The position numbers and the translations under genes are program-made. A stretch of DNA of 64,000 bases from Desulfovibrio sp. A2 (GTDB lineage Bacteria > Desulfobacterota > Desulfovibrionia > Desulfovibrionales > Desulfovibrionaceae): contig NZ_AGFG01000033.1 of NCBI RefSeq assembly GCF_000226255.1, forward strand, positions 56,545-120,544, in the 5' to 3' direction. Shown one piece after another: positions 1 to 64,000 of the stretch; position 1 is the first letter of the stretch; the number at the start of each line of letters is the position of its first letter. A model generated the notes under the pieces. It ran no database searches. It saw only the letters and a program-made list of their open reading frames with translations, and had not been told where the DNA came from.

Positions 1-1149
1 GGCCAGCGGCGGTCCGCCATCCCCCGGCCCGGTGCGGTCGGCAGGCATGATGCGCACCCGCACCCAGTCCTCGCGCCCCTGCCGCGAAGCCACGTTGCGC
101 GCCAGGCGCACCCGGCGCGCGGGCCACAGCGAACGGTCGAAGGCGTCCGCCCGGCCGGAAAGATGGTGCAGGAAGGGCACCCCCAGCACGAACATGACCA
201 CCTGGGCCGAGGTCACCTGCCCCGGCAGGCCCCACACCGCGCGGCAGCCGCCGTCCTCTCCACGCACCCGGGCAAGGATGGTCGGTTTGCCGGGGCTGAT
301 GGCAACCCCGTGGGCCAGCAGTTCCGCGCCTTCGATGCGCGACAGGGCGGCCACAGTCAGGTCGCGCACGCCCACGGAACTGCCGCCGGACAACAGCACC
401 ACGTCGGCGTCACGCAGGCCCGCGCGCAGGGCCGCCTCCAGCGCGTCCAGATGGTCGGGCACGATGCCCAGGCAGCGCGCCTCGCATCCGGCCCGGCGCA
501 CCAGCGCGGCCAGGGTGTGGCTGTTCACGTCGCGCACCTGGCCGGGCCGGGGCGTGGCCTGTGGGGCCACCAGTTCGTCGCCGGTGGAGATGATGACCAC
601 TCGCGGCGCACGGTGCACGCGCACCTCCGTGGCGCCCACGGCGGCCAGCATGCCCACTTCCTGCGGGCGCAGCCGTGCGCCAGCCGCGAGCGCGGGTGTG
701 CCCGCCACGGCGTCCTCGCCGCGCCGCATCACGTTCTCGCCAGGGGCCACGGCGCGGCGCATCTCGATGGTGCCGACGCCCAGGTCCTGGGTGTGCTCCA
801 CCATGATCACCGCGTCCGCCCCTTCGGGCATGACCCCGCCGGTGACGATGGCTGCGCAGCGGCCGGGCGCGACGGCGAAGGTGGCCGGGTGCTCGATGTC
901 CACACGGCCGTCGCATTCGAGGTAGGCGGGGTTGGTTTCCGTGGTCCCGAACAGGTCGGCGGCGCGCACGGCGTAGCCGTCCATGCCCGCGCGGTCGGTA
1001 AGGGGCAGGTCTTCGGGGGCGATGACGTCCCCGGCCAGCACCCGGCCATCGGCGCGGTGCAGGTCCACGGTTTCCGGCCCCAGCGGAGGGAAGGCGCGCA
1101 ACAGTTCCGTGAACGCCTCCACCGAAAGGACGTTGAAAAAGCCGGTCAT
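1..1149 (-). CDS. moeA: Molybdopterin molybdenumtransferase MoeA (3' end outside window)
   Basis: The minus-strand frame is open from an ATG at 1149 to the window edge and reads MTGFFNVLSVEAFTELL, followed by the MoeA core. Recognisable pieces are LTDRAGMDGYAVRAAD, then VTGGVMPEGADAVIMVE, the GENVMRRGEDA stretch, STGDELV, and LLSGGSSVGVRD with SPGKPT in the MPT-binding domain. MoeA inserts molybdate into adenylated molybdopterin, completing Moco for enzymes such as formate dehydrogenases. About 383 residues are visible; the family is about 400 or slightly longer, so only the C-terminal tail is missing. An AAAGGA ribosome site lies about 10 nt before the start. It is divergent from the exporter gene at 1600. 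Family assignment is firm. Confidence 0.93.
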   Translation of the reverse strand, partial: MTGFFNVLSVEAFTELLRAFPPLGPETVDLHRADGRVLAGDVIAPEDLPLTDRAGMDGYAVRAADLFGTTETNPAYLECDGRVDIEHPATFAVAPGRCAAIVTGGVMPEGADAVIMVEHTQDLGVGTIEMRRAVAPGENVMRRGEDAVAGTPALAAGARLRPQEVGMLAAVGATEVRVHRAPRVVIISTGDELVAPQATPRPGQVRDVNSHTLAALVRRAGCEARCLGIVPDHLDALEAALRAGLRDADVVLLSGGSSVGVRDLTVAALSRIEGAELLAHGVAISPGKPTILARVRGEDGGCRAVWGLPGQVTSAQVVMFVLGVPFLHHLSGRADAFDRSLWPARRVRLARNVASRQGREDWVRVRIMPADRTGPGDGGPPLA

Positions 1150-1316
1150 GGTCACGGGTGATTCCTTTTCCTGTCACGCGCGAGGCAACGCGTGGAGTGG
1201 GCCGCATGGCCGCACCGCCCCCAACGGCGACGCAAGCCCGGCGCGAACACCTCTCCTACCCCGCACGGGCGCTGCGGGCAAGGGAGCCGTCCCGCGCAAG
1301 AATGCTGCCTGAACCA

Positions 1317-1370
1317 TTGACACGGCTTTCATGAAATACTACACATGCGACATACGATTTATAAAATCGT
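1317..1370 (+). promoter_or_regulatory. Candidate sigma-70 promoter with 17-bp palindromic operator
   Basis: TTGACA (1317-1322), 17 nt, then TACACA (1340-1345) gives a plausible vegetative promoter reading toward the exporter gene. Just downstream lies the perfect palindrome ACGATTTATAAAATCGT (1354-1370, arms 7 nt, spacer 3 nt), where a repressor would block initiation. A second TTGACA occurs at 1541-1546 but with a poor -10. The remaining part of the 1150-1599 spacer shows no other clear feature. The regulator is unknown. Confidence 0.4.
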
Positions 1371-1599
1371 GTCACCGCCTACACGGTGTGCTTCCGCAAG
1401 ACGCAACGCATCCCTCCCGCCTGCGCCCCCGTCGTCCCCGCCGACGGGGGCGCGCTGCGTTAAGAAACGGTGCGGAAGCTCTGCCGCCTCAAGTGCTGCG
1501 CCCCACGCCGCCCGTCAGCCAGCCTTCAGCCAGCGCCCGCTTGACACCCCCACGCCCCCGGCGTAGGCAGGATGCTCCCCATTTCCGGAGCACACACTC

Positions 1600-2502
1600 A
1601 TGTACGCATCCCCCATCACCGGGGGCGGTGCCACGCGCGGCGTCCTGCTGGCGCTGGCGGCCACCGTCATCTGGTCCGGCAACTTCATCGTGGCGCGCGC
1701 GCTGGCCGACAGCATGCCGCCGGTGTCCGTCTCGTTCGCCCGGTGGCTGGTGGCCACCTGCGCGCTGCTGCCCTTCGGCATCGGTCCGCTGCGGCGCGAA
1801 TGGCCCGCCGTGCGCGCCCATCTGCCCTACTTCGTGGCGACCGGCTTCGTGGGCGTCTCGGTGTTCAACACGTTCATCTACGTGGCCGGACGCACCACCG
1901 CCGCGCTGAACATGGCGCTCATCGCCACCTCGTCGCCCATCTTCATCATCCTGTTCTCGCGGCTGTTCCTGGGCGAGGCCGTGACCGCCCGCCGCCTAGC
2001 CGGGCTGGCCACGGCGGTTTGTGGCATCGTGGTGCTGGTGACGCGGGGCGACCTGGCCCGGCTGGCCACGCTCACCTTCACCAGCGGCGACCTGTGGATG
2101 GTGGCCGCCTCCATGCTGTTCGCGGGGTATTCGGTGCTGGTGCGCAAGCGCCCGGCGGGCGTGGGGCAGACCACGTTTCTCATGGCCACCTTCATTCCGG
2201 GGCTGCTGTGCATCGTGCCCATGCTGGCGTGGGAGCTTTCCACCGGGGCGGTGCCCGTGTTCACCCCCCAGGCCGTGATCGGGGTTGTGTACATCGGGCT
2301 GGGGGCGTCGCTCGTCGCCTACCGCTGCTGGAACCTGGCCATCGCGGCCATTGGCCCCAGCCGTTCGGCGCTGATCTATTATTCGCTGCCCGCGTTCAGC
2401 GGGCTGGAGGCGCTGGTGCTGCTGGGCGAACCGGTGACGCCCGCCCACTTCGTGAGCGGCGCGCTGATCCTTGGCGGCATTCTGGTGGCCACGCGGGAGT
2501 GA
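1600..2502 (+). CDS. EamA/DMT-family transporter
   Basis: 300-residue integral membrane protein with about ten hydrophobic segments in two similar halves, the usual drug/metabolite transporter (EamA) layout and length. The first half carries VIWSGNFIVARAL and the second ends with ALVLLGEPVTPAHFVSGALI, typical of the duplicated EamA domain. Such proteins usually export amino acids, nucleobases or small metabolites; the substrate cannot be read from sequence. The start at 1600 gives an N-terminus just ahead of the first membrane span and is preceded by TTTCCGGAG. It is a single gene, followed immediately by the 320-bp repeat. Family certain, substrate unknown. Confidence 0.88.
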   Translation: MYASPITGGGATRGVLLALAATVIWSGNFIVARALADSMPPVSVSFARWLVATCALLPFGIGPLRREWPAVRAHLPYFVATGFVGVSVFNTFIYVAGRTTAALNMALIATSSPIFIILFSRLFLGEAVTARRLAGLATAVCGIVVLVTRGDLARLATLTFTSGDLWMVAASMLFAGYSVLVRKRPAGVGQTTFLMATFIPGLLCIVPMLAWELSTGAVPVFTPQAVIGVVYIGLGASLVAYRCWNLAIAAIGPSRSALIYYSLPAFSGLEALVLLGEPVTPAHFVSGALILGGILVATRE

Positions 2503-2520
2503 GGTTCACGCCCCGCCAAG

Positions 2521-2840
2521 GGCTGTTTCTGAATGAGAATTTTCGTTCGTTGGCAAGGAAAACGAGCCTGCCATGAGGGAGTATGCCTCAGCCGTTTGGC
2601 GAGCGCGTAGCGCGAGTCTTACGGATAGCGACCGCAAAGCGTACTCTTTTCGTATTCGACCGAGCCTTAACCGTTAGGTGAGCTTGCGAACCTTACGGAT
2701 AAGGACAGCAGGGCTATGGCAGGCGAAGTTTGACCGCGTTGCACACGATGCCCGTAAGGCTCGCAAGCTCGCCTAACGGGCACGCTCCGCGCCCTTCGGG
2801 TCGGTCAGCCAACGGGCGAAAAGACAATTCAGACACAGCC
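2521..2840. repeat. 320-bp structured intergenic repeat, copy A
   Basis: One of three long copies (others at 31918-32240 and 60404-60725). Ends are inverted: the left end GGCTGTTTCTGAAT matches the reverse complement of the right end, GGCTGTGTCTGAAT, and both continue to TTTTCG. Inside are hairpins of the form CCGTTAGG...CCTTACGG and a central tip GCGTACTCTTTTCGTATTCG. The right end abuts the stop codon (TAG) of the response-regulator gene at 2841, and the left end begins 18 nt after the exporter stop, so it fills a convergent gene junction. Confidence 0.85.
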
Positions 2841-4387
<1,547 letters not shown>

Positions 4388-4391
<4 letters not shown>

Positions 4392-7075
4392 TCCTCCCGT
4401 GGTGCTGTGTCCGTGCCGGTTCGGGCCCCCGTCCGCGAACCCGGCGCCGTAGCGGTCCGGGCATTGGCCGACGCCTGCGGGCCGAACGGCGGGGCCAGCG
4501 GCACGGGCCCGGCGGGCGGGGTGGGACAGGCAGCCCCCACCACCGGCAGGCGCACCGTGAATTCCGCCCCGCCAAGCTCGGCGCTGTCGCCCGCCGCCAC
4601 GCTGCCGCCCGCATCCACCACAAGGCCGTAAACCACGGCAAGGCCAAGGCCGGTGCCCATCTCCTTGGTGGTGAAGAAGGGGTCGAACACATCCTTGCGC
4701 AGGTGGTCGGGTACGCCGCTACCGGAATCGGCCACGGTGGCCACCACCTCGCCGGGGTTTTCGCCCCGGCGCACGCGGATGCGCACCCTGCCTTCGCCCG
4801 ATGCGGGCAACGCGTCCAGCGCGTTGAGCACGAGGTTACTGAAAATCTGTTCCAGCGCCTGTTCGCCCGCCGTCACCGGGGGCAGGTCCGGCTCCGTTTC
4901 CGCCGTGACCGTGGCGAATTTCTTGGCGGCCTGCACCCCGAAGACCTCCGCCACCGACCGGGCCACCCGGGCGATGTCCGCGGGGGCGCTCCCGGCGGCC
5001 TTGGGCCGGGCGAAGTTCAGCAGGTCGCGCAGCACGCGCTGGGCCTGCCGGGTGTGCCGCAATATCACGTCCAGGTCCGCCTGCTGCTGGGCATCGCCCG
5101 TGTTGCGGCGCAACAGTTCGGCGTAGCACAGGATGACCCCCAGGGGGTTGTTGATCTCGTGGGCCAAGCCCGCGGCCAGCTTGCCCACGGTGACCATCTT
5201 CTCGCTTTGGCTGACCTGCGCGAACATGCGCTTTTCCAGCGTGGTTTCGCGCACGTAGACCGCCGCGCGGCCCGGCTCGTCCTCTCCCCGCGCCAGCGGG
5301 TACAGGTTGACCATGAACGAACGGCCGCCGGGCAGCACCACCTCGCGCGATTCCGCGCCCACTGCCGGGCCGGGCATGCCCGCGCCCGTGCGTCCCGTGC
5401 CCGCCACGTCCCGAGCCTCGCCGCCGACCGGATACGCGCCCATGGAACCAGCGCCGCCGGGATTGTCGTCAGGCCCCCCGCCATCACCGCCGCGCAGGGC
5501 GGCCAGTAGGTCGCCGGAGGGCGCGGAACCGCCGGAAAGTTCCAGCGACAAACGCCGCGCGCCCTCGTTGGCGATGATCACCGAACCGGAGCCATCCACC
5601 AGCGCCAGCGGATCGCGAATGCCCTCGAACACCGATTGCAGCACGTCCATGTGACGCACCAGCCGGTCCAGGGCGGACAGGTTTTCGGCCACGGTGCCAA
5701 GCTGCCGCCCCAGCGCGGCCAGCACGTCCAGGTTCTGGCGCGCCGCGTCGTCGGCGTCGTCCCATTCCAGGCACAGCAGCCCTTCCGCCGCGCCCGCCTG
5801 CGCTTCCACCGGAACGAAGACGCAGGCCCCGCGCAGCAGGGCGCAGCCGCCGGTCAGCACGTCGGCCAGGGGCTCGGGCAGGTCGGGCCGCCGGTCGCGC
5901 TCCGGCCAGGCGTAGAAGTTGTGCGAGGCAAAGGTGCACACGTAGGCGATGCGCCGCGCGCCGAAGCGCCGGGCGATCTGCGGCAGGGCGTAGCGCCACA
6001 GCTTGTCGCGGGTGCGCAGGCCGCGCATGTCCTCGAACAGCTTCACGAACAAGTCCACGTCGGCGCGGCGCTCGCCTGCCTCGCGCGAAAGCTCGGCGGT
6101 GCGCTCGTCCACCATCTGGCGCAGGTTGTCGGCGTAGCTTTGCAGGCGTGCACGTGCGTCGGCCAGGTGGTGGGCCACCTGCTCGATGCCGTCCACCAGT
6201 TCCTCGATCTCGTCGCCTTGCTCCAGCCGCGCAATGAGCGCCGCGGGTCTGTCGCCCCCGCCCTCTCCATCTGGCCCATCGCCTCCGTCCACGCCATCGG
6301 CCCCGTCTCCGAGGGTGCGGCGGAACACCCCGGTCAGGCGGCGCAGGTTGCGCACCACCAGCACGCGGAACACCACGTTGGCGGAAGAAAAAAAGATCAG
6401 CGCGCACACGATGAGAAAGGCGAAATAGGTGGAGATGGACTGACGCAGGTGCGACACCGCGTCGGAAACGGGCACCCCCACGTAGTCCAGGCCGACCACG
6501 GCATCCAGTTTCTGGCCAAACCCCCTGTTCCCGTACATCTCCACCAGTTGCGGGGGCGCGTCAGCGGGATCGCCGTGGCAGGTCATGCACTGTTCGGAAA
6601 AGGCCACCGGCCGGGCTATGACGTAGTACTGCTGGCCGTTCACCGTGTCGTAGCCGGTCCACAGCGACTGTTCCGGGTGCAGGCGGAAATGGCTGATCAG
6701 CCCCCGCTCGTGGGGGGTGGCCTCGAAGTCCGGATTGCGCGCGCCCATGGCCACGCGGCGGTAGATGTGGCCCGCGCCGTCGCTGTCCATGCGGTCCATG
6801 ACCTGGCGCGAGATGTACGACGAGGACATGGCCTCGATGATGAACTCGCCGGGGTGGGTTTGCAGCATGCGCGGGCGCAAGGCCTCGCGCACGAAGCCCT
6901 GGATGGCGTCTATCTGCGAGAACACCAGCCGGGCCTTGGCATGCACCTCCTCTTCCAGCACCGTGCGCAGGTGCATGTACAGCACCGTGGCGAACAGCCC
7001 GCCCAGGCCGATGACCGCCACGGCCAGACCGGCAAGGAACTTGTGTTGCAGGGTGTGCGGTTTTGGAATGTACAT
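4388..7075 (-). CDS. Periplasmic heme-binding sensor histidine kinase (DUF3365/Tll0287-like)
   Basis: 895-residue membrane kinase. TM helix at about 14-34, a periplasmic domain of roughly 180 residues containing one c-type heme motif CMTCHGDP (Cys163-His167), a second TM at about 217-237, a HAMP-like linker, a GAF-like segment, a PAS region interrupted by a Gly-rich insertion, a HisKA H-box HEINNPLGVI, and an HATPase domain with N and G boxes (NLVLNALDAL, DSGSGVPD, GTGLGLAVV). DUF3365/Tll0287-type domains bind c-type heme and are thought to sense redox or gaseous ligands. It is co-transcribed with the NtrC-type partner and lies downstream of the yeiH transporter. The ligand is unknown. Confidence 0.9.
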
Positions 7076-7189
7076 GCGCGGGGAACGGCCGAAGACTCCG
7101 GCCGCCTCGTTGAAAGATGGGATGGGGGCAGCCTAGTCGCCGCAATGGTCCCCGTCAAGGAACCCCGAGCCGGGCACCCCAGTCACCCC

Positions 7190-7231
7190 GGTCACCACGG
7201 GCACCACGGTCACCACGGGCACCACGGTCAC
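7190..7231. repeat. 18-bp tandem repeat upstream of the sensor kinase
   Basis: GGTCACCACGGGCACCAC occurs twice in a row (7190-7207, 7208-7225), followed by a third partial unit GGTCAC and preceded by a degenerate unit. It lies between the small membrane-protein gene and the kinase start, so copy-number change would alter the kinase leader. Confidence 0.75.
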
Positions 7232-7287
7232 GCGGGACAGCCTGTGCCCCGGAGCGGAGCACGCGAATGGCGCTCCGCACCCGGCCA

Positions 7288-7626
7288 TCAACGGGGCACG
7301 GCAGTTCCGGCGGCGGGACCGGCGGCCATCGGGGCCACGACCGGACCGGGCACGGCAGGACCACCGCCCTTCGCAGGGCCCGTCGGCGTGAACCGCCAGG
7401 TGGAGCGGGAATTGATCTCCGCCTGCTGCGACATCTCCACGTCGGTGTAATACAGCTGGCCGCTGCGGATGCCGTAGATGTCCTGCACCGCCCCATAGTG
7501 CTGCAGCGCGGGCAGGTGCGCCACGACGCGCGGCCCCGCGACGAAAAACAGCGCCCACAGCACCGCCACGGAAACGCCAAGGGCGGCAAGCCGCCCGATG
7601 AAGGTATGGCGCAACGAGTGTCGCAT
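7288..7626 (-). CDS. Small membrane-anchored protein of unknown function
   Basis: 112 residues from ATG 7626, which has GGGAG six nt upstream and gives a sensible N-terminus: basic residues (MRHSLRHTFIGR) then one membrane anchor (LAALGVSVAVLWALFFVAGP, about 13-32). The exported part contains YGAVQDIYGIRSGQLYYTDVEM and ends in a Pro/Gly/Ala-rich tail with no recognisable domain. A longer upstream in-frame start at 7776 would run into yeiH and lacks a ribosome site. It directly follows yeiH, separated by a hairpin, so it is probably co-transcribed and may be an accessory subunit of the transporter or kinase. No family recognised. Confidence 0.72.
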   Translation of the reverse strand: MRHSLRHTFIGRLAALGVSVAVLWALFFVAGPRVVAHLPALQHYGAVQDIYGIRSGQLYYTDVEMSQQAEINSRSTWRFTPTGPAKGGGPAVPGPVVAPMAAGPAAGTAVPR

Positions 7627-7642
7627 GAAGACTCCCGGAAGG

Positions 7643-7676
7643 GGGAGCCCGCCCCCGCGGATTGAGGCGGGCTCCC
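7643..7676 (-). promoter_or_regulatory. Intercistronic hairpin between yeiH and the small membrane protein
   Basis: GGGAGCCCGCC pairs perfectly with GGCGGGCTCCC across a 12-nt loop. It begins 9 nt after the yeiH stop and ends 16 nt before the next start. There is no U-run on the minus strand, so it looks like an mRNA stabiliser or partial attenuator rather than a terminator. Confidence 0.55.
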
Positions 7677-7685
7677 GTATGTCCC

Positions 7686-9425
7686 CTAGATCTTTGCGGT
7701 TATCTCGGGGAACACGATATAGAACATGACGTAGGCCATGGCCAGGGTGAGCACCAGGTTGAAGCTCTGGCCGCACACGTACAGGATGAGCGGCTTGCCG
7801 CCCTTGAAGTAGTGGGCCAGTTCGCGGAAGTTGGTGGCCAGACCGATGGCGGTGAAGGCAAGGCAGAAGAACCAGCCGCGCGCGGAGGCGGTAAGGCCCT
7901 TCAGCACGCCCTGGTCAAGCAGGGCCTTGCCCATGTCCGGGCCAAGGTTGCCGCTGATCAGCGAGAAGACGATGGACGCGGCCAGAAAGCCCAGCACGAA
8001 CTTGGGGAAGCGGTGCCAGATCTCGCCCACGCCCACCGAATGCCCTTCGCGGCATTCCACGCGGGTGCACCAGTACACGGCCACGCCGAAGGCGGTGACG
8101 CCGATCAGCACGTTCTGGATCATCTTGATGGTGGCGGCCACGTACAGGGCCTTTTCACCCAGGAACGCACCGGCAGCGGCCACCGCGCCGGTGGCGTCGA
8201 TGGTGCCGCCCATCCAGGCGCCGCCGAGAATCTGGGGCATGTCCACGGCCTTGATGAAGGCGGGCATGGCGATCATCATGATGGCGGTGAACACCAGCGA
8301 CAGGCCGATGGAGAGGGTCAGTTCCTCTTTCTTGGCCCGGCAGGCGGCGGCGGTGGCGATGGCGGCAGAGGTGCCGCATACCGACATGTCCGCAGAAATG
8401 GTGATGTTGAGGGTCTTGGATTCCATCTTCAGGATGCGCTGGCCGAAGATGAAGGTGCAGATGAGCACGATGGGGGTGACCACCCAGGCCACGAAGATGC
8501 CGGGAATGCCGATGGCGATGATCTTGTCGAACAGCACCTCGGCGCCCAGCAGCACGAGGCCGGTCTTGATGAAGTATTCCACTTCCAGGGCGGGCTTGAT
8601 CCACTTGGGGGTGCCCACGGTGTTGGCGATGAGCATGCCGATGATGATGGCCCAGGCCTCGGTGCCGATGCCCCAGTACTTCATGGTGGCCTGGCTGCCC
8701 ATCATGGTGGCCAGGCACGCCACCGCGAACACGGCGATGAAGCCCAGCAGGAAGCCGGGCACCGACTTGCCCATGAATTTCATGCCGATGGCGAAGAACA
8801 GGCCCATGCCCACCATGAGCAGCGGCAGGCTGGTCAGCAGGTTCATGGGCTTGGACTTGGCCTTGTCGGCGGCCGACTTGGCCTTGGCGGCAGCGGCGCG
8901 CCATTCGGCGATCTTGGCCTTGGCCCCGTCGTTCAGGCTGGCATCGGCGAAGGCGGCGTCCGCGGCGGCCGTTTCGGCGGTCACGGCGGCGGCCAGGGCG
9001 GCATCGGCCTTGGTCTTGGCTTCCACGGCCTTCTCGGCGTTGGCGGCGGCCTTGGCGTCCGCGGCGGCCTTGCTCACGTAGAAGGAATCGAGGGGGTTGT
9101 CGCTCCAGCCGCCGGGAGTCTTCAGGAAGGCGGAAATGGCCTTGCCCGTGGGGCTGTCCATGGCCTTGATCTTGGCCTTGTCGTCCTGGGCCTTGTAGTA
9201 GGCAAGGGTCTTGAACGGGGCGCGCTGCGCCTCGGCGGCCATGACGGCGTTGGCCTTGTCGATCTTTTCGCCGTATTCCGCCGGGGGATTCAGCAGGTAG
9301 ACGCAGATGCCCGCGATGATGATGACGAAGCCGAGCCAGATGGCCCAGTAGTCTTCCTTGGTCCACAGGTCGGACAGGCGCGAGTGCCCGTGGTCGACGA
9401 CGACGTTGCTGTCGTTGGTTGCCAT
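7686..9425 (-). CDS. YeiH/UPF0324-family transporter with long Ala/Lys-rich insertion
   Basis: 579 residues from ATG 9425, chosen because AAGGAGGAGC lies just upstream and residues upstream of it look non-coding. The C-terminal 380 residues are the YeiH family (putative anion/sulfate exporter) with about ten TM helices and the conserved NITISADMSVCGTSAAIATAAAC and GGAWMGGTIDATGAVAAAG segments. Family members are usually about 340 residues. Here an extra N-terminal TM (about 26-45) is followed by about 150 residues (46-193) rich in Ala, Lys, Asp and Glu, predicted helical or coiled coil. The sigma-54-like promoter and downstream heme kinase/NtrC pair suggest signal-controlled anion transport, perhaps of sulfur oxyanions; the substrate is inference. 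Confidence 0.85.
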   Translation of the reverse strand: MATNDSNVVVDHGHSRLSDLWTKEDYWAIWLGFVIIIAGICVYLLNPPAEYGEKIDKANAVMAAEAQRAPFKTLAYYKAQDDKAKIKAMDSPTGKAISAFLKTPGGWSDNPLDSFYVSKAAADAKAAANAEKAVEAKTKADAALAAAVTAETAAADAAFADASLNDGAKAKIAEWRAAAAKAKSAADKAKSKPMNLLTSLPLLMVGMGLFFAIGMKFMGKSVPGFLLGFIAVFAVACLATMMGSQATMKYWGIGTEAWAIIIGMLIANTVGTPKWIKPALEVEYFIKTGLVLLGAEVLFDKIIAIGIPGIFVAWVVTPIVLICTFIFGQRILKMESKTLNITISADMSVCGTSAAIATAAACRAKKEELTLSIGLSLVFTAIMMIAMPAFIKAVDMPQILGGAWMGGTIDATGAVAAAGAFLGEKALYVAATIKMIQNVLIGVTAFGVAVYWCTRVECREGHSVGVGEIWHRFPKFVLGFLAASIVFSLISGNLGPDMGKALLDQGVLKGLTASARGWFFCLAFTAIGLATNFRELAHYFKGGKPLILYVCGQSFNLVLTLAMAYVMFYIVFPEITAKI

Positions 9426-9489
9426 GTTAAGGTGCTCCTCCTTGCGGTTTGCCGCCCCCGCCGGCAGTGCGGGCGGCGTACCCCCGCTA

Positions 9490-9505
9490 ATCAAGAGGCG
9501 TGCCA
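9490..9505 (-). promoter_or_regulatory. Sigma-54-like promoter of yeiH
   Basis: Read on the minus strand the site is TGGCACGCCTCTTGAT. It matches the -24 box TGGCACG perfectly and the -12 box TTGC at three of four bases, with the standard 4-nt spacing. It lies about 65 nt upstream of the yeiH start and about 70 nt downstream of two dyads suited to an enhancer-binding protein. Confidence 0.55.
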
Positions 9506-9570
9506 GACCTTGCAATGACAACCTGATCCTTCTATTTCAGCGCGTTACACACCAATCGTCTGCATGAAAT

Positions 9571-9607
9571 TGAAAACAAAAGTTTTCAGTGCAAACTTTT
9601 CTTTTCA
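9571..9607 (-). promoter_or_regulatory. Tandem 18-bp dyads, candidate enhancer for the NtrC-type regulator
   Basis: Site 1 (9571-9588) is TGAAAACAAAAGTTTTCA, a perfect 7-4-7 palindrome. Site 2 (9590-9607) is TGCAAACTTTTCTTTTCA, the same arms with a few mismatches. Their centres are 19 bp apart, about two helical turns, as is usual for paired NtrC-family sites. They lie roughly 90-130 bp upstream of the expected sigma-54 start site of yeiH. Confidence 0.55.
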
Positions 9608-9638
9608 CTGCTTGGTGCCTCCCCGGGTATGCAACGCG

Positions 9639-9666
9639 AACGGGCCGCCCCGAAGGGCGGCCCGTT
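9639..9666 (-). terminator. Hairpin downstream of fur
   Basis: AACGGGCCGCCC...GGGCGGCCCGTT is a perfect 12-bp stem with a 4-nt loop, 80 nt beyond the fur stop. No U-run follows on the minus strand, so it is a terminator-like hairpin of uncertain efficiency. Confidence 0.5.
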
Positions 9667-9746
9667 GATGGTGACGATGCGTTGCCACGCTCACCGGCCA
9701 GTGGCCGGAGAATGCGCGAAAGGGCCGACGCCTGGCGGCCGGGTGC

Positions 9747-10205
9747 TCAGTCCTCGCGCTCTGGGCGGCGCTTGCCGTCGCTGCGGCACTTGCCGCACAC
9801 CCCGAACAGGTACATGCGGTGCGAGGTCAGCACGTAGCCGTGGCGACGGGCCAGGTCTTCCTGAAGGCGCTCTATCTCGTCGTCCAGCACCTCGATGTTC
9901 TCGCCGCAGGCTTCGCAGATGAGATGGTCGTGGTGCTTGCTGCCGTACTTCTGCTCGTAGCGGGCCACGCCATCGCCGAAGTGCACTTCCTTGGCCAGGC
10001 CGGAATCGCACAGCAGCTTCATGGTGCGGTACACCGTGGCCTGCCCCACGGACGGATCCGTGGCCTTCACCCGTTCATACAGTTCCTCGGTGGTCAGGTG
10101 GCCGCCAGCGCTCATGAACACCTCCACGATGAGCATGCGCTGCGGCGTGACCTTCAGGCCGTTGCGGGCGATGTACTCGTGAAACACGTCTATGGCTTGC
10201 TTCAT
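9747..10205 (-). CDS. fur: Fur-family metalloregulator
   Basis: 152 residues, normal for Fur. The N-terminal winged helix carries LKVTPQRMLIVEVF and VGQATVYRTMKLLCDSGL (about 53-70). Metal sites: His91-His92-Asp93-His94 (HHDH), a structural zinc pair CEAC at 97-100 and a second pair CGKC at 137-140. This matches Fur/PerR-type regulators; the choice of Fur over PerR or Zur is from overall resemblance only. GAGGAGACC precedes the ATG. Transcribed alone, between the M16 protease and yeiH. I see no obvious Fur box just upstream of its start. It has a Lys/Arg/Glu-rich C-terminal extension. Confidence 0.85.
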   Translation of the reverse strand: MKQAIDVFHEYIARNGLKVTPQRMLIVEVFMSAGGHLTTEELYERVKATDPSVGQATVYRTMKLLCDSGLAKEVHFGDGVARYEQKYGSKHHDHLICEACGENIEVLDDEIERLQEDLARRHGYVLTSHRMYLFGVCGKCRSDGKRRPERED

Positions 10206-10320
10206 GGGTCTCCTCGCGATGTGGGGCGTGGTCTGGCTGTCCTATACCGTGTGCCCGGCCAGCGCAACAGGGCCGCTGCGCTGTTGGAACAACGGGAGCC
10301 GGAACGGCCAGACCGAAACT

Positions 10321-10425
10321 CCTGACGCAGGATTTTCGGCCGATGTCCGCAGGGATTCAGGCCCGCCCGACGGACACGCTGCACGCACTTCGGGTCGGGT
10401 CCAACGGGCGAAAAAACACGTCAGG
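10321..10425. repeat. Short relative of the 320-bp repeat
   Basis: About 105 bp with inverted ends: left CCTGACGCAGGATTTTCG, right end reverse complement CCTGACGTGTTTTTTCG. The right half carries CTTCGGGTCGG...CCAACGGGCGAAAA, the same block found at the right end of the 320-bp copies. It ends 2 nt before the stop codon of the M16 protease gene, the same position the long copies occupy. Confidence 0.65.
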
Positions 10426-10427
10426 CT

Positions 10428-13334
10428 TTACAGCACCCGTTCCACGCGCCAGCCCCGCTCACCCGCCACGCGCTCCAGCGCGCCTCCGCCCAGCACCGCC
10501 ACCCGGCCCGTGCGGGCCGCTGCGGCCATGACGTCGGCCAGGGCGCGGAAGTGGTCGTTGGTGGTGGACAGGATTTCGTCGCGCATCTGCTGGCGCGCCG
10601 CGTCGGAATCGCCCGACAGGCGGCGGAACAGCGCGGCCGAGCCCTTGGCGTCGGGCAGCATGTGCCGGTCCACGTCGCCGATGGCCCCCACGATGGCGTT
10701 GGACAGTTCCGTGGACGAAAGCGACACGCGGCGCAGGTAGTCGGCCGTGGCGTCGTACACGTCCAGCGTGGCGGCCACGTTGGGGTCGCGGTACGAAACC
10801 TGCGCCAGCACGCCGCTGGCCCGGTCGAAGGCGCAGAACGCGCCGTAAGCCCCGCCCTGCACGCGCACGCGGTCCCACAGGAAGGCCATGCGCAGGTGCT
10901 TGAACACCACGTTGGCCGAGCCGTGGTAGGCGTAGCCAAGGGAATAGAGGTCGGCCGCCTTGCCCACGTAGTTGACCTGCGCGGGCATGACCAGCGCCTC
11001 GGCGGCGGCCGGGGCCTCGCCGTACCGCCACTGCGCCGTGGCCGATTCCGCCGCCACGTCGGGCAGCGCCCCGGCCAGCGCGGCGGCCGGAGCAGCCACG
11101 ATGCGCCCGCCCTCTTCGTCGGCGGTGACGTTCATCAGGCAGTTGGAACGGCGCAGCACCAGCCCGCGCAGGGCGTCCAGGTCGGCCAGCACGCCGTCCC
11201 AGTCCTGCTCCATGCGTTCGGCCAGGGTGCGCAGGAAGGTCAGGTACGACACGCCGGACGTGGCCTCGTCCAGCCAGCCCGCCTCGGTGTACCCCGCGCG
11301 CAGCCGGGCCATGACGATGCCGTGGCCTGAAGGCGCCAGCACGTGCTCCTGCCGGGCCTTTTCCTCCAGCACCATGCGCTGGAAGCGTTCGCGGTCGTCG
11401 AACTTCGCCTCCAGCAGCACTTCGGAAAGGATGTCGTACAGCGCGGGCACGTTGTCGTAGGTGGCCTTGCCGTGCACCACCAGCCGCGCCACGGGTTGGC
11501 GCGCGCCCAGGGTGGTGGCGAACAGGGTGTCGGCATCCATGCCGCCGGTCTTGCGGGCGATGCGCATGCCAAGGTCCACGAAGTCGCGCCTAGCGGTGCC
11601 CATCTCGAACAGGGCGCGCCCGAACAGCGGGACGAGGGGCACCAGGCGCGCGGGCACGGCGGACAGGTCGAAGGTGGTCTCGGTGTAGGCGATGCCCGAG
11701 GTGTCCAGGTCGTGGAACAACACCGGCACCGCGCCCGCCTGCCTGTCTTCGTCGGGGATGGGGCGGTTTTCCCGGGGCAGGTCTTCCAGCTTCAGGCCGG
11801 GGATGGTGGCCAGGGCCTCCAGGCTGTCCGGGGCCTCTTGCAGGCTGCGCAGGGCGCGGGTTTCCTCCACCAGGGCCACGCGTTCGCACTGGCGCAGGCT
11901 TTGGCGGTATTCCTCCAGGCGGGCCGCCTCGGCGGCCTCACGGCGTTCGGCCAGCTTGCGGTCCGGCGTCAGCAGCACCGTGGCCACGTGCTGGTTGTCC
12001 AGCAGCCATTCACGGATCAGCCCTTCGAAGTAGCGTTCGCCCGAGGCGACGCGCGCCTTGATGGCGGCCAGCGGGGCTTCCCATTCCAGCAGGGCCAGCG
12101 GGTCGCCGTCGTACAGCCAGGTGGTCAGGCTGCGCACCATCACCGAAAGCCCCACCGGATAGCGGCCGGAATTGTTTTCGCGCAGGGCGAATTCCACGCT
12201 GTTCACGGCGGCTTCCACGGCGTCGGCGGGCAGACCATCCTCGGCCAGGTCGGCCAGAGTCTCCATGATCAGCATTTCCACGTCGGACGCGGTCCTGGGA
12301 TCGATGCCCCGCAACCCCACGGAAAAGTACATCTGGCGCAGGTCGCTTTCCAGGCCCACCCCGGCCACGTCCTCGCCCAGGCCCGATTCGATCAGCGCGC
12401 GCCGCAGGGGCGAGCCGGGCAAGCCCAGCAGGATGTGCTCCAGCATCTCGAAGGCGAAGTTGCGCTCCACGTCGGCGGTTTCGCACAGCAGCCAGTTCAT
12501 GGTCACCATGCCCCGGTCGTCGCCTTCCGACGCCGCGAACGGCGTTTCGAGCATGCGCGGCGTGTCGGAGCGGGGTTGCAGCGGCACGGCGGAATCCACC
12601 TCGATGCGCGAAAAGCGGGCCAGCACGGTGGCCAGGCAGGCCAGCCGGTCCTCTTCCGGGTCGTCGCCCCAGAAGAAGAAGCGGGCGTTGCTGGGGTGGT
12701 AGTAGGTGGCGTGAAAATCGGCGAACTGCTCGTAGGTCAGGTCGGGGATGCGTTCCGGGTTGCCGCCGGAATCGAGCCCGTAGGTAATGTCGGGGAACAG
12801 CGCCTGCTGCGACTGCTCGGACAGGATGGATTCCGGCGAGGAGTACACGCCCTTCATCTCGTTGTAGACCACGCCCTTGTAGGCGAAGGGGCCTTCCGGC
12901 GCGTCGGCCTCGATGTGCCAGCCTTCCTGCCGGAAGATTTCCTCGGTGATGCGCGGAAAGAACACCGCGTCCAGGTACACGTCCACCAGGTTGCGGAAGT
13001 CCTGCAGGTTGGCCGAGGCCACCGGGTAGCAGGTCTTGTCCGGATAGGTGAAGGCGTTCAGGAAGGTTTGCAGCGAGCCCTTCAGCAGTTCCACGAAGGG
13101 TTCCTTGACCGGGTACTTCTCGGACCCGCAGAGCACCGAATGTTCAAGGATGTGCGCCACCCCGGTGGAATCGGCGGGCGGCGTGCGGAAGGTGACGCCG
13201 AAGACCTTGTTCTCGTCGGCGTTGCAGCAGGAAAGCAGTTGCGCGCTTGTGGCCCCGTGGCGCCACAGGCGGATGCGGCTGTTCAGTTCATGGACGGTGC
13301 GCTCGAAAACGAGGTCGAACCCGTGGGATTGCAT
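10428..13334 (-). CDS. M16 family zinc metallopeptidase, presequence-protease (PreP) type
   Basis: 968 residues from ATG 13334, preceded by GGAGGAA at 7 nt. It has the inverted zinc motif HILEH (residues 61-65) in the first domain, with the pattern GVAHILEHSVLCGS and PVKEPFVELLKGSLQTFLNAFTYPDKT typical of the PreP/CYM1 branch (M16C, roughly 970-1000 residues). These large clamshell enzymes degrade short unfolded peptides. There is no signal peptide, so it is probably cytoplasmic. Monocistronic; spacer 13335-13576 upstream has a 7-bp GC hairpin around 13377-13406 and nothing else clear. Frame and family are secure. Confidence 0.92.
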   Translation of the reverse strand: MQSHGFDLVFERTVHELNSRIRLWRHGATSAQLLSCCNADENKVFGVTFRTPPADSTGVAHILEHSVLCGSEKYPVKEPFVELLKGSLQTFLNAFTYPDKTCYPVASANLQDFRNLVDVYLDAVFFPRITEEIFRQEGWHIEADAPEGPFAYKGVVYNEMKGVYSSPESILSEQSQQALFPDITYGLDSGGNPERIPDLTYEQFADFHATYYHPSNARFFFWGDDPEEDRLACLATVLARFSRIEVDSAVPLQPRSDTPRMLETPFAASEGDDRGMVTMNWLLCETADVERNFAFEMLEHILLGLPGSPLRRALIESGLGEDVAGVGLESDLRQMYFSVGLRGIDPRTASDVEMLIMETLADLAEDGLPADAVEAAVNSVEFALRENNSGRYPVGLSVMVRSLTTWLYDGDPLALLEWEAPLAAIKARVASGERYFEGLIREWLLDNQHVATVLLTPDRKLAERREAAEAARLEEYRQSLRQCERVALVEETRALRSLQEAPDSLEALATIPGLKLEDLPRENRPIPDEDRQAGAVPVLFHDLDTSGIAYTETTFDLSAVPARLVPLVPLFGRALFEMGTARRDFVDLGMRIARKTGGMDADTLFATTLGARQPVARLVVHGKATYDNVPALYDILSEVLLEAKFDDRERFQRMVLEEKARQEHVLAPSGHGIVMARLRAGYTEAGWLDEATSGVSYLTFLRTLAERMEQDWDGVLADLDALRGLVLRRSNCLMNVTADEEGGRIVAAPAAALAGALPDVAAESATAQWRYGEAPAAAEALVMPAQVNYVGKAADLYSLGYAYHGSANVVFKHLRMAFLWDRVRVQGGAYGAFCAFDRASGVLAQVSYRDPNVAATLDVYDATADYLRRVSLSSTELSNAIVGAIGDVDRHMLPDAKGSAALFRRLSGDSDAARQQMRDEILSTTNDHFRALADVMAAAARTGRVAVLGGGALERVAGERGWRVERVL

Positions 13335-13576
13335 GCGTGGGATTCCTCCGTGGGAGTATCGTGAAGGGGCTGTCCGCCCGGGGCGAAAGAAGGGCTCCGG
13401 GCGGCGCGTCAACGCCCCGCAGCCCTGTACCATGAACATTTCGGGACGTCATGGCAACAGTGTGCGGCGGCCTGCGGCTGGGGCCGGAAACCGCCGCGCC
13501 CTGCGCGGGCGATGCAGGAAGAAGGAGAAAGGACGGGAACACGGCGGAGCCGATCGCCTGGCAGCCAAGGCCGCCC

Positions 13577-14353
13577 TCAGCAGGGGCCGAGCGAATCCTC
13601 GATGCCCTCCGGCCACGCGGGTTCCACCCGGTCGCGGCCAAGGCCCTTGGCCCGGTACAGCGCGTCGTCCGCCAGGCGGAACAGGTCGGAAGGGCCGGTG
13701 ACGACGATGCGCTCGGTGCTGGCCACCCCGATGGAGATGCGCACGGGAATGCGCGTGCCCGGCCCCACCAGAAAGGTGCCGTCGCGCACGGCCAAGCGCA
13801 GCCGCTCCGCGGCGGCCATGGCCCCCGCGCCGCCGATGCCCGGCATGATCACGGCGAACTCCTCGCCGCCCACCCGCGCGGCCACGTCCTGGGTGCGCAG
13901 CCCCGCGCGCAGGATGGCCGCCAGGGTCACCAGCACCCGGTCGCCCTCCTGGTGGCCCCAGGTGTCGTTGACCAGCTTGAAGTGGTCGAGGTCCAGCACC
14001 AGCAGCGAAAGGTCGCCCCCGTCGCGCAGGTGCCGGGCGAACTCCGCATCCAGCATCAGCTCGAAATGACGGCGGTTGTACAGCGAGGTCAACGGGTCCA
14101 CCAGGGTCAGCCGTTCCAGCCGCTGCTCCTTGCGCCCCAGATGGTAGCCGAACACGGCGAACACCAGCACCCCGCCCACGGCCATGTAGACGTCGAGCAC
14201 CAGTTCGTACCGGGGGTGGGTGGGTTCCAAGTCGAACAACCAACGCAGCAACTGCCAGCCCAGCGGCGCGCCAAGGCCCAGCGCGGCCCCCTGGGCCAGA
14301 CGCAGCAGACGTGCCGCCAATCGTGGTACGCCCCCCCCGCCGTTGCCGGTCAT
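13577..14353 (-). CDS. Membrane-anchored diguanylate cyclase (GGDEF)
   Basis: 258 residues from ATG 14353. One to two hydrophobic segments (about 20-40 and 50-70), then a GGDEF domain starting at LTLVDPLTSLYNRRHFE. The active-site signature is GGEEF (162-166), a functional variant, and an RTQD I-site lies five residues upstream (153-156), the standard spacing for product inhibition by c-di-GMP. It therefore should make c-di-GMP near the membrane. It follows the gene at 14386 by 32 nt and is likely co-transcribed with it. No recognised input domain, so the signal is unknown. Confidence 0.9.
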   Translation of the reverse strand: MTGNGGGGVPRLAARLLRLAQGAALGLGAPLGWQLLRWLFDLEPTHPRYELVLDVYMAVGGVLVFAVFGYHLGRKEQRLERLTLVDPLTSLYNRRHFELMLDAEFARHLRDGGDLSLLVLDLDHFKLVNDTWGHQEGDRVLVTLAAILRAGLRTQDVAARVGGEEFAVIMPGIGGAGAMAAAERLRLAVRDGTFLVGPGTRIPVRISIGVASTERIVVTGPSDLFRLADDALYRAKGLGRDRVEPAWPEGIEDSLGPC

Positions 14354-14385
14354 GATCCACCCCCGCGTTGGGCGCCCCCTGCTGC

Positions 14386-15147
14386 TTAGCGCATGTAGGA
14401 CCGCGCAATGCGAAACACGTCGTCGTAGGCCAGCCGCGCCTTGATGCCAAGGGCCAGTTCCAGCGACATGGCCATCTTGTCGCGCACGTCGTCCAGCAAC
14501 ACCTGTTTGTGTTTTTTCAACCACTTGCGGACGAATGGCGCGTCGAAACCATCGGCCACCAACGCCATGCCGTCGGCGAAGAAGCGCGATCCCAGGTGCT
14601 CGAGGAAGGGGCGGCAGGCCATTCTGCCGTGATGGCGGGAAAGCAGGACGTAGAACAGCAGGGCCACGATGAGCCGATCGTCCTGCAACCGGTGGGAAAC
14701 GTCGAAGAAGCGTTCGGCGGGGGGTTTTTCCCCGGCCTGGCGCAACAGTTCCTGGGCGTAGCCCAGGGCCTTTTCGGTGGTGATGGGCGGAACGGGATAG
14801 CGGGCGGCGATGCGGGCCATGGTGCGCAGGGGATTTTCGCCCCCGGCCACGTCCATGACGGCCACGCGCATCAGGTCCAGCCGCCGGTCCAGTTCGCCGC
14901 GCAGCAGGTCGCCCCGCGCGGCGGCGCAGCGGCGCACCCGGTCTTCGCCCATGTCGCCGCTGAAGGTGATCTCCAGCAGGTGCCGCACGAAGGGCTCGGA
15001 GGTGAATTCCGCCTCCTGGTCCAGCCCCTTGAAGTTGCGGCGGTTGCCCACAAGCTTCTTCAGGGAGAGCCAGTAGGCGGCCACCCCTTCCATGGGCATT
15101 TCGAGGAGGTCGAAATCCCTGATGCTCTGCGATGCGGTCTGCGACAT
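14386..15147 (-). CDS. Conserved-looking cytoplasmic protein of unknown function
   Basis: 253 residues, largely alpha-helical, no signal peptide or membrane segment. I do not recognise a family. Visible features: a charged helical N-terminal half with EFTSEPFVRHLLEITFSGDMGEDRVRRC, a middle segment KALGYAQELLRQAGEKPPAERFFDV, and a basic C-terminus RKWLKKHKQVLLDDVRDKM. It precedes the diguanylate cyclase gene by 32 nt and shares the promoter at 15208-15236, so it may be its regulatory partner; that is inference from position. The reading frame is long and unbroken, with typical codon bias. Confidence 0.75.
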   Translation of the reverse strand: MSQTASQSIRDFDLLEMPMEGVAAYWLSLKKLVGNRRNFKGLDQEAEFTSEPFVRHLLEITFSGDMGEDRVRRCAAARGDLLRGELDRRLDLMRVAVMDVAGGENPLRTMARIAARYPVPPITTEKALGYAQELLRQAGEKPPAERFFDVSHRLQDDRLIVALLFYVLLSRHHGRMACRPFLEHLGSRFFADGMALVADGFDAPFVRKWLKKHKQVLLDDVRDKMAMSLELALGIKARLAYDDVFRIARSYMR

Positions 15148-15207
15148 GGCACCTTCCGCCCCTGCATGGTCACGGCGACCCGCCCCCCGGCTGGTTTCAT
15201 TCAGTCA

Positions 15208-15236
15208 ATGATATAACCGTTCCGGGCAGTTGGCAA
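15208..15236 (-). promoter_or_regulatory. Sigma-70-type promoter for the unknown gene/diguanylate cyclase pair
   Basis: On the minus strand TTGCCA, 17 nt, TATCAT; the -10 lies about 60 nt upstream of the ATG at 15147. The remainder of the 15148-15462 spacer is GC-rich with no clear feature. Confidence 0.5.
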
Positions 15237-15462
15237 GGCGAAGCGTGAAACATCAGGACGCGTCGGGCGCGACTGGCCACACGCACCGGCCGACGCGGCG
15301 CGCGGCCTTCACCACGCGTTGCGCCGAATGCGTGACCACGCCGCGCGCGGCGTCGCCGCACTGCGCCAATCGGTGAAATGGCCCGATGGCATGGCGCTAG
15401 GGCGGCTGCCGCGAGCCGTGCGAATGGAGTGAAAAGGAAGGAGCCGCCCTGGCGGGCGAAGG

Positions 15463-15777
15463 TCAGACGCTGACCAACGAATTGTCCGTGCCCGCGAAGG
15501 GGCAATATTCATAGCTGTCGGCCCGGCCGTCGTTCAGCCAGCCCGTCGCGCCACCCGCCAGCAGATAGCGGAAGCGGTATTCGCGCCCCGTCTCCAGTTC
15601 CACCTCGGCGGTGAACGCACCGTCCTTCAGGCGGCGCATGGGGGTGGCCTGCGCGTCCCAGTCGTTGAATTCACCCACCAGGTAGACCTCGGTGGCTTCT
15701 CCCACCTCGTCCGCCTCCAGGCGGAACTTCACCTTGCAGATGGGCCTGCTCTTCAGGAACTGCTTGGTCAATGCCAT
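15463..15777 (-). CDS. Small stand-alone CBM48 / isoamylase-N domain protein
   Basis: 104 residues from ATG 15777 with GGAGGAC just upstream. The sequence is an early-set beta-sandwich of the glycogen-binding CBM48/AMPK-beta type: VKFRLEADEVGEATEVYLVGEFNDWD, then MRRLKDGAFTAEVELETGREYRFRYLL and GGATGWLNDGRADSYEYCPF. Such domains normally sit on glycogen branching or debranching enzymes; here it stands alone with no catalytic domain. Stand-alone versions may bind glycogen or act as AMPK-beta-like adaptors. No glycogen genes are nearby. The upstream spacer to 16118 holds the terminator of the next gene. Confidence 0.82.
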   Translation of the reverse strand: MALTKQFLKSRPICKVKFRLEADEVGEATEVYLVGEFNDWDAQATPMRRLKDGAFTAEVELETGREYRFRYLLAGGATGWLNDGRADSYEYCPFAGTDNSLVSV

Positions 15778-16040
15778 GGCTGTCCTCCATGTTGCCCGGA
15801 CGCAACTCCGGACACTGTCGGAAAAAGGATACCCGTACATTGTGACAGGAACATTATCCGCCGGAAAAGGCAACCCCGGAGGAAACCGCCTGCGAAGGCT
15901 ACGGCAGACCGGATTTCCGGCCAGGGTCGCGCCGCGGCGGGTGCACACGGGGGCGCATCTGCTCGCTGTTTGACGCCGCCCCACCTCGTGCGCGGCGCAT
16001 TCAGTCCTTGGCACAGAGCCCGGCGGCGGTGCGGCAACGC

Positions 16041-16078
16041 AAAAACGCGCGTCCCCCGGCAATGCCGGAAGACGCGCG
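16041..16078 (-). terminator. Intrinsic terminator after the gene at 16119
   Basis: On the minus strand CGCGCGTC...GACGCGCG forms an 8-bp outer stem with an inner CCGGC/GCCGG stem, followed by TTTTT. It lies 40 nt beyond the stop. Confidence 0.75.
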
Positions 16079-16118
16079 AACGGTTCACGCGGGTCAGGGA
16101 AAAGGGGGCGACGGTCCG

Positions 16119-16511
16119 TCAGCCGTTGGCGGCCTTCAGCGTCTCTTCCACGCTGGCCAGCAGGGCCGCGTCGGAAGGTGCGGCATCAAGCCCGCACAGG
16201 CCGCGCACGGCCAGCAACAGCATGTCGAGTTGCATGGACATGTCGCATTGACCGTTGTTGATGACGCACCGGTCACCTTCCACACGCAGGCGGTAGGCCC
16301 GGCGGCTGCGCGCGGCCCCGCTGCCGGAGACGATGTAGTAGATCTGCTCGTTGTCTTCGGTGACGTAGAGCTTCTGGCGGGTGAGCACGCCGGTCTCGTC
16401 GTCGTACCACGAGCATTCGGAGAACAGGCGGCCCTTGAACGCGATGTCGTGGCCCGCGTCGTTGCGCAGCGAAATGTCTTCCATCGCCCTGCAGGTCATG
16501 TCCGAACCCAT
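16119..16511 (-). CDS. Unknown cytoplasmic protein
   Basis: 130 residues from ATG 16511; GAGGAGG is 6 nt upstream, whereas the GTG two codons earlier overlaps that ribosome site. The protein looks like a small beta-rich domain (GRLFSECSWYDDETGVLTRQKLYVTED, IYYIVSGSG, AYRLRVEGDRCVINNGQCDM) followed by helices. No family recognised; no membrane segment. It follows the HTH gene by 10 nt and ends in a strong terminator, so the two form an operon. Confidence 0.75.
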   Translation of the reverse strand: MGSDMTCRAMEDISLRNDAGHDIAFKGRLFSECSWYDDETGVLTRQKLYVTEDNEQIYYIVSGSGAARSRRAYRLRVEGDRCVINNGQCDMSMQLDMLLLAVRGLCGLDAAPSDAALLASVEETLKAANG

Positions 16512-16521
16512 GCGCACCTCC

Positions 16522-16806
16522 TCACGATGTGGGAAGGGTTAGCTGTCGGGGGCCTTCCGGCTTCTTGGCCTTGCCCGGCGCGGGGCGTTCCGCGGGCGCC
16601 GCATCCGCGACGGTTTCCCCGTCGCCGAACAGCGCGCCGCCGCCCTGGGCTGTCCAGAAGGCTTCCAGGTCACTGCGCGAGATGCGGTAGCCGCGCCCCA
16701 GGCGGGCCGCCCGCAACGTGCCGTCCTTGATGGCGCGGCGAAGGGTCTCCTTGTGACAGCTCAGGAGATCCGCCGCTTCCGCAAGGGTGAAGGTGGTCTT
16801 GGCCAT
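16522..16806 (-). CDS. Excisionase/AlpA-type helix-turn-helix protein
   Basis: 94 residues from ATG 16806 (AAGGA upstream). Residues 5-53 are a MerR-like winged helix of the excisionase-type HTH_17 class: FTLAEAADLLSCHKETLRRAI followed by DGTLRAARLGRGYRISRSDLEAFW. The remainder is a Pro/Lys-rich tail. Such domains bind DNA as transcription factors or recombination directionality factors. No integrase, att site or phage gene is nearby, so a chromosomal regulator is more likely. A dyad with TGGTGT arms near the promoter (17036-17054) could be its autoregulatory site. Confidence 0.82.
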   Translation of the reverse strand: MAKTTFTLAEAADLLSCHKETLRRAIKDGTLRAARLGRGYRISRSDLEAFWTAQGGGALFGDGETVADAAPAERPAPGKAKKPEGPRQLTLPTS

Positions 16807-17014
16807 TCGCGCGTCCTTGCCGGCGCTTGCTGGCGCCGCGCGCGGCCCCGATCCGGCACCGGCACGGCGCACGCCATCCGGCACTCGCCATCCGCCGCTC
16901 GCCGCGAAAACCGCAACGGACGGCACCTGCCATGCCTCCCCCGGCCCGCATGCGCGGCCCTGCATGGTTCCTGGACTGGGCCGGAACGTTCCGACCTGCG
17001 CCCATCTCTTCGTC

Positions 17015-17054
17015 GGACTAGCATCGACAATCAACTGGTGTCAACAATACACCA
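17015..17054 (-). promoter_or_regulatory. Candidate promoter with overlapping dyad upstream of the HTH gene
   Basis: On the minus strand TTGACA (17044-17039), 18 nt, TAGTCC (17020-17015). The dyad TGGTGTCAACAATACACCA (17036-17054, 6-nt arms) overlaps the -35. The leader to the HTH start would be about 200 nt. I see nothing else in 16807-17372. Confidence 0.35.
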
Positions 17055-17372
17055 CTGCGTGCGCACCCGCACCACCATGATTTACCGAATGTCATCCGCC
17101 GTCACTCCGGCCAGCCGCCGCACGAAGAAACCCTTTCCTGGCGGCCTTCAGTCTGTTTCCGCCCATGACGCGCGCCTGCTGCCGGCAACAACCACCCGCA
17201 CCCATTCGCGCCCGATGTTGGACATTGTGGCGAACTCGCGGCCACAGTGCTCCACGGACGGCCATTCGTGCCGACCAGGCGGCCGGGCGACCAGGGCCTG
17301 CAATCCCGGCCCTGCCGCCTGCCGCCGCCCAAGGGTACGGCAGACCCGGCGTCCACGCGGCCCCGCACGCGC

Positions 17373-17404
17373 GAAAAGGCCCGCCCCCTTGCGGGAGCGG
17401 GCCT
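17373..17404 (-). terminator. Intrinsic terminator of the chemoreceptor gene
   Basis: On the minus strand AGGCCCGC...GCGGGCCT with an inner CCC/GGG continuation, followed by TTTT. It begins 27 nt after the stop. Confidence 0.75.
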
Positions 17405-17430
17405 GACATGCGTCATGCGCCGTGCGGGCG

Positions 17431-19857
17431 TCAGCCCTGCACGATCTCGCGCAGGCGCGCGGCCAGCGCGCCAAGGTCGTTGATGGCCCTGGCCGCCTCT
17501 TCCATGCGGCGGGCCGTGTCGTCGGACAGGTCGCTGACCTGCGTCACGCTGCGGGTTATCTCCTCGCTGGCGGCGGACTGCTGCTCCGCCGCCGTGGCGA
17601 TGGACGTGACCTGCGCCGAGGTGTCGTTGACCAGCGCCACGATCTCGCGCAGCGCCTCGCCGGAACGGCCCGCCAGCGTCGTGGCGTTGTCCACGGCCCC
17701 GGCCACCTCTTCCATGCTGGCGATGTTACGCGCCGCGCCGGACTGGATGGTCTCTATGGACCGGCGCACTTCCTGCGTGGCGTTCATGGTCTTTTCGGCC
17801 AGCTTGCGCACCTCGTCGGCCACAACGGCAAAGCCGCGCCCGGCGTCACCGGCGCGCGCCGCCTCGATGGCCGCGTTCAGCGCCAGCAGGTTGGTCTGGT
17901 CTGCGATGTCCGAGATCACGTTCATGATCTGGCCGATGGACTCCGCCTGCCGTCCCAACTCGCCCAGGTTGCCGCGCAGCACTCCGGTAAGGCTGCTGAC
18001 CTGGCCGATGGCGGACACGGCCTCTTCCACCACCTGCGCGCCCTCGCGGGCGCGGGTCTGGCCGCTGTCGGCCTGCCGCGAGGCGCTGGCGGCGCTGCGC
18101 GCCACCTCCATGATGGTGGCGTTCATCTCCTCGATGGCGGTCACCGATTCGGTGATCAGCCCCCGCTGGTTTTCGGTGCCACGCACAACGCCCTCGGTCT
18201 GCCGCTCGATGGCCCCTGTTGCGTCGGCCACCTGCCCGGCCACCAGGGCCAGTTCCGCGTTGACCTTTTCCATGCGCGCCATGTGGGCGTGCAGGTCGCG
18301 TTCCTTCATCACCAGCTCGGTCACGTCGCTGGCCACTTCCAGGTACCCGGCCTTGTTGCCGTGGCAGTCGCGCACGATGTCGCCGTACGGACGCACGTGG
18401 CGGGTCTGGCCCAGCAGGTTCAGTTCCACTATTTCCGCCTCGTACCGGCCCTGCCGCTGCATGGCCTGGTTGATGGGGCACTGCGTGGTGCCGCAGATGG
18501 AGGCGTTGAAGATGGAGCTGCACTTGCGGCCGCGCACCTTCTCGCCGTCGTCCACCCCGGCGATGCGGGCCACGGCCGTGTTGGCGAGGATGATGTTGTA
18601 GTCGTCGTCCACGGCGAACACCGGGTCGGGGATGGCGTTGACCACGTTCTTGTAGCCTTCCACCGAGCACAGTATGTCCTCTATCTTGCCCATCAGCCGG
18701 TTGAACCACCGGGCCAGCTGGCTGATCTCGTCGCGGCCGGAATCGTTCAGGCGGTCGTTGAGGTTGGCGCGGTCTTCGGTGATGTCGCGGATGAGCGCCA
18801 CCACGCGCGACACCGGGCTGGTGACGAAACGCGAGACCAGCACCGAGAACACCACGCCGGGCACCACCAGCAACGCGACCAGCGCGGCCAGCATGATGCC
18901 CGAGAACCGCTCGAAGATGGCCGTGGCCCCGCTAAGGTCGGAGGCATGCACGAACACGCCCACCTGCTCGCCCCGGTAGTCTTTGACCGGGAAGGCCACC
19001 AGCGCGGTGTCGCCGCCCTCGGCGGTGGTCAGGGCGGCCTTGCCGGCGGTGAGCAGTTCCGGCGTGATCAGCGAAGCAGCGGCCGCCTTGGCGTTGCCCG
19101 CCGCGAAGATGAAGTCCTTGCCCACGCGGGGGTACTTGGCCGTGTCGTTCATGCCCTGGGCCAGCGATTCCAGCGAGGCGTTCATGTACAGCAGCACGTC
19201 CTCGCCTTCGGCGCTGGAGGCGATCTTGAGCAGCGGCGCGAACTCGATGAGCACTTCCACCGAGCCGATCTGCTTGCCGTCCGCGCCCTTCACCGGCGAG
19301 ACGCCGCGTATGTCGAAGCCGCCGCGCCCCACCTCTATGCCCTTCATGGGCTGGCCGGTGCGGTTCACGTCCACCACGGTCTTGCGGAAGCCGGAAATGT
19401 CGTCGGAAACGTCGATGTCCTGGCCGTCACGCTTGATCTGCTTCTTGCTCCACAGCCGCACCAGGCTGCGCCCGTTGGGCAGGTGGAAATGCAGCTTGAA
19501 CTTGCGGCCCGTCACCGCCTCGAACGAGGCCAGGTGGGCGGCAAGGTCGCGGCGCAGAGTTTCGCGGGCCTGCTGCGCCATGGGGTCCTTCTCGTCGTCG
19601 ATCTTGCCGGAAAGGGCCACGGCGTAAGCCGCCTGCACCTCCGGCAGCTGCGAAAACAGCGATGCCTGCTCCAGCGCCTGCGCCGCCAGCAGTTCCACCG
19701 ACTGGGTGACCTCGTTGGCCTTGGCCCGCGCCATCTGGCGCAGGAAGACGCCCTTCAGGTCCGTCAGCTCGCCCGCCAGAAACCAGTACGCTCCGCCGCC
19801 CAGCAGCAGCACCGACAGCGCGAAGGGAAGAAAGAGTTTTTGCCTGATGCCCATCAT
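17431..19857 (-). CDS. Methyl-accepting chemotaxis protein with periplasmic sensor and PAS domain
   Basis: 808 residues from ATG 19857. An N-terminal TM (about 7-27), a periplasmic region of about 280 residues of double-Cache appearance, a second TM ([25 protein letters not shown]), HAMP, a PAS domain ([22 protein letters not shown]) with several Cys ([16 protein letters not shown]), then a methyl-accepting signalling domain with the hairpin tip [36 protein letters not shown], shown in parts here. The tip Glu/Arg residues that contact CheA/CheW are intact. Ligand unknown; the Cys-rich PAS may sense redox state. A sigma-28-like promoter lies upstream. Confidence 0.93.
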
Positions 19858-19924
19858 GACCCCCGTCTGGGTGATTCCGCGCCGCATCCCCGTGCGCGCG
19901 GTAGAACTAATGATCCTACCTGCC

Positions 19925-19951
19925 ATATCGGAAAAAACAACTGGTTCATTA
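19925..19951 (-). promoter_or_regulatory. Sigma-28 (FliA)-like promoter of the chemoreceptor gene
   Basis: On the minus strand TAAT, 15 nt, TCCGATAT, against the flagellar/chemotaxis consensus TAAA-N15-GCCGATAA. It lies 68 nt upstream of the start codon and within a locally AT-rich stretch. Confidence 0.45.
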
Positions 19952-20280
19952 GATCGTGAAAATAAGAACTATCACCCCGAAATGACCCTATCCGGCGAAT
20001 GCGCTGCCCCAAGAAGAATCGAAAGCCCACCGCACTGCCTCCACAAGTCTGGTACCATGGAGTCCGCGCGTCCATGGCATGAGTCGGCATTATAGTTTGT
20101 GCGGCTGCGCACAGCGGACCTTCGCGACCTTCGCGGCTGGCCGCATCACGGAGCCACATGCACGAAGCGGGCGAAAGACGCCCATGCTTGTCGGACGGCA
20201 GCAGTCGGGGATGTTTCGGAAAGGGGTGCAGTCTGCTGGTCCCGCGATTCCAACGCGGCAAGAAATCACGACGGGCAGAT

Positions 20281-20342
20281 GACGGACGGACGCGAGTCGG
20301 ACGGACGGCCGGACGGAAGGAAGGAAGGAAGGAAGGAAGGAA
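20281..20342. repeat. GGAC/GGAA tetranucleotide repeat tract
   Basis: A run of GGAC-type units passes into about six uninterrupted GGAA units (20315-20342). It lies 70 nt beyond the stop of the small Cys-rich gene and about 420 nt upstream of the chemoreceptor start, in a spacer (19858-20411) that otherwise shows only the promoter above. Tetranucleotide runs of this kind are prone to slippage. Confidence 0.8.
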
Positions 20343-20411
20343 CGCCGATGCGACGACACCCGCCGAAGGCGGCGGGGGCCCCATGTGACGGCGGAGGGGG
20401 CGGGTGGCGAT

Positions 20412-20663
20412 TCAGTTCGCCTTGAAATGGGTGTCGTAGTCCGGGGCCAGGCAGTCCAGCGTGCCCCCCATCATGGCCCGGAACCTTTCCTGCGGGGGCA
20501 CCTGCGGGGCGTCCGGATGCGGGCATTCCGCCTGGCCCAGGGACATGCGGCGCGCCTCGTCCAGACTGCGGTACTCCATCACCCCGCAATGAATGCACTT
20601 CAGGTGGGTGGCCCGCCTGGTGCAGTCGCAGTCCACCTTGGCGAACTGGTGCTTGCGCATCAT
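20412..20663 (-). CDS. Small Cys-rich, zinc-ribbon-like protein
   Basis: 83 residues, start ATG 20663 overlapping the previous stop by 4 nt (ATGA), preceded by a purine-rich AGGGGGGC. The N-terminal half carries Cys pairs (VDCDCTRRATHLKCIHCGVMEY) that could form one zinc site, and a second part reads ECPHPDAPQVPPQERFRAM. No family recognised. Translational coupling to the REC-PAS-PAS gene suggests it works with that two-component pair; that role is inference. Confidence 0.7.
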   Translation of the reverse strand: MMRKHQFAKVDCDCTRRATHLKCIHCGVMEYRSLDEARRMSLGQAECPHPDAPQVPPQERFRAMMGGTLDCLAPDYDTHFKAN

Positions 20664-21946
20664 GCCCCCCTGCGGCGGGCCGCATCCACGGGCGCTGACG
20701 TGTCGCGGGCGCCGGAGAAGCCGCCCTCCCCGCCCCGGTGCAGCACCAGCACCGCGCCGATGACCGTGCCGTCCGGCGCGCGGTAGGGGGAAACGCTGCA
20801 CGAGCAGGCCATGCCGCCGGGCAACAGCCGCACGGGGCCGGACTGGTGCCCCCCTTCGGCCAGAAAGCGGTCCAGCGGCGTTGGGCCCCCGTCCTCGGCC
20901 ACGAATTCGGGGCAGCGCACGGCCACCATGCCGCCGGCTGCGGCGTCGTCGACCAGTTCCGGCGTGGCAGGGGTGTCAGGCGCGGCAGGGGTGTCAGGGG
21001 CATCGGGCCCATCGGACCCGTCGGCAACCTCCCGCGCTGCGACAACGTGCGTGCCGCACGCATGGCGCACCCACGAGGCGTTGGCCATGATCACGTTGCG
21101 CTCAAGGTCCAGCAGCACCACGTGGTCGGGCATGGCGTCGATGGTGCTGCGCAAGATGCCGAGGGTGGTGCGCCAGCGCTGCTCGGCCTCCACGCGGGCC
21201 GAGATGTCCACCACGATGCCCTCGTAGTGCAGCAGTTCCCCGGCCCAGTCATGCACGGCGGTGCAGTGCTCGGACACCCACAACAGGTCGCCGTCGCGGC
21301 CGTAAACCTGCGAGACGAAGCCCGTCACCGTGCCTTCGGCGCGCAGGCGGGCCAGAAGTTCCTGCCGCCGGCCGGGGGCCTCGTAGATCTGCTCATCCAT
21401 GGAGCGCACCCCGGACACCAGTTGGCCCGGCCCGGACCAGCCCAGCATTTCCGCGAAGGCGCGGTTGGAGACCAGGTAGCGCCCGTCCGGATCGGCCATG
21501 TAGATGCCCACCACGGCGTTGTCGAAAATGTCGCGGTAGCGCCGCTCGCTTTCGCGCAGCCGGGCGTGCAGGCGGGTGTGGTGGCGCACGATGCGCAGGT
21601 TGACGCGCAGCGAATCGCCGGTGACCGGCTTGGCCATGAAGCCCAGCGCGCCGCTGTCCGCCACCTCTTCCATGATGGCGTCGCCGGTGGCCGCCGTGAC
21701 GAGGATGACTGGGATGTCGAAGTCCGCCGTGATGGCGCGGGTGGCCTGCACGCCGTTCATGCCCCCGGCCAGCCAGATGTCCATGAGCACGGCGTCGGGC
21801 CGCTCGTCGCGGGCCATGTGCACGGCCTCTTCGCCGGTGGCGGCGGGGCCGAGCACCACATGCCCCTCGCGGGCCAGCAGCCCCTTGAGCAGGGCCGCGC
21901 CGACGGGGTCGTCCTCAGCGACCAGTACGCGTAGCGGCTGCGTCAT
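20660..21946 (-). CDS. Response regulator with two PAS domains and no catalytic output
   Basis: 428 residues from ATG 21946 (GGGGGAACG upstream). Receiver domain 1-120 (VLVAEDDPVG, phospho-Asp in AVLMDIWLAG, Lys in GFMAKPVTG), then PAS 1 (ESERRYRDIFDNAVVGIYMADPDGRYLVSNRAF) with a PAC-like segment, then PAS 2 (LRSTIDAMPDHVVLLDLERNVIMANASW) interrupted by an Asp/Ala/Pro-rich insertion. No kinase, GGDEF, EAL or DNA-binding domain follows. The gene overlaps the kinase gene upstream by 32 nt, so the two are clearly partners. Output is probably by protein-protein contact. Confidence 0.85.
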   Translation of the reverse strand: MTQPLRVLVAEDDPVGAALLKGLLAREGHVVLGPAATGEEAVHMARDERPDAVLMDIWLAGGMNGVQATRAITADFDIPVILVTAATGDAIMEEVADSGALGFMAKPVTGDSLRVNLRIVRHHTRLHARLRESERRYRDIFDNAVVGIYMADPDGRYLVSNRAFAEMLGWSGPGQLVSGVRSMDEQIYEAPGRRQELLARLRAEGTVTGFVSQVYGRDGDLLWVSEHCTAVHDWAGELLHYEGIVVDISARVEAEQRWRTTLGILRSTIDAMPDHVVLLDLERNVIMANASWVRHACGTHVVAAREVADGSDGPDAPDTPAAPDTPATPELVDDAAAGGMVAVRCPEFVAEDGGPTPLDRFLAEGGHQSGPVRLLPGGMACSCSVSPYRAPDGTVIGAVLVLHRGGEGGFSGARDTSAPVDAARRRGA

Positions 21947-23216
21947 CGTTCCCCCATGCCGAGGCATCGCGCCCCCGCGCGCTGCCGTTGTCGTTCCACT
22001 GCGGACCTTCGCCAAGGTCCTGCCCCCGGTCGCGCGCCCAGGCCGGGTCGCAAACGGCGGCATCGCTCGCCGCGCCGTCGAAGGCGTTGCGCGGCAGACA
22101 CACGCGGAACTCGGTCCACCCGGCGGGCGAGGTTTCAAAACTCACCCGGCCTTTCAGGTAATTCTGCGTCAGCAGGCGGATGCTGTAGGTGCCAAGGCCG
22201 CGCCCGGCCCCCTTGGTGGAGAAGGAGCGCTGGAAGATCTGGCGCTGCACGTCGGGCCGGATGAAGCCGGGGTTGCGCACCCGGAAGGTGACGGACGCCG
22301 CGTCGCAGTCGCAGCCCAGAACCACCTCGCCCTGTTCGGGCGTGGCCTCCAGCGCGTTCTTGACCAGATTGCCCAGCACCCGGACCAGCAGCGTGGAGTC
22401 GGTGACCAGGTCCGCATCGTCGGCGCAGGGCAGCACGCACAGCGTCCGGCCCCGCGCGGTTTCATGCCCGGCGTACAGGTTGGCCACGTCGCGCAGCACC
22501 CCGGCCCCGTCCACGGGCTGCGGGTCCACGGGCAACTCGTCGGTTTCCGCGGCCAGCAGCAGCTTCTGGGTCACGATCTCTTCCACCAGCGCGTTGGAGA
22601 AGCGGTGCAGCAGCATGGTGTCGCCGCGCAGGTCCAGGGGCACCTCTTCCAGGATCATCTGGGCCAGGTTGCGCAGGCCGCCCGCCGTGTTCAGGATGTC
22701 GTGGAAGAAGATGCGTTCCAGCGCGCGCCGCCGCTTTTCGTGGCTGATGTCGTTAATGGCGAAGATGACGAACCGCTCGCCGTCGCGGTCGAAGGGGGTG
22801 GCGCAGACCTTCAGGTCGTAGGCCAGCACGTCGTCGCCCTTGCGCTGGGTGATGCGGCATTCCTCCACCCTGCGCTCGTCGCCAAGGGCGCACAGCACCG
22901 CCTTCACCGCGCCGCATTCGCGGCAGCCGTCGGCCGTGCCGCAGCCGCCGGGGCCTTCGCAGGCGTTCTCGCAGTGGAACAGTTCGCCCGGCCGCAGCCC
23001 AAGCAGATCGGCCCCGTCGGAGAGCGACAGCAGCTCCAGCAAGTTGCGGTTGACGAAGACGATCTGGCGGTGCCGGTTCAGGATCAGCACGATGTCCGTC
23101 ACCGAGTCGAGCAGGCTGACCAGCGTGGGATCGCGGAACAGTCCGGCCTGGCGCAGCAGGTCGGCGTCGGCCGAGCGCTCTGCGGGGGCGTGGAACGTGG
23201 GCAAGGGGGGAGTCAT
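21915..23216 (-). CDS. Soluble sensor histidine kinase with Cys-rich PAS domain
   Basis: 433 residues from ATG 23216. An N-terminal PAS domain (LLDSVTDIVLILNRHRQIVFVNRNLLELL) contains a Cys cluster (Cys82, 86, 92, 98, 101 in CENACEGPGGCGTADGCREC) that could hold a metal or act as a redox switch. The kinase core is of the HWE/HisKA_2-unlike type with phospho-His172 in FFHDILNTAGGLRNLAQ, and an HATPase with N-box NLVKNALEA and GRGLGTYSIRLL. No membrane segment, so a cytoplasmic sensor. It overlaps the REC-PAS-PAS gene, its obvious partner. Confidence 0.88.
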   Translation of the reverse strand: MTPPLPTFHAPAERSADADLLRQAGLFRDPTLVSLLDSVTDIVLILNRHRQIVFVNRNLLELLSLSDGADLLGLRPGELFHCENACEGPGGCGTADGCRECGAVKAVLCALGDERRVEECRITQRKGDDVLAYDLKVCATPFDRDGERFVIFAINDISHEKRRRALERIFFHDILNTAGGLRNLAQMILEEVPLDLRGDTMLLHRFSNALVEEIVTQKLLLAAETDELPVDPQPVDGAGVLRDVANLYAGHETARGRTLCVLPCADDADLVTDSTLLVRVLGNLVKNALEATPEQGEVVLGCDCDAASVTFRVRNPGFIRPDVQRQIFQRSFSTKGAGRGLGTYSIRLLTQNYLKGRVSFETSPAGWTEFRVCLPRNAFDGAASDAAVCDPAWARDRGQDLGEGPQWNDNGSARGRDASAWGNDDAAATRTGR

Positions 23217-23502
23217 GCGTCGTCCTGTGATCGCGTTCGGGGTAACGCCGGTGAAACGCCGTGATCCGAGACCCCCCGGAAGAATGCCGGGAAGGACAAC
23301 GGCAGGCGCAAGGCGGGAAGCGCCGCGGAACGCCGGGTGTGTCGTCGGGCGTTCCGGGCAGGAAAACCGCACCGGGGCGAAGCCTACCCCAGGTCCGTGA
23401 TATTTCCAAGTCGGCATGGCGGGCGCGAGTTGGCCGGGCTGGCTGACAGTGGACCGCCAACTCACCGGCTGCATGCAGGGGGGCGGGTGCTGCACGACGG
23501 AA

Positions 23503-23542
23503 GGAAAAACGCACAGGGCCACCCCGTGGGGCGGCCCTGTGC
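23503..23542 (-). terminator. Intrinsic terminator of thiD
   Basis: On the minus strand GCACAGGGCC...GGCCCTGTGC encloses a further GCCCC/GGGGT stem and is followed by GTTTTTCC. It lies 33 nt beyond the thiD stop. The rest of the 23217-23574 spacer shows no other feature. Confidence 0.85.
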
Positions 23543-23574
23543 GTCATGCGGAAAAGAGGAACACGCCGCGGGGA

Positions 23575-24426
23575 CTAGAATTCGCGCAGCGTGGCGGGCG
23601 CGGCGTGGTTGGGCGGCCCGAAGCCCTTGCCAGGGGTGTAGCTTTCGCGCAGGCACAGGTTCAGGTAACGCTGGGCGCGCTCCACCGCCGGGCGCAGCTC
23701 CAGCCCCAGCCCGAGGCAGGTGGCGATGGCGGCGGACAGGGTGCAGCCGGTGCCGTGGTTGTTGGGGGTGTCCACGCGGGGCTGGGTGAGGGGAATGATG
23801 TCCGGCTCGCCCGTGCCGCCGGGCGCGGGCGGCAGGCCCAGCCAGTCCACCAGGTCGCCGCTGCCCTCGAAGTGTCCGCCCTTCAGCAGCACCGCCTTCG
23901 GCCCCATGGACAGGATGCGGCGCACGGCCTCCCGCGCGTCGACCTCGGTGGCGATGTCCATCCCGGCCAGCATCTCGGCCTCGGGGCGGTTGGGGGTCAG
24001 CAGGTCGGCCAAGGGCAACATGCGCCGCACCAGGGCATCCACGGCGTCCTCGCGCAACAGGCGGTGGCCGCTCTGGCTCACCGACACCGGGTCCACCACC
24101 AGCGGAAAATTCTTGCGCGCGTCCAGCACTTTTGCCACGGCCTCTATGATGGAGGCGGAAAACAGCATGCCCGTCTTGGCCCCGGCCACGGGAAAGCCGT
24201 CGAGCACGGTGGTCAGCTGCAAGGCCACGAACTCGGCGTCCGGGGCGTGGATGCCGGTGACGCCAAGGCCGTTCTGGGCCGTGAGCGCGGTGATGACGCT
24301 CATGCCGAAGCCGCCGAGCACGGTCATGGCCTTCAGGTCGGCCTGGATGCCCGCGCCGCCGCCGGAATCGGACCCGGCGATGGTCAGGATGCAGGGGGGC
24401 GTGGCGTGCGGTGCGTGTATGGTCAT
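23575..24426 (-). CDS. thiD: Hydroxymethylpyrimidine/phosphomethylpyrimidine kinase
   Basis: 283 residues, normal for ThiD. It phosphorylates HMP and HMP-P to HMP-PP for thiamine synthesis. Ribokinase-like fold with [21 protein letters not shown] at the N-terminus, substrate segment [31 protein letters not shown], and the C-terminal anion hole/catalytic motif [14 protein letters not shown]. Start ATG 24426 chosen over ATG 24438, which has no spaced ribosome site. No TPP riboswitch core is visible in the upstream 330 nt, and thiE/thiM are not adjacent. Confidence 0.94.
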
Positions 24427-24539
24427 GCGGGGTTCCATCCTGTACGGCGAAACGGTGTGGTGAAATCCTCGCGCGAAGCGGGTGATCGAGAGCAGAATTC
24501 GTTTTTGCGATGTGCGGCAGGCGGAGTGTGACGCGGGCA

Positions 24540-24708
24540 TGCTGCTCGCGGAATCCGTCTTTTTGCGCCGGGCTGCGTCAGATTTGGCTTTTTATGCTCA
24601 CGTACATCAGTACGCTCCGCGCAAAAAGCCAAATCCTCCTTGCCCGGCGCAAAAAACCGTAATTCCTTGCAGCCTCCCCGCACCAGCCAGCCGCGCCGCA
24701 AAGCCCGC
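24540..24708. repeat. GTAC-tip long hairpin repeat, copy 1
   Basis: A roughly 125-nt imperfect hairpin (about 24546-24670) with arms such as TTTTTGCGCCGGG and its complement, closed by the tip GCTCACGTACATCAGTACGC. Its reverse complement matches 49550-49725 over most of its length, including the flank GGCTGGTGCGGG. It lies 50 nt beyond the proB stop, in the spacer between proB and thiD, and accounts for most of that spacer. Confidence 0.8.
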
Positions 24709-24758
24709 GCGGCAAACAGGGAAAAACATCTCCCCATTCAGAGGAAAAGACCTCGCGA

Positions 24759-25949
24759 CTACACCACGGCGTCCAGCAGCAAGTTATCGCGATGGATCAC
24801 TTCCGGATAGTGCGCATCCCCCAGGATGGCCGCCACCTCGTGCCGCTTGTGGCCCATGATGCGCTTGAGCTCGGCCGCCGCGTAGTTGGAAAGCCCCACC
24901 CCGATGACCGTGCCGTCCTGCGCGGCCACGCGCACCAACGCGCCGGAGCCGAAGCCCCCTTCCACCGCGCACACCCCGCCGGGCAGCAGGCTCTTGCCGC
25001 CCTGCAACAGGGCGCGGGCCGCGCCCTCGTCCACGGTCACCGTGCCTGCCGGGTCGGATTGGTAGGCCAGCCAGTACTTGCGGCGCGAAACCGTCTTGGC
25101 GTCGGCGCGCACCCAGGTGCCGATCTCTTCACCGGCAAAGACGCGGGCCAGCACGCCCGGCTCGCGGCCGGGCACGATGAGCGTGGGCACGCCGATCTGC
25201 GCGGCGCGCCGCGCGGACAGCAGCTTGGAATACATGCCTCCGGTGCCCACCGAGGTCTTGCCGCCGCACAGCCCGTCCAGGTCCAGCCCGTGCACGTCGT
25301 CGATGCAGTCCATGACGCAGGCGTCCGGGTTGTCCTGCGGGTTTTCCGCAAAAACGCCGCCCGCCGAGGTCAGGTTCACGAACAGGTCGGCCTCCACGAT
25401 GTTCAGCAGCAGGCTGGCCAGGCAGTCGTTGTCGCCGAACTTCAGGTCGTGCACGGCCACGGTGTCGTTCTCGTTGACCACGGGGATGGCCCCCCAGTCG
25501 AGCAGCGCGCCGAAGGTGTTGCGGGCGTTGAGAAAGCGGTTGCGGCTCTTGAGGTCGTCGCGGGTCAGCAGCACCTGGGCCGAAATGCGCCCGCGCCGGG
25601 CGAAGGCCTCGTCGTAATAATGCATCAGGCGGCTCTGCCCGATGGCCGACGCCGCCTGCCTGTGGGGCATGCCCGAAATCTCGCAGCGGCTGCGCAGCAC
25701 GCCGCGCCCGGCCGCCACCGCGCCGGACGAAACCAGCACCACGCGCCGCCCGCCTTCCTGCAGGGCGGAAAGCTGGTCGGCCAGCGATTCCACCATGGCA
25801 AGGTCCAGACCTTCGCCGGTGGTCAGCACGGCGCTGCCCACCTTGACCACGATGCAGCGCGCCTCGGCCAGGGCCGCGCGCCGCTCGGCGCGCCAGCCGT
25901 CAGCCCCCGCAGCCGCCTGATTCCGCTCCGCCTGATTCCGTGTGGACAT
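24759..25949 (-). CDS. proB: Glutamate 5-kinase
   Basis: 396 residues from ATG 25949, slightly longer than E. coli ProB (367). First enzyme of proline synthesis. Amino-acid-kinase domain (about 25-280): IVVKVGSAVLT, VLVSSGAVAAGRGVL, VVNENDTVA, FGDNDCLASLL and VGTGGMYSKLLSARRA. A C-terminal PUA domain (about 300-390) includes LAYQSDPAGTVTVDEGAARAL and KRIMGHKRHEVAAILG. The N-terminal 20 residues (STRNQAERNQAAAG) are an extra polar extension. It follows obgE by 47 nt; the obgE-proB order is common in Desulfovibrio and many other bacteria. Confidence 0.95.
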   Translation of the reverse strand: MSTRNQAERNQAAAGADGWRAERRAALAEARCIVVKVGSAVLTTGEGLDLAMVESLADQLSALQEGGRRVVLVSSGAVAAGRGVLRSRCEISGMPHRQAASAIGQSRLMHYYDEAFARRGRISAQVLLTRDDLKSRNRFLNARNTFGALLDWGAIPVVNENDTVAVHDLKFGDNDCLASLLLNIVEADLFVNLTSAGGVFAENPQDNPDACVMDCIDDVHGLDLDGLCGGKTSVGTGGMYSKLLSARRAAQIGVPTLIVPGREPGVLARVFAGEEIGTWVRADAKTVSRRKYWLAYQSDPAGTVTVDEGAARALLQGGKSLLPGGVCAVEGGFGSGALVRVAAQDGTVIGVGLSNYAAAELKRIMGHKRHEVAAILGDAHYPEVIHRDNLLLDAVV

Positions 25950-25996
25950 GCCGTCGCTCCGTTGGGATGCGGGTGCGCGGCCGGCTTGCGCCGGGC

Positions 25997-27103
25997 CTAT
26001 TCGCGCACCCAGATCACCTCGATGTCGCTTTCTTCCTCGTCGAATTCCTCGGTCTCGCGCAGGCGCACCAGGGCCTCGTGGTTGTCCAGCGCGTCGCGCA
26101 TGCGCCACATTTCGGCCACCACTTCCTCCACGCCCTCGCCGGTGAGCGCGGACATGAAGAATATGGCGCGCCCGTCGGCGGCGGCGCGTTCGCGCAGGGC
26201 CTGCACTTCTTCGGGGGTGCGCAGGTCGATCTTGTTCACCACTTGCAACTGCACGCGCTGGCCAAGGTCGGCGTCGAAACGCACCAGTTCCTCGTTGATG
26301 AGGTCGAAGCCGCTCCATGGGCCGTCCGGGCTATCGAGTGAGACATCTTCCACACTCAGGATGTGCACCAGGAACCGGGTGCGCTCCACGTGCTTCAGGA
26401 AGCGGTGGCCAAGACCCTGCCCGGTGTGCGCGCCCTCGATGAGGCCGGGAATGTCCGCGATGACCAGGCGCTGCTCGGCGTCGACCTCGTCGATCATCAC
26501 GCCAAGGTTCGGGGTCAGCGTGGTGAAGGGGTAGGCCGCGATCTTGGGCCGCGCCGCCGACACCTTGGAAATGAACGTGGACTTGCCCGCGTTGGGCAGG
26601 CCCAGCAGCCCCGCGTCGGCCAGAATCTTCAGTTCCAGGCGCAGCGAAAGCTCCACGCCCGCCTCGCCCTTCTGGGCGAAACGCGGGGCGCGGTTGGTGG
26701 ACGACTTGAAGTGCTCGTTGCCCTTGCCGCCACGCCCGCCCTGGGCCACGACAAAGGCCACTTCCGGGTCGGAAAGGTCGGCCAGCAGGGTTTCACCGTC
26801 GTCGGTCACCTGATAGATCTGGGTGCCCACGGGCAACTCCACCGTCAGGTCGTCCCCCTTGCGGCCGTGGCACTGGCTGCCCATGCCGCCCTGCCCGTTC
26901 TGCGCCTCGTACACGCGCTGCAAACGAAAGTCGTAGAGCGAAAGCAGCCGCGAAGAGGCGCGCAGGATGACGCTGCCGCCGTCGCCGCCGTCGCCCCCGT
27001 CGGGGCCGCCGCGCGGCACGAACTTTTCGCGACGGAACGAAACGCAGCCGTTGCCGCCGTTGCCCGCGCGAACCGTGATGGTGGCTTCGTCGACGAAGCG
27101 CAT
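25997..27103 (-). CDS. obgE: GTPase ObgE/CgtA
   Basis: 368 residues from ATG 27103. The glycine-rich Obg fold (1-158: VRAGNGGNGCVSFRREKFVPRGGP, then a DGGDGGDGG run) is followed by the G domain with G1 GLPNAGKST, G3 DIPGLIEGA, G4 NKID and G5 SALTGEG. Obg binds the 50S subunit and monitors assembly and GTP/ppGpp status. It has an acidic C-terminal end (EEFDEEESDIEV). It follows rpmA and rplU in the standard rplU-rpmA-obgE order, on the same strand. Confidence 0.96.
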   Translation of the reverse strand: MRFVDEATITVRAGNGGNGCVSFRREKFVPRGGPDGGDGGDGGSVILRASSRLLSLYDFRLQRVYEAQNGQGGMGSQCHGRKGDDLTVELPVGTQIYQVTDDGETLLADLSDPEVAFVVAQGGRGGKGNEHFKSSTNRAPRFAQKGEAGVELSLRLELKILADAGLLGLPNAGKSTFISKVSAARPKIAAYPFTTLTPNLGVMIDEVDAEQRLVIADIPGLIEGAHTGQGLGHRFLKHVERTRFLVHILSVEDVSLDSPDGPWSGFDLINEELVRFDADLGQRVQLQVVNKIDLRTPEEVQALRERAAADGRAIFFMSALTGEGVEEVVAEMWRMRDALDNHEALVRLRETEEFDEEESDIEVIWVRE

Positions 27104-27305
27104 GATGGAGCCTGCCTTGGATGTGCTGTGGATATGCGAGGGGTACGAAGCCGTGGAGGCGCAAGGCGCCCCGTCAGGCCCGTTGCCCGGCCAGGCCCCC
27201 GAAAGACGAGGGCAAAAGCGCGGGGCAAACACGAAAGGGGCGGAAGACCGCAATGCGACTTCCGCCCCGGAAATGCAAGCCGTGGACGTGTATGTGCGGC
27301 CGGGC

Positions 27306-27575
27306 TTACGCCTGGGCGGGCACCACGTGCACGCGGGTCTGGACTTTCTTCTTGCGGGTGTACTTTTCGTACTTCACGGTGCCCTCGACGGTGGCGAACA
27401 GGGTGTAGTCCCTGCCCATGCCCACGTTGTCGCCGGGATGCACGCGGGTGCCCAGCTGGCGAACAAGGATGTTGCCGGCAAGGACCTGCTGGCCGCCGAA
27501 GCACTTCACGCCGCGGCGTTGTCCGGCGCTGTCGCGACCGTTGCGGGAGCTGCCGCCTGCTTTCTTATGTGCCAT
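27306..27575 (-). CDS. rpmA: 50S ribosomal protein L27
   Basis: 89 residues starting [20 protein letters not shown], the near-invariant L27 N-terminus that reaches the peptidyl-transferase centre, followed by [20 protein letters not shown] and [16 protein letters not shown]. It lies 18 nt after rplU and is clearly co-transcribed. The downstream 200 nt to obgE (27104-27305) shows no terminator that I can see. Confidence 0.97.
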
Positions 27576-27593
27576 GACGTGTTCTCCTTGGCG

Positions 27594-27902
27594 CTAGGCC
27601 TGAATGGCCTTGATCTTCAGGGCCGTGAAATCCTGGCGGTGGCCCTGCTTCTTGCGGGAGTCGTTGCGGCGCCACTTCTTGAACACGATGAGCTTTTCGC
27701 CGCGACCGTGTTCGACCACCTCTGCGGTGACCTTCGCGCCTTCGACATAGGGAGCGCCGACGGAAAACGCGCCGCCGCCCAGCATCAGAACCTTATCGAT
27801 GACAATTTCGCTGCCGGCTTCGGCCTCGAGCTTCTCGACGAAGATCTTGGCGCCTTCTTCGACGCGGAACTGTTTGCCACCCGTTTCGATAATCGCGTAC
27901 AT
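27594..27902 (-). CDS. rplU: 50S ribosomal protein L21
   Basis: 102 residues from ATG 27902 with GGAGG five nt upstream. It reads MYAIIETGGKQFRVEEG at the start and ends KKQGHRQDFTALKIKAI, the conserved 23S rRNA-binding loop of L21. First gene of the rplU-rpmA-obgE-proB set. In-frame extension upstream to 28304 is non-coding by composition and lacks a ribosome site. Confidence 0.97.
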   Translation of the reverse strand: MYAIIETGGKQFRVEEGAKIFVEKLEAEAGSEIVIDKVLMLGGGAFSVGAPYVEGAKVTAEVVEHGRGEKLIVFKKWRRNDSRKKQGHRQDFTALKIKAIQA

Positions 27903-28374
27903 TGTAACCTCCATGACGAGAGAGGGCTGACTTATCCTCATTCGGGGCAGGAAGTCAACCCCGGAATGGCATCCCGTGCGGCCGAGCCCCGGCAATGATC
28001 GAAAAAATCCGCGCATCCGGACCTTCCGGACGGCGGCGCGGCGCGAGCCCGCCTGAAATTTTCCCGCCGGACCGGGGCGTTGCCCTGCGGTGCGGCGCTT
28101 TGCCCCTTTACCCAGACGCGTCCACGAACAGCAGACAACAGACAGCGGACAAGGGCCGAAGTCGATAGCACACGGCCCCCTGGCCTGCAAGGTCGGGATT
28201 TCCCCCTTCCGTTTTGTGTCCGCCCCTCCCGCGCGCGTTAGATTTTCCGCTTTTTCCAAGAATATTGCCGGTAAGCAAACGTTCACCCGCAAGCACTCCC
28301 CCATGCCGCGAAATTTCTAACAGACGGCCCATGGTTCCGGGGGTATATCCCTTCTCGAGTGTGTCTCGTCTCGC

Positions 28375-28570
28375 GTCCGGGGGGAACCCCGCACCAAGGC
28401 CCTCCCCCAAGGCTGTTCCCCCCGGACCACCCAAAAACGCGGGCACACCCAGTAAAGACCTTCCCCGCGGGGGACGAACCAGACGGCGCAAGCCGTCTTC
28501 TTTTTACCGGCCTGTCGGCGCACGCCGTCTTCTTTTTTGCGCGCCGCACCGCGCACGCGGCCTTCTTCAT
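28375..28570 (+). ncRNA. Structured leader or small RNA with tandem terminator-like modules upstream of rfbA
   Basis: A 13-bp perfect stem GTCCGGGGGGAAC/GTTCCCCCCGGAC (28375-28387 with 28415-28427) encloses a 27-nt loop with a small inner GCC/GGC stem. Then come three related modules: AGACGGC-GCAA-GCCGTCT followed by TCTTTTT (28481-28505), a similar GGC-GCAC-GCC module followed by TCTTCTTTTTT (to 28538), and CCGC-GCAC-GCGG followed by CCTTCTTC. All read in the rfbA direction. The long spacer 27903-28745 otherwise shows AT-rich sequence near 28240-28275 that may hold the rplU promoter. Confidence 0.4.
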
Positions 28571-28745
28571 CTCCCCCATCACCTTCATCACCGGGCGCCG
28601 CGCGCCGCCTTTTCCGCCCATGCCGTTCCGCCGGGCCGGGGCGGCCCACCACGCCATTCCGGCGCGCCCCCTTCCCTTCCCCGCCCGTCCCGGCTACCAT
28701 GCCGCACCGCCGGGCCCGCCCGGCACCATCATCAGAGAGGTCGGC

Positions 28746-29624
28746 ATGAAAGGCATCATTCTCGCCGGGGGGTCCGGCACGCGGCTCTATCCCATCACCA
28801 TGGGCGTCTCCAAGCAGCTCATGCCGGTGTACGACAAGCCCATGATCTACTACCCGCTGTCGGTGCTGATGCTGGCGGGCATCCGCGAGATATGCATCAT
28901 CACCACCCCGGCGGACCAGCCGCGCTTTCGCGAACTGCTGGGCGACGGCGCGCAGCTTGGCCTTTCGTTCACCTACATCGAGCAACCCCGCCCCGAAGGG
29001 CTGGCCCAGGCCTTCCTGCTGGCGCGCGACTTTCTGGCCGGCGAACCCAGCTGCCTGATTCTCGGCGACAACCTGTTCTACGGCGACCGGCTGTCCACCC
29101 TGCTGGAGCAGTGCGCCGGGCTGGAACACGGCGGCATCGTGTTCGGCTACAAGGTGCGCGACCCAGAACGCTACGGCGTGGTGGAGTTCGACAGCGCCTG
29201 CAAAGTCATCAGCATCGAGGAAAAGCCCGCCGCGCCCAAGTCGCGCTTTGCCGTGACCGGGCTCTATTTCTATGACGGACGCGCCCCCGAACTGGCCGCG
29301 CGGCTCACCCCCTCGCCGCGCGGCGAACTGGAAATCACCGACCTGAACAACCTGTACCTGCGCGAGGGCAACCTGTCGGTGGAATTTCTGGGGCGCGGAG
29401 TGGCCTGGCTGGATACCGGCACCTTCGAATCGCTGCACCAGGCGGCCTCGTTCGTGCGCGCGGTGCAGGACCGCCAGGGGCTGAAGATCGCCTGCATCGA
29501 GGAGATCGCCTGGCGCAAGGGCTACATCGGCGACGACGGGCTGCGCAAGCTGGCGGCCCCCATGCTGAAGAACGACTACGGTCGCTACCTGATGGACATC
29601 CTGGAGGACCGCCTGCGGATGTGA
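28746..29624 (+). CDS. rfbA: Glucose-1-phosphate thymidylyltransferase
   Basis: 292 residues, standard for RfbA/RmlA. It makes dTDP-glucose for dTDP-rhamnose and other surface sugars. The N-terminal nucleotide-binding signature is [16 protein letters not shown], followed by [25 protein letters not shown], the sugar-binding [20 protein letters not shown] and the C-terminal [13 protein letters not shown]. Start ATG 28746 with GAGAGG at 6 nt. It stands alone without rfbBCD, which must lie elsewhere. Expression may be limited by the terminator-like modules in its leader. Confidence 0.95.
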
Positions 29625-29649
29625 CGGGCGCGCCGCCGCCGGAACGCAG

Positions 29650-29676
29650 CAGGGCCGCCCCATGGGGACGGCCCTG
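29650..29676. terminator. Hairpin after rfbA
   Basis: CAGGGCCGCCCC...GGGGACGGCCCTG, an 8-bp outer stem with a CCCC/GGGG inner stem, 26 nt after the rfbA stop. No U-run on either strand; probably a weak or factor-assisted end between convergent genes. Confidence 0.5.
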
Positions 29677-29788
29677 TCCGGAAACTTGTGTCTGCCTGCG
29701 CATGGCGCGCACCGGCACGCGCCGCGATGCCCCGTGCGAAACGGAGGGCACGCGGCCAAAGGATCCCCCGGCACGCCGGGCATCCCTT

Positions 29789-29929
29789 CTAATGATGCAT
29801 GTGGTCGCCCTTGCCGATGCGGTAGAAGGCGGTGGCCACGATGACACAGAAGTAGATGGCGATCAGGCTGACGCCCACGAAGCCCTGCGGGCTCGAATGC
29901 ATCGCACTTTCGATCAGTTCGTTCAGCAT
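29789..29929 (-). CDS. 46-residue single-span membrane protein
   Basis: ATG 29929 has AAGGAG at 7 nt. The protein has a short polar N-terminus (MLNELIESAMHSSPQG), one membrane span (FVGVSLIAIYFCVIVATAFY), and a basic, His-rich end (RIGKGDHMHH). The terminal His/Met cluster could bind metal or heme, but no family is recognised. Its size and shape recall small subunits of respiratory complexes. The spacer upstream (29930-30370) is a CAC-rich, low-complexity stretch with no clear promoter. Confidence 0.65.
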   Translation of the reverse strand: MLNELIESAMHSSPQGFVGVSLIAIYFCVIVATAFYRIGKGDHMHH

Positions 29930-30370
29930 GTCCGGACTCCTTGTGCGGCCCGGCGGCAACACGCGGCCGCGCAGCACGGCCGCCACGGCGTCGGGCGGGG
30001 ATTGACGTGAACACTCCAGGTCCGCAGATTAGTTGCCGCTTTTCCGAAAAAAGTCAAGCGCATCGTGAATTCCCGCACAAGGAGCGGGAGTGCCAACCCC
30101 GGCGCGCACTTGCGCCCAGCGCCGTGGCGCTGTACATGGCCCGGCCCCGCCCCTGAAAGGACGGAGACGAGACCGCACCCGCGTCAGCCCCTGAACCCGG
30201 CGGGCATCATCCCTGCCCCGCCGAACCACGAAACGACGTACCGGCAAACGGGCGATCCGCACCACACGACACCACACCACGCCGTACCACCCCGGACCGC
30301 CCGAAACAGCCTTGCCCGAACGCGCGGCCCTTCCCCGCCGCCACATCCATAACATTTCCCCGGAGACATC

Positions 30371-31810
30371 ATGTCCGATACCACCCCGCGCCCCGGCGAC
30401 CTTCTGGAACTGACCGTTGACGGCCTTGCCGCGGGCGGCCGCGCCGTGTGCCGCCACGAAGGCCGCGTCGTGTTCGTGGCGGGCGGCCTGCCCGGCCAGC
30501 GGGTGCGCGCCAGGCTGACCACGGTGAAGCGCCGCTTCGCCGAGGCCACGCTGGATGCCGTGCTCGAACCATCGCCCGCGCAGTGCGCCCCGTTCTGCGT
30601 CCATTTCGGCGACTGCGGCGGCTGCGCCTGGCAAGACCTGCCCTACGCCGAGCAGTTGCGTTGGAAGGAACGCTTCGTGGTCGACGCCCTTGGCCGCATC
30701 GGCGGCCTGCGCGACGCCAACGTGCTGCCCATCCTCGCCTCGCCCGCCGAGCGCGGCTTCCGCAACAAGATGGAATTCGCCTTCAGCCAAGACCGCGACG
30801 GGCAGTTGCACCTGGGGCTGCGCCGCCGCGCCTCGCGCGCGGTGGTGGACATCACCGAATGCCATCTGCAGACCCCGCTCACGGTCGCCATCGTGGCCGC
30901 CGTGCGCGACCTTGCGCGCGAAAGCGGCCTGCCCGGCTGGGACGACGGCAGGCAGGACGGGTTCTGGCGCTTTCTGGTGGTACGCGAACCTGAACTTGGG
31001 CGAGACGCCGCGACCGGCGCACCGCAGGCAGCAATGGAAGGCGACGGGCCGGGCCGCCAGTGCATGGTCCAGTGCATCACCGGCAGGCACCCCGGCGCGG
31101 CGCAGGCCGTGTCCCGCCTGGCGGAGGAGCTGCGCGCCCGCTTCCCCGAGGTGACCGGCGTGGTGCATTCCCTGCGCCTGGATCCGGAGCAGATCGCCTA
31201 CGGCGAGCGGGTGCTGGCCGTGGACGGCGAGGCCGTGCTGGTGGAACGCCTTGGCGGCAACGACCTGCTGCTGGGGCCCGATTCCTTCTTCCAGACCAAC
31301 ACCACGGCGGCCGGCCTGCTGTATGACGAGGCGCGCCGCATGGCCGCCGCCGGTCCCGACGACACGGTGTGGGACCTCTATTCCGGGGTGGGGGCCATCG
31401 CCCTGCACCTGGCCCGCGCGGCCGGGGCTGTGCGCGGCTTCGAGATCACGCCCGAGGCGGTCAACGACGCCCGCGCCAACGCCGCGCGTAACAACATCCT
31501 GAACTGTTCCTTCGTCTCCGGCGACGTGCGGACCAGCCTGCGCCGCGAACGGCCGGGTGAGGGCGCATCCCCCCGCGTGGTGGTCATGGACCCGCCCCGC
31601 GCGGGCCTGCACGAGGACGTGGTGGAGGCCGTGGCCGCCCACAAGCCCGCGCGCATCGTCTACGTTTCGTGCAACCCGGCCACCATGGCCCGCGACGTGG
31701 CCCTGTTCGTCGCGCGCGGGTACGCGCTGCAAGAGGCCCGTCCCGTGGACCTGTTCCCCCATTCGCCCCACGTGGAGTGCGTGGCCCTGCTGACCCGCGT
31801 GGAGGAATAG
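30371..31810 (+). CDS. rlmD: TrmA/RlmD-family (uracil-5-)methyltransferase
   Basis: 479 residues. N-terminal TRAM RNA-binding domain (about 1-60), a 4Fe-4S cluster motif CAPFCVHFGDCGGCAW plus a distal Cys in ITECHL, then the SAM-dependent Rossmann domain (WDLYSGVGAIALHLA) with DPPRAGLHEDV and the catalytic nucleophile in YVSCNPATMARD. This family methylates C5 of U1939 or U747 in 23S rRNA; RlmD is the likely member given the intact Fe-S motif, but RlmC-like specificity cannot be excluded. Followed by a strong terminator and by repeat copy B. Confidence 0.87.
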   Translation: MSDTTPRPGDLLELTVDGLAAGGRAVCRHEGRVVFVAGGLPGQRVRARLTTVKRRFAEATLDAVLEPSPAQCAPFCVHFGDCGGCAWQDLPYAEQLRWKERFVVDALGRIGGLRDANVLPILASPAERGFRNKMEFAFSQDRDGQLHLGLRRRASRAVVDITECHLQTPLTVAIVAAVRDLARESGLPGWDDGRQDGFWRFLVVREPELGRDAATGAPQAAMEGDGPGRQCMVQCITGRHPGAAQAVSRLAEELRARFPEVTGVVHSLRLDPEQIAYGERVLAVDGEAVLVERLGGNDLLLGPDSFFQTNTTAAGLLYDEARRMAAAGPDDTVWDLYSGVGAIALHLARAAGAVRGFEITPEAVNDARANAARNNILNCSFVSGDVRTSLRRERPGEGASPRVVVMDPPRAGLHEDVVEAVAAHKPARIVYVSCNPATMARDVALFVARGYALQEARPVDLFPHSPHVECVALLTRVEE

Positions 31811-31857
31811 GCGAGGACGCCACCCGCGCGGGCGGCGGAAGCCTCGGAAAAATAAAA

Positions 31858-31894
31858 CCCGCCGCATGGTCGTACCGTGCGGCGGGCTTTTCGT
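31858..31894 (+). terminator. Intrinsic terminator of the rRNA methyltransferase gene
   Basis: CCCGCCGCATGG-N5-CCGTGCGGCGGG followed by CTTTTCGT; AAAA precedes the stem, so it can also act on the minus strand. It lies 47 nt after the stop. Confidence 0.85.
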
Positions 31895-31917
31895 CATGTA
31901 GGAGTACAAGGGAAACC

Positions 31918-32240
31918 TAGGGACAGTTTCTAAATAAGGATTTTCGTTCGTTGGCAAGGAAAACGAGCCTGCCATGAGGGAGTGCCCTAGCCGTTAGGTG
32001 AGCGAAGCAAACCTTACGGATAGGGACCGCAGCGCGTACTCTTATCGTATTCGACCGAGCCTTAGCCGTCAGGCGAGCGCGCAGCGCGAGTCTTACGGAT
32101 AAGGACAGCAAAGCTATGGCAGGCGAAGTTTGACCTCGTTGCGCACGATGTCCGTAGGTCTCGCAAGCTCGCCCAACGGCCACGCTTCGCGCCCTTCGGG
32201 TCGGACGCCAACGGGCGAAAGGACTATTTTGAAACAGTCC
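31918..32240. repeat. 320-bp structured intergenic repeat, copy B
   Basis: Full copy between convergent genes. Left end CTAGGGACAGTTTCTAAAT, right end reverse complement TAGGGACTGTTTCAAAAT. Internal hairpin GGTGAGC-GAA-GCAAACC sits within CCGTTAGG...CCTTACGG (31991-32019). The right end runs directly into the TAG stop codon of the cytochrome gene at 32241-32243, so the terminal TAGGG of the element appears to supply that stop. Confidence 0.85.
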
Positions 32241-32738
32241 CTAATGCGCGCCGCCATGCAAAAGCGGCTTGAAATTGAAGCTGCGCACCCGCTGCTCGTT
32301 GTGGCAGACCACGCAACCTTCCATGGTGGGCTTGCCGATGAGCGAAACGTCGCCCCCCGAATCCACATGGGCGGAACCGGGGCCGTGACAGACCTCGCAG
32401 CCCGCATCGGACAAGTGGGGGGTGGACTCGAAGCTGACGAACCCGCCCGGCTTGCCGTAGCCGGTGGTGTGGCAGGCATAGCAGCCTTGCACTTCCTCGC
32501 GGGTCAGCTTGGCCGCCATCACCTTCACGCTGTGGGCCGACTTGGATTTCTTGGCGTACTTGCGGAAGGTGGCGTGCTGGTCGGCGTGGCAGGGGGCGCA
32601 GGCGTCGGTGCCCACGTAGCTGCGCGCTTCGGCGGCCAGGGCCGGCGCGGGCGGCAGAAGAAGCAGGAGCAACGGCAGGAGGGCGAACAGAGTGTCGGAC
32701 AGGCGGCGGCACGCAGCGGCAGGCACGGTCAGGCGCAT
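32241..32738 (-). CDS. Periplasmic tetraheme c-type cytochrome (cytochrome c554-like)
   Basis: 165 residues from ATG 32738 (GGGGGATG upstream). A signal peptide (MRLTVPAAACRRLSDTLFALLPLLLLLL, cleaved near ALAAEA) is followed by four heme-binding CXXCH motifs: CAPCH, CYACH, CEVCH, CVVCH. Extra His residues (HADQH, KSAHSVK, HLSDAG, HVDSGG) can serve as distal ligands. The pattern resembles the cytochrome c554/c-prime multiheme family. It probably carries electrons in the periplasm, as is typical of Desulfovibrio. The protein ends exactly at the repeat element. Confidence 0.88.
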   Translation of the reverse strand: MRLTVPAAACRRLSDTLFALLPLLLLLLPPAPALAAEARSYVGTDACAPCHADQHATFRKYAKKSKSAHSVKVMAAKLTREEVQGCYACHTTGYGKPGGFVSFESTPHLSDAGCEVCHGPGSAHVDSGGDVSLIGKPTMEGCVVCHNEQRVRSFNFKPLLHGGAH

Positions 32739-32939
32739 GGCATCCCCCAGAGTCGGTTCCGGCCGATTCGGCAAGGCGGCACATTCGGCACGGCGGCACA
32801 TTCGATACGGTGTTGCGCATTGGTATCGCGTTACAATCGAACAGTCCAGCCTTCATGAATGGTTTCGCACGCCTTCGAGCCGCAGGCCCAACCGGGCCCT
32901 GCGGCACCGCGCCGCGTCACCCTGGGGATACCTCCGGCA

Positions 32940-33401
32940 CTATGCGTGGCGCGAGGCGGTCATCCGGTCCGGCACCAGCCGGAAAAAGGCAGTCTTGGCC
33001 ACCGCTTCCTCATTGACCGGGGCATCCGGGGCCTGCACGGCGGACAGCAGGGCACGCACCGCCACGGCCACCGCGGCGGGGTCGTGCAGTTCTTCGGGGC
33101 GCCCCCAGGCCAGCACGCTCATGAAGCGCATGGAATACTTGCACCCCGCACCGTCCTCGGGCTTGACCACCTCGGCGTAGGGCACGAACGAACAGCAGGC
33201 CGTGCCGCCGCGCCGCAACAGTTCCACCTTGTGCCCCTTGCGCGAGGAATGGAAATAGATGGCCCCGTCCGCCACGCCGAATGACAGCGGCACCGCGTAG
33301 GGCTCGTCGCCGTCGCACAGCGCCATGGTCATCCACGGGCTGGCGGCCACCGCAGCCCAGATCGCCTCCGCATCGGTCACTTCCCTGTCCTTGTGGCGCA
33401 T
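32940..33401 (-). CDS. Pyridoxamine 5'-phosphate oxidase-like flavin protein (NimA-like)
   Basis: 153 residues from ATG 33401, chosen for the strong GGAGGGG site; a possible upstream start at 33461 lacks one. Split-barrel FMN-binding fold: EAIWAAVAASPWMTMALCDGDEPYAVPLSFGVADGAIYFHSS then KGHKVELLRRGGTACCSFV. The HSSRKGHK segment is typical of the FMN phosphate site in this group. Relatives include NimA-type nitroimidazole reductases and anaerobe flavin reductases; the substrate is unknown. Divergent from the atp genes, sharing the 33402-33637 spacer. Confidence 0.83.
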   Translation of the reverse strand: MRHKDREVTDAEAIWAAVAASPWMTMALCDGDEPYAVPLSFGVADGAIYFHSSRKGHKVELLRRGGTACCSFVPYAEVVKPEDGAGCKYSMRFMSVLAWGRPEELHDPAAVAVAVRALLSAVQAPDAPVNEEAVAKTAFFRLVPDRMTASRHA

Positions 33402-33524
33402 GGCCCCTCCGGCGCGGCCGCGAGGCCCGCGTGGGCCCGCATCCGCCGTTGAATTGTTCATGCAATCAGCAAGCATGTCCGGCACTTCGGTGGGGAATTT
33501 TTTCACGAACTCCGCCCCGGCGCG

Positions 33525-33580
33525 TTGACGCCCACCGCCCGCTGTGATAGACACGACCCGACTTGTGAACGTTTGCACGA
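33525..33580 (+). promoter_or_regulatory. atp operon promoter with Rex-box-like operator
   Basis: TTGACG (33525-33530), 17 nt, TAGACA (33548-33553). Immediately downstream, TTGTGAACGTTTGCACGA (33563-33580) matches the Rex consensus TTGTGAA-N4-TTCACAA in all 7 bases of the left half and 5 of 7 in the right. Binding there would cover the start site. The rex gene itself follows this operon. A Rex-to-atp link is inferred from the site and gene order. Confidence 0.6.
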
Positions 33581-33637
33581 AGTGCCCCCGGCAACCGCTC
33601 GTTTCTGCATGGGCGCGACAGCCAAGGGACGGTGCCT

Positions 33638-33913
33638 ATGTTCTTCAATAATTGGTTCAAAATCAACGACAAGAAATACCTCGACGCCATTTCAACCGCC
33701 GGGGTCATCGGCCTGCACATGGTGTCGGCCACGGTGGTGGGCCTTGCGATGGGCTGGTACCTTGATCGTTGGTTGGGAACGAAGCCGTGGCTCACTGGGG
33801 TGTTCCTGATTCTCGGCATCGTCGCCGGGTTCAAGAACGTCTGGCTGGACTCGCGGAGGCTGCTCAAGGCCCAGGACAAGGAAGATGCTGAAAAGTTTGG
33901 CCCGAAAGACTGA
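33638..33913 (+). CDS. atpZ: AtpZ/AtpI-like small membrane protein
   Basis: 91 residues from ATG 33638 with AAGGGA at 9 nt. Two membrane hairpin segments (TAGVIGLHMVSATVVGLAMGWYLDRWLG and WLTGVFLILGIVAGFKNVW) are typical of AtpZ (DUF4519-type), a partner of AtpI in c-ring assembly or Mg2+/Ca2+ transport. First gene of the F0 cluster, overlapping the next by 29 nt. Confidence 0.85.
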   Translation: MFFNNWFKINDKKYLDAISTAGVIGLHMVSATVVGLAMGWYLDRWLGTKPWLTGVFLILGIVAGFKNVWLDSRRLLKAQDKEDAEKFGPKD

Positions 33914-34319
33914 TGAATGGTTGTGGCACAAGGGGTTCCGCGCGTCGGAAATCCGCCTCTTGCTGCGCTGCCAGATTCTGGTTTCGGGGGCGTCCTTGCT
34001 TGCCGGGGTTGCGTGCGCGCCTCTCTGGGACTGGGGGTTGTGGTTCGGCGTGGGGGCCGCGCTATCGACCTTCAATTTCTACGCCTTGGCCAAGTTCGTG
34101 CAGGGCATCGTCTTCCTGCCGTACACGCGCGCCATGGCGGCCGGGCTCATGTTCAGATTCTACGGTCGGCTGCTGCTTACCGGTCTGGTCCTCTTCGGCC
34201 TGATCGTTTGGCTAAATGTCTCTGTCTCGGCGCTTCTGGCGGGGCTGTCCACGTGCGTGCTCAGCATAGCCGCGTGGGGAATAGCCAGGGGCGCAGGGCA
34301 AAAAGTGAAGGAGGCGTAA
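33885..34319 (+). CDS. atpI: ATP synthase subunit I (c-ring assembly factor)
   Basis: 144 residues, four hydrophobic segments, standard for the ATP synthase I chain family that helps assemble the c-ring. ATG 33885 follows AAGGAAG and lies within atpZ, so translation is coupled. Conserved features include an Arg-rich first loop ([17 protein letters not shown]) and [16 protein letters not shown]. It precedes atpB by 4 nt. Confidence 0.85.
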
Positions 34320-34323
34320 GGGA

Positions 34324-35025
34324 ATGGCTGGTGGATTGCCGCATCCGGTACTCTGGTCCACGCTGCTGCAAGTGGACCAGGTGACCATCGGTGGAGCGAC
34401 CGTCGAGTTCAAGCATGTCTTCTACACGTGGTGTGCCATGGCCGTCCTGTTCAGCCTGGGCCTTCTGGTCCGCGGCGGGCTGAAACTGGTGCCCGGCGGC
34501 ATACAGAACGTTTTCGAGGTGATCATCGGGGGTCTTGAAGACTTCGTGGTCACCAACATCGGCGAGGATGGACGCAAGGTGTTCCCCCTGCTGGGCGGCA
34601 TCTTCCTGTTCATCCTCTTCCAGAACCTGCTGGGGCTCATCCCCGGCTGCGACGCGCCCACGGCCAACGTGAACACCAACGCGGCCATGGCCGTCTTCGT
34701 GTTCCTGTACTACAACTACCAGGGCATCAAGCGCTGGGGCCCGGGCTACATCAAGCATTTCATGGGTCCCATGTGGTGGCTCACGCCGCTGATGCTGCCG
34801 CTGGAACTCATCTCGCACACCGCGCGCCCGCTTTCGCTGACGCTGCGTCTGTTCGGGAACATCCGCGGTGAAGAAATCGTCATGGTGCTGTTCTTCCTGA
34901 TGGCTCCCATCGTAGGCACCATTCCGGTGTACTTCCTGTTCCTGCTGGGCAAGGTTCTTCAGTCGTTCATCTTCTTCATGCTGACGATGATCTACCTGAA
35001 GGGCGCTTTCGAGCACGCCCACTAG
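34324..35025 (+). CDS. atpB: F0 ATP synthase subunit a
   Basis: 233 residues, five to six TM helices. The essential Arg and its context are intact in [17 protein letters not shown], as is the final helix [17 protein letters not shown]. It forms the proton or sodium half-channels against the c-ring. GGAGGCG lies just upstream of the start. It begins with a short N-terminus typical of deltaproteobacterial subunit a. Confidence 0.96.
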
Positions 35026-35106
35026 TTCCGAAGGGCGTGCACGCCCGCTACATCCGAAGGGAATGGTCAACCGACCAAAACAACCATACGCACTGAGGAG
35101 TTTGTC

Positions 35107-35436
35107 ATGCGCAAGTTTCTGATGATCGCCCTGAACACCGTGGCCCTGATGTCCTTCGCCGCCCTTGCCTTCGCCGCCGACGGCAAGATGGACGCCGGCG
35201 CGCTGGGCCTGACCTGCCTCGCCGCCGCCATCGGCATGGCCATTGCCGCCGCCGGTTGCGGCCTCGGCCAGGGCATGGGCCTCAAGGCTGCCTGCGAAGG
35301 CACCGCGCGCAACCCCGAAGCGGGCGGCAAGATCATGGTTACCCTGATCCTGGGCCTGGCCTTCATCGAATCCCTCGCCATCTACGCGCTCGTCGTGAAC
35401 CTGATCCTGCTCGTCGCCAACCCCTTCGTGGGCTAG
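35107..35436 (+). CDS. atpE: F0 ATP synthase subunit c
   Basis: 109 residues, longer than the usual 75-90 because of an N-terminal signal-like segment ([26 protein letters not shown]) with a possible cleavage site after AFA. The hairpin carries [23 protein letters not shown] and the ion carboxylate in [11 protein letters not shown]. The Gln of GLGQG and the Glu-Ser pair are ligands seen in Na+-binding c-subunits such as Ilyobacter, but the following Thr is Leu here. GAGGAG precedes the start at 7 nt. Last gene before a terminator; F1 genes are not in the window. Confidence 0.95.
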
Positions 35437-35462
35437 TTCGCGAGCCTCGATTCGACTGTACG

Positions 35463-35493
35463 AAAGGAGGCCGTTGCAAACGGCCTCCTTTTT
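35463..35493 (+). terminator. Intrinsic terminator after atpE
   Basis: AAAGGAGGCCGTT-GCA-AACGGCCTCCTTT, 13-bp perfect stem, followed by TT. It lies 26 nt after the atpE stop and separates the F0 genes from rex. Confidence 0.9.
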
Positions 35494-35548
35494 CAGCATT
35501 ATGGCGGCTCGCCGTACGACATCCGCCAAACGAGAGACGAACCAAGCC

Positions 35549-36196
35549 ATGCAGACCCCCAAGAGTGAACACATTCCCCGCGCCACCATCCAGCGCCTTG
35601 CCGTATACGTGCAGGTGCTGGAAAACCTGCTGCGCGAAGGAACAGACGTCATATCCTCCGAACCGCTGGCCAAGGCGTGCAACGTCAATGCCTCGCAAAT
35701 CCGCAAGGACCTCGCCTACTTCGGCGAATTCGGCGTGCGCGGCGTGGGGTATTACGTCAAGAGCCTCATCGAATCGATCACCAGCGTGCTCGGGGTGAAC
35801 CGCGAATGGCGCACCGTGCTCGTCGGGGTAGGCAACCTTGGGCGCGCACTGCTGAACCACAAGGAATTCAAGCTGCGCGGCTTCCACATCGTGGGTGCCT
35901 TCGACTGCGACCCCTTCAAAATCGGCGAGGAAGTCTCCGGGCTTGAGGTGGTGTGCACCAAGCGGCTGAAGGAAAAGGTGGCCGACCTCGACGTTGAGAT
36001 CGGCATCATCACCACCCCGCCGGAACGCGCCCAGCGCGCCGCCAACCATCTGGTGGACGCGGGCATCAAGGGCATCCTCAATTTCGCGCCCGCGCGCATC
36101 ACGGTGCCGGACGACGTGTTCGTGGAATACGTGGACTTCTTCCACCACCTCTACGCGCTGTCGTTCAACATCACCTTCGACCGCGCCAACCGCTGA
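35549..36196 (+). CDS. rex: Redox-sensing transcriptional repressor Rex
   Basis: 215 residues from ATG 35549. N-terminal winged helix (IPRATIQRLAVYVQVLENLL and VNASQIRKDLAYFGEFGVRGVGY) and a Rossmann domain (TVLVGVGNLGRALLNHKEF, FDCDPFKIG) that binds NADH/NAD+, plus the domain-swapped C-terminal helix (YVDFFHHLYALSF). Rex leaves DNA when the NADH/NAD+ ratio is high. Located directly after the F0 operon, whose promoter carries a Rex-like site. In D. vulgaris, Rex is known (from memory) to repress sulfate-activation and energy genes. Confidence 0.95.
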   Translation: MQTPKSEHIPRATIQRLAVYVQVLENLLREGTDVISSEPLAKACNVNASQIRKDLAYFGEFGVRGVGYYVKSLIESITSVLGVNREWRTVLVGVGNLGRALLNHKEFKLRGFHIVGAFDCDPFKIGEEVSGLEVVCTKRLKEKVADLDVEIGIITTPPERAQRAANHLVDAGIKGILNFAPARITVPDDVFVEYVDFFHHLYALSFNITFDRANR

Positions 36197-36246
36197 CGCA
36201 TCCGCGCCCGCGCGCCGCTCACGCTCCGCAGCCCCTCACCGCTGCG

Positions 36247-36278
36247 CCATGGAACCCGCCTTTAGGCGGGTTCCATGG
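36247..36278. terminator. Hairpin downstream of rex
   Basis: CCATGGAACCCGCC-TTTA-GGCGGGTTCCATGG, 14-bp perfect stem, 50 nt after the rex stop, with only TT following. It is probably the 3' boundary of rex. A shorter CACCGCC/GGCGG hairpin follows; the rest of 36197-36536 shows nothing further. Confidence 0.65.
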
Positions 36279-36536
36279 TTATGGAGCTGACACCGCCGAA
36301 AGGCGGGGTTCCCGGTTCGTGGTGGCCGCCGCAGAAACGGAGCACCACGGGTGACCGCGATCTCCGGCGTACGCGCGGGCTCCCCGCTTGTGGTCGTGCC
36401 GCGCCCGCGCTAGGGTACAACCATGCCGCCCGTCGGGCGTGCCCCGCTACGGCGCCCCGATATCGCGCCCCGATATCGCGTCGGTTCCCGCGCCGCGCAC
36501 GGACAGTCCCGCCCCCTCCACAACCACGGAGCGCCC

Positions 36537-37394
36537 ATGGACCCAACCCACCGCCCGACCGCATCGGCCTGCCCATCCGCCGCGTCGGCCAAGCCCCGCG
36601 TGCAGTCCCGCTGCTTTGCCCTGCTGACGGATTTCGGGCTGGACGACCCCTACGTGGGCCAGCTCAAGGGGGTGCTGCACCGGTTGGCCCCGGCCGTGCC
36701 GGTCATCGACATCTCGCACGGCGTGCCGCCCCACCGGGTGGAGACCGCCGCGTTCTTCCTGGCGGCCAGCCATACGCACTTTCCGCCTGGGGCCATCTTC
36801 ATCTGCGTGGTGGACCCCGGCGTGGGCACGCCGCGCGGCCTCGTGTCCATGGAGACGGGCGGCCAGGTGATGCTGGCCCCGGACAACGGGCTGCTGCACC
36901 TTGCGGCAGAGGCCCGGCCCGACGCCGTGCTGCGCAGACTGGACCCGGCCCGTCTGCCGGAGGCGCAAAGTGCAACCTTCCACGGGCGCGACGTGCTGGC
37001 CCCCCTGGCAGCACGCCTGGCCGGTGGAGAATCCCTTGCCGCCTTCGGCGACCCGGTGCTGCCCACGGACCTATCGCGCCCGGCGTGGGCCGTGCCCCGG
37101 CGAGAGGCCGAGGGCGTGCACGCCGCCGTGCTGCACGTGGACCGCTTCGGCAACGTGGTGCTCAACCTTTCCCTGCGCGAGTGGGACTGGCTGGCCGCCT
37201 GCCGCCTGCACCTGCCCGACGGCACCCTGATCGACATCGCCCGCGCCGCCACGTACGCCGACATTCCCGCCGGACGCACCGGGCTGGTGGCGGGCAGCCA
37301 GGGCTACCTGGAACTGGCGGCGGACAAGGCCTCGGCCGCCGACCGCCATTGGCTGAAACCGGGCGTGCAGGTGCTGCTGGAGGACTGCCGGTGA
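36537..37394 (+). CDS. S-adenosylmethionine hydrolase (DUF62/SAM hydroxide adenosyltransferase)
   Basis: 285 residues from ATG 36537 (CGGAG upstream). The family converts SAM plus water to adenosine plus methionine and shares its fold with fluorinase and chlorinase. Signatures: LLTDFGLDDPYVGQLKGVL (catalytic Asp), IDISHGVPPHRVETAAFFL, FPPGAIFICVVDPGVGTPRG, LAPDNGLL, and the C-terminal DRFGNVVLNL. The halogenase-specific loop is not evident, supporting hydrolysis. Overlaps cobS by 4 nt (GTGA), so the two are translationally coupled. Confidence 0.88.
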   Translation: MDPTHRPTASACPSAASAKPRVQSRCFALLTDFGLDDPYVGQLKGVLHRLAPAVPVIDISHGVPPHRVETAAFFLAASHTHFPPGAIFICVVDPGVGTPRGLVSMETGGQVMLAPDNGLLHLAAEARPDAVLRRLDPARLPEAQSATFHGRDVLAPLAARLAGGESLAAFGDPVLPTDLSRPAWAVPRREAEGVHAAVLHVDRFGNVVLNLSLREWDWLAACRLHLPDGTLIDIARAATYADIPAGRTGLVAGSQGYLELAADKASAADRHWLKPGVQVLLEDCR

Positions 37395-38146
37395 AACTGG
37401 CCCCGCTGCTTGCCGCCCAGTGGCGTGCCTTTGCGCTGTCCACGGGCTTCCTGACCCGCCTCGCCCCGGCCCGTGCCGCCACCGACGCGGAAATGGCCGC
37501 CGGGGTGGCCCATTACCCGCTGGTGGGCCTGCTGGCGGGCCTCGTGTGCGCGGGGCCGTTCCTGCTGGGCCTGCTCGAAAACCATCCATGGATCCAGGCG
37601 CTGGGCTACGCGACCCTCATGCTGTGGGCCACGCGCGGCCTGCACTGGGACGGCTGGGCCGATCTCATGGACGCCTGGGGCAGTTCCGCCACGGGCGACC
37701 GGTTCTGGGACATCCTGAAGGACAGCCGCATCGGGGCGTTCGGGGTGCTGGGGCTGGTGTTCGGGGTACTGGGACAGGTGCTGCTGGCCCATGAAGTCCT
37801 GGCCATGAACCGGGGCTGGGCCCTGGTGTGGGCGCCCGTGCTTGGTCGCGCCGCCTGCGTGGTGCTGGCCGCCTGCGTGCCGCCGGGCTCGCGGTCCACG
37901 CTGGGCCGCCTGACCTCGGCCGGGGCCACCCACATGACCGTGCTGTTCTGCGCGGGGGTGGCCGCCGCCACTGGCGTGGCCCTGGCCGGTCCGCCCGCCG
38001 TGCTGGCCGCCGCCCTGCCCTGCGGTGCGGCCGTGGCCTGGCTGGCCGCGCTGGCCCGGCGCGAGGGCGGCCTGAACGGCGACTTCCTGGGGGCGTGCAT
38101 CATTCTGGGCGAATTGTCCGGGCTGCTGGGGGCCGTGCTGGCCTGA
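37391..38146 (+). CDS. cobS: Adenosylcobinamide-GDP ribazoletransferase
   Basis: 251 residues with a GTG start that overlaps the preceding stop. CobS joins adenosylcobinamide-GDP to alpha-ribazole in the membrane, the last step of cobalamin assembly. Visible family features: FLTRLAPARAATDAEMAAGVAHYPLVGLLAG, TRGLHWDGWADLMDAWGS (metal-binding Asp residues), LKDSRIGAFGVLGLVF and several membrane helices. No cobalamin riboswitch is visible upstream, and cobU/cobT are not adjacent. Confidence 0.92.
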   Translation: MKLAPLLAAQWRAFALSTGFLTRLAPARAATDAEMAAGVAHYPLVGLLAGLVCAGPFLLGLLENHPWIQALGYATLMLWATRGLHWDGWADLMDAWGSSATGDRFWDILKDSRIGAFGVLGLVFGVLGQVLLAHEVLAMNRGWALVWAPVLGRAACVVLAACVPPGSRSTLGRLTSAGATHMTVLFCAGVAAATGVALAGPPAVLAAALPCGAAVAWLAALARREGGLNGDFLGACIILGELSGLLGAVLA

Positions 38147-38326
38147 GCGCACGGAGTACCGGCGTCCTGCCCCGGCAACCGAACCACAGGATGGCGGGAC
38201 CAAGGAGCACGGATTCCCGTATGGCAGGGCGCATCCGGCCCGGTATTTGCTATCCTTCGGGCCGAAGGGTCCGGCGCGGCAACATTCCGACGCCGCTGGC
38301 CCCGCAACGCCGCAAAAGGATGCCTC

Positions 38327-38767
38327 ATGCCCCCGTTCCGTTTCCGTCTGCAACAGGTTCTCGACTACCGGGAACAGTTGGAAGAGCAGGCCAAACTGGC
38401 CTTCGCCCGCGCCAAGGCCGCCCACGAGGCGCAGCAGCGCCAGGTGGAGGCGGTGCGCGCGGCCATTGCCGAGGCGGAGCGGAAACTGTACGAAGACGCG
38501 CGCCTCTCGCGCGATGAACTCTGGCTGCAACGCAACTTTCTGCGCGGCCTGCGCGAAGACCTGACCCATGCCGAACTGCGCCTGCGCATGCTGGCCCAGC
38601 AGAGGGAACAGGCCCGCGCGGAACTGGTGAAGAAATCGCAGGAACGCAAGTTGTTGGAAAAGCTCAAGGACAAACAGGCGGCCCGCCATGCGCACGAAGA
38701 ACTCCTCCGCGAACAGCGCACCTATGACGAAACCGCAACGCTTCGCTTCGAGCCTCCGTCTTTCTAG
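38327..38767 (+). CDS. fliJ: Flagellar export chaperone FliJ
   Basis: 146 residues, almost entirely coiled coil. MPPFRFRLQQVLDYREQLEEQAKLAFARA at the start is the FliJ signature: a basic Phe-rich N-terminus followed by heptads. FliJ links the FliH-FliI ATPase to the FlhA export gate. Its 3' end overlaps the next gene by 80 nt. The spacer to cobS (180 nt) has no clear promoter. Confidence 0.88.
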   Translation: MPPFRFRLQQVLDYREQLEEQAKLAFARAKAAHEAQQRQVEAVRAAIAEAERKLYEDARLSRDELWLQRNFLRGLREDLTHAELRLRMLAQQREQARAELVKKSQERKLLEKLKDKQAARHAHEELLREQRTYDETATLRFEPPSF

Positions 38768-39575
38768 GCTCTGCCGCTGGCTGCTCACCGCCGCCGCCAT
38801 CAAGGTGGCCCTGCTGGTGGCCTTTGCCCTGGAACAGCCGTGGCCGTTCGCCACGGGCGGCGCACCCGCCGTGGTGGCCACCGCCGTTGCGCCGGCACCC
38901 GGCGCCAGGGCTGCCGCCCAGCCCGGCAGCGGGCTGGATCTGCCGCTGGCGGCGGACATCGCCAGCGCAACCGGGGTGGCCTCCACTCTTGCCGCCGCTT
39001 CCCCCGATTCTTCCGTCGTCCCCGCCGCATCGCCTTCCCCCGCCGTCACCGACGCGCGCGGCCGCATGCACCGCGACGGCACGGCCTGGGCAGCCGAAGC
39101 CCAGCCTGCCCCTTCCCCTGCTACGTCCCCCGCCGCATCCGCCGCATCCACCGCCCCTCCCACGGGCGGCGTTGCGGGGGCCGCCGCAGGCGGCCAGAAC
39201 GGCTTGCTCAACCGCGACGATCTGAACCGCCGCCAGGAAGACCTGAACCGCCGCGAGCAGGAACTGAAAAGCCTCGAGCAGCAGATCGACGCCAAGCTGG
39301 CCCAGATGCAGGACCTGGAGGCGCGCATCAAGATCATGCTCAAGGACGCCCAGGGCATGAAGGACGAAAAGCTGCGCCACCTGGTGGACGTGTACACCAA
39401 CATGAAGGCCAAGCAGGCGGCGGCCGTGCTGGAGACGCTGGACGAGAAGATCGCCGTCAGGATTCTGGCGGGCATGCGCGGCCGCCAGGCGGGCGAAATC
39501 CTCACCTTCGTGCAGGCGGAAAAGGCCGCCAAACTGTCCGAGGCGCTCACCCGCATGCAGCTGCCCCTCGAATAG
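38688..39575 (+). CDS. MotE-like flagellar stator chaperone (MgtE-N domain)
   Basis: 295 residues from ATG 38688 (AGGCGG at 6 nt); an alternative ATG at 38724 lacks a ribosome site. One TM near the N-terminus (WLLTAAAIKVALLVAFAL), a long Ala/Pro-rich linker (about 45-175), a coiled coil (LNRRQEDLNRREQELKSLEQQ), and an MgtE-intracellular-N-like helical repeat (VDVYTNMKAKQAAAVLETLDEKIAVRILAGM). This architecture follows fliJ in many bacteria and resembles MotE, the chaperone of stator protein MotC. Overlaps fliJ by 80 nt. Confidence 0.75.
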   Translation: MRTKNSSANSAPMTKPQRFASSLRLSRLCRWLLTAAAIKVALLVAFALEQPWPFATGGAPAVVATAVAPAPGARAAAQPGSGLDLPLAADIASATGVASTLAAASPDSSVVPAASPSPAVTDARGRMHRDGTAWAAEAQPAPSPATSPAASAASTAPPTGGVAGAAAGGQNGLLNRDDLNRRQEDLNRREQELKSLEQQIDAKLAQMQDLEARIKIMLKDAQGMKDEKLRHLVDVYTNMKAKQAAAVLETLDEKIAVRILAGMRGRQAGEILTFVQAEKAAKLSEALTRMQLPLE

Positions 39576-39578
39576 CCC

Positions 39579-40445
39579 ATGGCCCGGCTTGCCCTTACCG
39601 TGTCCTACGTGGGCACCCACCTGGCCGGGTGGCAGATCCAGGCCCGCAACGACCGGCCCCGGCCGCGCACCGTGCAGGGCGAACTGGAGCGCATCGCCGA
39701 GCGCATCGTGGGCGCGCCGGTGCGCCTGCACGGCGCGGGGCGCACCGATTCGGGCGTGCACGCCGAGGCGCAGGTGGCCCACATGGACGTGCCCGAGCAC
39801 AAGGCGGACATGGATTGGCAGCGCGCCTTCAACGCCGGGCTGCCCGACGACATCGCCGTTGCCGCCGTGGCCCGCGTGCCCGAAGACTTTCACGCCCGGT
39901 TCAGCGCGCGCGGCAAGACCTACACCTACCGCCTCTGGCCCACCCGACGCTGGGTGCCCCCCCGGCTGGCCCCCTTCGTCTGGGCCACCGGACCGCTGGA
40001 CCTCGCCGCCATGGACGAGGCCGCCGCGCACCTGATCGGCAGGCACGACTTCGCCAGCTTCCAGAACACCGGCACGGACATCGCCACCACCGTGCGCACC
40101 GTGACCACGGTGTCCCGCCGCCACGAGGGCGAAATGCTGCCCGCCCCGGGCGCGCTGCCGTGGCAGGCAGTGGGCGCTGCAAACGAAAGCCCCTTTGCGA
40201 CGGTCAGCGGCCCGCTCACGGCGGAAGACGCCCAGCCGGAATGCGCCCGCGTCATCGCCTGGGACTTCGAGGCCGACGGCTTTCTGAAGCAGATGGTCCG
40301 CAACATGATGGGCCTGCTGGTGGCCGTGGGGCGCGGCAAGCTGCACCCCGGCGACGTGCCCGCCGTCATGGCCGCCCGCGACCGCACGGCGGCCCCGCCC
40401 ACAGCGCCCGCGCCAGGCCTGACCCTGACCCGCGTGCACTACTGA
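39579..40445 (+). CDS. truA: tRNA pseudouridine(38-40) synthase
   Basis: 288 residues, normal for TruA. The catalytic motif [17 protein letters not shown] contains the essential Asp; further signatures are [44 protein letters not shown] and the C-terminal [23 protein letters not shown]. It modifies U38-U40 in the anticodon arm of many tRNAs. It starts 3 nt after the MotE-like gene, so it is the last gene of the cobS-side/flagellar operon. Confidence 0.95.
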
Positions 40446-40620
40446 CCAGCAGGCGGCACGCGCCCCGCCGCATGTCGCGAAGCCCGCATCCCACAGGCGC
40501 CCGACCGCCCCGGCCCGCCGCGACACCCCGCGTCGCATCCGCCCCGCGCCACCTTCCCGCCTTTCCTTCCGAGCCGCCCTTCCGAGCCGCCTTTTTTTGC
40601 GCCATGCCCGCCACGCCACG

Positions 40621-40651
40621 AAAAACGGCGCACCCCATGGGGCGCGCCGTT
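40621..40651 (-). terminator. Intrinsic terminator of fliM
   Basis: On the minus strand AACGGCGCGCCCC...GGGGTGCGCCGTT followed by TTT, one mismatch in a 13-bp stem. It starts 29 nt after the fliM stop, between convergent truA and fliM. Confidence 0.85.
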
Positions 40652-40679
40652 CGTACATGCGTGCGGGAACAGCCGCGCA

Positions 40680-41660
40680 TCAGGTGTAACGCGGCTCTTC
40701 TTCCTTGATGATCTGGAAGGCCTTGTTGGCCTTCACCGTGCCGGAAATGCCCCAGAACTTGGTCACGCCTTCCACGGTGCATTCCAGCAGGTCGTCGGTG
40801 TCCGTGTCCAGCAGCAGCACGTCGCCCACCTGCAACCGCAACAGCTGGTTGCCGGAAATCTTGGTTTCACCGAAGCGCACCTTCATGTTCACCGGGGTTT
40901 CCAGCAGCCGTTCCTTCAGGCGCGAGACCCAGGCGTGGTCCACTTCCAGGCGTTCGGTCTGAAAGCTGGCGTGCAGCTTGGAGCGGATGGGTTCGATGGT
41001 GGCGTAGGGCAGGCAGATGACCAGCGAGCCGATGGCCGTTTCCAGCTCCACCTCGAAGGTGATCACCACCACCACGTCGCTGGGCGGCACGATGGCCGCG
41101 AACTGCGGGTTGATCTCGGAGCGCACCAGTTCCAGGCTCACGTCGTGCACCGGCCGCCACGACTCTTCCATGTTGTCGAGGGCGATCTTGATCACCCGGT
41201 CCACGATGGCCTGTTCGATGCGCGTGAATTCGCGGCCCTCGATCTTGGGCTGGCTGCCCGCGCCGCCGAAGAAATTCTCCACCAGGGCGAAGACCAGGCG
41301 CGAGTCGACCACGATGATGGCGTTGCCGCGCAGCGGCTCCATCTTGAAGATGTTGATGCTGGTGGGCACCGGCAGCGAGCGCATGAAATCGCCGAACTTG
41401 GTCATGTCGATGGAGATGGGGTTCAGCTCCACCCGCTTGCGCACGGTGTTGGACAGCGCATTGGTGCACAGCCGCGCGAACCGGTCGTTGACGATTTCAA
41501 GAACCGGCATGCGGCCGCGAATGATGCGGTCCTGATTGGCGAGGTCGAACGGGACAATGCCCGAATCGTCCTCGGGTATGTCGGATTCGCTTTCTATTTC
41601 GCCGCCGGAAAGGCCGCGAAGCAGTGCATCGACCTCGTCCTGCGCCAGAATCTTGTTCAT
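40680..41660 (-). CDS. fliM: Flagellar motor switch protein FliM
   Basis: 326 residues, normal. N-terminal CheY-P-binding peptide MNKILAQDEVDALLRGLSGG, then the GGXG-containing middle domain (ENFFGGAGSQPKI) that contacts FliG, and a C-terminal SpoA domain with MKVRFGETKISGNQLLRLQVGDVLLLD. Part of the C-ring that switches rotation. It follows the coiled-coil membrane-protein gene on the same strand at 295 nt. No other C-ring gene is adjacent. Confidence 0.97.
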   Translation of the reverse strand: MNKILAQDEVDALLRGLSGGEIESESDIPEDDSGIVPFDLANQDRIIRGRMPVLEIVNDRFARLCTNALSNTVRKRVELNPISIDMTKFGDFMRSLPVPTSINIFKMEPLRGNAIIVVDSRLVFALVENFFGGAGSQPKIEGREFTRIEQAIVDRVIKIALDNMEESWRPVHDVSLELVRSEINPQFAAIVPPSDVVVVITFEVELETAIGSLVICLPYATIEPIRSKLHASFQTERLEVDHAWVSRLKERLLETPVNMKVRFGETKISGNQLLRLQVGDVLLLDTDTDDLLECTVEGVTKFWGISGTVKANKAFQIIKEEEPRYT

Positions 41661-41955
41661 GGTGGTGCGGGCTCCTCGCGCATGGGGCGCTGAATGGCCG
41701 GATAGTGGCAGTGACGGCGGGCCGGGTCAAGCGGCGCGGGCAACGGCACGCGGGGAAGAACCTGCCGGGCGTCGGCCGAAGTCCGCCACACGCCTGCCCG
41801 CATGCCGCCGGGGGCAGTGCGCACCGGGAGAATCCTGCCGTCGCCGCATTTCTCTGCAAGATGAACGCCAATCCGGCGCGGCTGGATGCGGCACGGAAAA
41901 ACGGACCGGATACGGCCGCGCTGCGGAATGCGAACCAGCCCCAGCGGGCGGTCCC

Positions 41956-42423
41956 TTACTCGTCGGAAAGGTTGGGGTAGCGCTGGCGCATCCGGTGCAC
42001 CACGTCGGCCTTCACGTATCCGAGCATGCTCACGATTTCGATGAGCGGATAGGCAGACTTGGACTGGTCGCGGTAGCTGCGGGCCTTGCCGAGCTGCTCG
42101 GCGGACAGCAGCCGTTCGTGCAGCAGCGCATCGAGGATGCTGCCGAACTGGCTGGCCTGCTGGCGCGCCTCGCGGTCCTTGCGCACTTCCATTTCGCGGC
42201 TGGCCCGCTCGTCCGCCTCGGCCAGCCTGCGACGCAGTTCATGCTCGACGATCTTGAGCTGCTGGATGTTCTCCTGCAGCTTGCGCAGGTCCAGGGCCAC
42301 CGCGCGCCGCCGGGAATGCAGGTCGCGCAGCCGTTCCTCGTGCGCGGCGTTGGAGCGCTGGGTGGAAACCAGCACCATCACGAGCAGCAAGAAACCAATC
42401 ACCGCGCCAAGCACGATTTCCAT
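41956..42423 (-). CDS. Membrane-anchored coiled-coil protein with GspE-N-like C-terminus
   Basis: 155 residues from ATG 42423 (AAAGGGG upstream). One N-terminal TM (MEIVLGAVIGFLLLVMVLV), a long coiled coil (about 25-95, NAAHEERLRDLHSRRRAVALDL on through REMEVRKDREARQQ), and a compact C-terminal segment LLSAEQLGKARSYRDQ...IVSMLGYVKADVV that resembles the MshEN/GspE-N fold of c-di-GMP-binding type II/IV ATPases. No family recognised. Placed just upstream of fliM on the same strand; a motility or c-di-GMP role is only suggestion. Confidence 0.7.
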   Translation of the reverse strand: MEIVLGAVIGFLLLVMVLVSTQRSNAAHEERLRDLHSRRRAVALDLRKLQENIQQLKIVEHELRRRLAEADERASREMEVRKDREARQQASQFGSILDALLHERLLSAEQLGKARSYRDQSKSAYPLIEIVSMLGYVKADVVHRMRQRYPNLSDE

Positions 42424-42461
42424 GCGCGAAGCCCCTTTCGTCAACCCTGTTCTTTCTTCTA

Positions 42462-42490
42462 AATCTACAGGACGATTATCGAATGTGCAA
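42462..42490 (-). promoter_or_regulatory. Candidate sigma-70 promoter for the coiled-coil gene
   Basis: On the minus strand TTGCAC, 17 nt, TAGATT, with the -10 about 40 nt upstream of the ATG at 42423. Lies in the divergent spacer with the gene at 42631. Confidence 0.4.
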
Positions 42491-42630
42491 TGCCATCCCG
42501 CAACGCGCCGCCATCGCCCCCACATCACCCGGCACGGCCTGCCCCGGCCCGGTTGCGAGCGAAGCGTCGCCCCTTGCCATATGCAGCGTCTTGGGGCAGT
42601 TGCAGGCAAGGAACCGTCCAAGGAGTCGTG

Positions 42631-44499
42631 ATGTCCCTCCCGTCTTCACCATCCACGCCGCCTGAGCCGCCAGCCCGCGTCCCTCGCGGGGCGGCGGCGG
42701 TTACCCTGCCGGACGGCCGCACGCTGCGTCTGCCCCTGCCCGCCGCCCCGGCGGACGGCGATGCGGCCTCGTCCGAAACCTCCGGAGGCGCGGCGGTTCC
42801 GGCATCTGCGTCCAGCCAGGGGGCTGGCCCGGCGGACACCCTGGCCCGCCTGGTGTGGATGAGCGGCCAGGTGGACCCGCCAGCGCTGTGCTCCGGCCTT
42901 GGCCGCTGCGGGCGGTGCGCCGCGCGCTTCACCCGTGGCGCGCCCGCGCCCCATGCGGCGGACACGGCCCATTTTTCCGAAACGGAACTGGCCGATGGCT
43001 GGCGGCTGCTGTGCCGTCACGCGCCGCCCACCCCGCTCATTCAGTCCGGCCTGCCCGATTCGGCGCACGGCCCGAGTGAACCAGGTGGCCCGCACGATGC
43101 GGACGCCGGGGCCTGCGACATCGCCTTCACCCTGCCCGCGGGGGCGGCCCCGCGCCGCACGCGGGTGGTGGACGCGCCCATGGAGCACGCCCCGGGGGAC
43201 GCCCCGGAAGTATCCACGCCGCTGCTCCTCGCCATCGACCTCGGCACCACCACCCTGCACTGGTCTGCCCTTGCGCCCGACGGACGCCGCGTGGCCCACG
43301 GCGCGGAGCTGAACCCCCAGATGGGCGCGGGCAGCGAGGTCATGTCGCGCCTGGCCGTGGCCTCGTCCCCCGCCGGGCTCGCGACCCTGCGCCGCCTGGC
43401 CCTGGCGGCCGTGGGCCGCATCGCCGCCGGGCTGCCCGGCCCGGTGCGCGGGCTGTGCGTGGCGGGCAACACGGCCATGACCGCCATCCTGCTGGGGCGC
43501 GGGGTGTCCGGCCTAGCCACCGCCCCCTACCGGCTGGACTACGCGGGCGGCACGGCGGAAACCCTGCCGGAGCCGCCGCTGCTGGCGGCCGTGCCCGACG
43601 TGTGGATTCCCCCTCAACCCGCGCCCTTCGTGGGTGGCGACGTGGCGGCGGGCATGGCGGCCCTGCTGTACGGCGGGCTGGCGGCCGCACCCGGCGATTC
43701 CGCCCCCCTTGCCCCGCTGGCCGCATCCCCGCCCCGCTTCCCCTTCCTGCTGGCGGACCTGGGCACCAACGGCGAATTCGTGCTGGCCACCGGCCCGGAA
43801 AGCGCGCTGGTGACTAGCGTGGCCCTGGGCCCCGCGCTGGAAGGCATCGGCCTGTCCTGCGGCGGGGTGGCCCAGCCGGGTGCCGTGGCCGCGTTCACCC
43901 TGGGGCCCACGGGCCTCGCGCCTACCGTCCTGCCCCACGACGACGGCACGCCCGCCGCCCCCACCCACCTGTGCGGCACGGGGTATATTTCGCTGCTCAA
44001 GGTGCTGTTGCGCGCCGGGCTGCTTGACGAAGACGGCCGCTTCGTGATGGAACCGCATTCCCCGCTGGCGCGCCGTCTGGCCGCATCGCTGGTCATGGTG
44101 CGCGGCGAACGGCGTCTGCCCCTGCCTGGGGGCTTGCATCTTTCGGCGGGCGACGTAGAAGAAGTGCTGAAGGTGAAGGCCGCCTTCTCCCTTGCCTACG
44201 AACGACTGCTGGCGGAAGCCGGCATGCCCGGAACGGCGCTGGACGCCGTGTACCTTGCCGGGGCGCTGGGCGAACACGCCCGCCCCGAAGACCTCGAAAC
44301 ACTGGGATTCCTGCCCGCCGGGGTGGCCAGCCGCGCGCGGGCCATCGGCAACGCCTCACTGCGCGGGGCGGAACTGCTGCTGCTCCACCCGGAACTGCGC
44401 GGCCGCATCGTCGCCTGGCGCGCCGGTTGCCGCGTGGTGGACCTGACCGCCGCCACAGGCTTCGCGCATGCCTTCGTGCGCCACATGCGCCTGGGTTGA
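42631..44499 (+). CDS. Corrinoid-protein reductive activator (RACE/RamA-like, ASKHA domain)
   Basis: 622 residues, ATG preceded by AAGGAGTCG. A ferredoxin-like N-terminus with a 2Fe-2S motif, Cys in CSGLGRCGRC and a fourth Cys in RLLCRH (pattern C-X5-C-X2-C...C), is followed by an actin-like ATPase domain of the DUF4445 type: LLLAIDLGTTTLHWSAL, LNPQMGAGSEVMSRL, VAGNTAMTAILLG, FLLADLGTNGEFVL, YLAGALGEHARPEDLETLGFLP. Such proteins use ATP to reduce Co(II) corrinoid proteins back to Co(I) in methyltransferase systems. No corrinoid protein or methyltransferase is adjacent. The 417-nt spacer after it holds nothing I recognise. Confidence 0.85.
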   Translation: MSLPSSPSTPPEPPARVPRGAAAVTLPDGRTLRLPLPAAPADGDAASSETSGGAAVPASASSQGAGPADTLARLVWMSGQVDPPALCSGLGRCGRCAARFTRGAPAPHAADTAHFSETELADGWRLLCRHAPPTPLIQSGLPDSAHGPSEPGGPHDADAGACDIAFTLPAGAAPRRTRVVDAPMEHAPGDAPEVSTPLLLAIDLGTTTLHWSALAPDGRRVAHGAELNPQMGAGSEVMSRLAVASSPAGLATLRRLALAAVGRIAAGLPGPVRGLCVAGNTAMTAILLGRGVSGLATAPYRLDYAGGTAETLPEPPLLAAVPDVWIPPQPAPFVGGDVAAGMAALLYGGLAAAPGDSAPLAPLAASPPRFPFLLADLGTNGEFVLATGPESALVTSVALGPALEGIGLSCGGVAQPGAVAAFTLGPTGLAPTVLPHDDGTPAAPTHLCGTGYISLLKVLLRAGLLDEDGRFVMEPHSPLARRLAASLVMVRGERRLPLPGGLHLSAGDVEEVLKVKAAFSLAYERLLAEAGMPGTALDAVYLAGALGEHARPEDLETLGFLPAGVASRARAIGNASLRGAELLLLHPELRGRIVAWRAGCRVVDLTAATGFAHAFVRHMRLG

Positions 44500-44916
44500 C
44501 CGCCGTGTGCCCACGGGCGCGCCGCATGACGCAAGATTGCCCGAAACGCGGGCCCGCCGCCGCCCTGCACCGCCTCCGCCCTGCGGGGGCCTGCACTCCG
44601 CCGAACGGCACGGGCAAGGCGACCCGGACGGCGACCCCGGAACTTCCGGGACCATGATCGACACCTGAACGCCGGAAGCTCCGGGCAGCCACGCGCCCCC
44701 CGAGCACCTTGCGCGACCACGCGTCCCGGTCGTCCCGGTCGCCCCAAGCGTATTGATTCCATGACACGGGCCGCGCACCGTCAGCAGCCGCCCGCACCGC
44801 GCCCGCATCACCATCCAGGGCACGGCGACACCGGCCCCGCGCCCGGCGGCCCTCCGCCCCACGCCCGGCAGCCCATGCATCGTCGGCCACGCCGACACCC
44901 AACCAACGGACCCCGC

Positions 44917-47700
44917 ATGCACCATCTTTTCACCGCCCTGTCGCCGGAATACCGGCAGCGCCTGGAATCACTGCCCACCGCGCTGGACACCGTGGCCCCG
45001 CTGCGCACCGCGCACCGCCGCGACCTGCCCATGGCCATCCGCGACCTGTCGCAAATGCTCACCAGCGAACGCGGCGCGCTTTCCGAGCCGTACTGGGCGG
45101 CCCCGCGCCTGCTTTCCGCCTATCTGCGCTACTTCATGCCGTGGAACCTGGTGCGCCTGGGGCGGCTGCTGCCCTCGCTGGACCTGGTGGACCGCGACGC
45201 CCTGCTGGAACGCCCGCTGATCCTCGACCTGGGCAGCGGCCCGCTGACCCTGCCGCTGGCCCTGTGGCTGGCCCGGCCCGACCTGCGTACCCTGCCGCTG
45301 ACCTTCCTGTGCGCCGACATCGCCCCCCACCCGCTGGAGGTAGGCCGCGACCTGCTGCAGGTGGTGGCGGGCGAGGAATCGCCCTGGGCGCTGCGCACCC
45401 TGCGCGCCCCGCTGGAATCCGCCCTGAAGGAAGTGCGCGGCGACGCGGCGCTGATCATGGCGGGCAACGTGATGAACGAGCTGAAGCCCCGCCGCGACGA
45501 GCCCCTGGAATTCCGCATGGAAGACCTGGCCGAAAAGATCGGGGCGGCGATGGCCCAGGGCGGCCGTCTGCTGGTCATCGAGCCGGGCACCCGGCTGGGG
45601 GCGCGCTACGTCACCCAGTTCCGCCGCGCGGCCATGGAGGTGGGCCTGGCCCCGCTGGCCCCCTGCCCCCACCACGACGCGTGCCCCATGCTGGAAACTG
45701 GCGGGCCGGGCGGCTGGTGCCACTTCACCTTCCCCATCCAGGGCGCGCCCGCCTGGCTGGAAGAACTGAGCCGCAGGGCCAAGCTGGAAAAGGGCACCGC
45801 CAGCCTGTCCTTCGTGCTGCTGGGCGAAGCGGACAAGGTGGCCCCCCCGCGCAACACCATCCGCATCATTTCCGACGCCTTCCCGCTGCCCGGCCGCCGC
45901 GAACCGGTGCGCTACGCCTGCTCCGAACGGGGGCTGGCCCTGCTGCACGACGCGCGGCAGGTGCATTCCGGCACGGCCCTCGAGATCACCTGGCCGGAGG
46001 TGGAGCGCCGCGACCGCAAATCCGGCGCGCTGGAACTGGAATGGACCCCGCCCGCGCGCGGCGCGGACAAGGGAGCGGACAAGGGTACGGACAGGGGCGC
46101 GAAAAGCATGGGAACGGCCGGTGGAGCCGCCGCGAGAACGGGCCGCAAGCCCGCGCGGGGCAAGGCTGTGGGCCATGCCGCCCCCATGCAGGACGGTGAC
46201 GACGACCTTCAGCCCGCCTTCCTGCTGGAAAGCGGGCCACAGTGGGGCGCGCCCACCCCCGGCAGCCCCGCCGGGTTCGATGCCCCTGGCGATCTTGACG
46301 AACATGACGGGCACGACGAATTCGACGGGCACGACCCGTCCGAGCCCGACGGCAACCGCGTTGACGGCCCGGACCACGGCCAGACCTACGGCCAGATGTT
46401 CGCCAACCAACCGCACGGGGGCAGGGCCGCGCAGCGGCGCGGCGTGCCCCGCTTCGGCGCGCGGCGCGGGCATGCCCGCGATGGCGGGTTCGACGCCGGG
46501 TTCCCCGGAGGAATGCCCCGTGACGCATATGGACAGGACGGGCAGTTCGGCGGCGGCAGGCGCGGCGTTTCCGACGATTTCGGCAACCGTGCGGATGCTG
46601 GCGGCCGGGCCGATGCGGGCAACCGACGCTCCGGCAGGCCTAGCGGCAGCACGGGCGGCGACCGGCAGGGCGGGCAGCGGGGCGAGCACCGCGACGCCCC
46701 GCGTGGCGAATGGACCAACCGTCGCGGGCCGCAACGCCCCGCGCACGGCAAGGCGGCCCCGGCCCAATCCGGCCCATCCGGCCCTTCCGGCCCCGGCCAC
46801 TACGGTATGGACGATGCGCCAGCGGCCCGGCAGACGCGCGGCGAAGGCCGCGACGGCCAGCAGCGGCCGCAGGGACGCGCGCAGCGCCCCTTCGGCAACG
46901 CCCGGCGGCAGCGCCCCGATGGTCCGCAGGAAGGACGCCAGAAAGGACGGCAGGACGGGCGGCCGGACACCCCCGCCCAACGTGGGGAAAACCGCCAGGC
47001 CGAAGGCCAGGGCGGACACGCCCGGCACGGCCAACGGCCCGGCCAGCGCCACCATGGCCGCCCCGATCCGCGCGACCAACATGATCGGCCCGACCGGCCC
47101 GATCGGCGCGATCGGCGTGAACAGCGGGAACAGCGGGATCGGCAGCAGGGCGCACCCCAGGCACGCCCCGGCACACGGCAGGAGTCCCGGCAGGACGCGC
47201 GCCAGGAGCGCAGGCCCGACCGCCCCGGCGAGCGGAATGAACGTCGTCCCGACCAGCGGCCCGATACCCGGCAGGAACGCCGCGACGCCCCGCGCGACGG
47301 CGAGGCCCGCCAGCAGCGCGAGGCAGGCCGCGCGGGCAAGCCGCGCCGCCACTTCGACCGCGAGGGTCGGCCCGGCGGCGACAAGCGTGACAGGCCCGAC
47401 AGAACTGACAGGCCCGACAGGCCCGACAGGGATGGCCGCGCTCCGCGCCAAGGCAACGAGCAACGCGGCGACCGCCCGCGCGGGCAGCACGAGGGAGGGC
47501 AACAGCGCCCGCAGCAGGCCCGGCCCGAACGGGGAGAGCGGCCCGCACGGGGTGAACGCAATGCCGAGCGCCCCAATGGCCCGCAGGGCGACCGGCCCGA
47601 ACGGTCCAATGCCCGGCGCGACGACCGGCGCGACAGCGACCGCCCGGACAACGCGGGCCAGCACCACGCCCGGCGGCGCAAGCCCCGGCGCGACGACTAG
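44917..47700 (+). CDS. Rsm22-family methyltransferase with about 540-residue disordered tail
   Basis: 927 residues from ATG 44917. Residues 1-380 are the Rsm22 (mitochondrial small-subunit) type methyltransferase: LILDLGSGPLTLPLALWLARPDL, ALIMAGNVMNELKP, LLVIEPGTRLGARYV, and the metal/Fe-S Cys motif CPHHDACPML...WCHF. Residues 381-927 are low complexity, extremely rich in Arg, Asp, Gly, Pro, Gln, with repeats such as DRPDRTDRPDRPDRDGR and RGEHRD. This tail lacks any domain and resembles RNA-associated disordered regions. The frame stays open throughout with stop-free codons, and lipB starts 93 nt later, so it appears real. Role in ribosome assembly is inferred from the family. Confidence 0.8.
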   Translation: MHHLFTALSPEYRQRLESLPTALDTVAPLRTAHRRDLPMAIRDLSQMLTSERGALSEPYWAAPRLLSAYLRYFMPWNLVRLGRLLPSLDLVDRDALLERPLILDLGSGPLTLPLALWLARPDLRTLPLTFLCADIAPHPLEVGRDLLQVVAGEESPWALRTLRAPLESALKEVRGDAALIMAGNVMNELKPRRDEPLEFRMEDLAEKIGAAMAQGGRLLVIEPGTRLGARYVTQFRRAAMEVGLAPLAPCPHHDACPMLETGGPGGWCHFTFPIQGAPAWLEELSRRAKLEKGTASLSFVLLGEADKVAPPRNTIRIISDAFPLPGRREPVRYACSERGLALLHDARQVHSGTALEITWPEVERRDRKSGALELEWTPPARGADKGADKGTDRGAKSMGTAGGAAARTGRKPARGKAVGHAAPMQDGDDDLQPAFLLESGPQWGAPTPGSPAGFDAPGDLDEHDGHDEFDGHDPSEPDGNRVDGPDHGQTYGQMFANQPHGGRAAQRRGVPRFGARRGHARDGGFDAGFPGGMPRDAYGQDGQFGGGRRGVSDDFGNRADAGGRADAGNRRSGRPSGSTGGDRQGGQRGEHRDAPRGEWTNRRGPQRPAHGKAAPAQSGPSGPSGPGHYGMDDAPAARQTRGEGRDGQQRPQGRAQRPFGNARRQRPDGPQEGRQKGRQDGRPDTPAQRGENRQAEGQGGHARHGQRPGQRHHGRPDPRDQHDRPDRPDRRDRREQREQRDRQQGAPQARPGTRQESRQDARQERRPDRPGERNERRPDQRPDTRQERRDAPRDGEARQQREAGRAGKPRRHFDREGRPGGDKRDRPDRTDRPDRPDRDGRAPRQGNEQRGDRPRGQHEGGQQRPQQARPERGERPARGERNAERPNGPQGDRPERSNARRDDRRDSDRPDNAGQHHARRRKPRRDD

Positions 47701-47793
47701 CCCCACGTCCGCAACACCGACGCAGGTTCGCCGCAAACTTCAAGGCCGGGGACGCCACCGCCCCCGGCCCTTTGCAACCGGAACACCACGCGC

Positions 47794-48450
47794 ATGAACA
47801 TCATCGACCTGGGCCTCATCCGCTACGCAGAGGCAGACGCCCTGCAACGGGCACGGCTGGAGGAAGTGGCGGCGGGGGCGGAAGAAACCCTGTACCTGCT
47901 GGAACACCACCCGGTAATCACCCTTGGCCGCAACGGAGGGGGCGAAAACCTGCACGTGGGCCGCGAATGGCTGGCGGCGCAGTCCATAGACCTTGTGCAG
48001 TCCTCGCGCGGGGGCAACATCACCTGCCATTTCCCCGGCCAGTTGGTGGCCTACCCGGTGTTCCGGGTGGCCAAACGGCCCGGCGGCCTGCGCCAGATGT
48101 TCCACGACCTCGAAGAGGTCGTTATTTCCACGCTGGGTCACTTCGGGCTGTCCGCCGCCCGCTGGGAAGGCCGCCCCGGCGTGTGGATAGAAAACCGCAA
48201 GATCTGCTCCATCGGCATGGCCGTGCGCCGCTGGACCTCGTACCACGGGTTCGCCCTGAACGTGGGCCGCGACCTGTCCCTTTTCGAGATGATCACCCTG
48301 TGCGGCCTGCCCGACGCGCAGGCCACGTCGCTGCACCGCGAACTGGGCGGCGATGCCCCATCCATGCAGGAGGTAAAGGATGTCTGTGCCCGGCAATTCC
48401 GCGCCATCTTTGCGGATTCCGCCGTGGCTGCGGGTCAAGCTGCCCTGTAG
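47794..48450 (+). CDS. lipB: Octanoyl-[acyl-carrier-protein]:protein N-octanoyltransferase
   Basis: 218 residues, normal. It moves octanoyl from ACP to lipoyl domains. Motifs: [62 protein letters not shown] with the catalytic Lys, and [16 protein letters not shown] with the thioester Cys. The ribosome site is weak. It overlaps lipA by 71 nt, so the two steps of lipoate synthesis are translationally coupled. Confidence 0.94.
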
Positions 48451-49288
48451 CCACACCTACGGGGACACCCGTTCACTGGTGGACGACCTGCGCCTGAACA
48501 CCGTGTGCCAGAGCGCCAAGTGCCCGAACATGTTCGAGTGCTTTTCTTCGGGTACGGCCACGTTCCTCATCCTGGGCAACGTGTGCACCCGCAACTGCGC
48601 CTTCTGCAACATCACCCCCGGCCAGGCCGCCCCGCCAGACCCGGACGAACCCCGCCGCGTGGCCGAAGGCGCCGCGCGCCTGGGCCTTTCGCACGTGGTG
48701 GTCACCTCCGTCACCCGCGACGACCTGCCCGACGGCGGCTCCGCCCACTTCGCGGCCACGGTGCGTGCCCTGCGCGCCGCCCTGCCCGCCACCGTGAGCG
48801 GCCAGCCCGCCACCATCGAGGTGCTGATCCCCGACTTTCGCGGCAGCCGGGCCGCGCTGGACGCCGTGCTGGACGCCGCGCCCGACATCATCAACCACAA
48901 CGTGGAAACCCCGCCCGCGCACTACCCGCGCATCCGCCCGCAGGCCGACTATGCCCAGAGCCTGGAACTGCTGGCCCGCGTGCGCACCGCCGGAGCCATC
49001 GCCAAAAGCGGGCTGATGGTGGGCCTGGGCGAAACCGACGACGAGGTGCGCGCCACCCTGGCCGACCTTGCCTCCACGGGCTGCCACATCGCCACCATCG
49101 GCCAGTACATGCGCCCCAGCCGCAACCACCCGCCCGTCGAACGCTACGTGCATCCCGATGCCTTCGAAGGCTACGCCGCCCATGGCCACGCCCTCGGCAT
49201 CCCCCACGTGTTCTCCGCGCCCCTGGTGCGCAGCAGCTACAACGCCCGCGCCGCCTACGACGCCCTGCAACAGTTGCGGGGGCAGTAA
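48380..49288 (+). CDS. lipA: Lipoyl synthase
   Basis: 302 residues; ATG 48380 preceded by AGGAGG. Radical-SAM enzyme that inserts two sulfurs into octanoyl-lipoyl domains. The auxiliary-cluster motif [12 protein letters not shown] and the radical-[11 protein letters not shown] are intact, as is RSSYNA near the C-terminus (the usual Arg-Ser-Ser-Tyr). GLGETDDEV and [19 protein letters not shown] are standard. Followed by two 3'-end repeats and no other gene on this strand for 6 kb. Confidence 0.96.
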
Positions 49289-49326
49289 GAAAAGGAAGAG
49301 CGGAAAAGAAAATGTGAAGAGAATGC

Positions 49327-49394
49327 GGGGAGGGGAAAAATTGAAATTTTTCCCCTCCCCGTACCCCCTCCCCTTTCAACTTTTCCATTGTGGG
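49327..49394 (+). repeat. Purine/pyrimidine hairpin repeat (family 3), copy 1
   Basis: GGGGAGGGGAAAAATT-GA-AATTTTTCCCCTCCCC, a 16-bp perfect stem 38 nt after the lipA stop, followed by the conserved tail GTACCCCCTCCCCTTTC...CTTTTCCATTGTGG. The same hairpin-plus-tail order occurs at 52808-52890 downstream of recD2 in the same orientation to the gene. Confidence 0.8.
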
Positions 49395-49549
49395 CGGGAT
49401 GCGCGGACAGGGCATTTCTCTACAGACACCACCAGCATCCCACACTTTTTCCGCCATTACCGCCCGACCTTTCCTCCATCGCCTTTTCTTCCCCTTCCCC
49501 GCCTTCCCCACATCCGAAGACCTGTCTTCCTTCCTTATACTCCGCGCCG

Positions 49550-49725
49550 GTCTTTCGGCGCGGATGGCTGGTGCGGGCACGGTGCAAGGAATTACGATTT
49601 TTTGTGGCCGGGCAAGGCGGCGCGCGATTTTCGCGCGGAGCGTACTGGCGTACGTGAGCAGCGAAAATTACGCGCCAACGCCGCCCGGCCCAAAAAGGCG
49701 GATTCCGCAAGCAACATGACCGCGC
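49550..49725. repeat. GTAC-tip long hairpin repeat, copy 2
   Basis: Matches the reverse complement of 24540-24708, including GGTGCAAGGAATTACG at the left foot, and GGATTCCGCAAGCAACATG at the right. The arms TTTTTGTGGCCGGGC and GCCCGGCCCAAAAA close a long stem with tip GCGGAGCGTACTGGCGTACG. It lies between convergent lipA and mtaB. Confidence 0.8.
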
Positions 49726-49843
49726 GACCCGACAAGCATCCACACCCAGCAATTTCCCGACTTACCCCAAAAACAACGGCTGCCCACCATGACATGCATG
49801 ATGGACAGCCGTATTCATTCAAAAACACAGCCAAGCCTGACCG

Positions 49844-51202
49844 CTACACAGCCTCCACCAGCAGGCCGTCGCGTTCCACGCCAAGGGGACGTACTGCCAC
49901 CAGATCACCGGGGCCTGCCTGCTCCCCACCCTGCCCCGCCTGCGCGGTCGGACGCCGCCCGCCCGTGAACCGGCATTCCGCATAATACTCGCACACGCCC
50001 TTCACACCGCGCGCGCCCTCCGGGGCCACCAGCAGGTGCGGCTCGTTCAGCAGGCGGTGCAGGAACGTGGCCTTCTTCACCGCCACCGCGCCGCGCAACT
50101 CCGCCGCCCGGCGCTTCTTCACCTCCTGCGGCAACTGCCCGTCCATCACCGCCGCCGGGGTGCCCGGCCTGCGCGAATACGGAAACACGTGCGCATAGGT
50201 CAGCGGCAACGCCCCCACGAAATCCAGCGTCTCGCCAAATTCCGCGTCCGTCTCGCCGGGAAAGCCGGTCAGGATGTCCGCGCCAAGGCCGAACAACGGC
50301 CACACCTCGGCCAAATCGCGCGTAAAATCCAGCAGCGGCTCTGGCCGGTAATGGCCCCGCCCCATGCGGCGCAACACGCCGGGGCTGCCGCTCTGCAATG
50401 AAAGATGCAGCTGCGGTGCCACCAGTCGGCTTTCGGCCAGCACGTCCAGCGCGCGCTCGCCAAGCTGGCCCGGCTCCAGCGAACTGATGCGCAACCGCGC
50501 CCGGCCCGCCCACTGCGGGGCAAGCTCGCGTTCCAGAAAGGCCAGCAGATCCCAGAAGTCCGGCCCGCCGCCGGGCAGGTCCCGCCCGTACTGGCGCAGA
50601 TTGACGCCGGAAACGATCAGTTCGCGAAACCCCGCATCCAGCAGGCGGCGCGCCTCGGCCAGCGCCTCGCGCGGGTCGCGGCTGCGGGCCGCGCCGCGCG
50701 CCAGCGGCACGATGCAGTAGGTGCAGCGGTGCGAACAGCCGTCCTGCACCTTGAGCACCGGGCGCGACCGGGTGAAGCCGTCGATGCGGAAGGCCGGGAA
50801 GGCGGCGTCGGTCGCGGAAAGTTCGTCACTACCCTCGCCGTCATGCGCTCCCGCCGCCCCCTTCTCCGGGTCGTAGCGCAACAGCGCAACCTTGGTTTGC
50901 TGGCCCACCACGTCGGCCACGCCGGGCAGTGCCGCCATGTCCTCGCGCAGCACCTGCGCCGCGCAACCGGTGACCACGATGCGCCCCTGCGGCGCGGCCC
51001 GGTGCATGCGGGCCACGGCTTGGCGCACGTCGGCCACGGCGCGCGCGGTGACCGCGCACGAATTGATCAGCAGCACGCTTGCCTCGGCGGGGTCTGCCGC
51101 CTCGCGCCAGCCGCGCGCCAGCCATGCCTCGCGCACGGCCTCCGTCTCGTACTGGTTGATCTTGCAGCCCAGCGTCACCGCATGGAAAACGCGCCCGCTC
51201 AT
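49844..51202 (-). CDS. mtaB: tRNA (N6-threonylcarbamoyladenosine37-C2)-methylthiotransferase
   Basis: 452 residues, normal. Three-domain methylthiotransferase: N-terminal UPF0004 cluster Cys (TLGCKINQYETEAV, INSCAVTARA, VVTGCAAQ), radical-SAM motif CSHRCTYCIVPLARG and a C-terminal TRAM-like segment. The VNLRQYGRDL and GADILTGFPGETDAEF segments fit the MtaB rather than MiaB or RimO branch. It thiomethylates t6A37 of ANN-decoding tRNAs. 51 nt upstream of it ends the SH3 lipoprotein gene, so the two may share a transcript. Confidence 0.92.
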   Translation of the reverse strand: MSGRVFHAVTLGCKINQYETEAVREAWLARGWREAADPAEASVLLINSCAVTARAVADVRQAVARMHRAAPQGRIVVTGCAAQVLREDMAALPGVADVVGQQTKVALLRYDPEKGAAGAHDGEGSDELSATDAAFPAFRIDGFTRSRPVLKVQDGCSHRCTYCIVPLARGAARSRDPREALAEARRLLDAGFRELIVSGVNLRQYGRDLPGGGPDFWDLLAFLERELAPQWAGRARLRISSLEPGQLGERALDVLAESRLVAPQLHLSLQSGSPGVLRRMGRGHYRPEPLLDFTRDLAEVWPLFGLGADILTGFPGETDAEFGETLDFVGALPLTYAHVFPYSRRPGTPAAVMDGQLPQEVKKRRAAELRGAVAVKKATFLHRLLNEPHLLVAPEGARGVKGVCEYYAECRFTGGRRPTAQAGQGGEQAGPGDLVAVRPLGVERDGLLVEAV

Positions 51203-51253
51203 GGCCGCACCCCGTTCAGGGCGCGCATCGCACCTGCTCCCCCCATGCGCACG

Positions 51254-52696
51254 CTATTGCCCCCCACTGCCGCCAGGCAGAATGGACATGCCCAGCATGC
51301 GGGCCACCAGCCCGTCCGGGGTGGTCAGGTTGGGCAGTTCGGTGCCGGGCCGCAGCGAGGTGACCACGGCGCGGCCCAGGATGAATCGGCCCTCCTGCCC
51401 GCGCTCGCCGTCCTCGCCGGTGTTGTTGAACACGCGCAAGCCCCAGATGTTGTGGAACATCACCGGATGGCCGTCGTATTCGCCAAGGTACAGGGTAATG
51501 TGCCCCTTGAGCCACAGCAGGGTCAGGAAGGGCACGCCCTGCGCGCGGATGATGGCTTCCTTGCCGTCGGGCGAGGCCTTGCCGAAATCCACGAACCGCC
51601 CGGCCTTGGCTTGCGACGCGGAATTGCGCGGCAGCCAGATGCCGAAGGGGGCGAACAGGTCGCGCAGGGTGGCCGAGCAGTCGCGGTCTTCGTACATGCC
51701 GCCCCAGCCGTAGGGCTGGCCCATCATGCGGTTGCCGATCTCCGCCATGCGCGCGGCAGAGATGGCCAGCGGCTTCATGGCCGCGTACCCGGCGGGCAGG
51801 GCGGACTGGCCGAGCACGGCGCGGCCGTCGGCGTCGCGCAGGGGCACCAGCACGGTGAGCCCGCCCGGCGATTCCACGGCCACGGGGAACACCGCGCCGA
51901 TGTGCGCGGTGGCGATGTAGGCTTGCGTCGGCCCGGTAAGGGCCACGTCGTCGCGCAGCACGGCGGCGTAGCGGCCGTTCTGGTACAGGGCGCGGAAGGT
52001 GGCGTCGGCAAGAGCCACGTGCTCGGCGGGCACCCAGCCGGAGGCGAAGCCGGTTTCGCAGTACAGCCACGCCCGGTCCAGCGACACGTGCGAGACGAAC
52101 ACGGGGGTGCCCGTCCACACGGCAGAGCGTTGCAGATCGTCGAACGGGTAGCCCTGCCCGGCCTTGTCCGGATTGGCGAACGAAGGGCGCAGGGTGGGCA
52201 GTTCGCGCAGGGCGGTGTTGCGCACGATGATGCCCCGCTCGGCCATGGCCGGGAAGGACGCGGCGTCGCAGTTGGCCACCAGCGCGGCGAAGCGGCTGGC
52301 GTCCCACGGCAGCAGGTTTTCGGCGTGGCTGCGCGGGCGGCCTTCCTTGGTCAGGTAGGGCGTGGTGCGGGCAACCTCGGCGATGGTGACGCCGGTGCGG
52401 GTCTGCAACCACGGGGCGAAGAAGCGGGTGTTCCAGCGCTGGTCCTGGGCGGCCTGGGTGGCGGCGTCCAGCAGCGGACGGTCGCCGCCCGCGCGGGCGG
52501 CGTACACGGAAAGGTCCTGCGGATGGCGCTCCAGTTCGGTGAAACGCGGCGGCGCGGTCTCGCGCGGCCCGCGCCCGGCGCAACCGGACAGAACCAGCCC
52601 GGCCAGCATCAGCACGGCCAGCGCGGCGGTGAAGGAACGCGCGGCGCGGGGCGACACGCGGCGGACACTCACGACGGCAACGATTTCCTGCGACAT
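51254..52696 (-). CDS. SH3/NlpC-P60 peptidoglycan hydrolase lipoprotein
   Basis: 480 residues from ATG 52696. Signal peptide with lipobox LVLSGC (Cys39), an N-terminal clip-like segment, two SH3b-type domains (IIVRNTALRELPTLRPSF, VWTGTPVFVSHVSLDRAWLYCE, WVPAEHVALAD) and a C-terminal NlpC/P60 domain with catalytic Cys in MYEDRDCSATLRD and His in KGHITLYLGEYDG. The architecture matches the gamma-D-glutamyl-diamino acid endopeptidase structurally characterised in D. vulgaris (from memory). It probably recycles or trims cell-wall peptides in the periplasm. Confidence 0.9.
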   Translation of the reverse strand: MSQEIVAVVSVRRVSPRAARSFTAALAVLMLAGLVLSGCAGRGPRETAPPRFTELERHPQDLSVYAARAGGDRPLLDAATQAAQDQRWNTRFFAPWLQTRTGVTIAEVARTTPYLTKEGRPRSHAENLLPWDASRFAALVANCDAASFPAMAERGIIVRNTALRELPTLRPSFANPDKAGQGYPFDDLQRSAVWTGTPVFVSHVSLDRAWLYCETGFASGWVPAEHVALADATFRALYQNGRYAAVLRDDVALTGPTQAYIATAHIGAVFPVAVESPGGLTVLVPLRDADGRAVLGQSALPAGYAAMKPLAISAARMAEIGNRMMGQPYGWGGMYEDRDCSATLRDLFAPFGIWLPRNSASQAKAGRFVDFGKASPDGKEAIIRAQGVPFLTLLWLKGHITLYLGEYDGHPVMFHNIWGLRVFNNTGEDGERGQEGRFILGRAVVTSLRPGTELPNLTTPDGLVARMLGMSILPGGSGGQ

Positions 52697-52807
52697 CTTC
52701 TTTCTCCCTGTTCCGGGCAAGCCGCCGAGCGGGGTCTTCCTTCCCCTCCCGCGCCTTGCCCCGCGTGAACCTGCCGCTTCTCCGCGGTCCTTCATGTCAC
52801 GCCATAC

Positions 52808-52890
52808 ACCACAATTGAAAAGTTTGAAGGAGGGGATAGGGGTTCGGGGGAAGGGGAGGAAAATTTTCAAATTTTCCTCCCCTTCCCCCG
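52808..52890 (-). repeat. Purine/pyrimidine hairpin repeat (family 3), copy 2
   Basis: The perfect stem CGGGGGAAGGGGAGGAAAA and its complement (52845-52890) is followed, on the minus strand, by ACCCCTATCCCCTCCTTC and then AAACTTTTCAATTGTGG, the same tail as copy 1. It lies 47 nt beyond the recD2 stop. Confidence 0.8.
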
Positions 52891-52936
52891 ATTCTATTCT
52901 CTCCTATTCAAAAAACTTCGTCATTCCCCCAACGCG

Positions 52937-55222
52937 CTACCCCACACCCAGCCCCAACGCCAACCGCCGGGCGAGGCGGGTGTGGCGCTTGTGCATGCGG
53001 TTGTTCTTGACGGCCATGGACAGGGCGCGCGGCTCGCCCACCAGCACCACCAGGCGCTTGCCGCGCGTGACGCCGGTGTAGATGAGGTTGCGTTGCAGCA
53101 GCATGTAGTGCTGGGTCAGCACGGGGATGACCACGGCGGGATATTCGGACCCCTGCGACTTGTGCACGGAGATGGCGTAGGCGGGGACGATCTCGTCCAG
53201 TTCTTCCCAGGCGTAGGGCACGTTGCGCTCGTCGAAGCGCACGGTGAGCTGGCGTTCCTTGGGATCCACCAGGCAGATGCGCCCGATGTCGCCGTTGAAG
53301 ACGTCCTTGTCGTAGTTGTTGCGGATCTGCATCACCTTGTCGTCCAGGCGGTACTGGCGCTCGCCGCGCTGCACGCACAGGGTCTGGCCGTTCAGGGCCT
53401 GCTGCAACCGCACATTCAGGTTGCCCGCGCCCACCGCGCCCTTGTGCATGGGGGTGAGCACCTGGATGTCGTCCACCGGGTGCAGGCCGAAACGCCGGGG
53501 GATATGGTCGCGCACCAGTTCCACGATCATCTCCACGACCTTCTCGGGGTCGTCCTGGCGGATGAAGTAGAAGTCGGACAGCCGGTCGCGCGAGGAATCC
53601 AGCGGCGGCACCTCGCCGTGGTTGATGCGGTGGGCGTTGCAGATGATCTCGCTTTCGGCGGCCTGGCGGAAAACCTCCACCAGTTCCACCACCGGCACCA
53701 CGCCCGAGGCGATGACGTCGCGCAGCACGTTGCCCGGCCCCACCGAGGGCAGCTGGTGCACGTCGCCCACGAAGAGCAGCGTGGCCCCAAGCGGCACGGC
53801 CTTCAGCAGGTGGTACATGAGCATGGTGTCCATCATGGACGCCTCGTCCACCACCAGAAGGCCGCAGGCGAGGGGGTTGTCCTCGTTGCGGGCGAAACCG
53901 TCCTCCTTGGGGCTGTACTCCAGCAGGCGGTGAATGGTTTTGGATTCGCGCCCGCTGGTCTCGGACATGCGCTTGGCGGCGCGGCCGGTAGGCGCGGCCA
54001 GCAGTATCTTGGCCCCGGTTTCGGCAAAGACCTTGATGATGGCGTTGATGATGGTGGTCTTGCCGGTGCCGGGGCCGCCGGTGAGCACCATGACCTTGGC
54101 GCGGGTGGCGGTGCGCACGGCTTCAAGCTGTTCCGGCGCGAGGGTGATGGACAGCTTGTCCAGCACCTTGGCGATGATGGCCTCCGGGTCGTCGAAGCGC
54201 ACGGCTTTGGGCGAACGCAGCACCCGCTGCAGGTAGTAGGCGATCTTGGTTTCGTAGTGATGGTAGCGCGAAAGGAAGATGCCGAGTTCGCCGTCCATCT
54301 CCTCGATGACGATGCGTTCCTCGATTTCCAGCGTGCGCAGCGAATCCTCCACGAGGTCGGCGCGGATGTCGAGCTGGTCCGAGGTCTGGGCGATCAGCGC
54401 GTCGTGCGGCACGTAGACGTGGCCGTCGTCGTTCAGGCGTTGCAGGGTGTACAGGGTGCCCGCCTCTGCCCGCAGTTCGCTGTCGCGCGAAAAGCCCAGC
54501 TTTTCCGCCACGGTGTCGGCGGTATGAAAGCCGATGCCGTGGATGTCCATGGCCAGGCGGTAGGGGTTCTCGCGCACCACGGAAAGGGCCTGCTGCCCGT
54601 AATGGCGGTAGATGCGCACGGCATAGGCGGTGCTGACCCCGTGCGGCTGCAGGAACATGATCAGGTCGCGGATGCCCTGGTGGTCGGACCAGCCCGCCTT
54701 GATGCGCTCCAGCGTCTTGCTGCCCACGCCGCTGACCCGCAACAGCCTGTTCGGCTCCTCGTCCAGCACGCGAAAGGTGTCCTCGCCGAAGGCTTCCACG
54801 ATGCGCGCGGCCATGGATTCGCCCACGCCCTTGATGAGGCCGGACCCCAGATAGTGGCGGATGCCCTCCACCGAGGCGGGCAGCAGGTTCTCGTAGCTTT
54901 CCATGGAGAATTGCCGCCCGAAGCGCGGGTTGTTCACCCAGCGCCCCACCAGCTTCAGCGAGGCCCCCGGCTGCGGCGAGACCATGTGTCCCACCACGCT
55001 GATCATGTCGCCCTTGGGCAGCGGGCGCAGGCGCAGCACGGTGTAGCCGTTTTCCTCGTTGTGGAAGATGACGCGGTCGAGCACGCCGGAAAGCTGTTCC
55101 GGAGCGTCCTGCGCATCCTGCAGGGCGGCCAGCATGGGGGCGGATTGCCCGGCGGGTGCGGCCTGCCGGGCGGCGGGCCGGGAAATTCGTGAGGAACGCG
55201 GGTTGCGCGGGTCGTGCTGCAT
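52937..55222 (-). CDS. recD2: RecD2-like ATP-dependent DNA helicase
   Basis: 761 residues from ATG 55222; the exact start is uncertain because no strong ribosome site is visible. The N-terminal OB-like segment and helix-hairpin-helix repeats (LIKGVGESMAARIVEAFG, VSGVGSKTLERI, IHGIGFHTADTVA) mark the RecD2 subfamily, which lacks RecBC. SF1 helicase motifs: Walker A LTGGPGTGKTT, DEASMMD, GDVHQLPSVGPG, ISVHKSQGSEYPAVV and YTGVTRGKRLV. It works in DNA repair and fork stability with 5'-3' polarity in studied members. Transcribed alone. Confidence 0.92.
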   Translation of the reverse strand: MQHDPRNPRSSRISRPAARQAAPAGQSAPMLAALQDAQDAPEQLSGVLDRVIFHNEENGYTVLRLRPLPKGDMISVVGHMVSPQPGASLKLVGRWVNNPRFGRQFSMESYENLLPASVEGIRHYLGSGLIKGVGESMAARIVEAFGEDTFRVLDEEPNRLLRVSGVGSKTLERIKAGWSDHQGIRDLIMFLQPHGVSTAYAVRIYRHYGQQALSVVRENPYRLAMDIHGIGFHTADTVAEKLGFSRDSELRAEAGTLYTLQRLNDDGHVYVPHDALIAQTSDQLDIRADLVEDSLRTLEIEERIVIEEMDGELGIFLSRYHHYETKIAYYLQRVLRSPKAVRFDDPEAIIAKVLDKLSITLAPEQLEAVRTATRAKVMVLTGGPGTGKTTIINAIIKVFAETGAKILLAAPTGRAAKRMSETSGRESKTIHRLLEYSPKEDGFARNEDNPLACGLLVVDEASMMDTMLMYHLLKAVPLGATLLFVGDVHQLPSVGPGNVLRDVIASGVVPVVELVEVFRQAAESEIICNAHRINHGEVPPLDSSRDRLSDFYFIRQDDPEKVVEMIVELVRDHIPRRFGLHPVDDIQVLTPMHKGAVGAGNLNVRLQQALNGQTLCVQRGERQYRLDDKVMQIRNNYDKDVFNGDIGRICLVDPKERQLTVRFDERNVPYAWEELDEIVPAYAISVHKSQGSEYPAVVIPVLTQHYMLLQRNLIYTGVTRGKRLVVLVGEPRALSMAVKNNRMHKRHTRLARRLALGLGVG

Positions 55223-55706
55223 GAGGTGTCCGGTTATGGGCGAGAAAAACGCGCGGGGCATGCCCGGCAGTCCGCAGCCCGGGCCAGTGGGGACGGGGTG
55301 GGACGAAGGCGGGCCGGGGCAGCTAAAACGTGGGTACAGCAACAGCCCCTAGCCGCTCGGGCCGCACCCGTCAAGGATGGCGGGCCGGATGGAACAGATG
55401 GGCCAGTCGGCAGGGCGGTCCAGATGGCGCACACAGGCAGACGGAGCAGACGCGGGGCGATGGGGCGAAACGGAAAGGCAAATGCCTGTCCACCCGCAAG
55501 CACGGACAGCGCCGCGTTTGCACCCGCTCCGCAAGAACGCCGCCAAAAACTAATTGTGTATAAAAATAACCAATGTCAGAAATAGCATAACGGGGGCTGC
55601 CCGCTTGCACGGCGCATGAGCCCGACGGGCAGCCCGGCAAGCACCCATGCAGGACGTGGAAGATGTTTCCGCGCCTGCACAGTCCGCAGACTACACCGGG
55701 GGTTCC

Positions 55707-56198
55707 ATGCGCATCGCACGCCTGTCCATTTTCATGTTGCTGGCGGCCCTGACCCTGCTGACCATGCTGACCATGCTGACTGGCCTGACGGGTGGGGCGA
55801 CCGGCGTCGCCTTTGCGCGGGACGAACAGCCCGCCGCCAACTTCCGTTCGCTGTCCGGCACGGTCACGCTGGAACGCGCGGGCAGCCTCATCCGGCCAGC
55901 GCCGGGCGACCCGCTGCTGGTGGGCGACATCCTGCGCACCGGCCCGGACGGCAAGGCCGGGGTCAGCTTTCAGGACGGCACGCGCATCGCCGTGGGGCCG
56001 GGCTCGGAACTGACGGTGCAGTCCTACCGCTTCGTCCCGCTGGAAAAGGACTACGACTTCGACGTGTACATGCAGCGCGGCGAGGCGGCCTATTCCTCGG
56101 GCAGGCTGGCCAAGCTCGCGCCCGAGGCGGTCAGGTTCCGCACGCCGCAGGCCGCCGTGGGCGTGCGCGGCACCCGTTTTCTCATCCGCGCCGAATAG
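55707..56198 (+). CDS. Secreted FecR-domain protein
   Basis: 163 residues from ATG 55707. A long signal sequence (IARLSIFMLLAALTLLTMLTMLTGLTG) ending near VAFARDE is followed by a FecR-like beta domain: LSGTVTLERAGSLIRPAPGDPLLVGDILRTGPDGKAGVSFQDGTRIAVGPGSELTV, described here only in part, and TPQAAVGVRGTRFLI. In other bacteria periplasmic FecR domains pair with CHASE2 sensors, and a CHASE2 protein is encoded two genes downstream. The divergent spacer 55223-55706 has an AT-rich block (about 55545-55590) likely to hold its promoter. Confidence 0.83.
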   Translation: MRIARLSIFMLLAALTLLTMLTMLTGLTGGATGVAFARDEQPAANFRSLSGTVTLERAGSLIRPAPGDPLLVGDILRTGPDGKAGVSFQDGTRIAVGPGSELTVQSYRFVPLEKDYDFDVYMQRGEAAYSSGRLAKLAPEAVRFRTPQAAVGVRGTRFLIRAE

Positions 56199-56207
56199 GG
56201 GGACGCC

Positions 56208-56798
56208 ATGCGCACGCTGTTTTCCATGCTTCTGCTGTGCCTGCTGATGACGCTGGGGGCCTGCGCGCCCAAGACCACCGTGGTGCTGGTGCCCGACGAC
56301 GACGGCAGCGTGGGCCGGGTGGTGGTGAAGGGCGGCGGGGCCGAACAGCCCCTGGCCGCCGCCAACGAATCCACCCAGGTGGCCGACAAGCCCGCCGCGC
56401 CTAGGGTGATGCCGCAACAGGAAATCGACCGCCTGTTCGGCGCATCCGTGGCCGCCATGCCGGAAGCGCCCAGAAGCTTTCTGCTGTACTTCCCCACCGG
56501 CTCCACGGAGCCGGAACCCGCCTCGCGCCCGGCGCTGGACGAGGCCGCCGCCGACATCACGCGCCGCGCCGTGAGCAACGTTTCGGTCATCGGGCACAGC
56601 GACAGCGCGGGAGACCCGGCCGCCAACCAGAAGCTGTCCATGGCCCGGGCCGACGCCATCCGCCGCATGCTTGAAGCGCGCGGGGTGCCCGCCAACGCCA
56701 TGGCGCTTTCCGGACACGGGGCCAACGACCCCATCGTGCCCACCCCCCCCGGCGTGGCTGAGGCCAGGAATCGACGCGTGGAGATCCTGGTCCGCTAG
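56208..56798 (+). CDS. OmpA-family lipoprotein
   Basis: 196 residues. Lipobox LGAC (Cys19), a linker, then an OmpA/Pal peptidoglycan-binding domain: SFLLYFPTGSTEPEPASRPALDEAAADI, NVSVIGHSDSAGDPAANQKLSMARADAIRRML and GHGANDPIVP...EARNRRVEILV. The Asp and Arg that bind diaminopimelate are present. It starts 9 nt after the FecR gene and precedes the CHASE2 gene by 140 nt, so it likely ties this sensory set to the cell wall. Confidence 0.88.
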   Translation: MRTLFSMLLLCLLMTLGACAPKTTVVLVPDDDGSVGRVVVKGGGAEQPLAAANESTQVADKPAAPRVMPQQEIDRLFGASVAAMPEAPRSFLLYFPTGSTEPEPASRPALDEAAADITRRAVSNVSVIGHSDSAGDPAANQKLSMARADAIRRMLEARGVPANAMALSGHGANDPIVPTPPGVAEARNRRVEILVR

Positions 56799-56938
56799 GT
56801 TCGTCCAATCCGTTTCCGGCGGCATCAACGCGACGCGGTGAAACACGGCGCCCCGCGCTTCCTGGCCCGCGCTTTCCCGGCCCCCTGGCCCAGCCGCCGT
56901 GACGCGCCGCCCCTGGCGCGCACGGCAAGGAACTGCCG

Positions 56939-59038
56939 ATGCCCTTCCCCGCCCCAGCCCCCCCACGCCCTGCCACCATTCCGCGCGCGCGGCTGGTGGC
57001 GGCCGTGACCGTCGCGGGCCTGGTGCTGTCCGCGCTGTTCTGCCTGATGGAACCGGGGCTGGTACAGCTTGCGGACAACCGCATCCTCGACGGCCTGGCC
57101 CGGTACAGGGTGCGCCAATCCACGCATGCGCAACCCGCCCCTGCCGACCTTTCCGGCAGGCCCGATCAGGTCATCATCGTGGACATCGATGAGGAAAGCC
57201 TGTCCGTGGCGGGCCAATGGCCATGGCCGCGCTACCTCACCGGGGGCATCGTGCGCCGCATTGCCGAGGCCCTGCCCGCCGCCGTGGGCGTGGACATCCT
57301 GTTCTCCGAGCCGGACCGCACCTCCATCGCCACTATCCGCAAGGCGTTCCAGCGCGACTTCGGGCTGGACATCACCATCGCAGGCGTGCCGCGCGGCATG
57401 GAGGACAACGACGCCTACTTCGGCAGCGTGCTGGCCAAGGCAGAGGCCGTGGGCGCGGTGATGCACCTGTTCGACCTGATCACCCCCGACCCGGAAAGCC
57501 TGCCGCGCCCGGTGCGCGTGACCGGCGAGACCACGGCCATCAACCCGGCGGAGGCCACGGGCATACTGTGCAACGCCGGACCCATCCAGGCGGGGCTGGC
57601 CGGGTCCGGGTTCATCAACGTGGAAAAGGACGAGGACGGCAGCATCCGCCGCGTGCCCCTGCTGCATCGCTTTCAGGGGCAGTACTACCCAAGCCTGGCC
57701 CTTGCCCTGTTCCTGCATGCGCGCTCCCTACGCGAACTGCGGGTGGAGACGGACGCGCTGGGGCCGGTGCTGGTGGCGGGCGCGGCGCGCATTCCCGTCG
57801 ACGGCGAGGCCCGCATGCGGCTGCGCTTTGACGGCGGGGCGCGGGCGCACCGGTTCGTCCCGGCGGCGGACCTGCTGCGCGATGCGCAGCCCCCCGCCCT
57901 GTTCGCGGGGCGCATCGTCATACTGGGGTCCAGCGCCGCACGGCTGAACGACCTGCACCACACCCCGGTGTCGGCCAACTACCCCGGCACCGAGGTGCAC
58001 GCCGTGGCGCTGGACAACCTGCTGGACGGCAACCACCACCGCGACCCGGCCCACCCGGCGGCATACCGGTTCATTCCGGCGGCGCTGGTGACCATGCTGG
58101 CGGGGCTGCTGTTCCTGCGGGTGGGGCCGCTGCGGGCCGGGGGGGCCACCCTGCTGACGGCGCTGGCCTTTCCCGCCGTGGGGTCGGCCCTGTACCTGTG
58201 GCGGGGCATCGCACTGCCCATGTCCGCTCCGGTGCTGGCCGCGCTGGCCCAGGGGGCGCTGCTTTCGCTGGCGCTGTACGCCCGCGAGCGGCGCATGGCC
58301 TTCGTGCGGCTGCGCCAACTCAACCACGCGCGGCAGATGACCCTGGAATCCATGACCGCCGTGGCCGAAAGCCGCGACGAGATCAGCGGCGCGCACATCA
58401 AGCGCACCCAGCACTACGTGCGGGCGCTGGCCGAATCCCTGCGGGACATCGGAAGGGGGGGCGGCAAGCAAACCTACCCCCAACTGACCGAGGACTACAT
58501 CGACCTGCTGTTCCATTCCGCGCCGCTGCACGACGTGGGCAAGGTGGCCGTGCCCGACAGCGTTCTGTTCAAGCCCGGCAAGCTCACCGACGAGGAATAC
58601 GCCGTGATCCGCCAGCACGTGCGGCACGGCCGGAACATCATCGCCAACGCGGCGCAGGGCATGGAGGACGACGCCTTCCTGCACCTGGCGGCGGAAATAG
58701 CCTGGAGCCACCACGAAAAATGGGACGGCACCGGCTACATGGAGGGCCTTGCGGGCGAGGCCATTCCCCTGTCCGGCCGCCTGATGGCCCTGGCCGACGT
58801 GTACGACGCGCTGATCTGCGCCCGGCAGTACAAACCGGCCTTCCCCCACGCCAAGGTGCGCGAGATCATCCTGCAAGGCCGGGGCACTCACTTCGACCCG
58901 GCGGTGGTGGACGCCTTCCTGCTGGCCGAAGACGAATTCAAGCGCATCGCCACCGCCTACCGCGACCCGGAACCGGGCCACGAGCCGGACCCCGACCCGC
59001 CCGGCGGCGAGGTGCAGGCTGGCGACCCCAGGCAGTGA
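56939..59038 (+). CDS. CHASE2-HD-GYP sensor, probable c-di-GMP phosphodiesterase
   Basis: 699 residues; AAGGAAC precedes the ATG. TM1 (about 20-38), an extracytoplasmic CHASE2 domain (about 45-370; VIIVDIDEESLSVAGQWPWPR, VGVDILFSEPD, GSGFINVEKDEDGSIRRVPLL), three closely spaced TMs (about 380-460), then an HD-GYP domain with HDVGKVAVPD, HVRHGRNII, SHHEKWDGTGY (GYP reads GTGY) and DVYDALICARQYK. The HD and downstream His ligands are present, so it should hydrolyse c-di-GMP. The FecR and OmpA genes upstream are its likely periplasmic partners. Confidence 0.9.
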   Translation: MPFPAPAPPRPATIPRARLVAAVTVAGLVLSALFCLMEPGLVQLADNRILDGLARYRVRQSTHAQPAPADLSGRPDQVIIVDIDEESLSVAGQWPWPRYLTGGIVRRIAEALPAAVGVDILFSEPDRTSIATIRKAFQRDFGLDITIAGVPRGMEDNDAYFGSVLAKAEAVGAVMHLFDLITPDPESLPRPVRVTGETTAINPAEATGILCNAGPIQAGLAGSGFINVEKDEDGSIRRVPLLHRFQGQYYPSLALALFLHARSLRELRVETDALGPVLVAGAARIPVDGEARMRLRFDGGARAHRFVPAADLLRDAQPPALFAGRIVILGSSAARLNDLHHTPVSANYPGTEVHAVALDNLLDGNHHRDPAHPAAYRFIPAALVTMLAGLLFLRVGPLRAGGATLLTALAFPAVGSALYLWRGIALPMSAPVLAALAQGALLSLALYARERRMAFVRLRQLNHARQMTLESMTAVAESRDEISGAHIKRTQHYVRALAESLRDIGRGGGKQTYPQLTEDYIDLLFHSAPLHDVGKVAVPDSVLFKPGKLTDEEYAVIRQHVRHGRNIIANAAQGMEDDAFLHLAAEIAWSHHEKWDGTGYMEGLAGEAIPLSGRLMALADVYDALICARQYKPAFPHAKVREIILQGRGTHFDPAVVDAFLLAEDEFKRIATAYRDPEPGHEPDPDPPGGEVQAGDPRQ

Positions 59039-59084
59039 ACGAAACACGTCGCCGACCGGGAGCTGAAGGGAAATGGGCAAACGA

Positions 59085-59126
59085 AAACGGCGGACGCTCC
59101 GCAAGGAACGTCCGCCGTTTGTTTTC
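59085..59126 (+). terminator. Intrinsic terminator of the FecR/OmpA/CHASE2 operon
   Basis: AAACGGCGGACG-N12-CGTCCGCCGTTT, 12-bp perfect stem, followed by GTTTTC, 46 nt after the stop. Confidence 0.85.
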
Positions 59127-59174
59127 AAAACCAGACTCAGCCCGGCATTGCCACAAGGGGCGTGCTGGAGTTCC

Positions 59175-59300
59175 CAAATCGCGTCAGTTTGCCTTCCGGC
59201 AAGGAAAACGAGTTTTTTGCGAAGGGAGTGTATTCTTCCATACACGACCGGAGCAAAAAACGATGTTTGACGACGCCCGAAGGCAAAATGGCGCGATTTG
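59175..59300. repeat. Long hairpin repeat of the GTAC-tip type, divergent member
   Basis: Outer arms CAAATCGCGTCAGTTTGCC and GGCAAAATGGCGCGATTTG pair with few mismatches; inner arms GTTTTTTGC/GCAAAAAAC and a GTGTA/TACAC tip close a 126-nt structure. The sequence GGCAAGGAAAACGAG also occurs near the left end of the 320-bp repeats. It ends 2 nt before the aroC stop codon, in the convergent junction with the CHASE2 gene. Confidence 0.75.
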
Positions 59301-59302
59301 CC

Positions 59303-60364
59303 CTACCCCATGCGGCGCTGAAGGAGGAGACTGTCCGCCAACACCAGCGCCACCATGGCCTTCAACACCGGCACCACGCGCGGGATGGCGCAGATGTCGT
59401 GCCGCCCGCCCACCCGCAGCGGCGCGGGCCTGCCGTTGGTGTCGATGGTGATCTGCTCCTGCGCGATGGAGGGGATGGGCTTCACCGCCGCGCGCACCAC
59501 GATGGGCTGCCCGTTGGAAATGCCGCCTAGAATGCCCCCTGCGTGGTTGGTGTGGAACCCGCCGGGAACGATGGGGTCGTTGTTCTCGCTGCCGCGCAGG
59601 CGCGCGGCTTCCAGCCCTGCGCCCACCTCCACGGCCTTCACCGCGCCCACGGACATCAGGGCATGGGCCAGCAGCGCGTCCAACTTGTCGAACACCGGCT
59701 CGCCGAGACCGGCGGGCACGCCGGTGGCCTCCACCTGCACGATGCCGCCCAGGGTGTCGCCCTCGGCCCGCACGTCGTGCACCAGCGATTCCCACGCGGG
59801 CACCACGTCCGGGTCGGGCGAAAAGAACATGCGCTCCTGCGCGCCCGCCGGGTCCACCACGTCGGCGGGCACGCCGCCGATCTCCACGGTATAGGCGCGC
59901 ACCGAAATGTCGTGCATGGCCAGCAGCGCCAGCGCCACGGCCCCGCCCGCCACGCGGGACACGGTTTCCCGTCCCGACGCCCGGCCGCCGCCGCGATGGT
60001 CGCGCAGGCCGTACTTGGCGTCGTAGGTGATGTCGGCGTGGCCGGGCCGGTACAGCTTGGCAAGGTCGCCGTAGTCGCGCGAGCGCTGGTCTTCGTTGGC
60101 GATGTGGAACCCGATGGGGGTGCCGGTGGTGACCCCCTCGAACACGCCGGAAAGCAGGCGCACGGTGTCCGGCTCCTTGCGGGCCGTGCCCGCAAGGCCA
60201 GCGGATGCGCTGCCGGGGCGGCGCAGATCCAGTTCGCGCTGGATGGCCGTTTCGTCCAGCGGCACCCCGGCGGGGCAGCCGTCCACCACGCCGCCAAGGC
60301 CGGGACCGTGCGATTCGCCGTAGGTGGTCAGCCGGAAGATGCGACCGAAGGTGTTGCCGCTCAT
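59303..60364 (-). CDS. aroC: Chorismate synthase
   Basis: 353 residues. MSGNTFGRIFRLTTYGESHGPGLGGVVDGCPAGV is the conserved N-terminus, here quoted up to its core TTYGESHG; also GFHIANEDQRSRDY, RPGHADITYDAKYG, DHRGGGRASGRETVSRVAGGA and the C-terminal GGRHDICAIPR. Uses reduced FMN to make chorismate from EPSP, last shared step of aromatic amino-acid synthesis. Starts at 60364 with a GGAGCACC site. aroK lies 1 kb upstream on the same strand. Confidence 0.96.
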   Translation of the reverse strand: MSGNTFGRIFRLTTYGESHGPGLGGVVDGCPAGVPLDETAIQRELDLRRPGSASAGLAGTARKEPDTVRLLSGVFEGVTTGTPIGFHIANEDQRSRDYGDLAKLYRPGHADITYDAKYGLRDHRGGGRASGRETVSRVAGGAVALALLAMHDISVRAYTVEIGGVPADVVDPAGAQERMFFSPDPDVVPAWESLVHDVRAEGDTLGGIVQVEATGVPAGLGEPVFDKLDALLAHALMSVGAVKAVEVGAGLEAARLRGSENNDPIVPGGFHTNHAGGILGGISNGQPIVVRAAVKPIPSIAQEQITIDTNGRPAPLRVGGRHDICAIPRVVPVLKAMVALVLADSLLLQRRMG

Positions 60365-60403
60365 GGGTGCTCCTGTCTGCCGGGACGCGCGGATTTTGTC
60401 TCG

Positions 60404-60725
60404 GGGGCTGTTTCCAAATTAGAATTTTCGTTCGTTGGCAAGGAAAACAAGCCTGCCATGAGGGAGTGCCCTAGCCGTTAGGTGAACGAAGTGAACCTTA
60501 CGGATAGGGACCGCAGCGCGTACTCTTATCGTATTCGACCGAGCCTTAGCCGTTAGGCGAGCGCGTAGCGCGAGTCTTACGGATAAAGACAGCAAAGCTA
60601 TGGCAGGCGAAGTTTGACCGCTCTGCGCTCGATGCCCGTAAAGCTCGCAGACTCGCTTAACGGGCACGCTACGCGCCCTTCGGGTCGGTCAGCCAACGGG
60701 CGAAAAGACAATTTGGACACAGCCC
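60404..60725. repeat. 320-bp structured intergenic repeat, copy C
   Basis: Full copy. Left end GGGGCTGTTTCCAAAT, right end reverse complement GGGGCTGTGTCCAAAT. Relative to copy A, the paired bases CTGAAT/ATTCAG are replaced by CCAAAT/ATTTGG, two compensatory changes. Internal hairpin GGTGAAC-GAA-GTGAACC (60481-60497) has A-U and C-G where copy B has two G-C pairs. The right end abuts the TAG stop of the universal stress gene. Confidence 0.85.
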
Positions 60726-61148
60726 CTACCGGATGACCATCACGGGACACGACGCCATCTGAAGCACCCGGTGGGTGACGCTGCCCAGCAGCAGTCCTTC
60801 CAGTTCCGAGTGCCCGCGCGAGCCCATGATGATCAGGTCGCAGCGCTCGTAGTCGGCGGCGTCCACGATGGCCACCTCCACCTTGCCTTCCAGAACCCGG
60901 TCGGCAAAGGGCACGCCGCGCTCGCGCAGCAGTTGGCGGCAGGGTTCCAGCACTTCCTCGGCCTGGGCCACCAGCGAGTTGCGCGCCTGGTCGTAGGCCG
61001 CCTGCCCGAGAATGGGCGGGATGGACATGCGGCAGATGAGCAGCACCACTTCTGCGCCCACCAGCTTCGCGAAATCGGCGGCGTATTCCGCCGCGCGCTG
61101 CGAATAATCGGAACCGTCCACGGGAACGAGTATCTTGCGAATCTGCAT
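60726..61148 (-). CDS. Universal stress protein (UspA family)
   Basis: 140 residues from ATG 61148 (TGAGGTCG upstream). Single Usp domain: IRKILVPVDGSDYSQRAAEYAADFA at the start and GSRGHSELEGLLLGSVTHRVLQMASCPVMVI at the end, including the ATP-binding G-X2-G-X9-G-S pattern. ATP-binding Usp proteins support survival under stress or energy limitation. Transcribed alone; its stop codon coincides with the edge of repeat copy C. Confidence 0.93.
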   Translation of the reverse strand: MQIRKILVPVDGSDYSQRAAEYAADFAKLVGAEVVLLICRMSIPPILGQAAYDQARNSLVAQAEEVLEPCRQLLRERGVPFADRVLEGKVEVAIVDAADYERCDLIIMGSRGHSELEGLLLGSVTHRVLQMASCPVMVIR

Positions 61149-61346
61149 GGCGACCTCACGGATGAACGCTGCGAAGGGGCACGGACGCCGCGCGCTGCCA
61201 CGGTGCGCGGGAGTGCCACTATGCCCCCGGGGGGGCGGGCATGGCAAGGGGGCGCGGTGTTCCGGAACCGCCCAAGGCCCAGGAAAACCGGGCACGTGCG
61301 CACCCGGCCCGGCGTGCGGGGGCGTGTGGGGCGTACGGTCGGGGGG

Positions 61347-61880
61347 TTACCCTGCCAGCAGCCGGGCCAGCCGATCCGTCAGCGTCTGCACGTCATCCCC
61401 GGCGTCCAGCACCGCGTGGGCGCATTCCCGGTACAGGGAATCGCGCGCGGCCAGCACCTCGGCCACCTCGTCGGCAATGGGCCGCCCGGTCAGCGAGGGG
61501 CGCTGGGCGGCCTGCGGATCGCGCGCGAGGCGCGCGGCCAGAAGTTCCACGCTGCCGCACAGGTAGGCCACAAGGCCCCCTTCGCGCAGCATGCGCCGGT
61601 TATCCTCCGCCAGCACCATGCCGCCGCCGGTGGCCACTACCAGGCCGTCCCGGCCAAGGGTGGCGCGCAGGGCGTCGGACTCGCGCCGCCGGAATCCCTC
61701 CCAGCCTTCGCGGGCCACTATCTGCTCCACGGTCATGCCCGCCGTGGCGGTCACCGTGGCGTCGGTATCCTCGAAGCTCCACCCGGCGCGGGCGGCCAGG
61801 GCCTTGCCCACCGTGGTCTTGCCGCTGGCGCGCGGCCCCACCAGATATACCCGCCGCGTCTGCCGCGTATCGTCGTTCAT
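61347..61880 (-). CDS. aroK: Shikimate kinase
   Basis: 177 residues. Walker [16 protein letters not shown], shikimate-binding Asp in FEDTDATV, Arg in [14 protein letters not shown] loop [10 protein letters not shown], and the adenine lid Arg in [10 protein letters not shown]. Phosphorylates shikimate en route to chorismate, made by AroC encoded nearby. Divergent from the aminotransferase-hom operon across a 440-nt spacer. Confidence 0.93.
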
Positions 61881-62166
61881 GTATCCCCCGGCACCGTTCG
61901 GCCAAACAGTCTACATTCATCGCAGTCAGGCCATGTTCATCGCAGCTAGGCGTATTGACCCGCATTTCTTTTTTGCAGTACAAACCACCGACACCGCAAC
62001 CCACGGTAGCCTCGCCGCCTGTCAGAGTTGCCTGTCCGGATGATTCGTCCGGATACTTCGTCAGGGCTTACGCCCCGCGCACGACGTCCACCAGACGCCC
62101 GGCGCACCGGCACGCGGCGCACGCGCAATGTATACACGGCCATTCTCCACCACAAGAGTCATCGGC

Positions 62167-62253
62167 ATGTCCCACCTCGACCGGACCGCTACCATCGCCA
62201 CCACCGCCGCCGCTACCGCCGCGGCCGCCACCGCGGCAACCGCCGCCCGGTGA
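62167..62253 (+). CDS. Thr/Ala-rich leader peptide of the aminotransferase-hom operon
   Basis: 28-codon ORF: ATG at 62167, TGA at 62251, AAGAG ribosome site 8 nt upstream. The peptide begins [13 protein letters not shown] and is then almost only Ala and Thr, ending AAR. Composition: 7 Thr (all ACC), 13 Ala, 1 Ile. It resembles thrL-type leaders by design, not by sequence. A perfect terminator follows 22 nt after the stop codon. Its later GCC-GCC codons (62242-62247) can pair with the GGCGGC of the terminator's 5' arm (62278-62283), giving an antiterminator if the ribosome stalls at upstream Thr/Ala codons. Confidence 0.7.
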
Positions 62254-62275
62254 CGCAGGCTTGCGCCGTTGGTTC

Positions 62276-62304
62276 GAGGCGGCGCTGCCGCCTCTTTTTG
62301 TTTC
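62276..62304 (+). terminator. Attenuator terminator of the aminotransferase-hom operon
   Basis: GAGGCGGC-GCT-GCCGCCTC, 8-bp perfect stem, then TTTTTGTTTC. It ends 19 nt before the aminotransferase start. No plus-strand gene ends upstream within 3 kb, and the last one (59038) has its own terminator, so this must act on transcripts begun in the leader. A CGCA-GGCT-TGCG hairpin just upstream could be the pause structure. Confidence 0.8.
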
Positions 62305-62323
62305 AAACACGGAGAACCTCGCC

Positions 62324-63508
62324 ATGACCCAGTTTCCGCGCATGCACCGTCTGCCCCCCTATGTCTTCGCGACGGTGAACGAACTGAAGATGCAGCTGCG
62401 CCGCCAGAACGTGGACATCGTCGACCTTGGCATGGGCAACCCCGACATGCCCACCCCCCAGCACATCGTGGACAAGCTGGTGGAGGCATCATCCAAGGGC
62501 GTGAACCACCGCTACTCGGTGTCGCGCGGCATCCCCAACCTGCGCAAGGCCATCTGCGACTGGTACATGCGCCGCTTCGGCGTGTACCTTGATCCGGACA
62601 CCGAGGCCGTTGCCACCATGGGCGCCAAGGAAGGGCTTTCGCACCTGTCGCTGGCCATGCTCTCGCCCGGCGACGTGGTGTTCGCGCCGGACCCCACCTA
62701 CCCCATCCACACCTATGCCCCCATCATTGCCGGGGCCGACGTGCGGCGCATTCCCATCGGGCGCGGGCGCGACTTCTTCGAAGACCTGCTGGTGGCCACC
62801 CGCCAGACCTGGCCGCAGCCCAAGCTGCTGTTCATCAGCTACCCGCACAACCCCACCTGCGAGATAGCCGCGCCGGAATTCTTCCAGAAGGTCGTGGACT
62901 TCGCCAAGGAACACAAGATCTACGTCATCCACGACTTCGCCTACGCCGACCTTGCCTTCGACGGGCACATGCCCCCCAGCTTCATGCAGGCCGAAGGTGC
63001 AAAGGACGTGGGCGTGGAATTCTTCTCCATGTCCAAGAGCTACTCCATGGCCGGATGGCGCATGGGCTTCTGCGTGGGCAACCGCGACCTGGTCTACGCG
63101 CTTACCCGCATCAAGAGCTACCTTGATTACGGCCACTTCCAGCCCATCCAGATCGCGGCCACCGTGGCCCTGAACGGCCCGCAGGAATGCGTGACCGAAA
63201 TCGTGGATACCTACCGCAAGCGCCGCGACGTGCTCATCGAGGGCCTTGGCCGCGCGGGTTGGGACGTGCCGCCGCCCAAGGGCACCATGTTCGTGTGGGC
63301 GCAGATTCCCGAAGAGTTCCGGGCCATGGGGTCCGTGGAGTTCTCCAAACTGCTGCTCAAGGAAGGCCACGTGGCCGTTTCTCCGGGGCTTGGCTTTGGC
63401 GCGCACGGCGACGACCACGTGCGCTTCGCCCTCATCGAGAACGAACACCGTACCAAGCAGGCCATGAAGGGCATCAAGAAGGTGCTCTCCGGGAGGTCGT
63501 GTGGGTAG
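62324..63508 (+). CDS. Class I/II aminotransferase, AlaC-like
   Basis: 394 residues; CGGAG precedes the ATG by 9 nt. PLP-dependent fold type [36 protein letters not shown] (PLP-binding Asn), [13 protein letters not shown] (Asp, Tyr), catalytic Lys in [16 protein letters not shown] and Arg in [12 protein letters not shown]. The sequence resembles glutamate-pyruvate (AlaC) and LL-diaminopimelate-type aminotransferases. Alanine or aspartate-family products both fit the Ala/Thr-rich leader. It overlaps hom by 8 nt. Confidence 0.88.
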
Positions 63509-64000
63509 CGAAAGCGACAAGCCGGGCGGCAAGCCCCTGGTCATAGGCATGGCCGGTTTCGGCACCGTGGGCAGCGGCCTTGCCCGCGTGCTGGACGAGA
63601 ACCGCCAGTGGATCACCGAGCGCACCGGCCGCGAGATGGTCATCAAGACCATCCTGGTGCGCGACCTGGCCAAGCCGCGCGCCTGGCCCGTGCCTGAAAG
63701 CGCTACCCTGACAGCCGACCCGGCAGCCCTCACCGACGACCCGGAAATCGACGTGCTGGTGGAACTGATGGGCGGCATCACGGCCCCCCACGCCATCATC
63801 CAGCGCGCGCTGGAAGCGGGCAAGCACGTGGTCACCGCCAACAAGGCCCTGCTGGCCGAAGACGGCTACGACCTGTACCGCCTTGCCGAACAGAAGAACG
63901 TGGGCCTGCACCACGAGGCCAGCGTGGCCGGGGGCATCCCCATCGTCCAGACGCTGAAGGAAAGCCTTGCGGGCAACCGCATCGGCTCGCTGGTCGGCAT
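63501..64000 (+). CDS. hom: Homoserine dehydrogenase (3' end outside window)
   Basis: GTG start at 63501 with GGGAGG at 5 nt, overlapping the aminotransferase stop. The visible 166 residues hold the NAD(P)-binding site [66 protein letters not shown] and [24 protein letters not shown], all standard for Hom. It reduces aspartate semialdehyde to homoserine for Thr and Met. Its presence behind a Thr-rich leader supports end-product attenuation. Confidence 0.95.

What the first reader, a model, noticed from the sequence alone, without database searches (positions are those of the whole stretch)
62167..62304. Thr/Ala leader-peptide attenuator in front of an aminotransferase-homoserine dehydrogenase operon
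Seen: a 28-codon ORF with 7 ACC (Thr) and 13 Ala codons and an AAGAG ribosome site, then a perfect GAGGCGGC/GCCGCCTC terminator with a U-run ending 19 nt before the aminotransferase ATG. No upstream plus-strand gene exists for it to terminate. Known: gammaproteobacterial thr, ilv and his operons use such leaders. Inference: stalling at Thr/Ala codons frees late GCC-GCC codons to pair with the terminator 5' arm (GGCGGC). The coding repeats would thus double as the antiterminator, sensing both Thr (Hom product) and Ala (possible aminotransferase product). I know of no described Thr/Ala attenuator in Desulfovibrionales.
Basis: partly seen in the sequence, partly recalled or inferred. Interest (0 to 1): 0.88.

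Follow-up and report, generated by a model that had tools for sequence, protein, structure and literature searches.

The report
Threonine/alanine leader peptide before alaC-hom
In a sulfate-reducing bacterium, a tiny threonine- and alanine-rich gene followed by a transcription stop signal sits in front of genes for making threonine and probably alanine, and it probably works as a switch that lets those genes be read when the amino acid runs short.

Summary
A 28-codon ORF (62167-62253; 7 Thr, all ACC; 13 Ala), a 22-nt spacer and a perfect 8-bp terminator with a U-run precede an alaC-like aminotransferase-hom operon; the upstream gene points away. All 8 genomes held of the genus (Nitratidesulfovibrio) carry it. 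ORF, spacer and terminator vary in 4 of 135 columns, against 28 of 141 fourfold sites of the aminotransferase. None of 138 loci examined outside the genus has a comparable ORF. The family does use leader peptides: Val-rich leaders with terminators precede acetolactate synthase in 30 of 32 loci examined, the window's own genome included. Published genetics says that this Hom serves threonine alone. A Thr-responsive, possibly Thr/Ala-responsive, ribosome-mediated attenuator is the best reading. The RNA switch is the weak point: a folding index that separates stalled from finished ribosomes in E. coli thrL, trpL and 29 of 30 Val leaders is nearly flat here at the standard footprint (10.2 at Thr, 9.1 at the stop codon). 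New genus-level member of a known kind; Ala sensing unproven.

The parts
61955..61984 (+). candidate promoter TTGACC-18 nt-TACAAA; start of transcription then near 61991
   Evidence: by eye; TTGACC identical in all rows, last base of the second hexamer varies; not reported by the scan
62115..62166 (+). conserved block before the leader ORF, with a weak ribosome site AAGAG at 62154-62158
   Evidence: 4 of 55 columns variable over -212..-157; ribosome site strength
62167..62253 (+). leader ORF, 28 codons, 7 Thr and 13 Ala
   Evidence: 3 of 87 columns variable in 8 genomes
62254..62275 (+). spacer; its part 62255-62270 can pair with 62278-62291 as an alternative antiterminator
   Evidence: 0 of 22 columns variable; folding; not special against shuffles
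62276..62299 (+). intrinsic terminator (stem 62276-62283 / 62287-62294, U-run 62295-62299)
   Evidence: 1 of 26 columns variable, a T to C in the U-run of G085 and G112
62324..63508 (+). class I aminotransferase, alaC-like
   Evidence: PF00155; NCBIfam alanine transaminase 610.3 bits, cut-off 647 not reached
63501..64000 (+). homoserine dehydrogenase (hom), cut by the window's end
   Evidence: full-length copy in G038 499.8 bits, cut-off 205; window part 190.2

Best explanation
The region is the leader of the alaC-like aminotransferase-hom operon and acts as a ribosome-mediated transcription attenuator. Shown from sequence: Thr-rich leader ORF, spacer, intrinsic terminator, operon, and strong constraint on all of it within the genus. 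Inferred: transcription starts near 61991 and a ribosome translates the leader behind RNA polymerase. With plenty of charged tRNA-Thr (and perhaps tRNA-Ala) it reaches the stop codon, covers the late codons and the start of the spacer, and the terminator forms. When it stalls on Thr (or Ala) codons, free GCC codons or the spacer hold the terminator 5' arm and transcription reads through into the operon.
For: Composition and order of parts and rarity of such ORFs. Present in 8 of 8 genomes of the genus, always before this operon. ORF+spacer+terminator 4 of 135 columns variable against 28 of 141 fourfold sites; Thr/Ala third positions 1 of 20 in the leader against 10 of 34 in the aminotransferase (Fisher p 5.5e-6 and 0.03, rows not independent). 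No gap column in the leader, against 133 in the upstream UTR. Hom mutants of Miyazaki F are rescued by threonine alone (PMC5764234). Leader peptides with a clear switch in the same family, own genome included. Arm-freeing cost is high (6-13 kcal/mol) for ribosomes on the ORF. In G066, which has Thr25Ala, the equilibrium terminator probability falls to 0.53, 0.19 and 0.05 for ribosomes at codons 7, 8 and 9.
Against: The switch index is nearly flat: 10.2 at Thr, 9.8 at Ala, 9.1 at the stop at offset 13, while 29 of 30 Val leaders fall to 4.1 or less at the stop; it falls here to 4.6 and 4.1 only at offsets 15 and 16. In the window's sequence equilibrium folding keeps the terminator for ribosomes at codons 7, 12, 13 and 22. 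Spacer and codon order are not special against shuffles. Weak ribosome site. Nothing comparable outside the genus. No covariation, since too little varies. No expression data.
Confidence: 0.62

Rival explanations
1. Threonine-only attenuator: the Ala codons are GC-rich filler that supply pairing strands, and Ala is not sensed.
For: Hom serves threonine only (PMC5764234); the aminotransferase misses the alanine-transaminase cut-off; the own-genome Val leader also carries Ala (4 of its last 20 or so residues by eye are not Val).
Against: Ala is nearly twice as frequent as Thr, and codon 25 is Thr or Ala in different species, as if the two were equivalent; the folding model has its lowest terminator probabilities at Ala codons 18 and 19.
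Confidence: 0.45
2. The uORF and terminator form a general translation sensor (any slow or failed translation changes readthrough), not an amino-acid-specific one.
For: Flat switch index at offset 13; weak ribosome site; without any ribosome the terminator probability swings between 0.00 and 0.98 with the assumed transcript start.
Against: It leaves the Thr-rich composition before hom unexplained.
Confidence: 0.2
3. Chance: a low-complexity ACCGCC stretch read as an ORF, plus an unrelated terminator.
For: 98 of 348 genomes of the order have some DNA match, most of them to the ACC/GCC-rich part only; terminator-like sites in the region are as frequent as in shuffles.
Against: 3 of 87 variable columns and no gap in a repeat-like sequence, while the UTR before it has 33 of 91 variable columns and 133 gap columns; start, stop and frame kept in 8 of 8.
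Confidence: 0.05

Closest known systems
E. coli thrL, attenuator of the thr operon (NC_000913.3)
   Same: Thr-rich leader ORF, then an intrinsic terminator, before a homoserine dehydrogenase gene; the last leader codons can pair with the terminator 5' arm (sequence)
   Different: thrL has Thr and Ile and no run of Ala; its terminator arm is freed fully at the stop codon (13 to 0 kcal/mol), here hardly; the first gene here is an aminotransferase; no sequence relation seen (no Rfam match)
Val-rich leader plus terminator before acetolactate synthase in Desulfovibrionaceae (found here)
   Same: Same family and own genome, similar size (21-43 aa's list) and order of parts
   Different: Old (12 genera) and with a clear switch; the leader studied here is seen in one genus only
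Predicted trp and ilvB attenuators of GC-rich Actinobacteria (PMC1262725, passages)
   Same: Short ORF with pathway codons plus GC-rich terminator, predicted by comparison
   Different: Other amino acids and phylum; that text has no 'alanine' and reports that codon changes in one ilvB leader had no effect, a caution for this case

Membership tests
Ribosome-mediated (leader-peptide) transcription attenuator | Short translatable ORF before the first structural gene | tested here: met
   ribosome site weak
Ribosome-mediated (leader-peptide) transcription attenuator | Cluster of codons for an end product of the operon | tested here: met
   7 ACC Thr of 28 codons; Hom needed for Thr (PMC5764234). 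For Ala: inconclusive
Ribosome-mediated (leader-peptide) transcription attenuator | Intrinsic terminator between ORF and gene | tested here: met
Ribosome-mediated (leader-peptide) transcription attenuator | Alternative RNA structures chosen by ribosome position | tested here: inconclusive
   antiterminators exist but the index is nearly flat at offset 13
Ribosome-mediated (leader-peptide) transcription attenuator | Conserved before orthologous operons | tested here: inconclusive
   8 of 8 in the genus; none of 138 loci outside it
Ribosome-mediated (leader-peptide) transcription attenuator | Readthrough responds to the amino acid | not testable with these tools
   needs expression data
Rfam leader families (Thr leader and the like) | Match to a covariance model | tested here: not met
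   0 matches up to E = 1 in 61000-63000
Alanine transaminase AlaC (NF006033) | Score over the curated cut-off | tested here: not met
   610.3 bits against 647; LL-diaminopimelate aminotransferase 575.3 against 648
Homoserine dehydrogenase (NF004976) | Score over the curated cut-off, full-length copy | tested here: met
   499.8 against 205 in G038

The most novel reading that the evidence does not exclude
A two-amino-acid attenuator, born within one genus, that reads threonine and alanine supply together in one leader to control alanine transamination and homoserine formation, and in which the repeated GCC codons of the ORF themselves act as many interchangeable antiterminator strands instead of one dedicated segment.
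Probability: 0.25. Interest if true: 0.68.

Novelty: new member of a known kind. Interest (0 to 1): 0.45.

Why it matters
It would place a Thr (perhaps Thr/Ala) attenuator in Desulfovibrionales, on an operon whose homoserine is not used for methionine, so a threonine sensor makes sense. It is seen in one genus, beside an older acetolactate-synthase leader of the same family, and so may show how an attenuator is born. In the listings of ten searches of the open-licence library (one search listed 20 of 148) I saw no paper on leader-peptide attenuation in Desulfovibrio or on an alanine-sensing leader; most subscription papers are not in that library.

Tried and rejected
Rejected: the 41-codon version from 62128 (no ribosome site by eye; its ATG is lost in L056/G136). 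A terminator for an upstream gene (none on the plus strand). A known RNA family. The spacer antiterminator as a designed feature: 186 of 2000 shuffled and 203 of 2000 random genomic spacers give an equal or lower terminator probability; on the contrast at offset 15, 33 of 200 spacer shuffles reach the native value. Codon order as a designed feature: 122 of 200. Equilibrium folding as a test: it gives terminator probability 1.00 at every codon of E. coli thrL, so I changed to the arm-freeing cost after seeing that; the new index counts against this finding.

Led nowhere or limited: the leader scans (48: 42 loci around thrC, chorismate-binding, TPP-enzyme, hisG and HMGL-like genes in 5 genomes) flagged no credible leader at thrC, hisG or HMGL-like genes, but they also missed the genus's own Val leader, found by eye; hisG and one HMGL-like gene of G000 were looked at by eye, thrC was not. 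One search printed nothing (too strict). One search missed the genus's Val leaders; one search used looser rules and had no shuffle control. (promoter alignment) had a wrongly sliced G124 row and is not used. In one search, L062 was dropped (under 200 nt upstream); 33 of the other 138 loci outside the genus have some hairpin plus T-rich stretch; I looked at the upstream sequence of some of them. Some of the 138 are one contig fetched twice. One search scored at most 2 candidates in each genome.

Full report
What is there. Plus strand 62167-62253 encodes [28 protein letters not shown] (7 Thr, all ACC; 13 Ala). A 22-nt spacer, a perfect 8-bp GC-rich hairpin (62276-62294) and TTTTTGTTT follow, then a class I aminotransferase (62324-63508) that overlaps hom (63501 on). 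In G038 the next gene after hom, about 430 nt on, is of the apgM/proposed homoserine kinase type, below all its cut-offs. The divergent neighbour is AroL. In D. vulgaris Miyazaki F, DvMF_1410 is the shikimate kinase and DvMF_1412 homoserine dehydrogenase (PMC5764234, passages), so the aminotransferase is DvMF_1411 by position (inference; that tag is not in the text).

Is it more than chance? Such ORFs are rare: 1 of 515 in the window, itself, and 2 of 11,166 elsewhere. A DNA search of 348 genomes of the order with 62112-62323 found the whole element in 8 genomes, all of this genus (its 8 of 8); 90 others have partial matches, the longest over query 99-182 (G319), most inside the ACC/GCC-rich part (at most 2 candidates scored a genome). 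Named members are Nitratidesulfovibrio liaohensis and oxamicus. L001, L002, L019 and L056 agree in contig length or coordinates with G124, G112, G100 and G136, so I count 8 genomes, not the 11 rows.

Constraint. Over 8 genomes: far-upstream UTR 33 of 91 ungapped columns variable with 133 gap columns; block before the ORF 4 of 55; ORF 3 of 87; spacer 0 of 22; terminator 1 of 26; stretch just before the aminotransferase 2 of 22; aminotransferase fourfold sites 28 of 141 (first 278 codons). The ORF changes are Asp5Asn in G136, Thr25Ala in G066, G100 and G124, and one silent change in the last Ala codon. Fisher tests give 5.5e-6 for ORF+spacer+terminator against fourfold sites and 0.03 for Thr/Ala third positions (1 of 20 against 10 of 34); the rows are related, so these are guides. 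Too little varies to tell coding from RNA constraint.

Outside the genus, none of the 138 loci with at least 200 nt upstream has an ORF of this composition. Several relatives have a TTGACA-like stretch close to the gene instead (by eye).

Does the family use leader peptides? Yes, by the same kind of evidence. Before acetolactate synthase large subunit (968.3 bits, cut-off 870) a Val-rich leader plus terminator was found in 29 of the 30 best-matching loci (114 of 119 genomes had a match; only those 30 were examined) and in L217, but not in the paralogue L212: 30 of 32, in 12 genera. The window's own genome has MRRTAATALPNATGLQAPVFVAVVVRVVRRVAP. Before a trpE-type gene, the 3' end of a prephenate-dehydrogenase-like gene carries Trp-Trp-Trp, then a strong terminator, in G000, G085, G038 and G132.

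Mechanism tests. Equilibrium folding of the window's sequence (offset 13) gives terminator probability 1.00 with the ribosome at the stop codon, 0.57 to 0.11 at codons 16-19 and 0.53 to 0.34 at codons 24-26, but 0.98-1.00 at Thr codons 7, 12, 13 and 22 and 0.66 at 9. In G066 it is 0.53, 0.19, 0.05 and 0.34 at codons 7-10; G038, G085 and G136 look like the window (4 other genomes tried). But this measure says 1.00 at every codon of E. coli thrL, so it does not test attenuation. The cost of freeing the terminator 5' arm before its 3' arm is made does separate states: thrL about 10-13 at Thr codons 6-14 and 0.0 at the stop, trpL 8.4-9.3 at Trp and 0.0, Val leaders 6.0-14.1 on average and 0.7-4.1 at the stop in 29 of 30 (L266: 7.6). 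Here it is 10.2 (Thr), 9.8 (Ala) and 9.1 (stop) at offset 13, and 4.6, 4.1 and 3.0 at the stop for offsets 15, 16 and 17. So a stalled ribosome would hold the terminator back, but whether a finished one lets it form hangs on two nucleotides of footprint. The blocking strand is the ORF's own codons for ribosomes at codons 1-13 and 19-21, the spacer at 15-18 and 22-29.

Verdict. A real and conserved attenuator-like leader. Thr control is likely, Ala control open, the RNA switch not settled. New are its place in Desulfovibrionales, the Thr/Ala composition and the alaC-hom pairing; the principle is old. Papers: passages of PMC2965389 ('desulf' and 'threonine' do not occur), PMC5764234 and PMC1262725; others only as listings. 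What I say of gammaproteobacterial leaders beyond E. coli thrL and trpL is recalled.

Noticed in passing
L241 (G000), L242-L269, L217; own genome also L216 reverse complement 1188-1352: Val-rich leader peptide plus terminator before acetolactate synthase large subunit in 30 of 32 loci examined, 12 genera of the family, with a clear folding switch (arm-freeing cost 6-14 at Val/Leu/Ile codons, 4.1 or less at the stop in 29 of 30). Not seen in the listings of my paper searches.
   Followed up: partly
L201 (G000), L202 (G085), L203 (G038), L204 (G132), about 590-720 in the gene's orientation for L201: Trp-Trp-Trp close to the stop codon of a prephenate-dehydrogenase-like gene, then a strong terminator, then a trpE-type gene: looks like a trp attenuator whose control codons sit in the 3' end of the upstream gene.
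   Followed up: partly
window 62021-62080: Degenerate repeats of a TCCGGA-containing unit, with differing copy number between species, between the candidate promoter and the conserved block.
   Followed up: no
L053 and L078, within about 60 nt before the aminotransferase start: A strong hairpin followed by TTTTTT directly before the same aminotransferase in two deltaproteobacterial contigs, with no obvious leader ORF by eye.
   Followed up: no
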